Shown here: in pieces, positions 1-64,000 of the stretch
How the letters are laid out: every line of letters begins with the position of its first letter
Position numbering within the stretch: the first letter of the stretch is position 1
Assembly (NCBI GenBank): GCA_040112665.1
Contig: CP157796.1
Span: forward strand, 1,676,813 to 1,740,812
Source: Oceanicaulis sp.
Lineage (GTDB): Bacteria > Pseudomonadota > Alphaproteobacteria > Caulobacterales > Maricaulaceae
Length of the DNA: 64,000 nt
Reading direction: 5' to 3'
Position numbers and translations under genes: made by a program
Notes under the pieces: model-generated
The model's database searches: none
What the model was told of the DNA's origin: nothing
What the model saw: only the letters and a program-made list of their open reading frames with translations

Positions 1-488
1 GCGCGGGGATCACCCTGGATCATGTCCAGGGCGAGCTGCACCTGCAGCTGATCGAGCCGACGCCGTCAGGCTATTCCAGCGGCCTGCGCTTTAACGCGCG
101 CGCCGCCGTGCGCGACGGCGCGCCTGACGAGCTCGGCGTGACCTGGCTTCATCAATGGCGGCTCGACGAGAGCTGGCGCGTGCGTGCGATGGCGTCCGTG
201 GATCGCGAACTCGGTGCGGGCGCCTCGGACGACTGGTTCCTGGAGGCGCGCGCAAGCGTCTACAGGTCGTTCGGAGACGGGTTCGCGCTCGGCGTCGAGA
301 GCTTCAACGATTTCGGCGCCATGGGCGTGAGCTTCGGCAGTTTCGACGACCAGAGCCACCAGCTGGGCCCGGTCGTGAGCGGGGAGATCGACGCGGCGGG
401 TCTGGAATGGTCGGTGGGCGTGCTGTTCGGGCTGTCGGACGGCGCCGACGATCAGGACCTGATGCTGCGCCTCGAGCGCGCGCTCTGA
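1..488 (+). CDS. C-terminal part of a predicted outer-membrane beta-barrel protein (5' truncated by window edge)
   Basis: The reading frame is open from the first bases (codons in phase with position 3) to a TGA at 486-488, so the true start lies upstream of the window. About 161 residues are visible. They show alternating polar/hydrophobic strands with aromatic residues, separated by short turns, and end in a strand followed by Leu-Arg-Leu-Glu-Arg-Ala-Leu. A tract reading HQLGPVV, then LEWSVGVLFGLSDG, resembles the last strands of transporter-like outer-membrane barrels of the MetA-pathway/CopB type common in Proteobacteria. This is a weak family assignment from style rather than from a diagnostic motif. 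A GC-rich hairpin follows the stop. Confidence 0.55.
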   Translation, partial: AGITLDHVQGELHLQLIEPTPSGYSSGLRFNARAAVRDGAPDELGVTWLHQWRLDESWRVRAMASVDRELGAGASDDWFLEARASVYRSFGDGFALGVESFNDFGAMGVSFGSFDDQSHQLGPVVSGEIDAAGLEWSVGVLFGLSDGADDQDLMLRLERAL

Positions 489-511
489 GCGCCGCCCTTC
501 TCAGGCGGCGC
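489..511 (+). terminator. GC-rich hairpin after the first gene
   Basis: The arms GCGCCGCC (489-496) and GGCGGCGC (504-511) pair perfectly across a 7-base loop directly after the stop codon. No T-run follows, so this is only a possible terminator or 3'-end stabiliser. Confidence 0.35.
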
Positions 512-565
512 CGAAGGCGTCGGACGCTGTTGCTTTGAGTATTCATCGGGCCGGCTGCGCCGTTG

Positions 566-643
566 TAATATCGCCTATGCGTCCGATCAGGGCGACGTTC
601 CGATTATCCGGAATTGCTACGGAAAAGCGATAATATCGCCTGG
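566..643. promoter_or_regulatory. Two direct copies of TAATATCGCCT upstream of a secreted protein gene
   Basis: The 11-mer TAATATCGCCT occurs at 566-576 and again at 631-641, 65 bp apart. The second copy lies inside a short inverted repeat GCGAT-AAT-ATCGC. The stretch is AT-rich compared with its surroundings and lies upstream of the GTG start at 718. It may contain operator or promoter elements; no recognisable -10/-35 pair could be fixed. Confidence 0.3.
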
Positions 644-717
644 AACATCATTCTCATTGAGTGTTCGTTCCCGGTTCTCTAAACCGCGATTTCACGGGTG
701 ATTTACTGGGGGGGATC

Positions 718-1698
718 GTGGTTAGAACGGCGTTGGCCGCATGTTTTGCGGCGTTGCTTTGCGAGTCGGCTGCATCCGCGCAGATTTTCGGTTTTGGCGG
801 CGAGGCGGGCCAGGTTCAGCCCGACGCGGCGCCGCGTTACGGACAGCATGTTTTCGGGACCGGCGGCGAGCCCGATCCCTATGTCATCGCGATCCGCTCC
901 GGCGGTGATTACGCGGCGCGCCGGTCCGGCTTTCCCGACCGCTGCTACGGCGTCGTCACCGAAGAACCCACCATCGTGCTCGATCATGTGGGCGGTGCGC
1001 CCTCGCTGAGCATCTTCACGGCCGGCCGGGCCGACACGACCCTCGCGATCATCGATCCGTCCGGCGCCTGGCGCTGCGACGACGACGGGGCGGGCCGGGG
1101 CACGAACGCCGCGCTGACCTACCGGTCGCCGCAGCCAGGGCTTTACCGGATCTGGGTCGGCGATTTCAGCGACCGCGAGTCCAATTCGACCCTTGTGATC
1201 TCGGAAAGCTCGCCCTTCGCCCACCCTATCGGCCGGCCGAACGCGCGCGCGCAGACGACCCCGGCTGTAGAGCTGAGCCTCGCGCCAGGGTTCACGCCCG
1301 ATCCGCTCACCATCGACGTACGCACCGGCTACGGCGTCGAGCTCGGTTCGCTCGACGTGTACGGCGAGGAGCAGTGGGGGCGTTGCTCCGGATCGGTGGG
1401 CGAGACGCCCAGCGCGGTGGTGGACTGGGCCGGTGGCGGCACGCTCTCCTTCGTGGCGGACGGCGAGTACGACTACGTCATGGACGTCCGGCCGCCCTCG
1501 GGCGAAGCGATCTGCAATGACGACGTCGGCGAATTCGACGAGCGGGCCGGCCTGACCTTCGAAAACGCGGAAGCCGGCTTCTACAGAATCTATGTCGGGC
1601 TGTTCTTTGGGGGAAACAGCGAGGTGGACGCCACGCTCACGATCTCCAACGGCCCGATCGTGGTCGACGACCGCCCGTTCAACCCCGGTTGGCCGTAG
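718..1698 (+). CDS. Secreted protein with two PPC-like beta domains
   Basis: The predicted product has 326 residues. The GTG at 718 was chosen because a G-rich Shine-Dalgarno-like tract precedes it by about 5 nt and the protein then begins directly with a signal peptide (hydrophobic core at residues 4-15, likely cleavage after Ala-Ser-Ala at 19-21). A longer reading from the GTG at 661 would bury the signal. Two homologous halves follow, at about 50-163 and 195-311. Each has an early Cys (C76, C223), a Cys-Asp/Asn-Asp-Asp motif (C120, C266) and a closing GLYRIWVG / GFYRIYVG strand, which is typical of bacterial pre-peptidase C-terminal (PPC) type beta domains. The paired cysteines suggest a disulfide in each half. 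No catalytic domain is present, so it is probably a binding or structural exoprotein. The next gene starts 11 bp downstream. Confidence 0.7.
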   Translation: MVRTALAACFAALLCESAASAQIFGFGGEAGQVQPDAAPRYGQHVFGTGGEPDPYVIAIRSGGDYAARRSGFPDRCYGVVTEEPTIVLDHVGGAPSLSIFTAGRADTTLAIIDPSGAWRCDDDGAGRGTNAALTYRSPQPGLYRIWVGDFSDRESNSTLVISESSPFAHPIGRPNARAQTTPAVELSLAPGFTPDPLTIDVRTGYGVELGSLDVYGEEQWGRCSGSVGETPSAVVDWAGGGTLSFVADGEYDYVMDVRPPSGEAICNDDVGEFDERAGLTFENAEAGFYRIYVGLFFGGNSEVDATLTISNGPIVVDDRPFNPGWP

Positions 1699-1709
1699 GA
1701 CTGGAGCGC

Positions 1710-2795
1710 ATGATGAAATCGGTTTTCGCACTCGCCGCGCTCCTCGCCGGCCTTTTCTCCGCCGCCGCGTTCGGCCAGCAAGCGCCGTTCTACGGCCAGC
1801 ACCTGTCCGGCGAGTACGGGCTGTACGACCAGTCGGGCGCGCGCGTGTGCACCGTGCGGCTGACCGACCAATTCAACCAGCTTCGCGAGACGTTCCAGAT
1901 GGATGCGCGCGACTGCCCCGAACCGATCGCATCCGCCGCCCGCTGGGAGCTTGAACGCGGGATGGGGACGGGCCGCCATCAGATCGCTTTCTGGTCTGGC
2001 GGTTTCACGCCGGCCTGGCGCGGCGCGGTTCCCAGCCGAGAGGCCGAAGTCTGGGTCGGAGAGGGGTCGGACGGGACTAGCTACCAGTTACGGCCCGAGA
2101 GCGAGAGACCGCGCGCCTGGTTGCGCGGCGAGCCGCAGGCTCAGCGCCGCGCGCTTGAACAGGCGAACCGCTTGCGACCCGGCGATCTTCTGGGCGTATA
2201 CCGGCTGAGCCCGCGCAACGGGTATCCGCGCGAGTGCTATCTGACGCTGTTCAGAGGTCCGAACGGGGGCGGCCGCGTCCGCGTGGAAGGCGAGGGCTGC
2301 GGGCCGTTCGCCAACGCCGACCGGTTCAGATATCAGCAAGGCCGGGTCGTGATTTTTGATCGCCGCAATCAGGGCGTATGGGGCGGCGACGTGCGCCGGC
2401 CCGACGGCGCCATCCGCATCGTCGGCGGCGATCGCCAGATCGGCCAGTGGGAACTCAACCGGCTCGGCGCCGCGCTCCCGCGCACGGCTGAAACCGTAAC
2501 GATGGAGACGCTGGCGGGCCGCTGGACGTTCGAGGAGAACGGCGCGCGCTGCGCAGTGACGCTTCTGGCGGACGGGCGGGTCGACGCGGCGTTCGCCTGC
2601 GAAGACCCCGCGCAATTGTTCGGAAGCTGGCGGCTGGAGGGCGATCTCGTCGTCATCTCCGACAGCTCCGTTTTCAACCCGTCCGACATCTGGCGCGGGC
2701 GCGTGGTCGACATGAACACGATCGAGGGGCGGGGTACGGACGTGATGGTCGGCCTGCCGCCGCGGCGCGTCGGCCGGTCCGCCCTAAGACGCTAG
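1710..2795 (+). CDS. Secreted protein with three AprI/Inh-like (protease inhibitor-type) domains
   Basis: The product has 361 residues and starts at the first of two adjacent ATGs (1710), with TGGAG just upstream. A signal peptide spans residues 1-23. Three similar beta-barrel units follow at about 31-130, 159-252 and 267-345. Each begins G-x-Y/W-x-L/F, has a Cys starting a strand (C47, C176, C281), a second Cys about 16-22 residues later (C69, C197, C297) and a strand resembling W-R-L-E-G-D-x-V-V-I. The third unit best fits the AprI/Inh family of periplasmic metalloprotease inhibitors (also Omp19-like). The assignment rests on motif layout and is moderately secure for unit 3, weaker for units 1-2. 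It is probably co-transcribed with the preceding secreted protein. Its TAG shares a CTAG with the stop of the convergent gene. Confidence 0.65.
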   Translation: MMKSVFALAALLAGLFSAAAFGQQAPFYGQHLSGEYGLYDQSGARVCTVRLTDQFNQLRETFQMDARDCPEPIASAARWELERGMGTGRHQIAFWSGGFTPAWRGAVPSREAEVWVGEGSDGTSYQLRPESERPRAWLRGEPQAQRRALEQANRLRPGDLLGVYRLSPRNGYPRECYLTLFRGPNGGGRVRVEGEGCGPFANADRFRYQQGRVVIFDRRNQGVWGGDVRRPDGAIRIVGGDRQIGQWELNRLGAALPRTAETVTMETLAGRWTFEENGARCAVTLLADGRVDAAFACEDPAQLFGSWRLEGDLVVISDSSVFNPSDIWRGRVVDMNTIEGRGTDVMVGLPPRRVGRSALRR

Positions 2796-3511
2796 AACCC
2801 GCCTTCGTCCAGACGCTCGCCACGCCCGCGCCGCATCAGCAGGCGGCCGGCGATGACCATCCAGGTGATCAGCGTGAAGCCGGCGATGCGCTCGACCGCG
2901 CCGTTATACGCCTCCGGCGTGACGATGAAGGCCGGCCAGGCGATCAGCCAGGCGCCCGCCGCGATGAAGCTGAACCGGTAATACCCGGTGTCGAGCTCGC
3001 CGAGTTCCCTGGCCAGCAGCCCGAGGGCTGCGGCGAACAGCAATCCGATCACCAGGGTGAGCGGCTTGTGGAAGACGAACCCGCCCGGCTCGCCGTCGCC
3101 ATAGGCGTTGTGCCAGGCGAGCAGGACGACGCTGAGCCCGGTGAGCGCCATGACGGCGCAGCCCGCGATGAAGCGCGGATTGCGCCCCAGGCTCCAGTGA
3201 TGAAGTCCGGCCGCGATCGCGACCAGGCCCAGCCCTTCCAGCGTCAGCCCAAGATCGACCCAGATCGAGTGCGGCCCCGCCGCGCCCTGGGAGACGGTGT
3301 TCGCGACGAAGTTCAGCTGATCGTTCAGCCGCACGGTGATGATGTCGCCCGAAAGCCCGGCCACCGCGCCGAGCACGGCGGCGATCCCGCAGGCGAACAG
3401 AACCGGATGCGGCACGGCGGGGCGGTCCGGTCGGAGGGCGTCGATGATGCGCATGGGAGGGAAATGCGGCCGGCTCGCCGATGGTTTCGCGCTGCGGCGC
3501 CTGTCCCACAC
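2792..3511 (-). CDS. DUF998-like integral membrane protein
   Basis: The product has 239 residues. The GTG at 3511 is favoured because AGGGAG lies about 8 nt upstream; an internal ATG (3454) lacks a good ribosome site. Six hydrophobic segments can be seen, at about residues 37-57, 86-103, 116-132, 150-169, 178-198 and 208-226. The pattern of six helices with a conserved H-N between helices 3 and 4 and short charged loops resembles the DUF998 family, whose function is unknown. The C-terminus is basic (Arg-Arg-Gly-Arg-Gly-Glu-Arg). It is transcribed alone, convergent to the inhibitor-like gene with a 4-bp overlap at the stops. Confidence 0.6.
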   Translation of the reverse strand: MWDRRRSAKPSASRPHFPPMRIIDALRPDRPAVPHPVLFACGIAAVLGAVAGLSGDIITVRLNDQLNFVANTVSQGAAGPHSIWVDLGLTLEGLGLVAIAAGLHHWSLGRNPRFIAGCAVMALTGLSVVLLAWHNAYGDGEPGGFVFHKPLTLVIGLLFAAALGLLARELGELDTGYYRFSFIAAGAWLIAWPAFIVTPEAYNGAVERIAGFTLITWMVIAGRLLMRRGRGERLDEGGF

Positions 3512-3581
3512 GGTTTTGCTCCCTGTCCGGACCGAGTCCGGCTAGCGTTCAGGCTCGAACCCTTTAGCGCTCGGGGCCGCC

Positions 3582-4256
3582 ATGAAACGCGACGAGATCG
3601 AACGGCTGAAACACAACGCCCGGCTGGACGTGCGCATGCCCGATCAACTCAAGGACGAGTTCCTCGCCCGCTGCCGGGAAGAGGGCGTGTCCAGCGGCGC
3701 GGTGATCCGGTCGATGGTCGTCGATTATTTGCTGGCCCAACCCCGGCGATGGCCGGACATGACGGTGGGCGTGAAGGAGGCGATCACGAAACGAGCCGAA
3801 TGGTTGCTGGGCGGCTTGGGCGGGGCGGCGACCGCCGGTCTCGCCGCAGCGGGATTGCTGTTCGCGCCGCTGGCGGGCGCGGAAGATTATGTCGTGGACT
3901 TCGACCTCGCCCTTCAGGAGGCGACCGACAACGAGCTTCGGTCCAACCGGATCGAGACCACGGTGCGGCTGACTTCCGGCGAACCGCTCCGCTTCGAGCT
4001 GCCCCATGCGCGCAGCGGATCGGCTGCCGAGTTCGCGATCGAGCTGACCGCGTCCCCGTGCGCGCCCGCGCCCGAGCGGGCGTGTCCGGAGAACGGCGTG
4101 GCGATCGGCATGGTCATCACGCGGCTTTCAGACGACGTGATCCTGTCTTCACCCCGGCTGATCGTCGCGGCCGGACAGCCCGCGCAGATCGAGGTCGGCC
4201 ACCAGCCGGGCGTGCAGATCCTGGTGAACCTGCAGGCCGATACGGTCGCAGAGTAA
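3582..4256 (+). CDS. Ribbon-helix-helix domain fused to a membrane segment and a predicted periplasmic domain
   Basis: The product has 224 residues. Residues 13-52 look like a ribbon-helix-helix DNA-binding unit: a basic strand ARLDVRMP (13-20), helix 21-33 and helix 38-52 ending V-V-D-Y-L-L. After a short linker, residues 74-98 form a Gly/Ala-rich hydrophobic segment ending in A-G-A. The remaining ~125 residues are acidic/polar, beta-rich and contain two cysteines (in SPCAPAPERACP), as expected for an exported domain. The layout suggests a membrane-bound regulator of ToxR-like topology, or an RHH-like cytoplasmic tail used for other interactions. The function is not recognised. It is monocistronic, and a symmetrical terminator follows. 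Confidence 0.6.
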   Translation: MKRDEIERLKHNARLDVRMPDQLKDEFLARCREEGVSSGAVIRSMVVDYLLAQPRRWPDMTVGVKEAITKRAEWLLGGLGGAATAGLAAAGLLFAPLAGAEDYVVDFDLALQEATDNELRSNRIETTVRLTSGEPLRFELPHARSGSAAEFAIELTASPCAPAPERACPENGVAIGMVITRLSDDVILSSPRLIVAAGQPAQIEVGHQPGVQILVNLQADTVAE

Positions 4257-4274
4257 TCCGGCGGCGCGAAGCAA

Positions 4275-4302
4275 AAAGGGCGGCTCGATCGAGCCGCCCT
4301 TT
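4275..4302. terminator. Bidirectional terminator between convergent genes
   Basis: This is a perfect 28-nt palindrome whose halves are AAAGGGCGGCTCGA and its complement. It has A's on the left (4273-4277) and T's on the right, so it can terminate both the + strand regulator gene and the - strand groEL transcript. Confidence 0.85.
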
Positions 4303-4330
4303 CCGTTTCAGCCGTGAGCTGCGGGACTTC

Positions 4331-5977
<1,647 letters not shown>

Positions 5978-6019
5978 TCAAACGGTTGAACTTTGAAAGG
6001 GATCGTCGCCGGGCGCTGA

Positions 6020-6331
6020 TCAAGCGGCCTTCGCGGCGGACTTGCCTTCCAGGATGCCCAGGATGTCGGACTCTTTCATGATCAGGAGTTCCTGACCGTC
6101 GACGGTCACTTCGGTACCCGACCACTTGCCGAACAGGATCCGGTCGCCGGCTTTCACGTCCAGCGGACGCACCGTGCCGTCTTCCTTGATGGCGCCGCCG
6201 CCGACCGCGACGATTTCGCCTTCCTGCGGCTTCTCCTTGGCGGTGTCGGGAATGATGATCCCGCCCTTGGTCTTGGCTTCTTCCTCGACGCGCTTCACCA
6301 GCACGCGATCGTGCAGAGGACGAAAATTCAT
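6020..6331 (-). CDS. groES: Co-chaperonin GroES (Hsp10)
   Basis: The product has 103 residues, slightly longer than the typical 95-97 because of an Ala/Lys-rich tail (EGKSAAKAA). The signature [16 protein letters not shown], the mobile-loop region ([13 protein letters not shown]) and [14 protein letters not shown] are intact. It caps the GroEL ring. It is the first gene of the groESL operon, with a CIRCE element and promoter about 70-130 bp upstream. Confidence 0.98.
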
Positions 6332-6401
6332 TGCCGTAGCTCCGTGTCTGAGCGGTTCCGCTCGTTCAGGATTTCATCAGGTTTAGCCGCCGGACGGCGT
6401 G

Positions 6402-6428
6402 TTGGCACTCGCCGGGCCCGGCTGCTAA
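6402..6428 (-). promoter_or_regulatory. CIRCE operator (HrcA binding site) of groESL
   Basis: TTGGCACTC, a 9-base spacer and GGCTGCTAA (6402-6428) match the CIRCE consensus TTAGCACTC-N9-GAGTGCTAA at 15 of 18 arm positions. It lies between the groES start and the promoter, which is the standard position for HrcA repression of heat-shock chaperonins. Confidence 0.85.
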
Positions 6429-6436
6429 CGAGCGCC

Positions 6437-6465
6437 GAGGTAAGACTGGGGCGGAAATGCGTCAA
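6437..6465 (-). promoter_or_regulatory. Probable groES promoter
   Basis: Read on the minus strand: TTGACG (complement of 6460-6465), a 17-base spacer, then TACCTC (complement of 6437-6442). The predicted transcription start falls at the edge of CIRCE. The -35 hexamer is good and the -10 is weak, as is common in alphaproteobacteria. The rest of 6466-6692 shows no other gene. Confidence 0.55.
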
Positions 6466-6692
6466 GGGGCGGGGGAAGGCCGGAGGCGAAAAAATTTCGC
6501 GGTTCCAATCGATCGCCCGAATTCCGCCGCGAAACGCCGCGATCACCCCTGAGCGGAGCGATCCGGCCCGCCTCGCGTTACAGGCCTTCACGACGGGTTC
6601 ATGCGCCCGCCGTTTAAATGGGTTAAGAAGGGCGGCCGGACGGTTCCGCCATGAAGCGGGTCCGCCGCTTACGTTCACAAGGAGACGCTTTG

Positions 6693-7355
6693 ATGATCCT
6701 TCGTTCTCTCACCGCCGCCGCGCTGGCCCTGGGCCTGGCCGCGGCGTGCACCACCACCGACCAGTACGGCAACGTCACGCGCAACAACGCCGGCACCGGC
6801 GTTCTTCTGGGTGCGGCCGGCGGGGCCCTGCTCGGCACGCTCGCGGGCGGCGACGACGCGCGCAACGCCGCGGTCGGCGCTGCGGCTGGCGCGGCCCTCG
6901 GCGGCGGCGTCGGGGTCTATATGGACCGCCAGGAAGAAGCCTATCGCGAGCGCCTGCGCGGCTCGGGCGTCTCCGTTCGCCGCGTCGGCGACGAGCTCAT
7001 CCTGACCATGCCCGGCGACATCACCTTCGAGACCGACAGTTCGCGCGTCGCGCCGCGCTTCGATCCGGTGCTGTCTGACGTGGCCGACGTGATGATGACC
7101 TACCCGGCCACCTATGTGGACGTGATCGGTCACGCCGACCAGCGCGGCGACGCCAGCTACAACCAGGCGCTTTCCGAACGCCGCGCCAGCGCGGTGGCCG
7201 CCGAGCTGATCGCGCGCGGGGTGAACGGCGACCGGTTCTACGTCGCCGGCATGGGTGAGCGTCAGCTGCTCGACCCGGCCAACAACCCCACCGCCTGGGC
7301 CGCCAACCGCCGGGTGGAGATCAAGATCTCTCCGCCCCGCCGCGGCACCATGTAA
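6693..7355 (+). CDS. OmpA-family lipoprotein with glycine-zipper segment (YiaD-like)
   Basis: The product has 220 residues. The ATG at 6693 has AAGGAG 8 nt upstream. A lipoprotein signal ends in the lipobox L-A-A-A-C19, so the protein is predicted to be anchored in the outer membrane. Residues ~35-75 are a glycine-zipper stretch (GVLLGAAGGALLGTLAGG and a second Gly/Ala block). Residues ~100-215 form an OmpA-like peptidoglycan-binding domain, with VDVIGHADQRGD, NQALSERRASAV and the closing NRRVEIKI. The domain binds meso-diaminopimelate-type peptidoglycan and tethers the outer membrane to the wall. It appears monocistronic, with a hairpin terminator 27 bp after the stop. Confidence 0.93.
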   Translation: MILRSLTAAALALGLAAACTTTDQYGNVTRNNAGTGVLLGAAGGALLGTLAGGDDARNAAVGAAAGAALGGGVGVYMDRQEEAYRERLRGSGVSVRRVGDELILTMPGDITFETDSSRVAPRFDPVLSDVADVMMTYPATYVDVIGHADQRGDASYNQALSERRASAVAAELIARGVNGDRFYVAGMGERQLLDPANNPTAWAANRRVEIKISPPRRGTM

Positions 7356-7381
7356 TCAGCGCCCTTGCGGCCTGAACGAAG

Positions 7382-7411
7382 CGGCGCGCTCCATCCGGGG
7401 CGCGCCGTTTT
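7382..7411 (+). terminator. Intrinsic terminator after the OmpA lipoprotein gene
   Basis: The arms CGGCGCGC (7382-7389) and GCGCGCCG (7400-7407) form an 8-bp stem followed by TTTT. Confidence 0.8.
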
Positions 7412-7494
7412 CATGTTCACGGTTCGGCAACCTCCCTTAACGCAGGCTATTCTCCACGCGGCGCGTATCGATTCGCGCCTTTGACGGGGGAGCC

Positions 7495-8679
7495 ATGCCG
7501 CGCGCGGGCGACATACTGGTGGTGCTCACCTACGCCATGGTGGCCGTGGTGGCCGCGCTCGGATTCGACCGGCTGGGGCTGATGAACACCCAGATGGCCT
7601 GGTTGATGGGCGCGCTGGTCTTCCTCATCGCCGGCCAGGTGCACAGCGCCGCGGTGCGGGCGCAGGAAAAATCCCTGTTCGAGGACGAGCTGCACCAGCT
7701 CAAGGCCGCCAATCTCTCCATGCTCGAAGAGCTCGAGGCCGCCCAGGCGCGCATCGACGAACTCGCCCAGACCGGAGGCGGCAAGCCCGGAGAGCCGGCC
7801 CGGCAGGACGAGACCCTGCTCGCCGAGATCCTCAGCCGGCTCGACAAGGCCAAGGCCGAGCCCGAGCCGGTCGAAATCCGCGCCGACGCCGCCGATATCG
7901 TCCGCGACGCGCTCGACGCGAACCGGGTCGATCTCTATCTGCAGCCCGTGGTCGGCCTGCCCCAGCGGCGCACCTATTTCTACGAGGGCTATACGCGCAT
8001 CCGCGACGCAGAGGGCCAGGTCATCCCGCCCGGCGAGTTTCTGGCCGCCGCCGAGCAGGCCGGACTCATCACCGATGTGGACAATCTGCTGCTGCTGCGC
8101 TGCGTTCAGATCGTACGCCGTCTGACCAAGTCCGATCGGCGTGTGGGCGTGTTCTGCAACGTCTCGATCCGCAGCCTGGCCGACGAGGACTTTTTCCCGG
8201 CCTTTCTCGATTTCCTGCGCCGCAATTCCGATCTCGCCGGCGCGCTGATCTTCGAGATGCCCCGCGCCGCCTTCGAGGCGCGCTCGGCCGTGGCGGCGCG
8301 CAACATGGCGCGCCTTGCCGATTACGGCTTCCGCTTCTCGCTCGACCAGATCAGCGATCTCAATATCGACCTCGCCGAGCTTCAGCGCGCCGGCGTGCGA
8401 TTCCTGAAAGTCCCCGGCCGGCGCCTGATCGAAGCCGCCCATGGCGGCGAACCGATCGCGGGCCGCGAGCCCGGCGCGGTGCGTCCTGAAGACATGGCCG
8501 GACTGTTCGCGCGCTATGGCGTCGATCTGGTCGCCGAGAAGATCGAGGCCGAAGCCACCGTCGTCGAAGTCCTCGATCTCGACATCGCCTACGCCCAGGG
8601 CCACCTCTTCGGCGCCCCGCGCCCGGTCCGCGACGACGTCATCACCGCCGCCGACCAGGAGGTGCGGCGGACGGGGTGA
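7495..8679 (+). CDS. tipF: TipF-like EAL-domain protein (polar flagellum assembly)
   Basis: The product has 394 residues, with GGGGGAG just before the ATG. Two membrane helices (about 8-24 and 34-48) are followed by a coiled coil (55-92) and an EAL-type domain (135-385). This is the architecture of Caulobacter TipF, a c-di-GMP-responsive factor that recruits flagellar switch proteins to the new pole. The catalytic E-A-L is replaced by E164-G-Y, and several metal ligands seem absent. The domain is therefore probably a c-di-GMP sensor and not a phosphodiesterase, as described for TipF. A different membrane-bound degenerate EAL protein cannot be excluded. Its TGA overlaps the GTG of the next gene. 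Confidence 0.75.
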   Translation: MPRAGDILVVLTYAMVAVVAALGFDRLGLMNTQMAWLMGALVFLIAGQVHSAAVRAQEKSLFEDELHQLKAANLSMLEELEAAQARIDELAQTGGGKPGEPARQDETLLAEILSRLDKAKAEPEPVEIRADAADIVRDALDANRVDLYLQPVVGLPQRRTYFYEGYTRIRDAEGQVIPPGEFLAAAEQAGLITDVDNLLLLRCVQIVRRLTKSDRRVGVFCNVSIRSLADEDFFPAFLDFLRRNSDLAGALIFEMPRAAFEARSAVAARNMARLADYGFRFSLDQISDLNIDLAELQRAGVRFLKVPGRRLIEAAHGGEPIAGREPGAVRPEDMAGLFARYGVDLVAEKIEAEATVVEVLDLDIAYAQGHLFGAPRPVRDDVITAADQEVRRTG

Positions 8680-9236
8680 GCAGGAAGGAGGAGCGTAAGC
8701 GAGAACGCGAACGGTTCTTCGCCAAATGGGCGATGACCAGAGTGTTCCCGTCCGCAAGCCTAATTGACCAAGCCGCCGGTTCCGCTGATTTCCTCGTCAC
8801 ATCGGAGAATTTCGCATTCTACTTAGAATGCACAGAGGTGTTCGTTGATCGCAGTGAGCGAAAACGCGGCTCGTTTTTAAGGCAACGCGAGCGACATGAA
8901 GATCGATGGCTCGACGCGGTCCGACTCGAATACGCCTCTCAGGCGGGCCCGCCCATCCGGGCTCAGGTGCTCTTGCCCCCAAGTGACAGACAACTGCCCG
9001 ATGTTGCATCTACTGTAGCGGAGTTGCTCAAGAAATTGCCTTCGAGCATACCGACCATCTTCGAGACACCAATTCGTTTTAGACTATCTTCGGGAGTGGT
9101 GCTTCACGTAAGAGAGAGTGTGGGGACCGAGCCGTGGTCAACTCCACGGGCAGGCTGGATGGTGTCAGACGTCGGCCCGCTAGTGGATAATGTCGTTCGC
9201 GAGAAAGCGAGGAAGATCGCTTCTTACTCTCGCTAG
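8676..9236 (+). CDS. Hypothetical protein, compositionally atypical
   Basis: The product has 186 residues. The GTG overlaps the preceding TGA (GTGA), and AGGAGG lies about 13 nt upstream; an internal ATG at 8733 is an alternative start. The gene is clearly less GC-rich than its neighbours and uses codons rare elsewhere here (TTA, ATA, AGA, ACT), which suggests acquisition by transfer. The N-terminus is very basic (RKEERKRERERFFAKW). A tract ADFLVTSENFAFYLECTEV has the spacing of the D...ExK strands of PD-(D/E)XK nucleases, with Thr where Lys is expected; this is only a resemblance. No family is recognised. An AT-rich 158-bp gap follows it. Confidence 0.6.
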   Translation: MSRKEERKRERERFFAKWAMTRVFPSASLIDQAAGSADFLVTSENFAFYLECTEVFVDRSERKRGSFLRQRERHEDRWLDAVRLEYASQAGPPIRAQVLLPPSDRQLPDVASTVAELLKKLPSSIPTIFETPIRFRLSSGVVLHVRESVGTEPWSTPRAGWMVSDVGPLVDNVVREKARKIASYSR

Positions 9237-9394
9237 CTGCCGATACCGACCCACATTCTGATCATTGCTGACCGCCGCAATCCTTCAAGCAAGATTGTTT
9301 TTGACGAAGCCACATTGTCATTTCCCACTCCGCATCGATTATATCTTGTCTCCTATCCTGAGGAAGTGCGAGTGGTGGAGGAGGGGGCCCGGAG

Positions 9395-9694
9395 ATGAGT
9401 GACTTGGCTTCGGTGCGCGACTTCCATGACGCCCTTGCGCGCGGCGAGGAAGAGCTGTTGCCCGATGCGGTGGTGGGCCGCCTGCTCGACGGCGAGAGCC
9501 CCGTCCGGGTTTGGCGCGAGCATCGCGGCCAGTCGCTGCGCGGTCTCGCCCGCCTTGCGGGGCTCAGCGCGGCCTATCTCAGCGAGATCGAGAGCGGCGT
9601 GAAATCGCCGAGCGTCAGAACCCTTCAGGCGCTCGCGACCGCGCTCGGCGTGAGCCTCGACGATCTCGCTCCGGCACCCGCGCCCGCCGGTTGA
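9395..9694 (+). CDS. XRE-family helix-turn-helix regulator
   Basis: The product has 99 residues. Residues ~37-90 form a Cro/C1-type HTH: VRVWREHRGQSLRGLARLAG, then LSAAYLSEIESGVKSPS and LQALATALGVSLDDL. The N-terminal ~35 residues (DFHDALARGEEELLPDAVVGRLLDGE) resemble the N-termini of HigA/RelB-type solitary antitoxin-like regulators. No toxin-like small gene is visible beside it. GGAG lies 6-10 nt before the ATG. A cytoplasmic DNA-binding repressor is likely; its targets are unknown. Confidence 0.85.
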   Translation: MSDLASVRDFHDALARGEEELLPDAVVGRLLDGESPVRVWREHRGQSLRGLARLAGLSAAYLSEIESGVKSPSVRTLQALATALGVSLDDLAPAPAPAG

Positions 9695-9726
9695 CGCCGC
9701 ACCAGCCCGGGCCTACGCCCGAGGCC

Positions 9727-10575
9727 ATGACCGACCATCCCCGCCTTTCCGACCTCGCCGCCCAGTATGACGCCGTGCTGTGCGACGTCTGGGGCGTGAT
9801 CCGCGACGGGCGCAGCCTCGTCCAGCCCGCGCTGGACGCGCTCGAAAAGTACCGCGCCCAGGGCGGAACGGTGGTGCTGGTGTCGAACTCGCCCCGGCGA
9901 TCGGCCTCGCTGAAGACCCATCTGTCAGAGCTCGGCGGGACGCCTCGGCATTTCGACGAAGCGGTCACCTCGGGCGACGCCATCCATTCGGTGCTCACCG
10001 CGCGCGCGCCGGGGCCCGCCTTCAAGCTCGGGCCGGACTGGGACGATCCGCTCTACGAGGGCACCGGGCTGGACTTTGCGCCGCTGAAGGAGGCCGAATT
10101 CGTCTCCTGCACCGGCCTGTTCGACTACGAGACCGAGACGCCGGACCAGTACGAAGACCTTCTGCGCGAGGCGCAGCTCAGGCGGTTCGACATGGTCTGC
10201 GCCAATCCCGACATCATCGTCCAGGTCGGCGACGAGCTCAGATACTGCGCCGGCGCACTGGCGCAGATGTACGAAAAGATGGGCGGGACGGTCATCCTCG
10301 CCGGCAAGCCGCATCCGCCGATCTATGATCTCGCCTACGCCAAGATCGAGGCGATCGGTGGCGAGCCGGCCGACAAGTCCCGCATTCTCGCGATCGGCGA
10401 CGGGCCGGGCACCGACATCGCCGGCGCCCAGCGCGAAGGCGTGGACGCGCTCTTCATCGCCGGCGGGATCACGTCAGGCCGCTTGCAGGGCGGCTTTTCC
10501 GAAGAGCGCGCGCAGGCGCTGCTCGCCGAAGACGGGCTCAGCGCGCGTTTTTGCGCGCCGGGCCTTGTCTGGTGA
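9727..10575 (+). CDS. HAD-superfamily class IIA hydrolase (TIGR01459-type)
   Basis: The product has 282 residues. Motif I is LCDVWGVIRDG with the likely nucleophile D20. Motif II lies in TVVLVSNSPRRS. A Lys appears in AGKPHPPIYDLA, and motif III/IV in AIGDGPGTDIAGA. This fits the NagD/PGPase-like class IIA HAD phosphatases and specifically the alphaproteobacterial TIGR01459 group, whose substrate is uncertain. It starts 32 bp after the XRE gene, so the two may be co-transcribed. It converges with the SIMPL gene with only 19 bp between them. Confidence 0.88.
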   Translation: MTDHPRLSDLAAQYDAVLCDVWGVIRDGRSLVQPALDALEKYRAQGGTVVLVSNSPRRSASLKTHLSELGGTPRHFDEAVTSGDAIHSVLTARAPGPAFKLGPDWDDPLYEGTGLDFAPLKEAEFVSCTGLFDYETETPDQYEDLLREAQLRRFDMVCANPDIIVQVGDELRYCAGALAQMYEKMGGTVILAGKPHPPIYDLAYAKIEAIGGEPADKSRILAIGDGPGTDIAGAQREGVDALFIAGGITSGRLQGGFSEERAQALLAEDGLSARFCAPGLVW

Positions 10576-10594
10576 GCGGCGAGGCCGGGCGGTT

Positions 10595-11323
10595 CTAGCC
10601 TTCGATTTCCCAGCTCGCGCTGACCTGGACCCGAACCGTCAGCTCGCCCGGCGCGACGGGGGTTCTCATGTCCATGCTCTCCATACGCGCCGCCGTCATC
10701 ACGATCTGGGGCCGCATGCCGCCGCTCTCGGTGAAGCTTTCAAGCCCGACGATGGTGAACCCGGCGGCCTCGGCGTAGAGATCGCGCAGCGCCATCAGCT
10801 CGGCGACCGCCCGGCGGCGGGCTTCATCGCGCGCGCCCTCCGCTTCGCTCGAGAGAAACTGCACGCCCTGAAGCGTGTTCGCGCCGGCCTCGAACATGGC
10901 GTCGATCACTGCGCCGATATCGCTGATGTCGCGGACCAGGGCGCTGACCTCGTTGCGCGCTTCGTAGCCGGTGATGCGCGCCTCGGAATTGTCGGAGTCC
11001 CGATCGGGACGGGCGTAGACCGGATTGACCGACAGGTTCGCGGTCTGAAGATCGCGCTCGGCGATCCCCGCCCGGCGCAGCGCGGCGAAAACCCGGTTCA
11101 TCGCTTGCGCGTTCGCCCGCACCGCCTCGGCGGCGGTGTCCCCGCGCGTGACCACGCCGGCGGTCGTGCGCGCCTGGTCTGGGGTGAGGCTCACCTCTCC
11201 GGTCGCGCTCAGCGACAACAGGGCCGGGCTTTCGGCCGGCGCGGTCTGGGCGAACGCAGACGCGGGCAGGGCCGCAGCAGCGGGCAGGGCGAGGGCGGTG
11301 CAAAGCGCGAGCGCGCGGATCAT
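10595..11323 (-). CDS. SIMPL-domain (DUF541) periplasmic protein
   Basis: The product has 242 residues. The ATG at 11323 is preceded by AAGGAGG and opens a signal peptide (cleavage near SAFAQ, residue ~26). The mature part has the SIMPL/DUF541 layout: LSATGEVSLTPDQARTTAGV, then EAVRANAQAMNRVFAALR and the late REARRRAV-like helix (ARDEARRRAVAELMA). The SIMPL family includes E. coli YggE, linked to reduced oxidative stress; the biochemical role is not settled. The C-terminus carries the usual VRVQVSASWEI strand. Confidence 0.9.
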   Translation of the reverse strand: MIRALALCTALALPAAAALPASAFAQTAPAESPALLSLSATGEVSLTPDQARTTAGVVTRGDTAAEAVRANAQAMNRVFAALRRAGIAERDLQTANLSVNPVYARPDRDSDNSEARITGYEARNEVSALVRDISDIGAVIDAMFEAGANTLQGVQFLSSEAEGARDEARRRAVAELMALRDLYAEAAGFTIVGLESFTESGGMRPQIVMTAARMESMDMRTPVAPGELTVRVQVSASWEIEG

Positions 11324-11534
11324 GAAGGCCTCCTTCAAGGCGTAAACCGAATGAAGGATACTGCCCCGGCGAGTGCGGCGAAACTCGGGCCGCGCCCTGA
11401 CCGCGCCCTGACCGCTTCGTGCCGCTTTGAAGGCTCGTCCCCAGGCGTCGGGAGCCGCAGACATCTGCGCTTGCACCAGACGCTTTGCGCCGCGCGCCGC
11501 CCGCGCTAAGAACATCGTCCGCGCCTGACGCGCC

Positions 11535-11611
11535 GGGCCTGTAGCTCAATTGGTTAGAGCCGGCGGCTCATAACCGCTTGGTTGGGGGTTCGAGTCCCTC
11601 CGGGCCCACCA
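11535..11611 (+). tRNA. tRNA with CAU anticodon (annotate Met; may be Ile2)
   Basis: The tRNA is 77 nt with an encoded CCA end. The acceptor stem GGGCCTG pairs with CGGGCCC, the D-loop is AATTGGTTA, the anticodon stem is GGCGG/CCGCT with loop CTCATAA (CAT at 11569-11571), and the T-arm is GGGGG-TTCGAGT-CCCTC. Initiator features (an unpaired first base pair, three G-C pairs in the anticodon stem) are missing. C4-G69 and C5-G68 are found in the minor isoleucine tRNA that TilS modifies to lysidine, so Ile2 is plausible. Confidence 0.93.
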
Positions 11612-11629
11612 ATTCCATAAAACACGCGC

Positions 11630-12199
11630 CTATAGCGTCACTGTCCGGAAGGTCAGCGACACGCGGCGTTTTCTGGGCTGGCGCATTCCCCCGATCATGT
11701 CGGATTTGCGCGCCGGAATCTCGTGCGTCCAGTCATAGCGCGCCTCGCCGGCCAGGATCAGGAGGTTAAGCGGAGCGAGCATCAATGGTCGCCGCTCTCC
11801 GCTCCTTCGGTTTCTGAACACCATCTCCGTCCGACCGCCAAGACTGAGCGAAGCGACCGCTGGCCCGAAGCACGGCTCGCAATCGACATGGGCGGAAATG
11901 CCTTGCCCGGGAAGATACTCGTTCACGATCACCTGGTCGGGTCGCCGATCAAACTCCGGCAGATCTCCAAAAGCCTCGGCGACGGGAAGAAGCCAGTCCG
12001 GCAGCGCGCCGAGCCGCATGTCGCTCGTTACGCGACGCTCGCGATAGTCGTACCGCCAGCCGTAGTGCTGCACGCGCCGTTTCAGATCCGCGCGCCAGGT
12101 TGATGTGTCTATCGCTGTGAGAAGTCGGTCACCGGCCTGCTCCGACACGAAGTCGCGAATGAGACGTGCGCCGGGCGGTAAACTCACCGAGTCCGCCAT
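11630..12199 (-). CDS. AlkB-family 2-oxoglutarate/Fe(II) dioxygenase
   Basis: The product has 189 residues. The metal ligands are H104-x-D106 in NEYLPGQGISAHVD and H159 in YDWTHEIPAR. The 2-oxoglutarate-binding motif is R179-V-S-L-T-F-R185, a variant of RxNxTFR. Family members oxidatively demethylate alkylated DNA or RNA bases, or modify tRNA in ALKBH8-type enzymes. The short compact form resembles bacterial AlkB homologues grouped with ALKBH8/ALKBH4 rather than E. coli AlkB; that subdivision is inferred. Its ATG lies 1 bp after the stop of the upstream methyltransferase gene, implying translational coupling. The gene ends 18 bp from the tRNA. Confidence 0.92.
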   Translation of the reverse strand: MADSVSLPPGARLIRDFVSEQAGDRLLTAIDTSTWRADLKRRVQHYGWRYDYRERRVTSDMRLGALPDWLLPVAEAFGDLPEFDRRPDQVIVNEYLPGQGISAHVDCEPCFGPAVASLSLGGRTEMVFRNRRSGERRPLMLAPLNLLILAGEARYDWTHEIPARKSDMIGGMRQPRKRRVSLTFRTVTL

Positions 12200-12200
12200 C

Positions 12201-12947
12201 CTATCGCCTCACCGAATTAAAGACCCAGGTGCTGCAAGACCGGTATTTCGACAAAGCGCTCTCGCTTGCATCGTTGGTGTTGACATGACCATACCCCGAC
12301 CAGGCGGACCGATAAAACGGAAGCACCTCCACGACTTCGCAGCCCGCCCATTGCGCCGCCGAAGGCGGATCAAATGCGCCGAGATGATGCGGGCTATTCA
12401 CAAGCGTGACTGCAATCCGACCGCTCAACTTAAGTCGTGAGGCCGCCGCCCGGAGGAACCGGCGCAACAGAACATGATTATCTGTACGACCGTGGACCGA
12501 CCTTCGCGTGCCCGTGTTCGGGAACTGAAACGCGATCAGCTCCGCCATTGTCGGCAAGTTTCGCTCATTTAGGTTTCGGGCGTCGACGCCGTGCAACACC
12601 TTGGCGCCTAGATCGCTCAGTGATCGGGCGTTTGTCCTTCCCTCCAGACAAACGCTGCGCTCGGCTTCAAAGGTTGTCGCTATGATATTCCCGGCGCAAC
12701 TTTTCGGGTCGCGAGCCAAAGCACGTGCGAAGCTCAGATCGCCTTCACCCACAAAAACGCATTTGCCAATCCGAGTTGCAGCCGAGAAATCGAACGTCCG
12801 CCGCTTCTGCTCGAGAAGCACGAAAAGGCGCTCAAGGGCGGCCGCCGCGTCCTCCTTAGCATTCAGTTGACGATTTCCTGCAGTGTGCAAAACAGCCATG
12901 TTCGACTTCGCGTGAACATAAACGAAGTCGGCATTCTCACTCATCAT
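12201..12947 (-). CDS. DUF2431 (BMT5-like) Rossmann methyltransferase
   Basis: The product has 248 residues. Diagnostic segments in order: FVGEGDLSFARALA (65-78, SAM loop), NIIATTFEAE (87-96), HGVDARNL (119-126), IAFQFPNTG (138-146), N157 followed by a helix, and a late SGYGHVNTND (217-226). This order matches DUF2431, the domain of yeast Bmt5, which makes m3U in 25S rRNA. Bacterial copies are known but uncharacterised as far as I can say. Residues 1-55 are an extra helical N-terminus. No clear Shine-Dalgarno precedes the paired ATGs at 12947/12944. The gene is less GC-rich than its surroundings, is coupled to alkB and lies in a likely acquired patch beside the tRNA. Confidence 0.8.
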   Translation of the reverse strand: MMSENADFVYVHAKSNMAVLHTAGNRQLNAKEDAAAALERLFVLLEQKRRTFDFSAATRIGKCVFVGEGDLSFARALARDPKSCAGNIIATTFEAERSVCLEGRTNARSLSDLGAKVLHGVDARNLNERNLPTMAELIAFQFPNTGTRRSVHGRTDNHVLLRRFLRAAASRLKLSGRIAVTLVNSPHHLGAFDPPSAAQWAGCEVVEVLPFYRSAWSGYGHVNTNDASESALSKYRSCSTWVFNSVRR

Positions 12948-12995
12948 GCAGGGGGAGCGGATTTCTTTGCGGCGAATCCGCCGCCGGCGGTGTCT

Positions 12996-13136
12996 TCAGC
13001 TGGGATTAGGCTCCACGGCCTGTGGGATAGGCCCAACATTTTCGCTGCTGGCCGGTCTGGTAAGCACCTCCTCCATCTCCTCCAGCGCTTCAATCAGTGC
13101 TTCGGGGTTCGAGAAATGTCCCGTTAAGTCCACCAT
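12996..13136 (-). CDS. Possible 46-residue acidic small protein
   Basis: On the minus strand an ATG at 13136 opens a 46-codon frame closed by TGA at 12996-12998. The protein starts MVDLTGHFSNPEALIEALEE, with an acidic amphipathic helix (residues ~9-24) and a Pro-rich tail. It lies about 48 bp upstream of the DUF2431 gene on the same strand. The ribosome site is weak (AGAG before the ATG). The remaining sequence of 12948-13260 shows no other gene. The coding call rests on the helix-like amino-acid pattern only. Confidence 0.4.
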   Translation of the reverse strand: MVDLTGHFSNPEALIEALEEMEEVLTRPASSENVGPIPQAVEPNPS

Positions 13137-13150
13137 TTTCTCTAATCCTC

Positions 13151-13166
13151 GAGCCCTTACGGGCTC
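13151..13166 (-). terminator. Short hairpin between the BNR lipoprotein gene and the acquired patch
   Basis: GAGCCC (13151-13156) and GGGCTC (13161-13166) pair around a TTAC loop. No T-run is present, so termination is uncertain. Confidence 0.3.
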
Positions 13167-13260
13167 TCGGGCGCGGCGCGGTCCCGCTCACCAGGCCGAA
13201 CTGATCACACTCGGTTCCGCTAACCGCCCTTGCCTTGTGCGCCGGTCGGTCAGCGCCGCT

Positions 13261-15342
13261 TCATCCGCACCGGTCCAGTGTCGCTTCCGCATACCGGTTC
13301 AAGCCCGCGCCGCCGTTCGAGCCGGCGTCGTAGACGAAGCGATAGACTGGCGCGCCAGCGTCGTCTCGATAGATCGCGCCGCGCACCCAGGAGCCGGTGA
13401 TCCCGCTGACTTCCAGCCGGGGCGGGGTCCAGCCGCCGAGGCAGTACTGAGTGCTGTAGATCGACCCGGTTTCGGCCTCGATGAACAGCGCGGCGAGCGC
13501 GCCGGCGCCTGAGGCGAGGTCGGCGGCGACCTGCTGGGAGTCGACCGGGTTGGTGATCACGGGGCCGGGGGTGATCTGGCGGGGGTCGCTCAGCGCGTCG
13601 CCTGTGAGCCGCCGCTCCCATAACGTCCCGTCCGAAAGCCGGTAGGCGATGACGAGCGCGCCGGTGGCTTCGAGCCGGGCCAGCGGCAGCACGGCGCCGA
13701 AATCGTCCTCGCCGGTGACAGCGCCCCGGGCGATCTCGATCGGTGCGGACGGCGCGCCGCCGGGTTCGAGCGTGGTGAGCCAGACCGTCCCGCCCGTGTC
13801 GGCGTAGGCGACCTGCACGGCGCCGCCGGGCACGGCGAGCGCCTGCGGGCCGACGGTGACGTGCGCGGCGGCCGGATCGAGCGGGCGCATCGGCGACCAG
13901 GCGCGGTCTTCGGATTGCTCGGTCACATAGAGCCGGTCGCCGAGAAACACCGCGGTGAGGCGGCCGTCGGGGCGGGCGGCGAGGCTCGCCATTTGCGACA
14001 TCGCCTCGGCTTCTGCGACGGGCCGGTCTGTGGCGATCCAGCGGTCGGGGGTCTCGGGATGGTCGGACGTGGCGAAGACGTGCAGGACGACCTCTTCGGT
14101 GATCTGGTGAAGGATGTGCAGCGCGCCGTCCACGAGCCGGGCGTCGACCGCTTCGAGATCGCCGGTGGCCGGGCGGTTCGCGCCGTCGATTTCCGCCCAG
14201 CTGCGCCCGCCGTCTTCTGACTTGACGACCATGAACAGATTGTCGGTCTCGGCCGGCTCCATGATCACGTAAAGATCGCCGTTCGAGGCCTCGAACGGCC
14301 CGATCCGGCCCGGCGTCTCCACGAACGTGCCGCCGAGATGATTGTCCGGGACGGTCAGGGTCAGGCGTATCGGCGCGTCCGCCGCCGGCGTTCCCGAGGC
14401 GTCGACGAGGCGGAAATCGAACACGTCGCCGGCTTCGTTGGTCAGCGCGCCGTCTGCAAAGCGGCGGATCACGATCGGCCAGGCGGTCTCGCCTTCGCCG
14501 AACACGGCTTCGCCTTGGGTGGAGACGCGGCTGACGCGCGGCGTCGCCGCTTCGCCTGCGATCTCGACGCTGCGGATCCCGGCGCTTGCGCCCTCGGGAA
14601 GGTGAAGGCCCAGCCGTTCCGAGGCGAGCCCGCCTGGACGGGGAAGCTCAAGGACCGCTTCGCCGTCCCCAAGCTCGACCGTGAGGACCCCGTCTTCGCC
14701 TTGCACTCCGGCGGTGAGCCACACGCCGCGGGCGATCTCGGCGGTCATTTGCGCGAGGACGCGCGCTGCGCCGTTCTCGACGCGCTCGACCCGGATCGCG
14801 CCGGCCTCGGGGTCGAACACGGCGCGCGCGTAATTCTCCGGGCTCTCATAGCCGAACACCAGCGCCGCGCCGGGGCCGGTCTCGGCCAGGCGGAAGACGG
14901 CGGCGTAGCTGAAATCATCGAGCGGCCAGAGGGTGTCGTAGAGCGCGAACCCGTCCCCGCCGCGCGCTTGAGCTGACAGCACCCCTCCGTCAGCGCCCTC
15001 GAGCGTGGCTGCTCCGATCATCGTCCAGCCCGGGGGTGGCGCGCCGGGGGCGAGACCGCCGAAATCGAGCGTCAGCTCGCGCTGGGGCAGGGGGAAGTCA
15101 TGAAACTCGACCGCGGTCCAGGCGCCCTCATTACGCCGGTATTGCAGGCTGAGCCCGGCCGTATCGGCCTCGGGCGCAGGAAGGCGCAGGGTGAAGGGGT
15201 GGTCGGCCCGCACCGTCACCGACGCGGTCTCATCTCCTGGCGCGGTCGCGCCTGCAGCCACAGGCGCGCCCGCCTGCGGCTCTATTGAACAGGCGGCGAG
15301 CATCGCCGCAGCGGACAGAAGCGCAGCGCGCAGGATCGGCAT
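13261..15342 (-). CDS. Large lipoprotein with lectin-like and BNR/sialidase-like beta-propeller regions
   Basis: The product has 693 residues. A signal peptide ends in lipobox L-A-A-C18. Residues ~95-260 resemble a concanavalin A-like/LamG fold (strands such as SYAAVFRLAETGPGAALVFGY). Residues ~350-690 form a repeated beta region with one clear Asp-box-like BNR motif (SEDGGRSW) and repeats of the type DGALHILHQ / GGAVQVAYAD / GALVIAYR, typical of sialidase-like propellers. The catalytic Arg triad and Tyr of true sialidases are not apparent, so it may bind rather than cut glycans. It follows the META-domain lipoprotein gene on the same strand after 74 bp and may share its transcript. Confidence 0.7.
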   Translation of the reverse strand: MPILRAALLSAAAMLAACSIEPQAGAPVAAGATAPGDETASVTVRADHPFTLRLPAPEADTAGLSLQYRRNEGAWTAVEFHDFPLPQRELTLDFGGLAPGAPPPGWTMIGAATLEGADGGVLSAQARGGDGFALYDTLWPLDDFSYAAVFRLAETGPGAALVFGYESPENYARAVFDPEAGAIRVERVENGAARVLAQMTAEIARGVWLTAGVQGEDGVLTVELGDGEAVLELPRPGGLASERLGLHLPEGASAGIRSVEIAGEAATPRVSRVSTQGEAVFGEGETAWPIVIRRFADGALTNEAGDVFDFRLVDASGTPAADAPIRLTLTVPDNHLGGTFVETPGRIGPFEASNGDLYVIMEPAETDNLFMVVKSEDGGRSWAEIDGANRPATGDLEAVDARLVDGALHILHQITEEVVLHVFATSDHPETPDRWIATDRPVAEAEAMSQMASLAARPDGRLTAVFLGDRLYVTEQSEDRAWSPMRPLDPAAAHVTVGPQALAVPGGAVQVAYADTGGTVWLTTLEPGGAPSAPIEIARGAVTGEDDFGAVLPLARLEATGALVIAYRLSDGTLWERRLTGDALSDPRQITPGPVITNPVDSQQVAADLASGAGALAALFIEAETGSIYSTQYCLGGWTPPRLEVSGITGSWVRGAIYRDDAGAPVYRFVYDAGSNGGAGLNRYAEATLDRCG

Positions 15343-15416
15343 GATCAGCTCCCCCGGTCAACGTCGTGGCGGCCTTATACAGGCTCGCGCCGGGGGTGGC
15401 GACGCAAACCGGGACC

Positions 15417-16277
15417 CTAGCCGCCGCGGCGCGCCTCGATGCTGGCGCCGGGGCCTTGCAGGGTCAGCGCGCCGTCGCCCTCGATCACGATCCGCTCGAC
15501 CGAATCCAGCGCGTCCAGGAAGCGTTCCTCGATCCGCATCGCGGTTTCAGAGCAGGCCATCTGGGTGGTCTCGGCGGGCTCGATGGTCAGGGTTTCGCCG
15601 GTGAGGGCGTAGCCGGCGCGGAAGGTGTTGCAGCCGGTCGACCCGCCCGCGTCGTCTTCAGAGAAGCGGATCGAGGGCGGGGTGTCCGCGCCTTCCACCG
15701 TCATGTCGCCGATCGCGGTCACGGTCCATTTGTCGCCGGTCAGAAGCTCGCGCGGCTCGCCGCCGCAGCCCTGAAACGTCTGATCCTGATAGCGCACCTC
15801 GACGGTGAAAGGATGGGGCATGCCCGACGCGGCGGTGCAGCGCTCTTCGGTCAGGCGCGCGGTGAAGGGCTCGTCCTGGGCCTGGAAGACGATCCCCTCG
15901 CTGGTCTCGCGCGGTTCGGGCGTGCGCAGCCTCACCTGCTGCTGGCCGTAATCGTATTCAAACTGTGTCGTCGACCCGGCCATCTCCAGGATCCAGCCCG
16001 GCTCGGTCCCGCGCGCGGTGAAGGGCAGCAGCGCGCGGTCTCCGGACGCCTGCGCGTCGGGCGCTTCCAGCGTGGCTTCGCCGCCAGGCCGGCCCTCGAT
16101 CGGCAGTTCGGCGGATTCAGCGCCGCTGGCCTCGGTGGAGGCGCGGTCGTTGACGTCCTCTTCCTCGCCGACCGCGAACTCGCCTTCCTGCGGTTCGGTG
16201 TCGGCGTACATGTCGTCCTCGCCGCAGGCGGCCGCGAACGGCAGGGCGCAGGCGGCGGCGAAAAGGGCGCGGTTCAT
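15417..16277 (-). CDS. META/HslJ-domain lipoprotein
   Basis: The product has 286 residues. The ATG at 16277 opens a lipoprotein signal with lipobox F-A-A-A-C18, followed by an acidic linker (~19-70). Residues ~80-180 match the COG3650-type domain (FTARGTEPGWILEMAG and later Cys pair). Residues ~185-280 are a META/HslJ domain: LTGDKWTVTAIGDM, GSTGCNTFRAGYAL, TTQMACSETAMRIEERFL. HslJ-like domains are linked to envelope stress and antibiotic tolerance. The frame stays open far upstream, but that part overlaps the ferritin-like gene on the other strand and is not coding. Confidence 0.88.
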   Translation of the reverse strand: MNRALFAAACALPFAAACGEDDMYADTEPQEGEFAVGEEEDVNDRASTEASGAESAELPIEGRPGGEATLEAPDAQASGDRALLPFTARGTEPGWILEMAGSTTQFEYDYGQQQVRLRTPEPRETSEGIVFQAQDEPFTARLTEERCTAASGMPHPFTVEVRYQDQTFQGCGGEPRELLTGDKWTVTAIGDMTVEGADTPPSIRFSEDDAGGSTGCNTFRAGYALTGETLTIEPAETTQMACSETAMRIEERFLDALDSVERIVIEGDGALTLQGPGASIEARRGG

Positions 16278-16472
16278 GGCGGTGCTCCCGTGTCGGTGTT
16301 CGACAGGGACAACACGCGAACTGGCGATGCGTGCCGCCCGCTTCGCCGCGTTTTGCCCAGGCAGCGCGGCGCCTGCCGGAATTTCCCGTAATCGGGAACG
16401 GGTCTTTTGACGGAGTGTTCGCTCAGGACCGCGGCGACACCCGGCCGCCCCCTCAGCCCGACGGAGCCCCCA

Positions 16473-17729
16473 ATGGCTTTCAATCCCCTCCAGGAAAATG
16501 GCATCCCGCTCGATCGCCAGCTGCGCAGCTGGCAGGAGCTGAACGTCCAGCCCTACGATCCGGACTCCGTGCATCCCTATACCCGCACGCGTGTGATCAC
16601 GCTGAACGGCGTCGAGGTGGAGAGCGTGATGTTCTCCCACCAGTTCGCCCGGCACACGATCGACACCGGCCTGAAGCAGCAGCTCGCCCAGATCCGCCGG
16701 ATCGAGCAGCAGCAGCAGAAGGTCGTGAACTGGCTCATTCCAGGGCGGGAGAGCACGCTCGAAAACACGATCGGTTACGAACAAGTGGCCGTCGACCTGA
16801 CCGCCTGGGTCGCGCGCCATGAAAGCGATCCGTACCTGAAGCAGGTCTACGAATTCGGCCTTCTGGAGGATTTCGACCACCTCTATCGTTACGCCAACCT
16901 GCTCGACCTTATGGGCTCGGACCCCTCGAAGATCGTCGGCAACTACACCGAGATCATTCCCGGCCGCCCGACCATTTTCGAGCACCGCGATCCGCACGAC
17001 GAGATCCGCCGTCCGATGACCGTGGAGGCGAGCGCGTTCCAGTCGATCATGAACGCGATGACCATCGTCGCCGCAGAGCAGCAGACGATGAATTTCTACA
17101 TGACGGTCGGCAATCGTCCCGAGGATCCGCTCGCGCGCGGGCTCTATCTCGAGATCGCCGAGATCGAGGAGCAGCACGTCAGCCACTACGAGACGATCAT
17201 GGACCCCTCGACGTCCTGGCTGATGCGCAACGTGCTGCACCAGTATCATGAGTGCTGGATGTACTGGTCTGCGATGGAGGACGAAACCGATCCGCGCATC
17301 CGCTCGATCTGGGAGCTCCATCTCGGCATGGAGATCGAGCATTTGCGCCTGGCCTGCGAGGCGATGAAGGCGATCGAGAAGCGCGACCCGGCCGAGTTCC
17401 TGCCCGCGAACGGCATGGAGCACGGCGTCACCTTCCACGAGAACAAGGCCTATGTGCGCGACGTGCTGGAAAATCAGGTGGATCTCACCGGCTATGACAG
17501 CGCCTTCGTGCCGATCGGCGACCTGCCCGAGGGTCATCGCTATTTCGAGTACCAGGCCAGGGTCAACGACGGCGGCGTGCCGTCCGAACAGGTCGTCGAC
17601 AAGCGGATCGCCGAGAAGGGCGAGGACTATCGCCTCGAGACCGAAGGCGAACACCCGGTCGCGCCGCTGCGCCGGGACGGAAACCTCGACGATCTCGGAT
17701 ACGGGAAGCATGGGGCCGGCCGGGCCTAG
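16473..17729 (+). CDS. Ferritin-like multi-helix protein (predicted di-iron)
   Basis: The product has 418 residues. The ATG at 16473 follows GGAG by about 7 nt. The protein is nearly all helical. It contains repeated carboxylate/His motifs of ferritin-like di-iron proteins: E-N-T-I-G-Y-E and LLEDFDHLYRY in the first half, then AAEQQTMNFY, EIEEQHVSHYE and HLGMEIEHLRLA in the second. A function in iron, peroxide or membrane stress is plausible but not shown. It is cytoplasmic, with no signal peptide. It is followed 9 bp later by a DUF4142 gene with a strong ribosome site, so the two form an operon of two helical-bundle proteins. Confidence 0.75.
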   Translation: MAFNPLQENGIPLDRQLRSWQELNVQPYDPDSVHPYTRTRVITLNGVEVESVMFSHQFARHTIDTGLKQQLAQIRRIEQQQQKVVNWLIPGRESTLENTIGYEQVAVDLTAWVARHESDPYLKQVYEFGLLEDFDHLYRYANLLDLMGSDPSKIVGNYTEIIPGRPTIFEHRDPHDEIRRPMTVEASAFQSIMNAMTIVAAEQQTMNFYMTVGNRPEDPLARGLYLEIAEIEEQHVSHYETIMDPSTSWLMRNVLHQYHECWMYWSAMEDETDPRIRSIWELHLGMEIEHLRLACEAMKAIEKRDPAEFLPANGMEHGVTFHENKAYVRDVLENQVDLTGYDSAFVPIGDLPEGHRYFEYQARVNDGGVPSEQVVDKRIAEKGEDYRLETEGEHPVAPLRRDGNLDDLGYGKHGAGRA

Positions 17730-17738
17730 GAGGCGAAC

Positions 17739-18263
17739 ATGTCAGACAGCGAACACACCGGACTTCGCGGCGCGATCGATCGCGCCGCCGACGCGATGGG
17801 CGGGCTCGCCGGCAAGGGCGCGGCCGGCATGACCACCGGCGGATCGAAATTCGTCGAGCGCGCCGTGAACGGCAACCGCTACGAGCTTCAGGCCGCCGCC
17901 ATCGCCCTGAAGCGCAGCCGCAGCGAGGCCGTCCGCGCCTTCGCGCAGCGCATGAAGGCCGATCATACGACCGCCCATCACCAGATGGCGTGCACGCTCC
18001 AGAGCATTCCCGACGCGCCCGAGCCGCCGGCCGAACTCGACAGCCGGCACGGTCAGATGATCGACCATCTCGAGAAAGCGTCCGACGACGATTTCGACCA
18101 GCGCTATCTCGAGCAGCAGGACCTGGCGCACCAGGAAACCGCCGAGCTTCTGGACACCTTCGCCACCCAGGGCGACGACCCCAGGCTCGTCATGTTCGCC
18201 AGGGGTACGGTCCCCACCGTGAAGCGCCATCTCGAGCACGTGCGCCGTCTGCGTAACGGCTGA
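17739..18263 (+). CDS. DUF4142 helical-bundle protein
   Basis: The product has 174 residues, with AGGAGG 6 nt before the ATG. From residue ~38 (FVERAVNGNRYELQAAAIAL) the pattern fits DUF4142, a ferritin-like four-helix family: MKADHTTAHHQM, DFDQRYLEQQDLAHQETAEL and the closing TVPTVKRHLEHVRRL. Most DUF4142 proteins are exported, but this one lacks a signal peptide and starts with a polar ~35-residue segment. Multiple His/Glu residues could bind metal. It converges with the hydroquinone reductase gene with a 21-bp gap. Confidence 0.85.
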   Translation: MSDSEHTGLRGAIDRAADAMGGLAGKGAAGMTTGGSKFVERAVNGNRYELQAAAIALKRSRSEAVRAFAQRMKADHTTAHHQMACTLQSIPDAPEPPAELDSRHGQMIDHLEKASDDDFDQRYLEQQDLAHQETAELLDTFATQGDDPRLVMFARGTVPTVKRHLEHVRRLRNG

Positions 18264-18284
18264 TCGCGCGCCGGCGGGCCGGTG

Positions 18285-19256
18285 TCAGGCGCTCCGCCCG
18301 TCGGCGACGTGCACGTGCGGCCCGCGCGGCACGACGCCGCTCGGATTGATCGTGTCGTGGCTCTCGTAATAGTGCCGTTTGGCGTGATCGAGATCGAACA
18401 GATCCCCGATCCCGTGTCCGGTGTGCAGGCGCCGCGCGTAGGCCGAGAGCGCCGGAAAATCGATCAGCCGTTTCAGATTGCACTTGAAATGGCCGTGATA
18501 GACCGGATCGAACCGCACCAGCGTCGTGTAGAGCCGCCAGTCCGCCTCGGTCAGGGTGTCGCCGAGCAGATAGGGGCGTCCGTCTGACAGCTGGGTCTCC
18601 AGCCGGTCGAGGGCCGCGAACAGCGCCGTCACCTCTTCTTCGTAGACGTCCTGCGCGGTGGCGAAGCCGGACTTGTAGACGCCGTTGTTCACGTGTGAAT
18701 AAATTTCGGCGTTCGCCGCGTCGATCTCCGGGCGGAGGCGCTCGGGATAAAAGTCGCCCTCCGCCGCGCCCACGCCGTCGAACGCTGAATTGAACATTCG
18801 GATGATGTCCGCGCTTTCGTTGGACACGATCGTGCCGCGCTGCTTGTCCCACAAGACCGGCACCGTCACGCGGCCGGTATAGTCGGTCTTGGCCGCCAGA
18901 TAGACCTGATAGAGGAAATCCGCGCCGTGCAGCGGATCGGGGATCACGCCGGGCCCGTCCCTGAACTCCCAGCCGTTATCTTTCATCCGCCAGTGCACGA
19001 CCGACAGGCCGACCATGTCCTCCAGCCCTTTAAGCCGGCGGAAGACCAGCGTGCGGTGCGCCCACGGGCAGGCGTAGGAGACGTAGAGATGATACCGGCC
19101 CGGTTCGGCCTTGAAACCGCCCTCGCCGGTCGGGCCGGGCGCGCCGTCGGCGGTCACCCAGTTGCGGAACACGCTGTCCTGGCGTTTGAACCGGCCGCCT
19201 GTGGACTTGGTGTCGTACCATTGGTCACGCCAGACGCCGTCGACGAGCAGGCCCAT
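18285..19256 (-). CDS. yqjG: Glutathionyl-hydroquinone reductase (Xi-class GST)
   Basis: The product has 323 residues, the family's normal length. The catalytic motif YACPWAHRTL has Cys63, which reduces glutathionyl-hydroquinones to hydroquinones. Other Xi-class marks are the N-terminal ...GRFKRQDSVFRNWV, LSVVHWRMKDNGWEF, VPVLWDKQRGTIVSNESADI and the late VRFDPVYHGHFKCNLKRL. It is cytoplasmic. It lies 33 bp downstream of the pirin gene on the same strand with AAGGAG before its ATG, so the two form an operon that suggests quinone/redox stress handling. Confidence 0.95.
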   Translation of the reverse strand: MGLLVDGVWRDQWYDTKSTGGRFKRQDSVFRNWVTADGAPGPTGEGGFKAEPGRYHLYVSYACPWAHRTLVFRRLKGLEDMVGLSVVHWRMKDNGWEFRDGPGVIPDPLHGADFLYQVYLAAKTDYTGRVTVPVLWDKQRGTIVSNESADIIRMFNSAFDGVGAAEGDFYPERLRPEIDAANAEIYSHVNNGVYKSGFATAQDVYEEEVTALFAALDRLETQLSDGRPYLLGDTLTEADWRLYTTLVRFDPVYHGHFKCNLKRLIDFPALSAYARRLHTGHGIGDLFDLDHAKRHYYESHDTINPSGVVPRGPHVHVADGRSA

Positions 19257-19289
19257 GGGGTGCTCCTTCGGTTGCGAATAAAAATCGGT

Positions 19290-20126
19290 TCAGAAGCGGC
19301 CCTGTTGGTAGTCCAGCATGGCCTGCCGCACCTCGCCTTCGGTGGTCATCACGAAGGGCCCGCCCCAGAAGATCGGCTCGCCGATGGGCTTGCCGGCGGC
19401 CAGCATAACGCGCGCGCCGTCCGGGCCCGCTTCTAGCCGGACCATGCCGCCCCGGCCGTAAACGCCGAGCATGGCTTCTCCGAGCTTTGCGCCGCCGGTG
19501 CTGACCGAGCCGGAATGCACGGCGGCGAAGGCGGTCTTCGCATCGTCGATCGGTTCTTCGAACACTGCGCCGGGCGCCATGCGCAGCTCGGCGTATAGGG
19601 GTTCGACCGTCACGCCTGTGACCGGGCCCTCGACGCCGATCGAGGTCCTCCCTGCGACGATCTTGGCGACGACGCCGGGCCGTTCGTCGGCGGGCACGGC
19701 CGCTTCGCCGTATTCCTGATAGGCGGCCGGTTTCATCTTTTCGGCTTTGGGCAGGTTCACCCAGAGCTGGAAGCCGCTCATCAGCCCGTCTTCCTGCTCG
19801 GGCGTTTCGGAATGCACGATGCCGCCCGCCGCGGTCATCCACTGCACCCCGCCCGGTTCGATTACGCCCTCATGGCCCTTGTTGTCGCGATGGCGCATGC
19901 GGCCAGCGACCATGTAGGTCACCGTCTCGAAGCCGCGATGGGGGTGGGGCGGGAAGCCCGCGATGTAATCGTCCGGATCGTCGGAGTGGAACTTGTCGAG
20001 CATCAGGAACGGGTCGAGCACGCGCAGCTCCGGCGTGCCCAAAAGCCGGGTCAGCTTCACGCCTGCGCCGTCGGAGGTCGGCGTGCCGCGCGTGGTCTTG
20101 ATGATGGGGCGTTCGGCCTGGCTCAT
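19290..20126 (-). CDS. Pirin-family bicupin protein
   Basis: The product has 278 residues. The N-terminal cupin holds the metal-binding motif PPHPHRGFETVTY and the second set GGVQWMTAAGGIVHSE. The C-terminal cupin and closing FWGGPFVMTTEGEVRQAML are typical. Some bacterial pirins have quercetinase activity and some act in redox regulation; the substrate cannot be told from sequence. The start at 20126 is the first ATG giving the family's usual N-terminus. It is the first gene of a pirin-yqjG pair. Confidence 0.93.
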   Translation of the reverse strand: MSQAERPIIKTTRGTPTSDGAGVKLTRLLGTPELRVLDPFLMLDKFHSDDPDDYIAGFPPHPHRGFETVTYMVAGRMRHRDNKGHEGVIEPGGVQWMTAAGGIVHSETPEQEDGLMSGFQLWVNLPKAEKMKPAAYQEYGEAAVPADERPGVVAKIVAGRTSIGVEGPVTGVTVEPLYAELRMAPGAVFEEPIDDAKTAFAAVHSGSVSTGGAKLGEAMLGVYGRGGMVRLEAGPDGARVMLAAGKPIGEPIFWGGPFVMTTEGEVRQAMLDYQQGRF

Positions 20127-20297
20127 GGGTTCCTCCGCTCGTCTGTGTGTGTAAGCCAAAATCGGTGCTCGGGGCGCGTTTGAACAGGGCGGGGACGCGA
20201 AACGCCGCGTTTCCGGTTCGGAAAGGGCGCGTGGACCTTTGCTCCGGCCCGCGCTAGGGCTTGCCGCGCATCGCGCCGACGCTGACGAAGGACTGTC

Positions 20298-21749
20298 ATG
20301 ACCGAAGACCCGTTCGTTCTGGGCTGGGAAGAGTGGGCCGCCTTTCCCGGGCTCGGCCTTCCCGCCATCAAGGCCAAGGTGGACACCGGCGCGCGCACGA
20401 GTGCGCTGCATGCGGTGGCCGTCGAGCCGTTCGGGCCTGAAAGCGCGCCTCAGGTGCGTTTCATCATGCACCCCATCCCCGACCAGCCCGAGGTGGAGGT
20501 GATCTGCTCGGCCCCTGCGGTCGACCGCCGCGAGGTGACGAGTTCGAACGGGGAGAGTGAGCTGCGCTGGGTGATCGAGGCGCGGGTCAGGATCGGCGGG
20601 CGCGAATGGCCCATCGAGGTGAGCCTCACCAACCGGGAGACCATGCAGTACCGCATGCTTCTGGGGCGCACGGCGATCCGCGACGACATGGTGGTCAATC
20701 CCACCCGCTCCTGCGTGCAGGGGCAGCTGAGCTTCGACCTCTACAAGGATTTCCCGCGGAAAAAGCCGGTCAAACGCCCGCTCAGGATCGCGATCCTGAC
20801 GCGCGAGCCGAAGAACTACTCCTCCCAGCGCCTGAAGGAGGCGGCGGAGAAGCGCGGCCATGTCGCCGAGATGATCAACACCGCCCGGCTGACCATGGCG
20901 ATCAACGCGATGAACCCGGCGGTCTATCTCGACGGCCGCAAGCTGCCCCGCTACGACGCGGTGATCCCCCGCATCGGCGCCTCGATGACCGATTACGGCA
21001 TGGCGGTGCTGCGCCAGTTCCGCATGACCGGCGCCTATGTGCTCAACACCGCCGAAGCGATCGGGGCGAGCCGGGACAAGCTCTACGCCCACCAGGTGCT
21101 CGCGCGCGCCGGGATCGGCATGCCCACCACCGCGTTCGCCCACTCGCCGAAGGACACGCGCAATCTCATCGAACATGTCGGCGGCGCGCCGCTGGTGGTG
21201 AAGCTGCTTGAAAGCACGCAAGGCCGCGGCGTGGTTCTGGCCGAAACGAAAAAGGCCGCCGAGAGCGTTATCGACGCCTTCCGGGGCCTGGACGCGAACT
21301 TCATCGTGCAGGAATTCGTCAAGGAGGCGGGCGGGGCGGACATTCGCTGCTTCGTCGTCGGCGGCAAGGTGGTCGCCTCGATGAAGCGTCAGGCGCAGGC
21401 CGGCGAGTTCCGCTCCAACCTCCACAGGGGCGGCGAAGCGGTGAAGGTGCGCATCAGCAAGGACGAGCGCGCCGCCGCGGTGAAGGCCGCCCGCGCCATG
21501 GGGCTCGCGGTAGCGGGTGTGGATCTGCTGCGCTCGGATTCAGGGCCGAAAGTGCTGGAGGTCAATTCCTCGCCGGGGCTGGAAGGCATCGAGGCGACCA
21601 GCGGCAAGGACGTGGCCGGCCTCGTGATCGAGCATATCGAGACCCACGCCCGGGCGGTGTCCCGCCCGCCGGCGCGCCGCAAGGCGAAGGCCGCCGGCGC
21701 GGCGGGCGACTCCGAGCCTGAAAAAAAGACCCCGCCGCCCCGGGGATAG
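20298..21749 (+). CDS. rimK: RimB-like retropepsin fused to RimK-type ATP-grasp ligase
   Basis: The product has 483 residues. Residues 1-155 are a retropepsin-like 'ATP-dependent zinc protease' (RimB) domain, with the D-T-G-A motif in [15 protein letters not shown] and the M-L-L-G-R strand near 115. Residues ~160-460 are a full Rim[27 protein letters not shown], the ATP-grasp stretch [35 protein letters not shown] and [20 protein letters not shown]. RimK adds glutamates to the C-terminus of ribosomal protein S6. In other bacteria RimB cleaves or tunes this system as a separate protein. The tail (~460-483) is basic and Pro-rich. The 3' end overlaps the terminator of the convergent fasciclin gene. 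Confidence 0.93.
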
Positions 21750-21761
21750 GGGGCGGCGGGG
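21721..21761 (-). terminator. Intrinsic terminator of the fasciclin gene, embedded in the rimK 3' end
   Basis: A 12-bp perfect stem CCCCGCCGCCCC / GGGGCGGCGGGG (21730-21741, 21750-21761) is followed on the minus strand by seven T's (the A-run 21721-21727). It therefore ends minus-strand transcripts while overlapping the last codons of rimK. Confidence 0.85.
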
Positions 21762-21814
21762 CGTAAGGCCGCTGCGGCGTGACAGGGGAACGTCGCAGGA
21801 CAGGGAGTTCGGCC

Positions 21815-22333
21815 TTACATGCCGGGGGTGATCACCGCGTCGATCGCGTGGATCACGCCGTTGGACGCGTCGACGTCGGCCAGGACGACCGTCGCGCCGT
21901 CCACGGTCACCGTGCCGTCTTCGCCAACGACGATGTTCACCGTGTCGCCCTGAACGGTTTCAAGCTCGTACGTACCCGCCGGGGTCTCGGCGGCGAGGTA
22001 TTCGCCCGGAACGACGTGGTAGGTCAGGATCGCGGTCAGCGTGTCGCGATTGCCTTCCTCGAGAAGGCTCGCGAGCTGGCCTTCAGGCAGGGCCTCGAAG
22101 GCGCTGTTGAGCGGTGCGAAAACCGTGAACGGGCCTTCGCCGGACAGGGTTTCGACCAGACCCGCGGTCTGCACCGCGGTGACCAGGGTGGAGAAGCGCT
22201 CGTCGCCCGCGGCGATGTCGACGATCGTCTTGGCTTCGTGCATGTCCGAGCCGTGGTGATCGGCGGCGTAGGCGGGCGCGGCGGCGCCGGCGAAAGCCAG
22301 CGCGGTCGAGGCGAAAAGCGTGGTGAAGCGCAT
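21815..22333 (-). CDS. Secreted fasciclin (FAS1)-domain protein
   Basis: The product has 172 residues. The ATG at 22333 opens a signal peptide cut after A-Y-A (about residue 23). One FAS1 domain follows: DERFSTLVTAVQTAGLVETL, the H1 motif GPFTVFAPLNSAFEAL, LTYHVVPGEY and the H2-like ASNGVIHAIDAVITP. FAS1 proteins act in cell adhesion and surface interactions. The arrangement is a stand-alone bacterial MPB70-like protein. A strong terminator lies beyond its stop. Confidence 0.95.
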   Translation of the reverse strand: MRFTTLFASTALAFAGAAAPAYAADHHGSDMHEAKTIVDIAAGDERFSTLVTAVQTAGLVETLSGEGPFTVFAPLNSAFEALPEGQLASLLEEGNRDTLTAILTYHVVPGEYLAAETPAGTYELETVQGDTVNIVVGEDGTVTVDGATVVLADVDASNGVIHAIDAVITPGM

Positions 22334-22474
22334 GTCGGAACATTCTCCGTAGACTGCGTCGGGGGACCGGCCGGGCGATTCAGCCTGCGGCCGGGCTTCA
22401 TCGCTCATGAAGCACGCAAGTTTACGGGGCCGCGTGGAAACCGGATCACGGCGCGCAGCGAAGGTTACCGATTG

Positions 22475-22900
22475 TTAATGCTTGCGGCGCCCGGGCTCAG
22501 GCCACTGATCGGGCGCGTCCTCGTCGAAGAATTTGGGAAGACCGCCGGCGAGCTTGCCGAGCCAGTAGACGCCGGAATGGGCCGCCAACGCCTCGTCCGA
22601 CGCGAGATCGCCGGGCCGGATGAAGCGGAAGGGCCAGTCGGAGAACCGGCCCTCCTCGGAAATCTCCATCGTCAGCACCACGAAATCGGAATGCCGGCGA
22701 TCGGTCCAGATCCGCTCGACCACCTCGCGGACCTTGCGGGGCTCGCCTTCGAGCACGCCCAGGCAACGCCGCTTGTTCATCAACCACGCGCCGCACAGGC
22801 CGAAGGCGGCGTTGTCCTCCGCCGCCTTCGCGACGATCGCCGCGATTTCCGCCTCGCCGACGCCGGCTGACAGATTCGACCTGTAAGCGACGCGAAACAC
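22475..22900 (-). CDS. BLUF-domain protein lacking the photoactive glutamine
   Basis: The product has 141 residues. Residues 1-92 follow the BLUF fold: VAYRS with the key Tyr6, an Asn30 in EDNAAFGLCGAWL, the LEG turn (50-52), WTDRRHSDF and RFSDWPF with Trp89. In canonical BLUF proteins the strand before LEG reads F-x-Q-x-L-E-G, and its Gln is essential for the flavin photocycle. Here it is C46-L-G48-V-L-E-G, so Gln is replaced by Gly. Flavin binding may persist but normal light signalling is doubtful. A ~45-residue tail follows, with no output domain. It lies between the oxoprolinase and fasciclin genes on the same strand. Confidence 0.8.
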   Translation of the reverse strand: MFRVAYRSNLSAGVGEAEIAAIVAKAAEDNAAFGLCGAWLMNKRRCLGVLEGEPRKVREVVERIWTDRRHSDFVVLTMEISEEGRFSDWPFRFIRPGDLASDEALAAHSGVYWLGKLAGGLPKFFDEDAPDQWPEPGRRKH

Positions 22901-23022
22901 GCGAACCGACCCCCGCCGTTAATGCGTAGCGCCGATTAAGCGAGGCAATGCGATTCGAATAAAGCGATAGAATGCTTACTGACCGCGTTCAGCGCACTGT
23001 AACACGTATGAAATTTAGGGAT

Positions 23023-26000
23023 TTAGGCGTTGCTGAACCCTGCACCGCCGGGGGTTTCGATCTCGATCGCGTCTCCGGCGTCGATCTGCACCCGGAATTT
23101 CGCGGGCAAGTTTTCCACCGCTCCGCCGGCCTTCACCAGGCGCTGCTTCCCCGGCGCGCCGGCTTCGCCACCGTTCAGCCCGGGCGGTGCGACCGTGCGG
23201 CGCCCGGACAGGAGCGCGGCCTGCATCGGTTCGAGGAATTCGATCCGCCGCACGGAGCCGTCACCGCCGCGCCAGCGCCCCGCGCCGCCCGAGCCGCGCC
23301 GGACCGCGTGGCCGAGCACGCGGATCGGATAGCGTAGCTCCAGCACTTCGGGATCGGTGAGCCGGGAGTTGGTCATGTGCGTATGAACCGCCGAGGCGCC
23401 GTGGAAACCGCGCCCCGCCGCGTCGAGCCCGGCGCCGGCGCCGCCGCAGATCGTTTCGTAATACTGCCGCGCGCCGTCGCCGAAGGTGAAGTTGTTCATC
23501 GTGCCCTGGGCGGCGGCCATGCGGCCGGTCGCGGCGAACAGCGCATCGACGACGAGCTGGCTCGTTTCGACATTGCCCGCCACCACGGCAGCGGGCGGAA
23601 CCGGCGAGAGCATCGAGCCCTCCGGCACGATCAGCCGTATGGGTTTCAGACAGCCCTCGTTGAGCGGGATCGGATCCTCGACCAGGCAGCGCAGCACGTA
23701 GAGCACCGCCGCCCGCGCCACGGCCGAGGGGGCGTTGAAATTGTCCCCGAGCTGGGCGCTCGTGCCGGTGAAGTCGATTTCCGCCTCGCCGGCCTGCCGG
23801 TCCACCCGGATCGCGACCCGGATCGACGCGCCGTCGTCGAGCGCCATTTCCGCCTCGCCGTCGCTGAGCGCGCCGATCACGCGGCGCACGGCGGCTTCGG
23901 CGTTGTCCTGCACATGGCCCATGTATGCGCGCACGACGTCCAGGCCTTCGGTCGCGATCATCGCTTTGAGCTCGCGCGCGCCGCGGGCGCAGGCGGCGAG
24001 CTGGGCCTTGAGGTCGGCGATGTTCTGGCCGGGCCTGCGGGCGGGGTGGGCGCCGCTTTCAAGCACGCCGCGCACCGCGTCCTCGTCGAACCGGCCCCGG
24101 CTGAGGATCTTCACCGCGTCGAAGACGACGCCTTCGTCCTCGATGGTCTTCGAAAACGGCGGCATGGAGCCCGGCGCGATCCCGCCGATATCGGCGTGGT
24201 GGCCGCGCGAGGCGACGAAGAACAGGCGCTCGCCGTCTTCCGCGCACACCGGCTGGATCACCGTCACGTCGGGCAGGTGGGTGCCGCCGTTATAGGGCGC
24301 GTTCAGCGCCACCGCGTCGCCGGGCCCCAGGTCCGGGTGCGCCTCGATCGCCGCGCGCACGCTGGCCGACATCGAGCCCAGATGCACCGGCATGTGCGGC
24401 GCGTTCGCCACCAACCCGCCGTCCGCGTCGAAGACCGCGCAGGAGAAATCCAGCCGCTCCTTGATGTTCACCGAGTGGGCGGTGCGTTCGAGCACGACGC
24501 CCATCTGCTCGGCCACGCTCATGAAGCGCCGGTTGAAAAGCTCCAGCGTCACCGGATCGCGCTCGGTCGAGGCGCGGGGCTCAGCGCCTGCTTCGGCCTG
24601 GCGTACCAGCACCAGCATGCCGTCTGCGCGGCGTTCGGCGCGCCAGCCGGGATCGAGCACGATCGTCTGGTTCGCGTCCATGATCAGCGCCGGGCCGGTG
24701 AGCTGTGCGCCCGCGCCGAGATCTGAGAGCGAGTAGACCGAAGCCTCGCGCCACGCGCCAGCGTGGTGAAGCCGTGCCGCGCCTGCCGGCTGGGGGGCGC
24801 CGGTCTGGGCGCCGAGCGCGATCTTCGCCCCGCGCGCGCCGCGCGGCCGGCCTTCGCCCATCGCCGCGACGCTGTCGATGACGATCCCGTCCGCGCCGGG
24901 CGCGAAGCCGAAAAGCTGCTCGTGTGCGGCGTCGAACCGGGCGCGGATCTCGTCTTCCGATCCGAAGCCGACCGGCACTGCAGTGTCGGACCCGGCGGCG
25001 CGCAGACGGATTTCTTTTCGCGTGTGAATATCCTCGCCGCCCTGACGCGCCACCGCGTCACGGACCAGGGCCTCGAGCGCGTCCAGCGTGTCCGCCGCCC
25101 GCGCCAGCCCGCCGTCGAGCGCGGTTTCGAGCCCCTGCTCGGCGGCGTCGCGCACCGGGGCGAGGCCGATCCCGTAGGCGGACAGGAGCCCGGCCTGCGG
25201 GTGGATCAGCGCCGTGGTCATGCCCAGCGCGTCGGCGAGCTTGCAGGCGTGCTGGCCGCCCGCCCCGCCGAAGGCGTTGAGCGCATAGCGGCGCGGATCG
25301 ACGCCCTGGCTGGTGGAGATTTGCTTGACCGCGTCGGCCATCGCCTCGACCGCGACGGCGAGAAACCCTTCCGCCGCCGCCTCGGCGCTGTCGAGCCCCA
25401 TCTGCTCGGCGAGCGCTTTCAGTTTCGCATGTGAAGCACCGGCGTCCAGCGGGGCGTCGTGGTTCGGGCCGAAGACCTTGGGAAACCAGTCGGGCTGGAT
25501 GCGGCCGAGCACGACATTGGCGTCGGTCACCGCCGGCGGTCCGCCGCGGCCGTAGCAGGCGGGGCCGGGATCGGCGCCGGCGCTTTTGGGGCCGACCAGA
25601 GCGCGCTCGCCGTCAAACCCCAGCACGGAGCCGCCGCCCGCCGCCACGGTGTGGATCTGCAGCATGGGTGCGCGCAAGATCCGGCCGTCCAGAAGCGCTG
25701 TGTCGGTGCGGGCGTAATCGGTCCCGTCGAAGCGGGAGACGTCGGTGGAGGTGCCGCCCATGTCGAACCCGATCACCTTGTCGAACCCGGCCGCCTTCGC
25801 GGTCAGCGCCATGCCGACCACGCCGCCGGCGGGACCGGACAGGACCGCGTCGCGCGCCCGAAACCGCTTCGCCTGTGAAAGACCGCCGCCGGACTGCATG
25901 AAATAAAGTGGCGCACCGGCCAGGCCGCGATCGACCCGGCCGACATAATCGCGCAGCACCGGTTCGAGATAGGCGTCGATCACCGCGGTCGACGCGCGGG

Positions 26001-26619
26001 GAAACAGCTTGATGAGCGGGCTCGCCTCGCTCGACAGGGTGACGTGGTCGAACCCGGCCTTCCGCGCGAGCGCTTCGATGCGGCGTTCGTGATCCTCGTT
26101 CACATGCGAATGAAGTAGCGCTACGGCGACCGCCTCGAACCCGTCCGCCTTCGCCGCCTCGAGCGCGACCCGCGCCGCGTCTTCGTCCAGCGCCGCGACT
26201 TCGGCGCCGTCTGCGGCCAGCCGTCCGGCGATCTCCACCGTACGGGCGGGAAGGGGGGCGGGGCGGGTGATGTTCAGCGCGAAGATGTCCGGCCGGGTCT
26301 GATCGCCGATCTCGAACAGGTCGCCGAACCCTTCGGTGACCACGAAAAGCGTCTTCGCCCCGTCGAGCTCGAGCAGGGCGTTCGTCGCCACCGTCGTGCC
26401 CATCTTCACCGCCGCAAGCGCGCCTTCGGGGATCGCCGCGCCGGGTGCAAGGCCCAGCATGCGCCGCACGCCTTCGGTCGCCGCGTCGCCATAGGCGTCG
26501 GAGTCCGACAGAAGCTTCAGCGCCTCGATCGACCCGTCCGCCCGCCGCGCGATCACGTCGGTGAACGTGCCGCCCCGGTCGATCCAGAATTCGGTGGGCT
26601 CTGTCGGGGCGTCGGCCAA
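23023..26619 (-). CDS. 5-oxoprolinase / hydantoinase, fused HyuA-HyuB type
   Basis: The product has 1198 residues, the length of single-chain ATP-dependent 5-oxoprolinases. A TTG at 26619 was chosen because AAGGAG lies 6 nt upstream and the protein then begins directly at FWIDRGGTFTDVIAR. The HyuA half (1 to ~680) includes KMGTTVATNALLE, GFDMGGTSTDVSRFDG and FGGAGGQHACKLA. The HyuB half (~700-1198) includes LFNRRFMSVAEQMGVVL, NAPYNGGTHLPDVTV and the Gly-rich GGAGRWRGGDG. The reaction opens 5-oxo-L-proline (pyroglutamate) or a hydantoin using ATP. The substrate is not certain, but the fused form favours oxoproline. It is divergent from the TerB-DnaJ gene across 165 bp. Confidence 0.9.
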   Translation of the reverse strand: MADAPTEPTEFWIDRGGTFTDVIARRADGSIEALKLLSDSDAYGDAATEGVRRMLGLAPGAAIPEGALAAVKMGTTVATNALLELDGAKTLFVVTEGFGDLFEIGDQTRPDIFALNITRPAPLPARTVEIAGRLAADGAEVAALDEDAARVALEAAKADGFEAVAVALLHSHVNEDHERRIEALARKAGFDHVTLSSEASPLIKLFPRASTAVIDAYLEPVLRDYVGRVDRGLAGAPLYFMQSGGGLSQAKRFRARDAVLSGPAGGVVGMALTAKAAGFDKVIGFDMGGTSTDVSRFDGTDYARTDTALLDGRILRAPMLQIHTVAAGGGSVLGFDGERALVGPKSAGADPGPACYGRGGPPAVTDANVVLGRIQPDWFPKVFGPNHDAPLDAGASHAKLKALAEQMGLDSAEAAAEGFLAVAVEAMADAVKQISTSQGVDPRRYALNAFGGAGGQHACKLADALGMTTALIHPQAGLLSAYGIGLAPVRDAAEQGLETALDGGLARAADTLDALEALVRDAVARQGGEDIHTRKEIRLRAAGSDTAVPVGFGSEDEIRARFDAAHEQLFGFAPGADGIVIDSVAAMGEGRPRGARGAKIALGAQTGAPQPAGAARLHHAGAWREASVYSLSDLGAGAQLTGPALIMDANQTIVLDPGWRAERRADGMLVLVRQAEAGAEPRASTERDPVTLELFNRRFMSVAEQMGVVLERTAHSVNIKERLDFSCAVFDADGGLVANAPHMPVHLGSMSASVRAAIEAHPDLGPGDAVALNAPYNGGTHLPDVTVIQPVCAEDGERLFFVASRGHHADIGGIAPGSMPPFSKTIEDEGVVFDAVKILSRGRFDEDAVRGVLESGAHPARRPGQNIADLKAQLAACARGARELKAMIATEGLDVVRAYMGHVQDNAEAAVRRVIGALSDGEAEMALDDGASIRVAIRVDRQAGEAEIDFTGTSAQLGDNFNAPSAVARAAVLYVLRCLVEDPIPLNEGCLKPIRLIVPEGSMLSPVPPAAVVAGNVETSQLVVDALFAATGRMAAAQGTMNNFTFGDGARQYYETICGGAGAGLDAAGRGFHGASAVHTHMTNSRLTDPEVLELRYPIRVLGHAVRRGSGGAGRWRGGDGSVRRIEFLEPMQAALLSGRRTVAPPGLNGGEAGAPGKQRLVKAGGAVENLPAKFRVQIDAGDAIEIETPGGAGFSNA

Positions 26620-26784
26620 GTCCGGCTCCTTGCGTGCGGCGAGAGGCGATGAGAAGCACGTCGAGGCGGCCTGCGGCAAGCCGCGCGGCCCCGCCGCATG
26701 GCGCCTGCGAGCGACGTGCGCTAGAGTTTTTGCAATGCAGCGAAGGCCCCTTCCGACCCACGCCGCCGCCCTTGAGAGGCGCTC

Positions 26785-27477
26785 ATGAGCTTCTGGCGCA
26801 AGCTCGCCGATCTCGTCATGGGATCGCGCGACCCGTTCGACTGCGACACGGAAGACTGCCCGCCGGGCCGGCGGGTGGACGATGCGGACTACGCCATGGC
26901 GCTGATCGGGCTGGGCGCGAAGATGGCCAAGGCCGACGGGGAGGTGACCCGCGACGAGGTCGCCGCCTTCGCCCAGGTCTTCCGCGCCCCGCCCGGCTTC
27001 GAGGCGCCGCTGCGCCGCGCGTTCGATCTCGCCAAGCAGACCACGCTGGGCTTTGACGGTTACGCCAGGCGCCTCGCCCGGCGGTTCCGCCATCACCCGG
27101 CCGTGCTCGAAGACGTGCTCGACGGGCTGTTTCACATCGCCAAGGCGGACGGACGCGTGACCGCGGACGAGGAGGAATATCTCTCCCGGGTGGCGGAGAT
27201 TTTCGGCTTCCGCGCCCTTGATTACGACCGGATCAGGGTGGCGCATCTCGGCGCGCCGGAGGACGACCCCTGGGCGCTTCTGGGCCTTGAACGCGGCGCG
27301 TCGCCCGAGGAGATCAAGCGCGCCTACCGCCGGGCGGCCGCACAGAACCACCCCGACCGGCTGATCGCCCGCGGCGCGCCGGCCGAGATGCAGCGGATCG
27401 CAGACGCGAAGATGGCCGCGATCAACGCCGCCTATAAACAGATCGCCCCCAGGCTGGAGGCGCCGGCGGGCGGTTGA
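26785..27477 (+). CDS. TerB-plus-DnaJ domain protein (DjlA-like)
   Basis: The product has 230 residues. Residues ~32-160 are a TerB-like helical domain (ALIGLGAKMAKADGEVTRDEV and the repeat GLFHIAKADGRVTADEEEYL). Residues ~170-225 are a J-domain with the invariant HPD (AAQNHPDRL). This is the DjlA order, but the N-terminal membrane helix of enterobacterial DjlA is missing; residues 1-30 are polar. It probably acts as a DnaK co-chaperone. It is monocistronic. Confidence 0.88.
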   Translation: MSFWRKLADLVMGSRDPFDCDTEDCPPGRRVDDADYAMALIGLGAKMAKADGEVTRDEVAAFAQVFRAPPGFEAPLRRAFDLAKQTTLGFDGYARRLARRFRHHPAVLEDVLDGLFHIAKADGRVTADEEEYLSRVAEIFGFRALDYDRIRVAHLGAPEDDPWALLGLERGASPEEIKRAYRRAAAQNHPDRLIARGAPAEMQRIADAKMAAINAAYKQIAPRLEAPAGG

Positions 27478-27553
27478 GCCCTGCGGCCCCGCCGGAACCG
27501 GGCGTCCGGCACGAATGTTGCGCCTTCGTAATCGTTCGTGTGGCGCCGCGCCA

Positions 27554-27585
27554 TTGACCCCCGCCTCGGCGCGCCCAACTATATA
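27554..27585 (+). promoter_or_regulatory. Possible promoter of a small membrane protein gene
   Basis: TTGACC (27554-27559) is followed after about 19-20 bases by CTATAT/TATATA, the only AT-rich cluster in this gap. The spacing is long, so confidence is low. Confidence 0.35.
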
Positions 27586-27630
27586 TCCCCGACGGGGGAG
27601 CGATCCGGCAGGGCGCGAGGAGATGCGACC

Positions 27631-27912
27631 ATGACGCAGAGCCAGATTTCCGGTGTTTCGATGATGAACGGCCTGCGCGCCGTGCTCGCCGGCGTGATTG
27701 CGATCGGCCTTGTCGCGCTGGTCTTCGTGCTCGCCGCGTTTCTGACCATGGCCGCGCTCGTCGCCGCCGGGGTCGCCGCGGTCGGCGCGTCGGCCTGGTG
27801 GCTCTACCAGAAAGTCCGCGGGCCCCGCCGCAAGGAAGGCCCGACCGTGCTGGTCGCCCGCCGCGGCCCGCACGGCTGGACGGTGGACGGCGATCAGCCC
27901 CGCGGCGCCTGA
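27631..27912 (+). CDS. Small membrane protein of unknown function
   Basis: The product has 93 residues. The ATG at 27631 follows GAGGAGA by about 6 nt. A long hydrophobic region (about 17-60) probably makes two helices, followed by a basic cytoplasmic stretch (QKVRGPRRKEG) and a short polar tail. No family is recognised. It is followed 45 bp later by an EamA transporter gene. Confidence 0.65.
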   Translation: MTQSQISGVSMMNGLRAVLAGVIAIGLVALVFVLAAFLTMAALVAAGVAAVGASAWWLYQKVRGPRRKEGPTVLVARRGPHGWTVDGDQPRGA

Positions 27913-27957
27913 GCCGGCCGGCTTGCGGGCGGGCGCCGGCTCGCTTAAGCCGGGCCC

Positions 27958-28869
27958 ATGACACCACGCCATTTCGGCCTTCTTTTCCTGATCTGCCTGA
28001 TCTGGGGCGTCAATTTCGTCGTCGCGAAATGGTCGGTCTCCGGCACGCCTGCGATCGTGCCGGGCTTCGAAGGCAGCCCGCCGCTTTTCTTCGCCTTCCT
28101 GCGCTTCGTGCTGCTTTACGCGATGCTCGCGCCCTTCCTGCGGCCGATCCCGAAAAAGATGGGCCCGGTGATCGGCGCGGCGCTGACCATGGGCGCGGTG
28201 CAGTTCGCGCTACTGTTCATCGGGCTGAAATACGCCACCCCCTCGGCCATCGCCATCGTGGTCCAGCTCTCGGTGCCGTTCACCACGGTGCTGTCGATCC
28301 TGTTCCTGAGCGAGCGGGTGCGCTGGATCCGCGGCCTGGGCATGGCGATCGCCTTCGCCGGGGCGGCGCTGGTGGTGTTCAAGCCCGCCGAGTTCAGCTT
28401 CACCGCCGGGCTTTTCGCCGGGGTCGGCGCAGCGCTCGCCGCCGCGGCGGGGACGATTTTCGTCAAGCGTGCTGAGGTGTCCGCCCTGTCGCTGCAGGCC
28501 TGGATCGGGCTGATCAGCTGGCCGCCGCTCCTGCTCGCCTCGCTTCTGCTCGAGCAGAACCAGATCGGCGCAATGCTGGCCGGGGGCTGGCCGTTCTTCT
28601 GGACGGTGATCTTCACCGTGGTGCTGGTGAACGTTTTCGGCCACGGCAGCTTCTACTTCTTGCTGCGGCGCTACGACGCCTCGCTGATCGCGCCGATGAC
28701 GCTGATGGCGCCGCTGATCGGGGTGATCTGCGGGGTGGTGCTGCTGGGCGATCCGATCACATGGCAGCTCGTGCTCGGCGGGGCGCTGGCGCTCGCCGGC
28801 GTGGGCGTGGTCGCAGCCCGGCCCGCGCGCACGGTGAACGCTGGTGAAGCGATGAAGCGGCCGCGCTAG
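27958..28869 (+). CDS. EamA-family (DMT superfamily) transporter
   Basis: The product has 303 residues. It has ten predicted membrane helices in two EamA repeats (1-135 and ~145-290), with hallmarks LICLIWGVNFVVAKW at the N-terminus, ALLFIGLKYATPSAIAIV, LFLSERVRW and the second-repeat match LLRRYDASLIAPMTLMAP / GVVLLGDPITWQ. The pattern is like RhaT/YdcZ-type amino-acid or metabolite exporters (EamA); the substrate is unknown. The stop is followed 9 bp later by the amidase start. Confidence 0.93.
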   Translation: MTPRHFGLLFLICLIWGVNFVVAKWSVSGTPAIVPGFEGSPPLFFAFLRFVLLYAMLAPFLRPIPKKMGPVIGAALTMGAVQFALLFIGLKYATPSAIAIVVQLSVPFTTVLSILFLSERVRWIRGLGMAIAFAGAALVVFKPAEFSFTAGLFAGVGAALAAAAGTIFVKRAEVSALSLQAWIGLISWPPLLLASLLLEQNQIGAMLAGGWPFFWTVIFTVVLVNVFGHGSFYFLLRRYDASLIAPMTLMAPLIGVICGVVLLGDPITWQLVLGGALALAGVGVVAARPARTVNAGEAMKRPR

Positions 28870-28878
28870 GATGACGTC

Positions 28879-29619
28879 ATGGCCCTGAAGATCACCGACC
28901 GTCCCTCGCCGAACTTCAACACCCGCAAGGCCGAGGTCTCGCTGCTTGTCCTGCACTATACCGGCATGGAGAGCGCTGAGGCCGCGCTCGAACGGCTGTG
29001 TGATCCCGACGCCCAGGTCAGCGCGCATTATCTCGTCGACGAAGACGGATCCGTGGTCCGCCTGGTCGAGGAAGACGCGCGCGCCTGGCACGCCGGGGCC
29101 GGCGTCTGGGCCGGTCAGACCGACGTGAACTCCGCCTCCATCGGGGTCGAGATCGTCAATGGCGGGCATTGCTACGGCCTGCCTGATTTTCCCCGCCGCC
29201 AGATCGACGCGGTGATCGCGCTGTGCGAAGCGGTCATGGCGCGCTGGGCGATCCCGGCGGCCGGCGTGATCGGTCATTCCGATCTCGCGCCGGAGAGAAA
29301 ACTCGATCCCGGCGAGCGCTTTCCCTGGGCGCGGCTGGCCGATCACGGGATCGGGATCTGGCCCGATCCGGTCGATGTCGATCACGGCCTGGCCTTCGCG
29401 CCGGAGCTCAACGAGGGTCAGGCGCTCGCCGCCGTTCAGTCCCGCCTTGGCGAGATCGGCTATGGCGTCAAGGCCGACGGGGTTTACGGCATGCGCACCC
29501 GCGCCGTGGTCGCCGCCTTCCAGCGCCGCTTCCGGCCCGCCCATGTCGACGGCCTGATCGATCACGAGACCGAAGCGCTGATCGAGGCGGTCGCCGATCT
29601 CGCGCGCCGCCGCGCTTGA
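28879..29619 (+). CDS. N-acetylmuramoyl-L-alanine amidase (AmiD-like) with peptidoglycan-binding domain
   Basis: The product has 246 residues. An Amidase_2 domain (1 to ~160) carries zinc ligands in VLHYTGM and VIGHSDLAPERKLDPG; residues ~175-240 form a PG_binding_1 domain (VQSRLGEIGYGVKADGVYG). It cuts the lactyl-peptide bond of peptidoglycan or recycled muropeptides. No signal peptide is visible, which suggests a cytoplasmic AmpD-like recycling role despite AmiD-like architecture. It is followed by rnpB, whose -35 overlaps the amidase stop. Confidence 0.92.
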   Translation: MALKITDRPSPNFNTRKAEVSLLVLHYTGMESAEAALERLCDPDAQVSAHYLVDEDGSVVRLVEEDARAWHAGAGVWAGQTDVNSASIGVEIVNGGHCYGLPDFPRRQIDAVIALCEAVMARWAIPAAGVIGHSDLAPERKLDPGERFPWARLADHGIGIWPDPVDVDHGLAFAPELNEGQALAAVQSRLGEIGYGVKADGVYGMRTRAVVAAFQRRFRPAHVDGLIDHETEALIEAVADLARRRA

Positions 29620-29644
29620 CCTTTTTCGAGTTCGGGCCGACTTA
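29616..29644 (+). promoter_or_regulatory. Probable rnpB promoter
   Basis: TTGACC (29616-29621) overlaps the amidase stop codon. After 17 bases comes GACTTA (29639-29644), placing the start at about 29650, exactly where the RNase P RNA begins. Confidence 0.5.
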
Positions 29645-29649
29645 GAACG

Positions 29650-30058
29650 CCGATCGGGCGGCCGGGCGGCCGCGCCTGCAAGCGCCGAAAGGCCGCAGGC
29701 GAGGAAAGTCCGGGCTCCACGGAAGCAAGGCGCCGGAGAAAATCCGGCGGGCCGGTTTACCGGTTCAGGGACAGCGCCGCAGAAAACAGACCGCCGGGAT
29801 CGCTCGCTCGCGGGCCCCGGCAAGGATGAAACGGTGGGGTAAGAGCCCACCGCCCCGACCGCAAGGAAGGGGGCACGGCAAGCCCCGCCTGGAGCAAGGC
29901 CGAATAGGGACGCAACGGGCTTCGGCCCAGGCGCGACTTCCGCGTCCGCGTCCGGGTAGGCCGCTAGAGGCGCCGCGCAAGCGGCGTCCCAGATGAATGG
30001 TCGCCACGCCGGGCCTCGGCCCGGCGGACAGAACCCGGCTTACAGGCCGCCCGATCGG
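29650..30058 (+). ncRNA. rnpB: RNase P RNA (bacterial type A)
   Basis: The conserved P4/J3-4 core GAGGAAAGTCCGGGCTCC lies at 29701-29718. Its partner at the 3' side is ACAGAACCCGGCTTACAGG (30028-30046). The ends pair: CCGATCGGGCGG (29650-29661) with CCGCCCGATCGG (30047-30058), forming helix P1. The length of about 409 nt is typical for alphaproteobacteria. The RNA matures tRNA 5' ends with protein RnpA. A pyrimidine tract (CTTTCTTTCTCTT) follows. Confidence 0.96.
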
Positions 30059-30148
30059 CTTTCTTTCTCTTGATGCTCGCGCCCGTCCGGGCGCTCGCGG
30101 CGCGCCGTGGTCCTGTTCAGACAATCCGCGACAATCTCTCCTCCTCGT

Positions 30149-30263
30149 TTCCCGGCCAAGCGGCGTAGCCGCGCAGAGCCGGGATCCACGGTCGGCGCTC
30201 AGCCAGGATTGCTGAGTGTTTCCGGTGGGTCCCGGCTCGGCGGCCTTCGGCCTTGGCCGGGAA
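30149..30263. repeat. Imperfect inverted repeat between rnpB and mraZ
   Basis: The left arm (30149-30189), starting TTCCCGGCCAAG and containing GCCGGGATCCAC, faces a right arm (30225-30263) containing GTGGGTCCCGGC and ending CTTGGCCGGGAA. An inner stem CTCAGC/GCTGAG sits in the middle. It resembles dispersed palindromic intergenic units. No gene is seen in 30264-30453. Confidence 0.7.
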
Positions 30264-30453
30264 GCGAGGGGAATGTGTTCTGGATCAAGCCAGCCGATCG
30301 CCCCCCTCGTCACCCAGACGAACGAGAGCCCCCAATGGGCCGTCATGGGCCGGCGCTCATCAGTTCTTTCTCTGTTCTATTTCTTAACGCGCCGGGCGGG
30401 GTGTTTTTTCTTTATGCGCCCAATGAAACAGGGGTGAAGCACGCCTTTCGGCA

Positions 30454-30483
30454 TTGTTTCCCATGCTGCCCCATGTTATCCCA
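30454..30483 (+). promoter_or_regulatory. mraZ promoter with three MraZ boxes
   Basis: Three CCCA cores (TGGG on the other strand) lie at 30460, 30470 and 30480, an exact 10-bp period like the repeated TGGGN-N5 sites bound by MraZ. They fall between and over TTGTTT (30454-30459) and TATCCC (30477-30482), a -35/-10 pair with 17-bp spacing, so autorepression is expected. Confidence 0.75.
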
Positions 30484-30535
30484 TAGTTAACCAGCGCGAG
30501 GGGTGCGCGGGTCATCGGGGAAGCGCCAGACCGCC

Positions 30536-31000
30536 ATGTTCGTCTCCACGACCACCAACGGCATCGACGCGAAAGGCCGGGTCTCCGTCCCGGCCGATTT
30601 TCGCGCGACCGTGACAGGTCAGGGTTTCGCCGGCGTTTACGTGTGGCGCTCGCCGTACGGCGATTATCTCGAAGGCGGCGGGCTCGCTCTGCTCGAGGAT
30701 CTCGCTGACGCGATCGAGGACATGGACCCGTTCGATCCGGTGCGCACCGCGCATGAGCGGGTGATCTTCGGCGGGGCCAAGCCGCTGATGTTCGACTCCA
30801 CCGGACGGGTCACCCTGCCCAGGGACCTGATCGAGCACGCCGGCCTTGAAAAGCAGGCCGTGTTCATCGGTCTGGGTCAGCGCTTCGAGATCTGGGACCC
30901 GCAAGCCCACGCCGAGGCCGCCGACGAGGCGCTCAAGCTCGCCCGCGAAAATCGCGGCGCCCTGCGCAGCCCGCGCCGCCGCCGCCGGGAGGAGGGGTGA
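30536..31000 (+). CDS. mraZ: Transcriptional regulator MraZ
   Basis: The product has 154 residues. The ATG at 30536 gives the usual start [19 protein letters not shown]. Two AbrB-like SpoVT half-domains can be seen: [14 protein letters not shown] near the start and [18 protein letters not shown] at about 82-99. MraZ forms a ring and represses its own dcw operon by binding repeated TGGG sites, which are present just upstream. It is the first gene of the dcw cluster, and its TGA overlaps the rsmH start. Confidence 0.97.
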
Positions 31001-31995
31001 TGGCTCACGTCCCGGTCATGCTCGACGAGGTGCTTCATGCGCTCGAGCCGCGCGACGGCGGGCTCTATGTCGACGGCACGTTCGGCGCGGGCGGATATTC
31101 GCGCGCCATCCTGGAAGCCGCCGACTGCCGCGTGCTGGGGATCGACCGCGACCCCACCGCGAAGGACGCCGCCGAGCGCATGAAGGCCGCCTACAAGGGC
31201 CGGTTCGCGTTCGGGTTCGGTCCGTTCTCCATGATCGAGGCGATCATGGACGAGGCGCAGAGCTCCGGCGCTGACGGGATCGTCTTCGATCTCGGCGTCT
31301 CCTCCATGCAGATCGACCGGGCCGAACGCGGCTTCTCGTTTCAGAAAGACGGCCCGCTGGACATGCGCATGTCGATCGCGGGGCCCAGCGCGGCGGACGC
31401 GGTGAACGGGCTCGAGCACGGCGAGCTCGCCTCGATCTTCAAGATCTACGGCGAAGAGCGCGAGGCGGGCCGGGTCGCGACCGCGATCCTGCGCGAGCGC
31501 GAGGTCGAGCCGATCACCACCACGCTGCGCCTCGCTGAGATCACCGCCAAGGCGGTCGGCGGCAAGCCGGGCAAGATCCACCCCGCCACCCGCGTCTTCC
31601 AGGCGCTGCGCATCTATGTGAACGACGAGCTGGGCGAGCTGATCCGCGGTCTCGAAGCCGCCGAACGCTCCCTCAAGCCCGCCGGCCGGCTGGTCGTGGT
31701 CACCTTCCACTCGCTGGAAGACCGCATCGTGAAAACCTTCCTGCGCGAGCGGGCGGGCCTGGTCCCCGGCGGCTCGCGCCATCAGCCCGAGCTCAAACCC
31801 GCCCAGGCGCCGAGCTTCGCGCTCCTGTCGAAGAAGGCTGAAGCGGCGAGCCAGGCCGAGGCGGCCGAAAACCCGCGCTCGCGCTCGGCCAAGCTACGCG
31901 CCGCGGCGCGCACCGAACATCCCGCCCATCCCCGATCCGGCGGCGCCTATCCCGGCGCGCCGTCCTATCAGCGCCTGCTGGAGGTCGTGAAATGA
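31000..31995 (+). CDS. rsmH: 16S rRNA (cytosine-N4)-methyltransferase RsmH
   Basis: The product has 331 residues. The start is an ATG (31000) overlapping the mraZ stop, or the GTG immediately before it; GGGAGGAGG precedes both. Motifs: [13 protein letters not shown], the SAM loop [30 protein letters not shown] and the late [15 protein letters not shown]. It makes m4Cm1402 in 16S rRNA, helping decoding. It overlaps ftsL by ATGA. Confidence 0.97.
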
Positions 31996-32351
31996 TCCGC
32001 TTTGCAACCATCGTCGCGGGCCTGGTCGCCGCCGCCCTGGTCGCCGCGCTCTATCTCGCCCAGGCCGGCGCGTCCGAAGACCGCGCAGAACTCGCCCGGC
32101 TGGAAGCCGCGATCGCCGACGAGAAGGAACGGATCAAGGCGCTCGACGCCCAGATCGCCTATCAGGAAGACCCCGAGAACCTGCGCCGGCTGGCGCGGAT
32201 CTATCTCGGCTTCGAACCGGTGCGCACCGATCAGGAAATCGCCTTCTCCCGGCTGCCGCGCATGGACGCCGAGGAGCCCGGCGCGCGCGAGGAGGGCGGC
32301 GTACTGAGCGCGGCGCGGGTGTCCTATCCGGTCTCGGGCGGACGGCCCTGA
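31992..32351 (+). CDS. ftsL: Cell division protein FtsL
   Basis: The product has 119 residues. It has an N-terminal membrane helix (3-23) and a periplasmic coiled coil (about 28-58, heptads in [20 protein letters not shown]), followed by [18 protein letters not shown], the conserved FtsL tail. Together with FtsB and FtsQ it activates FtsWI at the septum. The position between rsmH and ftsI and the ATGA overlap support the call, since FtsL sequence is poorly conserved. Confidence 0.9.
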
Positions 32352-32354
32352 GCC

Positions 32355-34187
32355 ATGAAGATCCTCCGGCGCATCCTTCGCAAGGTCACGGTCAGCGCCG
32401 AACCCCGGCGCGTGCCGCCCGCGCCGGCCGAGGGCGCGCCGGCGGCCTTCACCCGCAGGCTGAGGCTCGAACGCCCCGGCGCCGCCGCGCCGCAGCGTCA
32501 GGCCGGCCGTCTGCGCGTGATCGGCCTGGTGCTGGGCGCGGGCTTCGCCGTCACCGGTGCGCGCGCGGTCGAGGTCGCCGCCTTCGGCGAGGCCCCGCCC
32601 GCCCGGATCGCCTCGGCCGACACCGAGCGCAGCCGCGCCATGATCCTTGATCGGGACGGTGAAATCCTCGCCTCGACGCTGGATTTCCACACCGTCTACG
32701 CCGATCCCCATTACGTCTGGGACGCCGAGGAAGTCGTGCGCCGGCTCGCCACCGTGCTGCCCGATCTCGACACCGAGCGCCTGCTGCGCCGGCTTCAGTC
32801 CGACACCCGCTATGTCGAGATCGCCGCCGACGTCAGCCCGCGCACGCGTCAGGCCATCCATCTGCTCGGCCTGCCCGGCGTGTTCTTCGACACCCGGCCC
32901 GCGCGCATCTATCCCAAGCGCTACGCCGCCGCCCATGTCATCGGATACGCCGGACGCGACATGCAAGGGCTGGCGGGCGCGGAGCGCGCCTTCGAGGCCG
33001 AGCTGAGCGATCCGTCCGGCCGGCCGGTCTCGCTGTCGATCGATCTCACCGCCCAGCACCGCGTTGAAAGCGTGCTGCGCGAGCGCATGGCGATGTATCA
33101 GGCGGTCGGCGCCTCGGCTGTGCTGATGAAGGTCGGCACCGGCGAGATCATCGCCATGGCCTCGCTTCCCGATTTCGACCCCAATCTCTACGGCGAGGCG
33201 CACGCCGCGCCGGGCGGGATCGATCCGCTGTTCAACCAGGCGAGCCTGGGCGTGTTCGAACTCGGCTCGGTGTTCAAGCCGCTGGCGCTGGCGGCGGGTC
33301 TGGATTCCGGCAAGGTCAGCCTCGACGACGTGTTCGACGCGTCTGAGCCGATCCGTATCGGCGGGCATACGATCGACGATTATCGCGGCGAGGACCGGCC
33401 GCTGACCGCGCGCGAGGTCATTCACTACTCCTCCAATCTGGGCGCCGCGCGCATGGCGCTTCAGATGGGCAATGAGACGCTCACCGATTTCTACCGCGCC
33501 TTGCGCCTGTTCGAAGCCGCCCCGATCGAGCTGTCGGAGACCGGCCGGCCGCAGCTGCCGCGCCGCTGGGGCGACGTGCACACCATGACCGCCTCCTACG
33601 GCCACGGTCTGGCGGTCAGCCCGCTCGCGCTCACCGCCGCCTACGCCGCGATCGCAAACGGCGGCGTCTACGTGCCCCCGACCCTGCGCCCGGTCGCGCC
33701 CGGCGAGGTGATCCACGGCGAGCCGGTCACCAGCCCCGCCGTCGCCGCCCAGGTGCTCGCCGTGATGCGCGAGACGGTGGTGCTCAGTCAGACCGGATCC
33801 GCCGACGTTCCCGGCCTCGCGGTCGCGGGCAAGACCGGCACCGCCGAGCGCGCGGTCGCCGGCGGCTACGCAAAGGACAGCCGTTTCAACACCTTCGTGG
33901 CGGTCTTCCCGTTCGACGATCCCGAATACGTGCTCACCGTCACGCTCGACCGCCCCCGCCCGAGCGCGGAGACGCGCGGGTTTGCGACTGCAGGCTGGAC
34001 GGCGATGCCCACCGCCGGAGCGATCCTGACCGACCTTGCGGGCGTTCTGGATATCGACCGCCGCGACGCGGACCCGTCCGCGCGCGCCTCGGTGGTGCGC
34101 GAGCTGTTCATGCCGCGGCCCCGCGCGGTGGTCCCGGCCGAGGAGCCGGTTCCCGTTCCGCAACCGCGCCCCGCGCTGGAAGAGTAA
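32355..34187 (+). CDS. ftsI: Septal peptidoglycan transpeptidase FtsI (PBP3)
   Basis: The product has 610 residues. One membrane helix lies at about 53-70, preceded by an unusually long basic/Pro-rich cytoplasmic tail (~50 residues). A pedestal domain is followed by a transpeptidase domain with all three penicillin-binding motifs: S305-V-F-K, S359-S-N and K493-T-G-T. It cross-links septal peptidoglycan with FtsW. The C-terminus is Pro-rich (VVPAEEPVPVPQPRP). It lies 3 bp after ftsL and 2 bp before murE. Confidence 0.97.
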   Translation: MKILRRILRKVTVSAEPRRVPPAPAEGAPAAFTRRLRLERPGAAAPQRQAGRLRVIGLVLGAGFAVTGARAVEVAAFGEAPPARIASADTERSRAMILDRDGEILASTLDFHTVYADPHYVWDAEEVVRRLATVLPDLDTERLLRRLQSDTRYVEIAADVSPRTRQAIHLLGLPGVFFDTRPARIYPKRYAAAHVIGYAGRDMQGLAGAERAFEAELSDPSGRPVSLSIDLTAQHRVESVLRERMAMYQAVGASAVLMKVGTGEIIAMASLPDFDPNLYGEAHAAPGGIDPLFNQASLGVFELGSVFKPLALAAGLDSGKVSLDDVFDASEPIRIGGHTIDDYRGEDRPLTAREVIHYSSNLGAARMALQMGNETLTDFYRALRLFEAAPIELSETGRPQLPRRWGDVHTMTASYGHGLAVSPLALTAAYAAIANGGVYVPPTLRPVAPGEVIHGEPVTSPAVAAQVLAVMRETVVLSQTGSADVPGLAVAGKTGTAERAVAGGYAKDSRFNTFVAVFPFDDPEYVLTVTLDRPRPSAETRGFATAGWTAMPTAGAILTDLAGVLDIDRRDADPSARASVVRELFMPRPRAVVPAEEPVPVPQPRPALEE

Positions 34188-34189
34188 GC

Positions 34190-35641
34190 ATGAGCCGCAC
34201 GCTTTCCGAACTTCTGCCCGAAGGCCTGTCCGTCCCCGACGGCGCGGGCGGGCTGACCGTCACGGGCCTGAGCCTGGACAGCCGCACCGTGAAGCCCGGC
34301 GACCTGTTCGCCGCGCTGCCCGGCCTCAGGACCGACGGGCGGAAATTCATACCGATGGCCGAGGAGAAGGGCGCGGTCGCCGTGCTCGCGCCGAAAGGCA
34401 CGAAGGCCGGGGTTCCCGTGATAGAGGCCGACGACCCCGCCGCAGCGCTCGCCATGATCGCGGCCACGTTCCACCCCCGCCAGCCTGAAACCATCGCCGC
34501 GGTCACCGGCACCAACGGCAAGAGCTCGACCGTGGAGTTCCTGCGCCAGATCTGGACCCGCGCCGGGCTGGACGCCGCAGCTCTCGGCACGCTCGGGGTG
34601 ACCCGCGCCACCGGCCGGACCGAGTTCGGCTACACCACCCCGGACGCCATCGCGCTTCACAGATCCATCGACGCCCTGGCCGGTGAAGGGGTCACCCATC
34701 TCGCCATGGAAGCCTCCAGCCACGGGCTGAAGCAGCGGCGCATGGACGCGGTGCGCGTGACGGCGGCCGCCTTCACCAACCTCACCCAGGACCATCTCGA
34801 TTATCACCCTGATTTCGAGGACTATTTCGCCTCCAAGATGCGGCTCTTCCAGGAGCTGGCGATCGAAGGCGCGCCTGCCGTGATCAACATGGACTCAGAC
34901 TGGTCCGACCGGGTGCTTCAGGCCGCCGAGGCGATGGGCATGACGCCGGTCACCATCGGCTGGCGCGGCCGGGACCTCGCGGTGACCGAGATCGTGCCTG
35001 AACTGACGAGCCAGCTCGTCCGCTTCACCTGGAAGGGCGAGGCGCACGAGGTGCACCTGCCGCTGGTGGGCGAGTTCCAGACCGCCAACGCGCTCGGCGC
35101 AGCTGCGCTGGCGCTCGTCACCGGTGTGAGCGAGGCCGACGCCTTCGCCGCCCTGGCGGAGCTCAAGGGCGTGTCGGGCCGGCTGCAGCAGGTGGGTGAG
35201 ACCAAGGCCGGCGCGCCCGTCTTCATCGACTACGCCCACACGCCTGACGGCCTCGACAAGCTGCTGCGCGCGGTGCGTCCGCACACCCAGGGCCGCATCT
35301 TTCTGGTGTTCGGCGCTGGCGGCGACCGCGATCCGACCAAGCGCGAGAAGATGGGCGCGATCGCCGAGAAGCTCGCCGACAAGGTCTATGTCACTGACGA
35401 CAATCCCAGAAGCGAGGACCCGGCGAAGATCCGCAAGGCGGTGCTGAGCGGCTGCCCATCCGCGACCGAGATCGCCGACCGCGCCGAGGCGATCCGCACT
35501 GCGATCGACACGCTGGAAGACGGCGATGTTCTTCTGATCTCCGGCAAGGGCCATGAGACCGGCCAGATCTTCGCCGACCGCACCGTCCCGTTCGACGAGG
35601 TCGAGATCGTGCAGACCCATCTGAGGAAGACCGGCAAATGA
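34190..35641 (+). CDS. murE: UDP-MurNAc-tripeptide ligase MurE (meso-DAP type)
   Basis: The product has 483 residues. The ATP loop is GTNGKSS (107-113, Lys111), and DYAHTPDGLDKLLRA and the amino-acid selector DDNPRSEDP follow. DNPR indicates meso-diaminopimelate as the amino acid added to UDP-MurNAc-L-Ala-D-Glu. The family motif FTNLTQDHLDYH is intact. It is cytoplasmic. Its stop overlaps the murF start (ATGA). Confidence 0.97.
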   Translation: MSRTLSELLPEGLSVPDGAGGLTVTGLSLDSRTVKPGDLFAALPGLRTDGRKFIPMAEEKGAVAVLAPKGTKAGVPVIEADDPAAALAMIAATFHPRQPETIAAVTGTNGKSSTVEFLRQIWTRAGLDAAALGTLGVTRATGRTEFGYTTPDAIALHRSIDALAGEGVTHLAMEASSHGLKQRRMDAVRVTAAAFTNLTQDHLDYHPDFEDYFASKMRLFQELAIEGAPAVINMDSDWSDRVLQAAEAMGMTPVTIGWRGRDLAVTEIVPELTSQLVRFTWKGEAHEVHLPLVGEFQTANALGAAALALVTGVSEADAFAALAELKGVSGRLQQVGETKAGAPVFIDYAHTPDGLDKLLRAVRPHTQGRIFLVFGAGGDRDPTKREKMGAIAEKLADKVYVTDDNPRSEDPAKIRKAVLSGCPSATEIADRAEAIRTAIDTLEDGDVLLISGKGHETGQIFADRTVPFDEVEIVQTHLRKTGK

Positions 35642-37032
35642 CCGCCCCGCTCTGGACCGCGAAAGACGCCGCGACGGCGGTGAACGGACGGCTGACCGAG
35701 GGCGGCTGGAGCGCGAGGGGCGTGTCCATCGACACCCGCACGCTTCAGCCAGGCGATCTTTTCGTCGCCCTGTCGGACAAGCGCGACGGCCATGAGTTCG
35801 CCCAGGCCGCGCTCGACAAGGGCGCCTGCGCGGTGCTCGTCTCCAAATCCGACTGCGCGTCGGGTCCGCGTCTCGTCGTCGACGACGTTCTGAAAGCCCT
35901 GCGCGATCTCGGCGCGGCGGCGCGCACCCGGTCTGACGCCTGGCGGGTCGGGGTGACCGGCTCTGTCGGCAAGACCAGCGTGAAGGAAGCGCTCGCCGCG
36001 GTCTTCCGTGCGGCCGGCAAGGCGCACTGGAGCGAGAAGAGCTACAACAATCACTGGGGCGTGCCGCTGACGCTGTCGCGCATGCCCGCCGAGACCGAGC
36101 GCGCGGTCTTCGAAATGGGCATGAACAACGCCGGAGAGATCCGCGATCTGGTCACCATGACCCGGCCGCACATCGCGATGATCACCAAGATCGCGCCCGC
36201 CCATCTTGAAAACCTCGGCTCGATGGAAGCCATCGCCGACGCCAAGTCGGAAATTTTCGAGGGCCTGGTCGAGGACGGCGTGGCCGTGGTGCCTTCAGAC
36301 GACGAATTCGCCCCGCGCCTGTGCGAAGCCGTGCGCCGGTCCAAGGCCGGCTTTCTTCTCGAATTCGGCCGCTCGGAAGAAGCCGCCGTGCGCGTGCTGA
36401 GCTGGGAGGAGGGGCCTGACGGCGGGTCCGGCGAGATGGCCGTGCTCGGCCGCACCTTCCCCTTCCGCCTCAAGCTCACAGGATCGCACCAGCCGGTGAA
36501 CGCCGCAGGGATCGTCGCCGCAGCGCTGGCCGCCGGCGTCGAGCCCGAGCTCGCGCTGGAGGTGCTCGCGAGCCTCAAACCGGCTGCAGGCCGCGGCGCG
36601 TCGTTCGAGGCCGAGGTCGCCGGCAAGAGGATCTCGGTCATCGACGACAGCTACAACGCCAACCCCGCCTCCATGCGCGCCGCGTTCGGGGCGCTTAAGG
36701 CGCGCGCGCCGAAGAACGGCGGCCGCCGCATCGCGGTGATCGGGGAGATGCTGGAGCTCGGCCCGCGATCGGCCGAGATGCACGCCGATCTCGCCGATCC
36801 GCTGATCGAGGCGGGGGCGGAACTGGTCCTGACCGTCGGCAAGGGCGCAGCGCCGCTGGCCGACGCGCTGGGCGCGCGTGGCGAGGTCTGCGCCGATCCC
36901 GACGCGGCGCTGAAGCTGCTGACCGAGCGGAGCCGCGCGGGCGACGTCGTGTTAATCAAGGGCTCGAACGCCTCGGGCGTTCACAGAATCGCCGCATCCC
37001 TTCTGAACTCTGCGCCCTCGGGGCGAAGCTGA
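35638..37032 (+). CDS. murF: UDP-MurNAc-tripeptide-D-Ala-D-Ala ligase MurF
   Basis: The product has 464 residues. The ATP loop is GSVGKTS (108-114, Lys112). [15 protein letters not shown], the central domain's [10 protein letters not shown] and the C-terminal [14 protein letters not shown] with EMLELG are as in active MurF. It adds D-Ala-D-Ala to the UDP-MurNAc-tripeptide. Its intact motifs contrast with the altered murD-like gene two positions downstream. Confidence 0.97.
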
Positions 37033-37045
37033 GCGTACATATTCA

Positions 37046-38146
37046 ATGCTTTATCTCCTGCTTTCCCCCTTCGCTGACCAGTTCCAGCTGTTCAACGTTC
37101 TGAATTACCTGACCTTCAGGACCGGCGCGTCGCTCATGACCGCCTTCGTGATCGCGCTGATCATCGGCAAACCCTTCATCGACTGGCTGAGAAAGCAGGG
37201 CTCCCAGCCCATCCGCGACGACGGTCCTGAAGGCCATGTGCTGACCAAGGCCGGCACCCCGACCATGGGCGGGTTCATCATCCTTCTGTCGATCCTGGCG
37301 GGCACCCTGATCTGGGGCGACCTGTCCAACCCCTATCTCTGGGTCGTCCTGTTCGTGACCGCGGGCTTCGGCGGCATCGGGTTCATCGACGACTGGCGCA
37401 AGGTCACCGAGAAGTCCCACAAGGGCCTGTCGGGCAAGGGAAAGCTGATCCTTCAGTTTTCGCTGGCCTTCATCGCGGTGCTCTGGATGGTCCAGCTTCT
37501 GGACGGCGCGCCGGGCACGCCGGACAATTTCTCCACCTCGGTGGCGGTCCCCTTCTTCAAGGATCTGCTGATCCCGCTGAGCTTCGCCTTTTATCTGTTC
37601 GGCATGTGCGTGATCGTCGGCGCGTCGAACGCGGTGAACCTCACCGACGGTCTCGATGGCCTGGCCATCGTGCCGGTGATGATCGCAGCGGGCAGCTTCG
37701 GCTTCATCGCCTATTTCGTCGGCTCGGCGGTCTACGCCGATTACCTGTTCCTGAACTTCACCCCCGGCACGGGCGAACTCGCCGTGATCTGCGGGGCGAT
37801 GATCGGGGCGGGGCTCGGCTTTCTGTGGTTCAACGCGCCGCCGGCCATGGTCTTCATGGGCGACACCGGCTCGCTGTCTCTGGGCGGGGCGATCGGGGCG
37901 ATCGCGGTGGCGGTCAAGCACGAGATCGTGCTGGTCATCATCGGCGGCCTGTTCGTGCTCGAGGCCGTCTCGGTCTTCGTGCAGGTGTTCAGCTACAAGG
38001 TCTTCGGCAAGCGCGTCTTCAAGATGGCGCCGATCCACCACCATTTCGAAAAGCAGGGCTGGGCCGAACCCACCATCGTGATCCGCTTCTGGATCATCGC
38101 CTTCGTGCTCGCCCTCATCGGACTGTCGACCCTGAAACTGCGCTAG
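37046..38146 (+). CDS. mraY: Phospho-MurNAc-pentapeptide transferase MraY
   Basis: The product has 366 residues with about ten membrane helices. Signatures: [28 protein letters not shown] with the catalytic Asp pair, [26 protein letters not shown] and the [13 protein letters not shown] His motif. It makes lipid I from UDP-MurNAc-pentapeptide and undecaprenyl phosphate. The ribosome site is weak, but the N-terminus [11 protein letters not shown] is standard. Confidence 0.98.
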
Positions 38147-38159
38147 GAGGTGCCCCGCC

Positions 38160-39437
38160 ATGGTTCCGGTCCGATCGCTCGCGGGCCGACGCGTCGCGAT
38201 CCTCGGCCTGACCGGACCCGGTCTCGCCGCGGCGCGCGCGCTGCGGGCGGGCGGGGCGGAGCTGATCTGCTGGGACGATGACGAGACCCGCCGCGCCGCC
38301 GCCGTGCGCGCGGGCTACCGGGTCGAGGACCTGACCACGCGCGACTGGAGCGGGCTGGCCCGGCTGGTGATCGACGACGCCGGCCTTCTCGACGCCGACC
38401 CCCGACCCCGCCTGCTCGATCTGGCCGAGGCGGTCGGCGCCGAGATCACCCCCGCCCTGACCCTGCTCGCTGAAGCGGCGACCGCCCCGCACGAGGCGGG
38501 CCTCGCCGTCGTCACGGGGCGCAACGCCGAGGCCGCCGCCGCGCTCGCCGCGCATCTTCTGGCCAATGCGGCCACGCCTGCACGAAGCCTTTGCGATCCG
38601 CGTCCCGGCCGGGCGATCCGGATCGCAGCGCTCGCCTCCGGCGAAGCCGCGCGCCTGCCCGAGAGCGTCACGCCCGAGGCCGTCGTGCTCCTCAGCCAAG
38701 CCGACACGCGGTCCGAACTGCTCGATCTCGCGGCGCGAAGCGGCGTGCTGATTTCCGCCGCCGATCTCAGGAAAGGCGCGCGGCTGGCAGCGGGGCGTCT
38801 GCGGGGGACAGCTGCGCTGATCTCCGGCCGCATGGTGGTGGGCGGCGGCGTTCATGCGGTCTCAGGCCGTCTGATCGACGCGCTCGACGGCGTCGCGCGG
38901 CCCGCCGGGGCGCTTCCCGCCTGGGCGCCGTTCGAAGCCGTCGCCGCCGGCTGGGCGCTCGCCCGGCGTCTGGGCGCGAGTTTCGCGGATTGCCGCACGG
39001 CGCTGAACGACTGGACCGGCGCGCCGGGCCATGGCTGCGAGATCGCCAGGCTCGGCCGTTCGCCCATCGTGGACTGGAGTGCGGCTGTGAGCCCAGCGCT
39101 CGCCGTCGACGCGGTCACCGAAGCGCCCTGCGTCTGGATTGCCGGCCCGGCCCTCGACAAAAGCGCGGCGGATCTCCTGGACGCGGCGCGCACGCCGCCG
39201 CGCGCCATCGTGCTGATCGGCGACAAGGGCCGGGCCGAAGCGCGTCTGCAGGCCTACGCCCCCGTCACGATCGCCCGCACGCTGGACGAGGCGCTGGGCC
39301 GGGCGCTGCACGCGGCGGCGCGGCATGGTTCACCGGTCGTTTACGCTCCGGGAAGTGTTTCCGGGCAAACAGGAAGTGCGCTGCCCGACGCGCTCGGACG
39401 TCTGACGGCGCGCGCGCTTTCTGGAGACGCCGCATGA
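38160..39437 (+). CDS. murD: MurD-like protein at the murD locus, catalytic motifs lost
   Basis: The product has 425 residues and AGGAGG precedes its ATG. Length, position between mraY and ftsW, and an N-terminal Rossmann-like start (VAILGLTGPGLAAARAL, 12-28) match MurD (UDP-MurNAc-L-Ala:D-Glu ligase). The motifs needed for catalysis do not. The P-loop GTNGKST reads GRNAEAA at 120-126, with Glu124 at the Lys position. The usual EDHLDRH segment is not found. The NDSKATN loop reads VDWSAAV (304-310). The final SPACASFDQ region reads APGSVSGQT. The frame is fully open with normal high third-position GC, so it looks maintained rather than a fresh pseudogene. It may be a non-catalytic Mur-ligase relative; a functional MurD would then have to be elsewhere. 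The symbol marks the locus only. Confidence 0.75.
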   Translation: MVPVRSLAGRRVAILGLTGPGLAAARALRAGGAELICWDDDETRRAAAVRAGYRVEDLTTRDWSGLARLVIDDAGLLDADPRPRLLDLAEAVGAEITPALTLLAEAATAPHEAGLAVVTGRNAEAAAALAAHLLANAATPARSLCDPRPGRAIRIAALASGEAARLPESVTPEAVVLLSQADTRSELLDLAARSGVLISAADLRKGARLAAGRLRGTAALISGRMVVGGGVHAVSGRLIDALDGVARPAGALPAWAPFEAVAAGWALARRLGASFADCRTALNDWTGAPGHGCEIARLGRSPIVDWSAAVSPALAVDAVTEAPCVWIAGPALDKSAADLLDAARTPPRAIVLIGDKGRAEARLQAYAPVTIARTLDEALGRALHAAARHGSPVVYAPGSVSGQTGSALPDALGRLTARALSGDAA

Positions 39438-40558
39438 GCGTGAAGCACCGCCGCACCGGCCTGTGGAGCGGGCTGGACCAGCCGATCCTGACCATCGTCA
39501 TCCTGCTGATGGCGGTCGGCGTGGTGATGTCGTTCGCCACCAGCCCGGCGGTCAGCAGCGGCGAGGACCCCTGGTACTATCTCAAGCGCCAGACCGGCTT
39601 CACCATCGTCTCGCTCGGCGTGGTGATGGTCACCGCGGCGCTGTCGAGCACCGGGATCAGGCGCATGTCCGGTCTCGCCTTGCTCACCGCCTTCGCCATG
39701 CTGATCACGGTGGCGATCATCGGCCATGACGTGAACGGCGCGACCCGCTGGATCCGCTTCGCGGGCATGTCCTTCCAGCCCAGCGAGCTGTTCAAGCCCG
39801 CCTTCGTGGTCGTCGCCGCCTGGCTCTTCGCCGAGGAGGACCGGGGCGCGCCGCTGCCCGGCCGCGCCGTCGCCACCGGGCTCTATCTCGCCGGCGCGGC
39901 GCTTTTGATGATGCAGCCCGATTTCGGCCAGACGGTGCTGATCTCGCTGGTGTTCGGCGCGATGCTCTGGGCGGGCGGGCTCAGCTGGACGCACAGCGCG
40001 GGGCTGGGCGGTCTCGCCTGCGCCGGCGCGGCGGGCGCCTACGCCGCCCTGCCGCACGTGCGCGACAGGATCGCGGATTTCCTCACGCCGTCGAACCCGC
40101 TGGCGCGCAGCCAGACAGACATCGCCATGGACGCCATCTCGCGCGGCGGGCTGTGGGGCGCGGGGCCGGGGCAGGGCGAGGTCAAGCACGTGCTGCCCGA
40201 AGCGCATAACGATTTTGTGTTCTCCGTCGCCGCCGAGGAATTCGGCCTCGTCGCCTCGCTCGCCATCATCGGGCTCTATGCGCTGCTGTTCGCGCGCGCC
40301 TGGATGCTGGCCATGCGCCTGTCAGACCCGTTCCACCAGCTCGCAACGGCGGGGCTGGCGCTGCTGTTCGGGCTGCAGGCGCTGGTCAATATCGCGGTCA
40401 ATCTCGACATCGCGCCACCGACGGGCATGACGCTGCCCTTCATCTCTGCGGGCGGATCGTCCATGGTCGCGCTCGCGTTTTCGGCCGGACTGCTGCTCGC
40501 CCTGACCCGCAGACGGCCCGGCGCCTATATGCCCAAGGCCCGCCCTGCAGCCGCCTGA
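39434..40558 (+). CDS. ftsW: Septal peptidoglycan polymerase FtsW
   Basis: The product has 374 residues with ten predicted membrane helices. SEDS-family marks: GATRWIRFAGMSFQPSELFK, DFGQTVLI, the long loop with PSNPLARSQTD, GGLWGAGPGQGEVKHVLPEAHNDFVF and LPFISAGGSSMVA. It polymerises lipid II at the septum with FtsI. The ATG overlaps the stop of the murD-like gene (ATGA), so translation of ftsW may depend on that gene being read. Confidence 0.97.
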   Translation: MSVKHRRTGLWSGLDQPILTIVILLMAVGVVMSFATSPAVSSGEDPWYYLKRQTGFTIVSLGVVMVTAALSSTGIRRMSGLALLTAFAMLITVAIIGHDVNGATRWIRFAGMSFQPSELFKPAFVVVAAWLFAEEDRGAPLPGRAVATGLYLAGAALLMMQPDFGQTVLISLVFGAMLWAGGLSWTHSAGLGGLACAGAAGAYAALPHVRDRIADFLTPSNPLARSQTDIAMDAISRGGLWGAGPGQGEVKHVLPEAHNDFVFSVAAEEFGLVASLAIIGLYALLFARAWMLAMRLSDPFHQLATAGLALLFGLQALVNIAVNLDIAPPTGMTLPFISAGGSSMVALAFSAGLLLALTRRRPGAYMPKARPAAA

Positions 40559-40568
40559 GAGAGTTTTC

Positions 40569-41657
40569 ATGACCGGACGCTGCCTGATCGCCGCCGGCGG
40601 GACCGGCGGGCACATGTTCCCCGCGCGCGCCGCCGCCGACGCCCTCATCGCCCGGGGCTGGGCGGTCCAGCTCGTCACGGACGCGCGCGGCGCGAAGCAC
40701 GCCGAGGGCTTTCCCGGCGAACCGGTGAAGACCATCGAGGCGGGCAGCCCGTTCGCGAAGAACCCGATCAAGATGGCCGGCGCGCTGTCCAAGCTCGCTC
40801 GCGGCTACGGCCAGGCGCGCGCGATCTTTTCCGAATTCAAGCCCGACGTCGTCGCCGGTTTCGGCGGCTACCCGGCCTTTCCTGCGCTCGCCGCGGCGCG
40901 GTTTTCCGGCACGCCCTTCGTCATCCATGAGCAGAACGCGGTGCTGGGCCGGGTGAACAGGCTGTTCTGCCGGGGCGCGGAAGCGGTCGCCTCGGGTTTT
41001 GACCGCCTCGACAGGGCGAGCTCGAAAGCGCTGCATGTCGTCACCGGCAATCCGGTCCGCGCCGCGATCCTCGAAGCGACGGAAAAAGAATACCGCGCGC
41101 CGCGGCCCGGAGAGCCGATCCGGATCCTCATCCTCGGCGGCAGCCTGGGCGCGCGCATCCTGTCGGACGTCGTGCCCCGGGCGCTCGCCGCCATGCCCGA
41201 GGAGCTCCGCAAGCGGCTGAAAGTCACCCACCAGGTCCGCGAAGAACAGCTCGACGAAGCGCGCAAGACCTATGACCGCGCGGGCATCGAGGCCGAGCTG
41301 TCGAGCTTCTTCACCGACATGGGCGGGCTTTACGCCGACGCGCATCTGATCATCAGCCGGGCCGGCGCGAGCTCGGTCAGCGAGATCGCTGCGGCGGGCC
41401 GGCCGGCCATCTTCGTGCCGCTCGCCATCGCCATGGACGACCACCAGACCGCCAACGCTCATTCGCTGGTCCGGGAGGGCGCGGCTGAAAGCGTTCCGGA
41501 ACGCGAACTCACTCCCGGGCGTCTGTGTGAGCATCTTGCAAGGCTTCTCGCCGACGGCGAAGCTTTGTCCAAGCGCGCCGAAGCGGCGCGCAAGCTCGGC
41601 CGCCGCAACGCCGCCGAGCGTCTCGCCGATCTGATCGCCACCGCAGCGGAGACCTGA
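40569..41657 (+). CDS. murG: UDP-GlcNAc transferase MurG
   Basis: The product has 362 residues. Signatures: [57 protein letters not shown] and the donor-binding [23 protein letters not shown]. It adds GlcNAc to lipid I on the inner face of the cytoplasmic membrane to give lipid II. The start is 10 bp after ftsW. Confidence 0.98.
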
Positions 41658-41662
41658 CCTAC

Positions 41663-43072
41663 ATGCCGCCCATCGACCTCGCCGCCTCTGTCGCTCCTGT
41701 TCACTTCGTCGGCATTGGCGGCATCGGGATGAGCGGCATCGCCGAAGTCATGCTCAATCTCGGCTATGCGGTCACGGGTTCGGACATCAAGGACAGCCCC
41801 AACGTCCAGCGCCTGCGCGACAAGGGCGCGACCATCCATATCGGCCACAGGCCGGAGAACGTGCACGGGGTCGGGGCGCTCGTGGTCTCGAGCGCGGTCA
41901 AGCGCGACAATCCCGAACTCGCCGAAGCCAGAAAGCAGCGTACGCCCGTGGTGCGCCGCGCCGAGATGCTCGCCGAGCTGATGCGGCTGAAGCATGCGGT
42001 CGCCGTCGCCGGAACGCACGGAAAGACCACCACGACCAGCCTCGTCGCCGCGCTGATGGACGCGGCCGGTTTCGACCCCACCGTGATCAACGGCGGGATC
42101 ATCTCCGCCTACGGCTCGAACGCGAAAATGGGCGAGGGCGACTGGATGGTCGTCGAGGCCGACGAGAGCGACGGCAGCTTTCTGAAGCTGCGCGGCTCGG
42201 TCGGCATCGTCACCAACATCGACCCCGAGCACATGGAGCATTACGGCAGCTTCGACGCTCTGAAGGACGCCTTCGACCAGTTCGTCCACAATCTGCCCTT
42301 CTACGGCTTCGCGGTGCTGTGCATCGACCATCCTGAAGTGCAGGCGCTCGCCGCTCGGATCGAGGACCGGCGGATCATCACCTACGGGGTGAGCCCGCAG
42401 GCCGACGTGCGCATCGCGCGGCTGACCATGGACCCGGCCGGGGCGGGCTTTGATCTGATGTTCCAGAACCGCGGCCGCGAGCCGGAGGTCTGGACCGCGC
42501 TGGGCCTGCCGATGATGGGCGAGCACAACGTGCTGAACGCCGCGGGCGCCATCGCCGTTGTCGAGGCGCTGGGCGGCCGTGAGGACGAGATCCGGAAGGG
42601 CCTCGCCGGCTTCTCAGGCGTCAAGCGCCGCTTCACGGTCACCGGCGTGGCGAACGGGGTCACGGTCGTCGACGATTACGGCCACCACCCGGTGGAGATC
42701 GCCGCGGTGTTGAAAGCCGCCCGCCAGCGCGCCGGGAACGGCCGCGTGGTCGCGGTCATGCAGCCCCACCGTTTCTCGCGGCTCAACGCCCTGTTTGAAG
42801 ACTTCTGCACCTGCTTCAACGACGCCGACAGCGTGCTGGTCACGCCCGTCTACTCCGCTGGCGAAGATCCGATCGAAGGCGCGGACCGGCAGGGCCTGGT
42901 GGACGGGCTCTCCCGCCACGGCCACCGCGACGCCGCGCCCACCGATCGCGACAGCCTGACCGAGGACATCGCCCCGCGCGTGAAACCCGGCGACCTCGTG
43001 GTGTGCCTGGGCGCAGGCGACATCACCGCCTGGGCCGCCGAACTGCCCGAGCGGCTGGAGGAAAAGATTTGA
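41663..43072 (+). CDS. murC: UDP-MurNAc:L-alanine ligase MurC
   Basis: The product has 469 residues. It has [18 protein letters not shown] at the N-terminus, the ATP loop [41 protein letters not shown] and [10 protein letters not shown]. All are typical of active MurC, which adds L-Ala to UDP-MurNAc. It starts 5 bp after murG and is followed by a repeat element that separates it from murB. Confidence 0.98.
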
Positions 43073-43087
43073 GGTCGCCCGGCTTTC

Positions 43088-43231
43088 TTCCCTCCCCCTT
43101 GCGGGGAGGGTGGGCCGAGGCGAAGCCTCGGGTCGGGTGGGGGCGCCGCGCGGGACTTTCAGACGACGGAGCACGCGGCTCCACCCCACCCGTCCGCTTC
43201 GCGGACACCCTCCCCGTCAAGGGGAGGGAAG
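43088..43231. repeat. Palindromic intergenic repeat, copy in the dcw cluster
   Basis: The element starts with CCCTCCCCCTTGCGGGGAGGG (hairpin), contains CCGAGGCGAAGCCTCGG and GTCCGCTTCGCGGAC stems, and ends CCCTCCCCGTCAAGGGGAGGG. It fills most of the 255-bp murC-murB gap. The same end motifs occur at 50.3-51 and 56.5 kb, so it belongs to a dispersed family resembling MITE/REP units. Confidence 0.85.
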
Positions 43232-43327
43232 GGGCGGCTCGGCCTTTCCTCTCCGCGCCCCGCTCTGAACAAAACCGCTGCTCACGCTTTGCTGGGCCGA
43301 CCAATTTGAAGCAAGAGATTTGACCCC

Positions 43328-44257
43328 ATGAGCTTTCCTTCCATACTCGACCGCCTGCCCGAGGTGCGCGGCAAATATGTCGAGAACGCCCCGCTGTCGG
43401 ACTTTTCCTGGCTGCGCGTGGGCGGTCCGGCGCAGGTGCTCTACATGCCCGCCGACGAGGCCGATCTGGCCCGTTTCCTGGCCGAGACCCCGCGCGATAT
43501 CGACGTGAGGGTGGTCGGCGCGGTGTCCAACACGCTGGTGCGCGACGGCGGCTTGCCGGGCGTGACGATCAAGCTCACCCCGGCTTTCGGTCAGGTCGAG
43601 GCCGAGGACGGCGCGAAGATCCGCGCCGGGGCGGCGGCGCTGGACAAGATGGTCGCGAAGAAAGCGGCCAAGGCCGGCGTGGGCGGTCTGGAGTTTTATG
43701 TCGGCGTGCCCGGCACGATCGGCGGGGCGCTGGTGATGAACGCGGGCTGCTACGGGACCGAGACCAAGGACCGGCTGATCGAGGCGGTGGCGCTGGACCG
43801 TCAGGGCCGCCGTCAGGTCGTGCCCGCCGAGCGCTTCGGCTACGCCTACCGCCATTCCGACATTCCCGCAGACTGGATCTTCACCGAGGCCCTGTTTCAG
43901 GGCGAGGCGGACGATCCCGAGGCGGTGACCAGGCGCATGGACGAGATCACCGAGCGGCGCGAAAGCTCCCAGCCGATCCGGGAGAAGACGTCCGGCTCGA
44001 CCTTCAAGAACCCCGATCCTGAAGAGAGCGGCGGCAAGTCCGCCTGGCAGCTCGTCGATGCGGCGGGCTGGCGCGGCAAACCGATCGGCGGGGCGCGCTT
44101 TTCAGAGCAGCACTGCAATTTCCTGATCAATGACGGCACAGCGACCGCCGCCGATCTGGAGACCTTGGGCGAGACGGTCCGCGCCGAGGTGAAGGAGAAG
44201 TTCGGCGTCGAGCTCCACTGGGAGGTCCGCCGCGTGGGAGAGCCTGCGAATGGCTAA
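43328..44257 (+). CDS. murB: UDP-N-acetylenolpyruvylglucosamine reductase MurB
   Basis: The product has 309 residues. FAD-binding motifs [47 protein letters not shown], the catalytic Ser region [12 protein letters not shown] and [14 protein letters not shown] are all present. It uses NADPH to make UDP-MurNAc. The type I/II intermediate form resembles other alphaproteobacterial MurB. Its end overlaps the ddl start by 8 bp. Confidence 0.97.
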
Positions 44258-45164
44258 GAAGATCGCCGTCCTGATGGGCGGGCTGTCCGCCGAGCGCGAG
44301 GTCTCTCTGTCCTCGGCGAAGAAATGCATCGCCGCGCTCAAGGCCCGGGGCCATGAGGTGGTGGAGATCGACCCGCGCGACGCCGACTGGCCCGATCAGA
44401 TCAAGGCGGCGAAACCCGATCTCGCCTTCAATGCGCTTCACGGCGAGTGGGGCGAGGACGGGCGGATCCAGGGCGTGCTGGAATATCTGCGCGTGCCCTA
44501 CACCCATTCCGGCGTGCTCGCCTCGGCTCTGGCCATGGACAAGCAGCGCGCCAAGGGCGTGCTGGAAGCCGCCGGCGTCAGATGCCCCGAAGGCCTTCTG
44601 GCGAACCGGTTCGAGGCGGCGAAGACCCACCTGATGGACCCGCCCTATGTGGCCAAGCCGAACGCGCAGGGCTCCTCGATGGGCGTGATCATCGTGCGCG
44701 AGGGCGAGGCGTCCCCGCCGGAGATTTTGGGATCGGACGACTGGCCCTACGGCGACGAGGTGCTGATCGAAAAATTCATCCCCGGCCGCGAGCTCACCGT
44801 CGCCGTGATGGGCGACCGGGCGCTGGCGGTGACCGAGATCGTGCCGAAAACCGCGTTCTACGATTTCGAGGCGAAATACGCCGACGGCGGCTCTGCTCAC
44901 CAGATCCCCGCCGACATCCCCGAAGACATCGAGCGTTACTGCCTGAAGGCCGCGCTCGACGCCCATCAGATCATCGGATGCCGCGGGCTGACCCGGTCCG
45001 ATTTCCGCTATGATCCTGAAACCGGTAAGGTTTGGTTACTCGAAATTAATACCCAACCGGGCATGACTCCGACATCGCTCGCGCCTGAACAGGCGGCTTA
45101 TTGCGGGATCGACTTCGCCGATCTCGTCGAGTGGATGGCGGAGGACGCGTCTTGTCTAAGGTAG
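44250..45164 (+). CDS. ddl: D-alanine-D-alanine ligase
   Basis: The product has 304 residues, the DdlB length. [32 protein letters not shown], the ATP-grasp [21 protein letters not shown]-like [15 protein letters not shown] and [18 protein letters not shown] are present. It supplies D-Ala-D-Ala to MurF. Its 3' part contains an unusual AT-rich codon run (about 45028-45053), and the last 13 bp overlap ftsQ. Confidence 0.97.
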
Positions 45165-46063
45165 GGCGCGCCGGCGTACGCGACTCTACCAAAGGCGCAG
45201 GCTCCCGGCGCAAGGCAAAGCCGAAAACGACCAAAAGCCCGAGCCGGCTGGGCAACTGGGCGGCTGCGCAATGGCGCGCCGCACGCCACCGTGCGGGCTA
45301 TGCGATCAAGCTGGTTTCGCTCGCCGGGCTGGTGCTGGGCGGGCTGACGCTCGGCGTGCTCGCCCTGCTGGGCCGGCTCGACGACACCGGCGCGGCGGTG
45401 CTCGCCTTTTCCAGCGAGAAGCTCGCCGAAACCGGCCATACCGTCGCCTGGCTCGACGTCGCCGGGGCGGAGCGTCTCACGCACGAAGAGATCGCCGCGC
45501 TGATCGGCGCGGCGCCGGGCACGGGCCTTGCCGATATCGACCTCGCCGCAGCGCGCGAGACCCTGCAGGCGCAAAGCTGGGTGAAGTCCGCCGACGTGCT
45601 GCGCCTCTGGCCCGACCGCCTGGCGGTGCTGATCACCGAGCGGCGGCCGCGCGCGCTGTGGCAGCTCGAAGAAGTCTACCGCGTGATCGACGCGGACGGG
45701 GTGGTCATCGACGGCGCCGATCCGGCCGATCATCTCGACCTGCCGCGCGTCGTGGGCGCCGGCGCGAACACCGGCGCGGACGAAATCCTGAGCCTCGTCG
45801 CGCTGCACCCCGAGATCGCCGCGCGCACCCGCTTCGCCATCAAGGTGGGCGAGCGGCGCTGGTCGCTGCGGCTCGAGAACAACGGCGAGATCCTGCTGCC
45901 CGCCGACGATCCGGCGAGCGCGCTGGCCACGCTGAGCGCGCTTCACGCCGAACGCGGCGTGCTCGATTACGACGCGCAGATCATCGATCTCAGAAACACC
46001 GGCGAAATGGTGATGCGGCCCTGGCCGGACCGCGCCGCCGAAGCCGCCGGACGGGGAGCGTGA
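45152..46063 (+). CDS. ftsQ: Cell division protein FtsQ
   Basis: The product has 303 residues. The TTG at 45152 was selected: GGAGG lies 7 nt upstream and it overlaps the ddl 3' end by 13 bp. An N-terminal basic tail (~45 residues) precedes a membrane helix (about 54-76), then a POTRA domain ([45 protein letters not shown]) and the beta domain ([12 protein letters not shown]). It connects FtsLB with the septal machinery and regulates FtsWI. Confidence 0.93.
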
Positions 46064-46067
46064 CCAG

Positions 46068-47393
46068 ATGGGCTTCATGAGCAGGATCAGGGCCGGCAAG
46101 GCCGAACCGGGCGCCGCGCCGCGCAAGCCCGGCGTCTACGCTGCGCTCGACATCGGCGCGGCCAAGACGATCTGCTTCATCGCCAAGACCGAGCAGACCC
46201 TGGCGGGCCTGCGTCCCCGCGTCATCGGCGTGGGCCATCAGTCCACCCGCGGCGTGCGCGCCGGCGCTGTCGTGGACATGGACGCAGCGGCGGAAAGCGT
46301 GCGCGCGGCGGTGGAGAACGCCGAGCGCATGGCCGGCCACACCATCACCGAAGTCACGCTGTCGGCCTCGGCCGGCGCGCCGGGCAGCGCGCGCATCGAC
46401 GCCCAGCTCGATCTGGCCTCCAGCGAAGTCGCCGACCGCGATCTCAGAAAGCTTTTGAACTCCGCCCTGCGCGAGCATCACGAGCCGGGCCGGGCCATCC
46501 TGCACGCGCTGCCGATGAGCTGGCGCGTGGACGGCCATCGCGGGGTGAAGGACCCGCGCGGCATGTTCGGCGAGACTCTCGGCGTGGACCTTCACGTGAT
46601 CAGCGCTGCGGCCGATCCGCTGAAGAACCTCGTCGCCTGCGTTGAGCGCTGCCAGCTCACCGTCGCAGGGATAGCCGCCACGCCCTATGCGGCGGGCCTC
46701 GCCGTGCTGACCGCCGACGAGATGGAGCTCGGCGCGCTCGTGATCGACATGGGCGCGCACACCACCACGCTGGCGGTTTTCGCCGAGGGCGTGCTGCAGC
46801 ATGTCGACGCGCTGCCCGTGGGCGGCGCGCACGTCACCAGCGACATCGCGCGGGGGCTTCAGACCACCGTGAGCGCGGCCGAGCGGGTCAAGGCGCTCTA
46901 TGGCTGCGCGCTCGACAGCCCTGACGACGACCAGCAGATGATCGAGGTCCCGCCCTTGGGCGGCGGTTCCACCTCGACCATGACCCAGCATCCGCGCGCG
47001 CTTCTGAACGCGGTGATCCGCCCGCGCCTCGAGGAAATCTTCGAGCTTCTAAGAGACCGTCTCGACGCCGCCGGCGCTGCGCGCGCCGCGGGCCGCTCCA
47101 TGGTGCTCACCGGTGGCGCCTCGCAGCTGCCCGGAACGGCGGAACTCGCAGGCCGGGTGCTCGGAAAGCAGGGCCGTATCGGCCGCCCCGACAGCCTCGC
47201 CGGGCTGGGCGACGCGGTCTCAGGACCCGGCTTTTCGGCCTGTGCAGGCGTGATCAAGCGCGCCGTGGGCGGCCCGGTCGAAGCGATTTCGGGACCGCCG
47301 GTGCTGCATCCGTCCGGCGATCGCCGCCGCGCGCCAGCCGCCTCCGAGCGCGGCCCCGCCGCCGTGCTGCGCTGGTTCGCCGAAAGCTTCTGA
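46068..47393 (+). CDS. ftsA: Cell division protein FtsA
   Basis: The product has 441 residues. It is an actin-like ATPase with YAALDIGAAKTICFIAK (phosphate 1), the 1C subdomain VTLSASAGAPGS, VIDMGAHTTTLAVFAEG (phosphate 2) and VLTGGASQLPGTAELA (adenosine motif). The C-terminus AAVLRWFAESF is an amphipathic membrane-binding helix. FtsA tethers FtsZ filaments to the membrane. It starts 4 bp after ftsQ. Confidence 0.97.
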   Translation: MGFMSRIRAGKAEPGAAPRKPGVYAALDIGAAKTICFIAKTEQTLAGLRPRVIGVGHQSTRGVRAGAVVDMDAAAESVRAAVENAERMAGHTITEVTLSASAGAPGSARIDAQLDLASSEVADRDLRKLLNSALREHHEPGRAILHALPMSWRVDGHRGVKDPRGMFGETLGVDLHVISAAADPLKNLVACVERCQLTVAGIAATPYAAGLAVLTADEMELGALVIDMGAHTTTLAVFAEGVLQHVDALPVGGAHVTSDIARGLQTTVSAAERVKALYGCALDSPDDDQQMIEVPPLGGGSTSTMTQHPRALLNAVIRPRLEEIFELLRDRLDAAGAARAAGRSMVLTGGASQLPGTAELAGRVLGKQGRIGRPDSLAGLGDAVSGPGFSACAGVIKRAVGGPVEAISGPPVLHPSGDRRRAPAASERGPAAVLRWFAESF

Positions 47394-47484
47394 CGCGAAG
47401 CGGGACGCACCGCCCACGGAAGGTCCCGTTAACCCTTCGTTCGCGAACCGTTCCTGAAAAAGCATTTGCATGCCGGGGGTTGGC

Positions 47485-47499
47485 TTAACTCGCGATTAA
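47485..47499 (+). promoter_or_regulatory. CtrA-type box upstream of ftsZ
   Basis: TTAA (47485-47488), seven bases CTCGCGA, and TTAA (47496-47499) form a perfect TTAA-N7-TTAA site, the consensus of the cell-cycle regulator CtrA. It lies 65 bp before the ftsZ ATG in the only longer gap of the ftsQAZ block. In Caulobacter CtrA represses ftsZ transcription. Confidence 0.75.
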
Positions 47500-47564
47500 A
47501 CAACGCGGCGCAAGGTGGCCGTTACAAGTCCCTTAACCTTGAGCCCCGCGACGGAGCCCGCCCC

Positions 47565-49088
47565 ATGCCTCTCAATCTGTCCGCGCCGGAATCCACCGAG
47601 CTGAAGCCGCGCATCCTTGTTTTCGGGGTCGGCGGCGCCGGCGGCAACGCGGTCAACAACATGATCGACGCCGAGCTTGAAGGCGTCGACTTCGTGGTGG
47701 CCAACACCGACGCGCAGGCTCTGGCCCGCGCGCGCACCGATCGCCGCGTGCAGATGGGTGCGGGCATCACCGAAGGTCTGGGCGCCGGGGCGCGCCCCGA
47801 GGTGGGCGAGCAGGCGGCCGAGGACTCTCTGGCGGAGATCACCGAATACCTGCAGGGCGCACACATGGTCTTCATCACCGCCGGCATGGGCGGCGGCACC
47901 GGGACGGGGGCGGCCCCGGTGATCGCACGCGCCGCGCGGGAGCTGAACATCCTGACCGTGGGCGTGATCACCAAGCCCTTCCACTTCGAAGGCACCCGCC
48001 GCATGCGCATCGCGGAGTCCGGTATCGAACGGCTCCAGCAGCATGTCGACACGCTGATCATCATCCCCAACCAGAACCTGTTCCGGATCGCCACCGAGAA
48101 GACGACCTTCGCCGAAGCCTTCGGCATGGCCGACCAGGTGCTGCATTCGGGCGTGCGCGGCATCACCGACCTGATGGTCATGCCCGGCCTGATCAACCTC
48201 GACTTCGCCGACGTGCGCACGGTGATGAACGAGATGGGCAAGGCGATGATGGGCACCGGCGAAGCCAGCGGCGACAAGCGCGCCGTGGAAGCCGCCCACA
48301 ACGCGATCAACAACCCGCTTCTCGACGACGTGTCGATGAAGGGCGCCAAGGGCGTGCTCATCAACATCACCGGCGGCATGGACATGACGCTGTATGAAGT
48401 CGACGAGGCGGCCAACGAGATCCGCAACGAGGTCGATCCGGACGCCAACATCATCGTGGGCTCCACTTTCGACCCCGAGCTGGACGGGATCATCCGCGTT
48501 TCGGTCGTGGCCACCGGCATCGACGCGGAAGAGGCCCAGCAGCCGGTCCGCCGTCCCGACAACGTCACCCCGGCCTGGAAAGGCCGCGAGACCCGGCCCC
48601 AGCGCCAGGTCGAGCCGATGGTGCGCCGCGCCGCGGACGCCGTCGCGGTGAACGAAAGCCCGCGCGCCGAAACCCCGGCCGCCGCGCGCGCCGAAGCGCC
48701 GCGCACTGTCGAGGCCCACGCCGCCGAACCGGTCTCCCAGCCCGAGATCGACACCTACGCCGAGCCGCACAAGCCGGCCGTGGTGGAGACCCGCGAACGG
48801 CTCGAGCGCGAACTGTCCGCGCCGCGCGCCGCCGCGCCCCGCACCGAGCATCCGCGCGCCCGTGAGGCCGAGCCCGAGCAGCCGCGCCGCGGCCTGTCGC
48901 TCTTCGGCCGCCGGCCCAAGCCCGCGCCGCAGCCCGAACACCGCCCCGACCCGCTGAGCACCCGCCGAGCCGAAGCCCCGCGCGCGCAAGCCAGCCCGGT
49001 TCAGTCCACCGGCGGCGATCTTTTCGGCGACAATGTCGACGAGACCGATCTGGAAATCCCCGCCTTCCTGCGCCGTCAGGCGAACTAG
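47565..49088 (+). CDS. ftsZ: Cell division GTPase FtsZ
   Basis: The product has 507 residues. The ATG at 47565 gives [17 protein letters not shown]. GTPase motifs: [36 protein letters not shown] and the T7 loop [11 protein letters not shown]. The globular core ends near residue 325. A long disordered linker rich in Ala, Arg, Glu and Pro (~325-490) follows, and the C-terminal peptide [13 protein letters not shown] binds FtsA. The long linker is typical of alphaproteobacterial FtsZ. It has its own CtrA box and is closed by a strong terminator. Confidence 0.98.
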
Positions 49089-49109
49089 GCGGCTTTTCGC
49101 AATCAGGTG

Positions 49110-49142
49110 AAAGGCCCTGCGCGAACCCGCGCAGGGCCTTTT
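49110..49142 (+). terminator. Intrinsic terminator of the dcw cluster after ftsZ
   Basis: A perfect 13-bp stem AAAGGCCCTGCGC / GCGCAGGGCCTTT (49110-49122, 49129-49141) with a short loop and a T-run is present 21 bp after the ftsZ stop. Confidence 0.9.
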
Positions 49143-49327
49143 CATGTCAGGGCGATCGGGAACCGGCCCGCCCGCGCCGGGTTGCGGACGGTAACACGGT
49201 GCAACAATCGTTTAATTGCTGCAGACGCGAGAGCCCCTAGAGTGCGAGGCGTGCCAAGAGGGGCCGCGCCGCTTTACCCGGGGGGAGACGGCGGCGCGCG
49301 GAGCAGTTCAAGCATTTCGGGGCCGTC

Positions 49328-50227
49328 ATGACCCAACGCACCACTCTGGCCGCCGCCGCCGTTTGCGCAGGCGTCGGCCTTCACACCGGCGCCCGCGTGC
49401 GCATGGCCATGAAGCCGGGTCCTGTGGGCTCGGGCATCGTCTTTCACCGCATCGATCTCGACCTCGCCGACGCGCGCGTGCCTGCGCGGCGCGAGTTCGT
49501 GCGCTCGACCGATCTGGGCACCACGCTGGTCAACGATCACGGCGCGTCGGTCTCCACCGTCGAACATCTGATGGCCGCGCTGGCCGGCCTCGGGATCGAC
49601 GATCTCGCCATCGAGCTCGACGGGCCTGAAGTGCCCGCCATGGACGGCAGCTCCGCGCCGTTCGTCGATCTCATCCTGCGCGCAGGACTGAAGACCGCGC
49701 CCGCGCCGCGGCGCGCCATTCAGGTGCTCAAGCCCGTCAGCGTCGAGGACGGCGCCCGCCGGGCGGTGTTTCTGCCGTCGCTGAAGCCCGCGATCGATGT
49801 CGAGATCGATTTCGAGGACGACGCCATCGGCCGTCAGCAATTCCAGTTCGAGGTGACCCGCGAGGCCTTCGCCGAGCTGGTCGCGCCTGCGCGCACCTTC
49901 GGTTTCCGCCGCGATCTCACCCAGCTTCTGAGCATGGGTCTCGCCCGCGGCGGCTCGATGGAGAACGCGGTCGTGCTCGACGAGGGCAAGGTCGCCAATC
50001 CCGAAGGCCTGCGCTTCGCCGACGAGTTCGTGCGGCACAAGGCGCTCGACGCTCTGGGCGATCTCTACCTCGCCGGCGCGCCGATCCTGGGCCTTTATCG
50101 CGCCGTCCGCCCCGGCCACGGGCTCAACGCCCAGGCCGTCTCCGCGCTTCTGGCCCACGAGACCGCCTGGCGCTGGACCACGATGCGCGACACCGCAGAA
50201 ACCGACCAGCGGCTGGTGCGGTCGTAA
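49328..50227 (+). CDS. lpxC: UDP-3-O-acyl-GlcNAc deacetylase LpxC
   Basis: The product has 299 residues. AVCAGVGLHTGARVRM, the zinc His in STVEHLMAALAGLGI, ELDGPEVPAMDGSSAPF, FAEQARTFGF-like LVAPARTFGFRRD and the second zinc site FVRHKALDALGDLYL are present. It commits UDP-3-O-acyl-GlcNAc to lipid A synthesis. It has its own upstream region after the ftsZ terminator and is followed by a repeat array. Confidence 0.97.
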   Translation: MTQRTTLAAAAVCAGVGLHTGARVRMAMKPGPVGSGIVFHRIDLDLADARVPARREFVRSTDLGTTLVNDHGASVSTVEHLMAALAGLGIDDLAIELDGPEVPAMDGSSAPFVDLILRAGLKTAPAPRRAIQVLKPVSVEDGARRAVFLPSLKPAIDVEIDFEDDAIGRQQFQFEVTREAFAELVAPARTFGFRRDLTQLLSMGLARGGSMENAVVLDEGKVANPEGLRFADEFVRHKALDALGDLYLAGAPILGLYRAVRPGHGLNAQAVSALLAHETAWRWTTMRDTAETDQRLVRS

Positions 50228-50256
50228 GACCGCCGAGCCTGAAGCGTCGGCGTCAC

Positions 50257-50330
50257 TCCCTCCCCACAGAATGGGGGAGGGAGCAAGTCGCTGCACTATC
50301 GGAATGTCGGAACGGAAAGCTGAAGCCCAA
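50257..50330. repeat. Partial copy of the CCCTCCCC repeat preceding the tandem array
   Basis: CTCCCTCCCCACAGAATGGGGGAGGGAG forms a terminal hairpin of the repeat family 30 bp after lpxC. A short unique stretch separates it from the tandem array. Confidence 0.6.
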
Positions 50331-50961
50331 CTCCCTCCCCTTGATGGGGAGGGTCCGGCCGAAGGCCGGGGGTGGGGTGAGGATCGTAGGGCGACCACAC
50401 CTGCAGACGCTGGCGCTCCCCCCACCCGTCTCGGCGCTATGCGCCGATCCACCCTCCCCACAAGGGGGAGGGAATTACGCGTCGGCATTCTCTGAAACGT
50501 TCGAGCAGAGCGCTTAAACCCCACTCCCTCCCCTTGATGGGGAGGGTCCGGCCGAAGGCCGGGGGTGGGGTGAGGATCGTAGGGCGACCACACCTGCAGA
50601 CGCTGGCGCTCCCCCCACCCGTCTCGGCGCTATGCGCCGATCCACCCTCCCCACAAGGGGGAGGGAATTACGCGTCGGCATTTTCTGAAACGTTCGAGCA
50701 GTGCGCTTAAACCCCACTCCCTCCCCTTGATGGGGAGGGTCCGGCCGAAGGCCGGGGGTGGGGTGAGGATCGTAGGGCGACCACACCTGCAGACGCTGGC
50801 GCTCCCCCCACCCGTCTCGGCGCTATGCGCCGATCCACCCTCCCCACAAGGGGGAGGGAATTACGCGTCGGCATTCTCTGAAACGTTCGAGCAGAGCGCT
50901 TAAACCCAACTCCCTCCCCTTGATGGGGAGGGTGTCCGCGAAGCGGAGGGGTGGGGTGAGC
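50331..50961. repeat. Tandem array of a 193-bp unit containing the palindromic repeat
   Basis: CTCCCTCCCCTTGATGG occurs at 50331, 50524, 50717 and 50910, an exact 193-bp period. There are three nearly identical full units and a diverging fourth. Each unit holds a ~150-bp palindromic element (hairpin ends CCCTCCCC...GGGGAGGG, and a GGCGCTATGCGCC stem) plus a repeated ~43-bp spacer (GAAACGTTCGAGCAG). Because the spacer is also repeated, this is a true tandem duplication and not three insertions. Confidence 0.92.
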
Positions 50962-51060
50962 GCTGGTCCGCAAAGCGGATGAAAGGGTCCGGGGGACCCT
51001 TTCAAGGCGGCGAATGGGCCGGCAGGCCCCGGGACGGATCGTAGGGCGCCGAAAGGGCAG
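50962..51060. repeat. Related repeat tail upstream of bamD
   Basis: It contains GGCGGCGAATGGGCCGGCAG and GGATCGTAGGGCGC, which recur almost unchanged at about 56436-56478 after ligA. Positions 51061-51194 hold no gene and probably carry the bamD promoter. Confidence 0.65.
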
Positions 51061-51194
51061 GAAGCACCGACTTCGGCCCCGAAACACCTGACAGCATGCT
51101 TTCGCCTTTCGTCCGCATCGGTTAAACCACTAGCGAACCGTAAATTCTGGTGCGCGCGGTTCGCGCGCCGGGGACGTCAAAGAGGCCGATCCTC

Positions 51195-52031
51195 ATGAAA
51201 AACGCCGTTCGCGCTCTTCTGATCACGGCGACCGCCGCGCTGGCGGTGACCGCCTGCGCCGGTAACGACACCGAAGAACTGGCTTATGTCGAGACCCCGG
51301 TCGAGGCGCTCTACAACGAGGGCTTCGACGCGCTGGAGCGGCGGCGCTGGGATCAGGCGGCGGCCTATTTCGACGAGGTCGAGCGTCAGCATCCGTTCTC
51401 CGAGTGGGCGCGCCGGGCCATGCTCATGGCGGCCTATACGAACTACGAGGCGCAGCGCTATTCCGAGGCGATCTCCGACGCCGAGCGCTTCATCGCGCTC
51501 CACCCGGGCAGCTCGAGCGCGCCGTACGCCTACTACCTGATCGCGATCAGCCATTACGAGCAGATCTACGACGTGGGCCGGGACCAGTCGACGACCCGCA
51601 ACGCGCTGGACGCGCTGGAGCAGGTCGTTCGCCGCTATCCTGAGACGCCTTACGCCGCCGACGCCCGGCTGAAGATCGACATGACGCGCGATCACCTGGC
51701 CGGCAAGGAGATGAGCGTCGGCCGCTGGTATCTCCGGAACGGTTATCATCTGGCCGCGATCAACCGCTTCCAGAACGTCATCCGCGACTATGAGACCACC
51801 AGCCACACGCCCGAGGCGCTGCACCGGCTGGTGGAAGCCTATGTCGCGCTCGGCGTGGACGAGGAGGCCCGTCAGGTCGCCTCGGTGCTCGGCTATAACT
51901 TCCCGGGTTCGGAGTGGTATGAGGACAGCTACGATCTTCTGACCGCCCGCGGCATCGCGATCCCCGGCTCCGAGGACTTCGAGCGGGATCCCTCGCTGCT
52001 CCGCCGGGCGCTCGATCGCGTCTTCGGCTAG
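51195..52031 (+). CDS. bamD: Outer membrane assembly lipoprotein BamD
   Basis: The product has 278 residues. A lipoprotein signal ends in A-V-T-A-C21. Five TPR-like repeats follow: EALYNEGFDALERRRWDQAA, FDEVERQHPFSEWARRAML, YLIAISHYEQI, the conserved ENALDALEQVVRRYPETPYA-type segment and AAINRFQNVIRDYETTSH. BamD joins BamA in inserting barrel proteins in the outer membrane. The position between lpxC and recN is common in alphaproteobacteria. Confidence 0.96.
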   Translation: MKNAVRALLITATAALAVTACAGNDTEELAYVETPVEALYNEGFDALERRRWDQAAAYFDEVERQHPFSEWARRAMLMAAYTNYEAQRYSEAISDAERFIALHPGSSSAPYAYYLIAISHYEQIYDVGRDQSTTRNALDALEQVVRRYPETPYAADARLKIDMTRDHLAGKEMSVGRWYLRNGYHLAAINRFQNVIRDYETTSHTPEALHRLVEAYVALGVDEEARQVASVLGYNFPGSEWYEDSYDLLTARGIAIPGSEDFERDPSLLRRALDRVFG

Positions 52032-52049
52032 GGGGAAGGGCGGACCGGC

Positions 52050-53750
52050 GTGCTGGCTTCGCTCTCGATCCGGGACATCGTTCTGATCGACACGCTGGAT
52101 CTCGAATTCAGCGCAGGCCTGTCCGCGCTCACCGGCGAGACCGGGGCGGGCAAATCCATTCTTCTGGGCGCTCTGGGCCTTGCTTGCGGCGACCGCGCCG
52201 AGCGCAGCCTGGTGCGCGCGGGCGCCGATCAGGCGGTCGCCACGGCCGTCTTCGAACCCGAGCCGGGCCATCCTGCTTTCGCCGCGCTTGAAGAGGCCGG
52301 CCTGAGGGCCGAGCCCGGCGAGCCGCTGATCTTGCGCCGCACGCTGTCCGCCGACGGCCGTTCGCGCGCGCATGTCAACGACCAGCCCGCCAGCGTCGGC
52401 CTGCTCGCAAGCCTGGGCGAGCTGCTGGTGGAGATCCACGGCCAGCATGACGGGCGCGGCCTGCTCGATCCCAAGACCCATCGCGGCCTTCTGGACGCCT
52501 ACGCCGGCGCGCGCGCCGAGCGAGACGCCGTCGCCACCGCCTTCACGCGCCTGTCTGAAGCGAAGAGCCGTCTCGAGGCGCTGTCGGTCACACGCGACAA
52601 GGCGGCCAGCGAGGAAGCCTTCCTGCGCGACAGCCTCGAAGCGCTCGACGCGCTCGCGCCCAAGCCCGGCGAAGAAGCCTCCCTCGCCGAGGAGCGCAGA
52701 TTCCTGCAGCAGGCCGAAGCCGCGCTCACCGAACTCAGCGAGGCCGCCGACGCGATTTCGGGCGGGGAGGGGCTGTCGGGCCGGCTCAACAGCGCGCTGC
52801 GCGGGCTTGAACGGGTGCGCGCCGCACTGGGCGAGGACGCCGGCGCGGAAGGCGACGCGGCGGCGGCGCGCGCCGCCGTGGACCGGGCCGCCGGAGCGCT
52901 GGACCGTGCGCTCATCGAATTCAACGAGGCCGAAGACGCGCTCGCCGACGCCGCCCAGCGCTTCGACGTCGAGCCCGGCCGGCTCGACAAGGTGGAGGAG
53001 CGGCTGTTCGCCCTGCGCGCCGCCGCCCGCAAGCATGACGTCGCGGTCGACGCCCTGGCGGGCTTGCGCGACACGCTCGCCGAACGCCTCGACCTGATCG
53101 AACACGCAGACGACCGCCTGAAAGAGGCCGAGGCCGCCCTGCGCGCCGCCGAGGCCGACTACGCGAAAGCCGCAGGCGCGCTCACGAAAATCCGCAAGGC
53201 CGCCGCCGAGCGCCTGGCCTCCGCCGTCGAGGCCGAGCTCGGCCCGCTGAAGATGGACAAGGCGCGCTTCCGCGCCGCCGTCGAGCCCGACGAGAGCCGG
53301 CCCGGCGCGAAGGGCTGGGACCGGGTCGCTTTCGAGGTCGCCACCAATCCCGGCGCGCCCTTCGGCCCGCTCGACAAGATCGCCTCAGGCGGCGAGCTCT
53401 CCCGCTTCGCTCTGGCGCTGAAGGTCTGCCTGGTCGGCGGGGGCGGCAAGGTCATGGTCTTCGACGAGGTCGACCAGGGCGTGGGCGGCGCGGTCGCCGA
53501 CGCGGTCGGCCACCGGCTTTCGCGGCTGGCTGAAACCGGCCAGGCCCTCGTGGTCACCCACTCGCCCCAGGTCGCCGCCCGCGCCCGGTCCCATTTCCGC
53601 ACCGAGAAGGCCGAAGCCGAGGGCCGGGTGCGGACCTCAGTGCGGCTGCTGCCGCCTGCGGAACGGCGCGAGGAGATCGCGCGTATGCTCTCTGGCGCGG
53701 AGATCACCGATGCGGCCCGCGCCGCTGCCGATCAGCTGATGGCGAGCTAG
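52050..53750 (+). CDS. recN: DNA repair ATPase RecN
   Basis: The product has 566 residues with a GTG start at 52050 (GGGGAAGG upstream). SMC-like: the Walker A in GETGAGKSILLGALGLA near residue 31, two coiled-coil arms (about 150-365), the signature motif IASGGELSRFALALK and Walker B KVMVFDEVDQGVGG. It acts early in double-strand break repair, bridging DNA ends. It follows bamD by 18 bp. Confidence 0.97.
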   Translation: MLASLSIRDIVLIDTLDLEFSAGLSALTGETGAGKSILLGALGLACGDRAERSLVRAGADQAVATAVFEPEPGHPAFAALEEAGLRAEPGEPLILRRTLSADGRSRAHVNDQPASVGLLASLGELLVEIHGQHDGRGLLDPKTHRGLLDAYAGARAERDAVATAFTRLSEAKSRLEALSVTRDKAASEEAFLRDSLEALDALAPKPGEEASLAEERRFLQQAEAALTELSEAADAISGGEGLSGRLNSALRGLERVRAALGEDAGAEGDAAAARAAVDRAAGALDRALIEFNEAEDALADAAQRFDVEPGRLDKVEERLFALRAAARKHDVAVDALAGLRDTLAERLDLIEHADDRLKEAEAALRAAEADYAKAAGALTKIRKAAAERLASAVEAELGPLKMDKARFRAAVEPDESRPGAKGWDRVAFEVATNPGAPFGPLDKIASGGELSRFALALKVCLVGGGGKVMVFDEVDQGVGGAVADAVGHRLSRLAETGQALVVTHSPQVAARARSHFRTEKAEAEGRVRTSVRLLPPAERREEIARMLSGAEITDAARAAADQLMAS

Positions 53751-53756
53751 GAACCC

Positions 53757-56388
<2,632 letters not shown>

Positions 56389-56389
56389 G

Positions 56390-56562
56390 CGCCGGTGCGC
56401 GCAGCGCATCAATCGATCCGGTGGATCGATTGAAGGCGGCGAACGGGCCGGCAGGCCCCGGAAGGGATCGTAGGGCGCTGATATCTGCAGACCGAAGCGC
56501 TCCCCCACCCGACCCGGACCTTCGGCCCGGACCACCCTCCCCACAGAGGGGGAGGGAGTTGA
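56390..56562. repeat. Palindromic repeat copy after ligA
   Basis: It contains AATCGATCC-GGTGGATCGATT, GGCGGCGAACGGGCCGGCAG, GGATCGTAGGGCGC, TCTGCAGAC and the end hairpin CCCTCCCCACAGAGGGGGAGGG. Parts match both the 193-bp array and its tail near 51.0 kb, so it is a further member of the family. Confidence 0.8.
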
Positions 56563-56629
56563 GGTCGGCGCTTCCCTTCAGGCGCCGCCCGCCCATGACA
56601 GCGCGACCCGGCCCGTCTAGCCTTCACCG

Positions 56630-57244
56630 ATGCGTTTCGTCGCCATCGATTTCGAGACCGCCAACGAGCAGCGTGCGAGCCCGTGCGCGGTCGGGCTGAG
56701 CCTGATCGAGGACGGCCGCCTGGTCGGCACCGAAGAATACCTCATCCGGCCGCCCGAGATGCGCTTTTCCAGCTGGAACATCGCCATTCACGGCATCCGG
56801 CCCGAGGACGTGCGCCGCGCCCCCGAACTCCCCGAGCTGTTTGAATCGCTTCGATCCCGGCTCGAAGGCGCGACGCTGATCGCCCATAACGCCAGCTTCG
56901 ACATGAGCGTGCTGCGCCAGACCTACGCGGTTTACGGGCTCGACTGCCTGGAGGCGGTCTATCTGTGCACGGTGAAGGGCGCGCAGTCGGCCTGGCCGGA
57001 GATCGGATCGGCCAAGCTGAACGTGCTCGCGGACCATTTCGGCCTGACCCTCGACCACCACCGCGCCGGCTCGGACGCGGAAGCCTGTGCGCGCCTTGCG
57101 CTGATGCTCTCCGAGCATGCGGGCGAGGCCGATTACCTGGCGGCGGCGCCGAAGCTCGGGATCACGCCGGGGCGCCTGGCGCGGGACGGCTACGCACCGT
57201 GCTCTCTGAGGCGGAAGCGGGCCAGGCCGGTCCCGGCGCGTTGA
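56630..57244 (+). CDS. DEDDh 3'-5' exonuclease (DnaQ-like)
   Basis: The product has 204 residues. Exo I is FVAIDFETAN (D6, E8), Exo II is LIAHNASFDMSVL (D91 region) and Exo III is HHRAGSDAEACARLAL (His and Asp). It matches the epsilon-like exonuclease family as a free-standing enzyme, lacking the tau-binding tail. It may trim DNA or RNA 3' ends. A GC-rich C-terminal tail (~30 residues, basic) follows. It precedes mnmH by 49 bp. Confidence 0.92.
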   Translation: MRFVAIDFETANEQRASPCAVGLSLIEDGRLVGTEEYLIRPPEMRFSSWNIAIHGIRPEDVRRAPELPELFESLRSRLEGATLIAHNASFDMSVLRQTYAVYGLDCLEAVYLCTVKGAQSAWPEIGSAKLNVLADHFGLTLDHHRAGSDAEACARLALMLSEHAGEADYLAAAPKLGITPGRLARDGYAPCSLRRKRARPVPAR

Positions 57245-57293
57245 TCCGCCCGGCCATTGCTCCGCGCCGCGCCGCGCGCGATACCTCGCCGCC

Positions 57294-58343
57294 ATGAAAA
57301 TCTCCTTCGCCGACTATGAGACCGCTGCGGCCGAGTTCGACACGGTCATCGACGTGCGCTCGCCGTCCGAGTTCGCCGAAGACCGGCTGCCCGGCGCGGT
57401 GAACATGGCCGTGCTCGACGACGCGGAGCGGGCGAAGGTCGGCACGATCTACGTGCAGGAGAGCCCGTTCCTGGCGCGCAAGGTCGGTGCGGCGATCATC
57501 GCGCGCAACACGGCCGGCTGGCTGGACAGCGCGCTCGCGGGAATGGAGGGCGGCTGGAAACCGCTGGTCTATTGCTGGCGCGGGGGCGGGCGCTCGGGCG
57601 CGTTCTCGACCATCCTGCGCGCGATCGGCTGGCGGGTGACGGTGCTCGAAGGCGGGTACAAGGCCTATCGCGGCGCGGTGGTGAAGACGCTTTACGACGA
57701 CGCGGTGCGGCTGCGCGTGGTGCTGCTGGACGGCGACACCGGCACGGCCAAGACCGCGCTTCTGGACCGGCTCGCCACGCGCGGCGTGCAGACGCTCGAT
57801 CTCGAAGCGGCGGCGAACCATCGCGGCTCGCTGTTCGGCTGGCGGCCGGGCGGCCAGCCCAGCCAGAAACTGTTTGAAACCCGCTTGCGCGAAGCGCTCA
57901 GCCGCTTCGACCCGGCCAAGCCGGTGCTGGTCGAGGCCGAAAGCGCGCGCATCGGCGCGCTGAAACTGCCGCCTTCGCTCTGGGCGGTGATGAAGGACGC
58001 CCCGCGTCTCGTCGTCAAAGCGCCGCTCGAGGCGCGTGCGGCCTTCCTCGCCAGCGCCTACGCCGACATCGCAGAGGACACGCCCCGTCTGATCGAACGG
58101 CTTCAGGCGCTCAAGCCGTTCCAGGGCGGCGAGCGTATCGCGCGCTGGGAGGGGCTGGCGAAAGCGGGCGAGATCGAAACGCTCGCGGGCGAACTGATGG
58201 AGCGCCATTACGATCCCGCTTACGCGCGTGAGCGCAGCCGCCACGACCGCCCGGCCCTGGCCGAGCTTGATGCGGCGCGTCTGGACGCAGACGGCCTGGA
58301 TGCGCTGGCCGCCGCAATCGAAGCTGAGCTGGACAGGCTCTAA
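57294..58343 (+). CDS. mnmH: tRNA 2-selenouridine synthase MnmH (SelU)
   Basis: The product has 349 residues. A rhodanese domain (1-125) carries the catalytic Cys94 in YCWRGGGRSG. A P-loop region (GDTGTAKTALL, ~145-155) and VEAESARIGALKLP follow. It converts 2-thiouridine to geranyl- and then selenouridine at the tRNA wobble position of Lys, Glu and Gln tRNAs, using selenophosphate. It is convergent with the SelD gene, with a 4-bp overlap at the stops. Confidence 0.96.
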   Translation: MKISFADYETAAAEFDTVIDVRSPSEFAEDRLPGAVNMAVLDDAERAKVGTIYVQESPFLARKVGAAIIARNTAGWLDSALAGMEGGWKPLVYCWRGGGRSGAFSTILRAIGWRVTVLEGGYKAYRGAVVKTLYDDAVRLRVVLLDGDTGTAKTALLDRLATRGVQTLDLEAAANHRGSLFGWRPGGQPSQKLFETRLREALSRFDPAKPVLVEAESARIGALKLPPSLWAVMKDAPRLVVKAPLEARAAFLASAYADIAEDTPRLIERLQALKPFQGGERIARWEGLAKAGEIETLAGELMERHYDPAYARERSRHDRPALAELDAARLDADGLDALAAAIEAELDRL

Positions 58344-60535
58344 CGCGCGCGGATCGCGGCCTGGCCCTCGCCGCGCTCTTCGACGCGTCCGATCCGCCAG
58401 ACCATCTCTCCGGCTTCAGTCAGGGCGCGCATCACCCGTTCGATCCGGTCTTCGGGGACCGCAGCCAGCAGCCCGCCGGCGGTCTGCGGATCGGTCAGAA
58501 GCGCGGCGCGGGCCGTGTTCGGCGCGTTAAGCTCGGTGTTCGACAGCGCATTTGCCTCATGCAGGGTGGAACGCACGCCGGCCTCGGCGAGGCTTTCAGC
58601 CCCGGAGAGCAGCGGCAGGGCGGCCAGATCGATCTCCGCCCGCGCGCCGGCGGTCAGCATCTCCAGAAGATGGCCCGCCAGCCCGAACCCCGTCACGTCG
58701 GTCATCGCGCGCGCCTCGCCCGCCAGCATCCGCGCCGCCGCGCCCTGGCTGCGCGCCATCGACGCCCAGCACGCCGCGACGTCCCTGCCGCGCGCCTTGA
58801 GCGCCATTTCGCCGGCGAGCAGCACGCCGGTCCCCACCGGCTTGGTGAGCAAAAGCCCGTCGCCTGGCCGCGCGCCGCGGCGCGGGATGGCGCGCTCGGC
58901 GACGCCTGTGACCGTGAACCCCACGGTGAGTTCGGCGCCGACGCTGGTGTGCCCGCCCACGAGATCGGCGCCGGCCTCGGCGAACACCTCCGACGCGCCG
59001 GCGAGGATGTCGCGCACGGCCGCCGCCTGCATGGCGGGGCGCATCTGCGGCAGGATGATCTGCGCGAGCCCGGCCTGCGCCGCGGCGCCCGACGCCCAGA
59101 CATCGCCCAGCGCATGCACAGCGACGATCCGGCCGAGCAGGAAAGGATCGTCGACAAAGGCGCGCACATGGTCGGTGGAGATCGCCTGGACCCGGTCGCC
59201 GAAGGCGAGCACGGCCGCGTCGCCGCCCGCGCCTGCGATGACGTCCGCCCGGCGCGGCGCGGGCAGGTCGGCCAGCCCTTCGGCGAGGGGGCCGCGCGCG
59301 GCCTTTGACCCGCACCCGCCGCAAAGCGGCTGTCCGTCGCCGACGAGTTCGCGCACGCCTGCGGCCGTGCGGCCCTTCACCGGCTCTGACGTCATCGGTT
59401 CGAGCGCGGTGAGCTTGTTCATGAAGGTCCGGTCGATCCGGTTTTTCAGGCCCCAGAGCATCGGGCCCTTCACGGTCAGACCCCATTTCTCTGCGACTGC
59501 AGCCCTGGGGCCGGTCGAGACGAGCTTGAGATAGTCGCGCTGGGGCGAGAAAGCGGCGTCGGGCTTTTTCTCCTGCAGCGCCTTTCTGAGATTGTCGAAC
59601 AGCACGGGCGCGCCGCGCACCGCGAAGACGCCCGCCTTTGGACGCGGGGCGTGTTCGAAATGCGCGCAGTCCCCGGCGGCGAAAACATTATCGTGGCTGA
59701 CGCTTCGAAGACCGCGGCCGACTTTCACATAGCCGTCCTGCACCGCCAGCCCGGTCTTCGCGATCCAGGGCCAGGGCGCCGCGCCGGCCGCGCCGATGAT
59801 GAAATCCGCCCGGATCGCCGCGCCGTCGGCGAGCCGTATCGCGCCGGGCTGGATCTGCCGGATCATCGCGCCGGTGCGCACCTTCACGCCCGCCTTGTGA
59901 AGCGCGCTCAGAAGCGCCTTGCGGGCCCCGCCGCCCTCATGGGGCAGGATGGTGTCGCCAGCCTCGATCAGCGTGATTTCCGCGCCCTGCGGCCGGGCGG
60001 TCTTCAGCCTGTGCGCAGCGGCGAGGGCGAGTTCGGTTCCGCCTGCGCCCGCCCCGATCACGGCCACGCGCGGCTTAACCTCACGCCGGTCGAGCGCGTC
60101 GAGAAAGTCCGTCCAGCGGTCGGCGAAGGGGCCGAGCGGCTTGGCGGTCACCACGTGATCCTCGAACCCGTCGATCTCCGGCGCGCGGCCGCGCACGCCG
60201 ATATCGAGACTGGCCACGTCGAAGCGGATCGGCGGCCGGCCCTGGACCGTGACGAGCCCGCGTTCGGGATCGAGGGCTTCGGCCCGACCCAGCACCAGCC
60301 GCGCGCCGGCGAACCGGGCGAGGCGGACGAGATCGATCTCGAGATCGGCGCGGTTGTAATGGCCCGCTACGAAGCCCGGCAGCATGCCGGTATAGGCGGT
60401 GGCGGGATCGGGATCGATCACCGTCAGGCGCGCGCCGGCCAGCGGGTTCATCCCCCATTTCTTCAGCACCAGCGCATGGGCATGGCCCCCGCCGATCAGA
60501 ACGAGATCGCGGGTCAGGGGAAGCGTGGTCTGCAT
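58340..60535 (-). CDS. selD: FAD/NAD(P) oxidoreductase fused to selenophosphate synthase SelD
   Basis: The product has 731 residues. The N-terminal ~380 residues are a NADH dehydrogenase-II-like flavoprotein: DLVLIGGGHAHALVLKKWG, the second Rossmann VAVIGAGAGGTELALAAAHRL and the FAD site NVFAAGDCAHFEHAP. The C-terminal ~340 residues are SelD: PLCGGCGSKAARG with the active Cys (no Sec codon), AGGDAAVLAFGDRVQAISTDHV and DVTGFGLAGHLLEML. SelD makes selenophosphate from selenide and ATP, and the oxidoreductase may supply reduced selenium. The ATG at 60535 is preferred; a GTG at 60556 is possible. Confidence 0.94.
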   Translation of the reverse strand: MQTTLPLTRDLVLIGGGHAHALVLKKWGMNPLAGARLTVIDPDPATAYTGMLPGFVAGHYNRADLEIDLVRLARFAGARLVLGRAEALDPERGLVTVQGRPPIRFDVASLDIGVRGRAPEIDGFEDHVVTAKPLGPFADRWTDFLDALDRREVKPRVAVIGAGAGGTELALAAAHRLKTARPQGAEITLIEAGDTILPHEGGGARKALLSALHKAGVKVRTGAMIRQIQPGAIRLADGAAIRADFIIGAAGAAPWPWIAKTGLAVQDGYVKVGRGLRSVSHDNVFAAGDCAHFEHAPRPKAGVFAVRGAPVLFDNLRKALQEKKPDAAFSPQRDYLKLVSTGPRAAVAEKWGLTVKGPMLWGLKNRIDRTFMNKLTALEPMTSEPVKGRTAAGVRELVGDGQPLCGGCGSKAARGPLAEGLADLPAPRRADVIAGAGGDAAVLAFGDRVQAISTDHVRAFVDDPFLLGRIVAVHALGDVWASGAAAQAGLAQIILPQMRPAMQAAAVRDILAGASEVFAEAGADLVGGHTSVGAELTVGFTVTGVAERAIPRRGARPGDGLLLTKPVGTGVLLAGEMALKARGRDVAACWASMARSQGAAARMLAGEARAMTDVTGFGLAGHLLEMLTAGARAEIDLAALPLLSGAESLAEAGVRSTLHEANALSNTELNAPNTARAALLTDPQTAGGLLAAVPEDRIERVMRALTEAGEMVWRIGRVEERGEGQAAIRAR

Positions 60536-60740
60536 GAACGGGCGGGCCTTTCTCACCGGCGGAGCGAAGCGGCGGGCGGGAGGCTAGTTAGCCCGCTCCG
60601 CCCGGTCGCGCCAATCAACGCGCGAGCGCGCGTGAATATCCCTCATCACCGCGCGCTGAATTCGATTGACTTGAGACCGGCGCAGACCCAAATGCGCGCC
60701 GTCGTCCGCGCTGGCGGGCGGCGTTCTCTCAGGACCGGGT

Positions 60741-61691
60741 ATGAGCGGGGCGCTTTTCTCCTCCAACCATCCGGCGGCCGACCGGCGCGCCGCCTTCGCC
60801 GAATCGATCGCCGCCGAGCGCGATTTCGCCGCGGCTGCTGAAGTCTACGCCGGCGCGCTCGAACTCGCGCCGGGCTGGGCGGCGGGCTGGTACAGGCTCG
60901 GCGAGCTGCTTGAGGCGGGCGGCCTGCTCACCGAAGCCGCCGCGGCCTGGGACCGCGCGGTGGCGCTCGATCCCGAAGACCCGTTCGGCGCGGCGCTGAA
61001 GCGCGATCTCTTGCGCGAGCGGCCGGTCAGCGAATCGATGCCGGCCGCCTTCGTGGCGCTGTTGTTCGATCAATACGCCCCGCGCTTTGAAAGCGCGCTC
61101 GTCGACCGGCTGAACTATCGCGGCCCCGAGCAGATCCTGGCTGCGCTCATGGCGGCGGGCTTCGCCCGCGCCGAGCACGTGCTCGATCTGGGATGCGGGA
61201 CCGGGCTGATGGGCGAGGCGCTGCGCCCGCTCTGCGACCGGCTCGAAGGCGTGGACCTGTCTGCAGGCATGCTCGCCGAGGCCGCCGCGAAAGGCGTCTA
61301 TGACCGGCTGGAGCGCGGCGACATCACAGCCCTGCCGCTCACAGGGGCGCACTACGATCTGATCGTGGCCGCCGACGTCTTCGCCTTTGTCGGCGCGCTC
61401 GAACAGGTGGTGGCCTGGTGTGCGGCCTCGCTCGCGCCCGGCGGCCGCCTCGCCTTTACGGTGGAGGCCGGCGAAGCGCCGGTGATGCTTCAGGAAAGCC
61501 GCCGATTCGCCCATTCGCGCGCCTATCTCGAAACGCTCGCCGCCGACGCCGGCTTCGGCGCGGCGTCGATCGAACCGTGCGTCGTACGCACAGATCGCGG
61601 CGCGCCGGTGGCGTCCTGGTGCGTGGTCTATGCGCTCGACCCGGCCGGTCAGGCGCGCGAAGGCGACGGCGAGGCCGCGCTGGCGCTCTGA
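60741..61691 (+). CDS. TPR-containing class I methyltransferase
   Basis: The product has 316 residues. Residues ~15-90 form two TPR repeats (FAAAAEVYAGALELAPGWAAG and a second ending AVALDPEDPFG). Residues ~130-300 are a SAM-dependent methyltransferase with AEHVLDLGCGTGLMGEAL, GVDLSAGMLAEAAAKGVYD and DLIVAADVFAFVGAL. Similar TPR-methyltransferases occur widely in alphaproteobacteria; the substrate is unknown. It is divergent from selD. Confidence 0.9.
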   Translation: MSGALFSSNHPAADRRAAFAESIAAERDFAAAAEVYAGALELAPGWAAGWYRLGELLEAGGLLTEAAAAWDRAVALDPEDPFGAALKRDLLRERPVSESMPAAFVALLFDQYAPRFESALVDRLNYRGPEQILAALMAAGFARAEHVLDLGCGTGLMGEALRPLCDRLEGVDLSAGMLAEAAAKGVYDRLERGDITALPLTGAHYDLIVAADVFAFVGALEQVVAWCAASLAPGGRLAFTVEAGEAPVMLQESRRFAHSRAYLETLAADAGFGAASIEPCVVRTDRGAPVASWCVVYALDPAGQAREGDGEAALAL

Positions 61692-61729
61692 CGAGGCCCG
61701 CATGCGCGTTCAGCGATGTCTGGAAGTTA

Positions 61730-61805
61730 TGGCTCCCCGGGCCGGACTCGAACCAGCGACCCAGCGGTTAACAGCCGCTTGCTCTACCAACTGAGCTACC
61801 GGGGA
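61730..61805 (-). tRNA. tRNA-Asn (GUU)
   Basis: The tRNA is 76 nt including CCA. On the minus strand the acceptor TCCCCGG pairs with CCGGGGA, discriminator G. The D-arm is GCTC-AGTTGGTA-GAGC, the anticodon loop holds GTT (complement of 61770-61772) and the T-arm has GGTTCGAGTC. Confidence 0.96.
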
Positions 61806-61913
61806 ACACCCCATCGACGATGGAGGCTGGGTCTTTAGCAACGGTTTTCCGGCCGCGCAAGCGCCGGTCTGGCCCGTTTCGCAGCCCGTTGCAGCCGGGC
61901 CTGCGGACCGGAC

Positions 61914-61995
61914 AAAAAAATCGGGAGCCCGAGAGCTCCCGAAAAGGCATTGGGTGGATGGTGGGGTGTCTTCGAGGGAAGACACGTAAAGAAAT
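61914..61995 (-). ncRNA. Candidate small RNA with intrinsic terminator
   Basis: On the minus strand a stem GTGTCTT/AAGACAC (61966-61985) is followed by a C-rich unpaired stretch (CCCACCATCCACCCAATG). An 8-bp terminator TCGGGAGC/GCTCCCGA then ends in seven T's (61914-61942). No minus-strand protein gene lies upstream, so the terminator has no obvious mRNA. This is typical of trans-acting small RNAs with an anti-Shine-Dalgarno loop. The 5' end is a guess. Confidence 0.45.
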
Positions 61996-62163
61996 ACTGA
62001 GTCGGCGGTTAACAACGGCCTAACGTTAACGGCCTTGTGCAAAAAAGTTTGCGGACCCTGAATCGCGCTCGCCGGCGCGCCGCCCGCCTGCGTGGCTGCT
62101 TCGCGCGCAGACGCGGTGCGTGTTATGGTCTGCCTCAAGAAAACAACACCCCCGGAGGAGACG

Positions 62164-62520
62164 ATGTCCGACCGCAAAGCGAGCTACGCCGAGTTCTGGC
62201 CGTTCTATCTGCGTGAGCACGCAGAGCCGGGCACGCGCTATCTGCACTATGCAGGCACCGTGATCGGGTCGGGGCTGCTGATCTGGGCGCTCGCCACGCA
62301 GACCTGGTGGGCGATCCTGCTCTGGCCGCTGGCCGGGTACGGCTTCGCCTGGGTCAGCCACGCCTTCGTTGAGAGGAACAAGCCGGCGACCTTCACCCAC
62401 CCGCTCTGGTCGCTGATCAGCGATTACCGGATGACGTTCCTGGCCTTCACCGGCCGGCTCAAGCCCGAACTCGAGCGCGCCGGCGTGATCGGGCACCCTG
62501 AGGCCGGCCCCGCCGAATAG
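62164..62520 (+). CDS. DUF962 (Mpo1-like) small membrane protein
   Basis: The product has 118 residues, with GGAGGAG about 6 nt upstream of the ATG. FWPFYLREHAEPGTRYLHYAG, two membrane helices (about 31-47 and 50-64), AWVSHAFVERNKPATFTHPLWSL and DYRMTFL are the usual DUF962 pattern. The yeast relative Mpo1 is an Fe-dependent dioxygenase in fatty-acid alpha-oxidation with conserved His residues. Several His are present here (in YLHYAG, SHAF and THPL), so a related activity is possible. Confidence 0.88.
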   Translation: MSDRKASYAEFWPFYLREHAEPGTRYLHYAGTVIGSGLLIWALATQTWWAILLWPLAGYGFAWVSHAFVERNKPATFTHPLWSLISDYRMTFLAFTGRLKPELERAGVIGHPEAGPAE

Positions 62521-62544
62521 GCGCCGCGCCGGAGCTGAAAAGGA

Positions 62545-62575
62545 AAACGGCCGGAGCGGGGAGCTCCGGCCGTTT
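62545..62575. terminator. Bidirectional terminator between the DUF962 gene and tRNA-Cys
   Basis: A 13-bp perfect stem AAACGGCCGGAGC / GCTCCGGCCGTTT (62545-62557, 62563-62575) with a 5-base loop. T's follow on both strands, so it can end both converging transcripts. Confidence 0.85.
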
Positions 62576-62594
62576 CGTATCCGGCGAACCGTTC

Positions 62595-62668
62595 TGGAGG
62601 CGCCACCCGGAATCGAACCGGGGTACAAGGATTTGCAGTCCTCTGCGTCACCACTCCGCCATGGCGCC
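62595..62668 (-). tRNA. tRNA-Cys (GCA)
   Basis: The tRNA is 74 nt including CCA, with discriminator T. On the minus strand GGCGCCA pairs with TGGCGCC, the anticodon loop holds GCA (complement of 62634-62636) and the T-arm holds GGTTCGATTCC. Positions 62669-62838 show no gene. Confidence 0.96.
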
Positions 62669-62838
62669 AGCCGGAACGGGCGACGATGCTTACCCAAACA
62701 CGGCCGCGCCCGCAACACGGATCGGCCGTGCAAGCTCAGCGCCGCGGCGTACGCGCCGCGCGGCGGCCTTGCCCGATGGAAACCGGCGGGTCTATAGACG
62801 GCCCCGACCTTTCCATCCACGAGGACACGCGCCGCGCC

Positions 62839-63495
62839 ATGTACGATTACGCGAAGGCCCGCCTGGCGATGGTCAACAGCCAGATCCGCCCCTCCGACGT
62901 CACCGATCACCGCATCCAGGATGCGATGGGCGAGACGTCCCGCGAGCTGTTCGTGCCGAAAAGCCAGATCGCGAAGGCGTACGCCGACGCCGAGGTGCTG
63001 GTGGGTGAGAACCGCACCATGCTGCGCCCGCGCGAGTTCGCAAAGCTCGTCCAGGCCGCCAAGATCGGCCCCAAGGACGTGGTGCTCGACATCGCCTGCG
63101 GCCGCGGCTACTCGACCGCGATCCTGGCCCGGCTCGCCGAAACGGTGATCGGGCTCGAAACCGCCGACAGCGGTCTCGCGGCGAAAGCCTCCGACCGGCT
63201 GTCGAAAGTGGGCGCGGACAACGCCGTGGTGATCGAGGGCGATCTGGCCGAAGGCGTGCCCGGGCAGGGCCCGTTCGACGTGATCATCGTGCAAGGCGCG
63301 GTGGCCGAACCCAGCCCGGCCTGGATCGAGCAGCTCGCCGAAGGCGGCCGGCTCGCGGTCATCGAACGCGACGGCGTCGTGGGCCGCGCGATGATCTACA
63401 CCAAAGCCAGAGGCGTGACCGGCGAACGCGCGGTCTTCGACGCCGCGCCGCCTTATCTGCCCGGCTTCGAGCCGGTGAGCAGCTTCGAGTTCTAG
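62839..63495 (+). CDS. Protein-L-isoaspartate O-methyltransferase family protein
   Basis: The product has 218 residues. The start at 62839 gives MYDYAKARLAMVNSQIRPSD, the usual N-terminus of the alphaproteobacterial PCMT-like group; an upstream in-frame ATG is less likely. Motif I reads VVLDIACGRGYSTAILARL. It has ENRTMLRPREFAKLVQAA and FDVIIVQGAVAEPSPAW. Members of this group sit before tolC in many alphaproteobacteria, as here, and whether they repair isoaspartate is unclear. A 139-bp gap with an operator-like palindrome separates it from tolC. Confidence 0.88.
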   Translation: MYDYAKARLAMVNSQIRPSDVTDHRIQDAMGETSRELFVPKSQIAKAYADAEVLVGENRTMLRPREFAKLVQAAKIGPKDVVLDIACGRGYSTAILARLAETVIGLETADSGLAAKASDRLSKVGADNAVVIEGDLAEGVPGQGPFDVIIVQGAVAEPSPAWIEQLAEGGRLAVIERDGVVGRAMIYTKARGVTGERAVFDAAPPYLPGFEPVSSFEF

Positions 63496-63533
63496 GTCTG
63501 CGCAGGAAGTCCGCTGCGCATTAATTCTCCGAA

Positions 63534-63552
63534 AAGTGAACGCTGTTCACTT
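63534..63552. promoter_or_regulatory. 19-bp palindromic operator upstream of tolC
   Basis: AAGTGAAC-GCT-GTTCACTT is a perfect 8-3-8 inverted repeat, of the size bound by TetR/AcrR-type repressors. A second smaller repeat, GCATG-CATAT-CATGC, lies at about 63569-63583. Both lie between the PCMT-like gene and tolC. Confidence 0.55.
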
Positions 63553-63634
63553 CCCTTTTCACCTGTGGGCATGCATATCATGCACGGCGCGCAGGGAAGA
63601 TGCGCGTCAAGGCCGGCGAAGGGGCGAGTTCATC

Positions 63635-64000
63635 ATGCGACATTTCCGGCTCGGGGCCGCCGCAGCGGCGCTGCTCACCACGCTTCTCGGCGCAGCAAAC
63701 GCCCAAACGCTCGAAGAGACGCTCAGCGCGGCCTACGCCTCCAACCCGGTGCTCGCCGCACAGCGGGCGCGGCTCGAGCAGACCGAGGAAGGATACTTCC
63801 AGGCGCGCGCCGGCCGACTGCCGCAGCTGTCGGCAGACGCCGGCGTTTCTGAAAGCGAGACCTGGGGCGGCGGACCGTTCGGCCAGCCGGGAGGGGGCCA
63901 GGCCAGCTACGGCGTGACGCTCAGCCAGTCGCTTTATCGCGGCGGACGGATCTCCGGTCAGATCGACGCCGCCCTGGCGCGGATCGAGGCGGGCCAGGAG
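63635..64000 (+). CDS. tolC: TolC-family outer membrane efflux protein (3' truncated by window edge)
   Basis: The first 122 residues are visible and the gene runs off the window. A signal peptide ends in A-N-A (about residue 23). The start LEETLSAAYASNPVLAAQRARLE is the classic TolC first helix, followed by RLPQLSADAGVS, SYGVTLSQSLYRGGRI and the helix starting GQIDAALARIEAGQ. TolC is the outer-membrane channel of type I secretion and efflux pumps. A palindromic operator lies about 80 bp upstream. Confidence 0.95.
   Translation, partial: MRHFRLGAAAAALLTTLLGAANAQTLEETLSAAYASNPVLAAQRARLEQTEEGYFQARAGRLPQLSADAGVSESETWGGGPFGQPGGGQASYGVTLSQSLYRGGRISGQIDAALARIEAGQE

Follow-up and report, generated by a model that had tools for sequence, protein, structure and literature searches.

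Which gene provides the MurD activity of Oceanicaulis sp., and why does the murD position of its dcw cluster still hold an open gene whose product lacks the catalytic motifs of that enzyme? Within the window, that is, the whole stretch of 64,000 nucleotides analysed here, the gene in this slot (38160–39437, forward strand) starts with an ATG located 13 nt past the mraY stop codon and encodes a protein of 425 amino acids, a catalytically dead MurD orthologue (pseudoenzyme) as judged from its translation, profile scores and HHalign comparisons. It is flanked by mraY upstream (37046–38146) and ftsW downstream (39434–40558), and the same strand carries murE and murF (34190–37032), which keep their motifs and served as controls, as well as murG and murC (40569–43072), used as controls for dN/dS.

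Descent of the slot gene and loss of its catalytic motifs

The slot protein scored 32 bits against the murD profile TIGR01087, compared with a curated membership cut-off of 212, and no Pfam Mur ligase domain was detected in it. As a single query against the genome contigs it matched Paracoccaceae MurDs only, and a single-sequence search of solved structures returned no MurD, which the slot-family profile did match weakly (3lk7, E 4.6e-5). In a profile–profile comparison, HHalign aligned the 11-member slot family of the genus with canonical dcw MurDs over 437 columns (probability 100%, E 1.6e-52), the corresponding E values being 9.7e-5 for MurD2 and 0.33 for MurG. In the tree, canonical dcw MurDs and the slot proteins fell together (100%), apart from a clade of the MurD2s (100%). 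This end-to-end match and the branching with intact dcw MurDs indicate that the slot protein is an orthologue and no replacement; homology and the position between mraY and ftsW, taken together, show the slot gene to be a direct descendant of the dcw murD.

The initial annotation had attributed to this protein the length and the N-terminal fold outline of MurD. The homology was borne out, but the protein is 20–50 amino acids shorter than the intact MurDs of relatives, because its central domain has deletions. Structure prediction for the slot protein, aligned with three distant MurDs, yielded a mean pLDDT of 46, with the N-terminal domain alone moderately confident. With canonical MurD (UDP-N-acetylmuramoyl-L-alanine--D-glutamate ligase, TIGR01087; E. 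coli 1uag, 2uag, 4uag) the slot protein has in common the operon position, the ATGA junction with ftsW and the full-length profile–profile match, whereas it is devoid of any catalytic motif and lies far under the family cut-off.

The translation contains GRNAEAA at residues 120–126 (38517–38537, forward strand) instead of the P-loop GTNGKST, VDWSAAV at the position of NDSKATN and APGSVSGQT at that of SPACASFDQ, just as initially described, and MurE, MurF and MurC of the same cluster retain intact motifs within the window. The losses extend beyond these sites, since the NxTPDHxDRHG loop with His183 and the helix of the carbamylated Lys198 are deleted or replaced (approximate deletion site 38691–38724, forward strand) and the residues at the SPG and K348 positions differ. 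Walker A GTNGKST, His183, Lys198, NDSKATN and SPACASFDQ are missing from all 11 slot-bearing members of the genus, among which the P-loop residues differ between species (GR-NAEA, GGDDAGA, GT-QADA, etc.). Preservation is best in the N-terminal Rossmann-like domain (WDxDE, TTRDWxDL), in scattered glycines, and in the SGR (SGRxxLxxGV) and WIAG segments. Motifs shifted by sequencing errors, a possibility raised at the outset as a refutation, could be ruled out, as could a frameshift: no frame on either strand of the region contains the missing motifs, the same frame is open and equally motif-less in 11 of the 15 genus members, and the gene is cleanly deleted from the other four.

Displacement of MurD by MurD2 and MurL

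That the MurD activity had moved to another gene was originally no more than a conjecture. The search of the rest of the genome located an intact MurD2 (G000:C1:38126-39487, outside the window), the sole protein of this genome above the MurD cut-off, with its hit at G000:C1:38198-39478, and adjoining it a MurL homologue (G000:C1:39484-40818, likewise outside), the two genes overlapping convergently. MurD2 scored 293 bits to TIGR01087 and has intact catalytic motifs, with the P-loop GTKGKST and the substitutions K348R and A414P. The MurL homologue matched NF041275 with 277 bits over 433 of 447 positions, the cut-off of 700 for this profile being Xanthomonadales-specific; other alphaproteobacterial MurL homologues also lie under it. 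All 15 genus genomes contain MurL and 14 contain an intact MurD2, the exception being a fragmented assembly (G004). As a matter of gene order, murD2 and murL lie at distant chromosomal sites or on different contigs in one clade (G001, G006, G009, G011, G012, G013), and are convergent neighbours in the remaining genus members with a located murD2.

The genes for making D-Glu point in the same direction. MurI, the glutamate racemase, was found in none of the 15 genus genomes and in none of the 30 MurL genomes tested for it, and no Dat-like aminotransferase of at least 190 bits appeared in the 15 genus genomes or in the 19 MurL genomes tested, the best match reaching 154 bits. A genome with a partial MurL match (103 bits) and an intact dcw-type MurD, G130, was left out of the MurL set. 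Relatives with neither MurI nor MurL have a Dat-like aminotransferase of at least 237 bits, except for two incomplete genomes, G016 and G029; these assemblies are about 90% complete, and their lack of MurI, MurL and a clear Dat-like gene is possibly a gap.

In Xanthomonas, MurD2 adds L-Glu and MurL then inverts the residue with ATP, no D-Glu-forming enzyme being present, and Parvularcula, Devosia and Pelagibacterium are already on record as alphaproteobacterial MurL carriers (PMC8788868, PMC5808125). The genome studied here resembles that of Xanthomonas oryzae (XOO_1320/XOO_1319) in its adjacent MurD2 and MurL and its lack of MurI (PMC8788868, PMC5808125). At the positions of E. coli D182, K348, A414 and L416, where the X. 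oryzae MurD2 is reported to carry E, R, P and F (PMC8788868), the genus MurD2s have Glu in 6 of 14 (Asp in the other 8), Arg in 14 of 14, Pro in 14 of 14 and Phe in none (Gly, Ser, Cys or Ala at 416); K348R and A414P thus match, whereas the counterparts of X. oryzae Glu197 and Phe435 are not both present. We infer the activities of both enzymes in the genus, including a predicted use of L-Glu by MurD2; that of MurL would follow from homology and genomic context, because its score falls under the Xanthomonadales-specific cut-off. Taken together, the intact MurD2, the MurL homologue, the absence of MurI and of a clear Dat-like gene support the proposed transfer, and at the level of gene content they show the displacement of MurD by MurD2–MurL. 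Slightly upstream of the dcw cluster (28879–29619 of the window) there is also an N-acetylmuramoyl-L-alanine amidase-like gene, of the AmpD type by inspection, which may be connected with the recycling of peptides that contain D-Glu.

Fate of the slot gene and selection on its remnant

Eleven of the 15 genus genomes keep the dead MurD as an open gene, and four have deleted it (G004, G007, G008, G014), their ATG-initiated ftsW lying 9–53 nt after mraY. Since these four constitute one clade (support 100/99), a single deletion event suffices. Elsewhere, other states of the slot are found. A member of the same family, G023, combines MurD2–MurL with a fully intact dcw MurD (336 bits), which is the state expected before slot decay. 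In g27 (G048, G056, G060), a genus belonging to another family, MurD2 falls on a different branch, together with that of G023 (100%), and the dcw slot has degenerated differently, with the P-loop GK[ST] kept, His183, NDSKATN and SPACASFDQ lost or altered, and Lys198 likewise lost or altered in two of three. The slot proteins of the two genera grouped in the tree (84), but this grouping is distrusted on account of long branches. Nine MurL genomes of five more families (G090, G100, G118, G134, G217, G227, G363, G381, G430) have ftsW directly behind mraY.

Several further arrangements were observed among these relatives. In G023, MurL, MurD2 and a third, MurC-like Mur ligase with the P-loop GSSGKS stand in a row (L168, G023:C3:1-8000, approximately 1678–5853), in a genome whose dcw cluster still holds a MurC and the intact MurD. 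A relative of the same family that has MurI carries its dcw MurD in two ORFs with an in-frame TAA (G024:C78:16792-17870), either an assembly error or a second decaying MurD. MurE and MurF are apparently fused into an ORF of about 800–950 amino acids in MurL genomes of families f45, f63 and f79 (L160–L162, L164–L167).

Alignment of the orthologues revealed slot dN/dS values of 0.23–0.28 in four close pairs (G011/G012, G012/G013, G011/G013 and G001/G012; dS 0.39–0.64) and of 0.45 in a fifth, G006/G009, well below neutral, and in the closest pairs all 449 slot codons aligned free of gaps. The same pairs gave 0.04–0.11 for MraY, 0.07–0.19 for MurC, 0.15–0.20 for MurF, 0.09–0.23 for MurG and 0.14–0.21 for MurD2. 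In simulations that used the base composition and the transition bias of fourfold sites, run once with stop codons rejected and once with them allowed (100 per pair and mode), mean pN/pS was 1.06–1.19 under neutral or frame-only evolution, and the observed values of 0.28–0.76 were reached in 0 of 100 for every pair and mode. Constraint was weakest in the nearest pair of the window species (G000–G010, dS near 1), with a pN/pS of 0.76 against a neutral 1.13, so that the slot of this species may be drifting towards loss; branch lengths gave no sign of its being more relaxed than that of its neighbour. In g27, pN/pS was 0.49 for the slots of G056/G060, similar to MurG and MurF, with synonymous sites near saturation.

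Because the motif loss is common to all slot-bearing genus members, comparisons between these genomes measure constraint on the protein in its dead state. The codon comparisons show that the slot gene is under relaxed but clear purifying selection, and there is good support for a non-catalytic remnant having been retained under selection. The earlier view that the gene persists as a non-catalytic protein is thus sustained by the genus-wide motif loss and the low dN/dS; in close relatives, where relaxed selection with frameshifts would have spoken against it, selection is relaxed and one clade of four has lost the gene, and the 11 retained genes are open.

Possible roles of the retained protein

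We consider it likely, as a whole, that a displaced dcw murD whose catalytic sites decayed has been kept as a selected non-catalytic remnant, with docking as its favoured job. The different two-enzyme route MurD2–MurL would have taken over the job of MurD; once D-Glu was no longer produced, the dcw MurD would have been left idle, and the sites for ATP, Mg and the Lys carbamate presumably decayed for want of a substrate. The protein may have kept a second, non-catalytic property, by which the remnant would continue to fill the MurD position, as a subunit for docking or assembly, in a cytoplasmic complex of Mur ligases, MurG and MraY/FtsW, and translational coupling to ftsW could have slowed its loss. 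Full-length, open slots under purifying selection in 11 of 15 species suggest that the remnant works without catalysis; the loss in one clade of four species indicates that any such role is dispensable or replaceable.

A scaffold or regulator role, as suggested in the initial annotation, is plausible. Docking within a MurG/MraY/FtsW/Mur ligase assembly is the most economical candidate, because the MurD of Thermotoga maritima is reported to bind MurG and MreB (PMC6420597, PMC4929429). In the Mur ligase assemblies described for Bordetella (MurE–MurF with MurG, PMC6420597) and T. maritima (MurD–MurG–MreB, PMC4929429), binding to MurG or MreB is a non-catalytic property that a dead MurD could keep; the ligases are active there, however, and no dead member was found in the available portions of these accounts. 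The presence of MreB as a correlate of slot retention gave no signal, since all 15 genus genomes have MreB, keepers and losers alike. This lack of separation, together with the low-confidence structure prediction, leaves docking a tentative assignment, somewhat doubtful in itself.

The junction with ftsW bears on a different and rather unlikely explanation, in which the gene is a slowly decaying relic that stays open only through translational coupling, its amino-acid sequence being without any role. The last slot codons contain a Shine–Dalgarno-like GGAGA followed by the ATGA stop/start overlap with ftsW (39423–39437, forward strand; ATGA at 39434–39437, the ftsW ATG at 39434), and this overlap is present in 11 of 11 slot-bearing genus genomes; moreover, slot constraint is 2–4 times weaker than that of most neighbours, and the slot was lost once, in the clade of four. 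However, relatives with an intact murD share this ATGA and have an almost identical GGAGACGCCGC stretch, which makes the coupling ancestral, and the deletion genomes show that ftsW, with its own ATG, can be placed directly behind mraY. The stop-rejecting simulations represent precisely a gene kept open for ftsW, and they never attained the observed ratio, so coupling alone fails; the gap-free alignment of the closest pairs also speaks against a relic. Plain pseudogene or frame-only retention is ruled out for the close pairs, and the relic explanation is already largely refuted for the clade of G001, G011, G012 and G013. The suggestion that the gene was retained through ftsW is at most a partial answer: coupling may delay slot loss, but it is an old feature and does not suffice as an explanation.

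Less probable still is the gain of a new catalytic or ligand-binding function, e.g. nucleotide or UDP-sugar sensing, by which the slot protein would regulate the pathway. Its best-conserved portion is indeed the N-terminal Rossmann-like domain, with WDxDE, TTRDWxDL and SGRxxLxxGV, and dinucleotide-binding domains are weakly similar to it, but neither the glycine pattern of a dinucleotide site nor the SPG loop of the UDP site is conserved among slot proteins, and the conserved segments are equally those of intact MurD, and so may merely hold the fold. It is very improbable that the slot protein still acts as a MurD by means of an atypical active site, the other MurD being an accessory. Standard operon position and full-length homology would fit such an enzyme; against it, the P-loop, His183, Lys198, the Asn and Lys of NDSKATN and SPACASFDQ are gone with no common P-loop replacement across 11 species, there are species without the slot gene, and a complete MurD2 occurs in 14 of 15 genomes that lack MurI.

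The selected, non-catalytic remnant of a displaced MurD remains the preferred reading. The MurD2–MurL pathway and its alphaproteobacterial presence were already known; the accounts of the X. oryzae system, in the portions available, contain no mention of the fate of the dcw murD (PMC8788868, PMC5808125), and a limited literature search, which is no proof of absence, found no retained, selected, catalytically dead MurD in a dcw cluster. Dead slots in two genera with different MurD2 sources suggest more than a single accident. With considerable reserve, we propose that a MurD displaced by MurD2–MurL may have become, independently in two alphaproteobacterial genera, a selected pseudoenzyme and structural subunit of the peptidoglycan precursor machinery. 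If this is true, a function of MurD other than catalysis can be separated from ligation. These genomes offer a natural test of the old question of whether the part played by Mur ligases is architectural as well as catalytic, since catalysis has moved elsewhere, the dead MurD is still selected in the dcw operon and species with a natural deletion allow comparison. The presumed steps of the enzyme replacement accompany MurD2–MurL as an intact MurD (G023), a dead MurD (this genus and g27) and no slot (the deletion clade and several families). These genomes also show that the occupant of the murD locus is not necessarily the enzyme that serves the cell as MurD, a point that bears on essential-gene calls and on work with MurD and MurD2 inhibitors.
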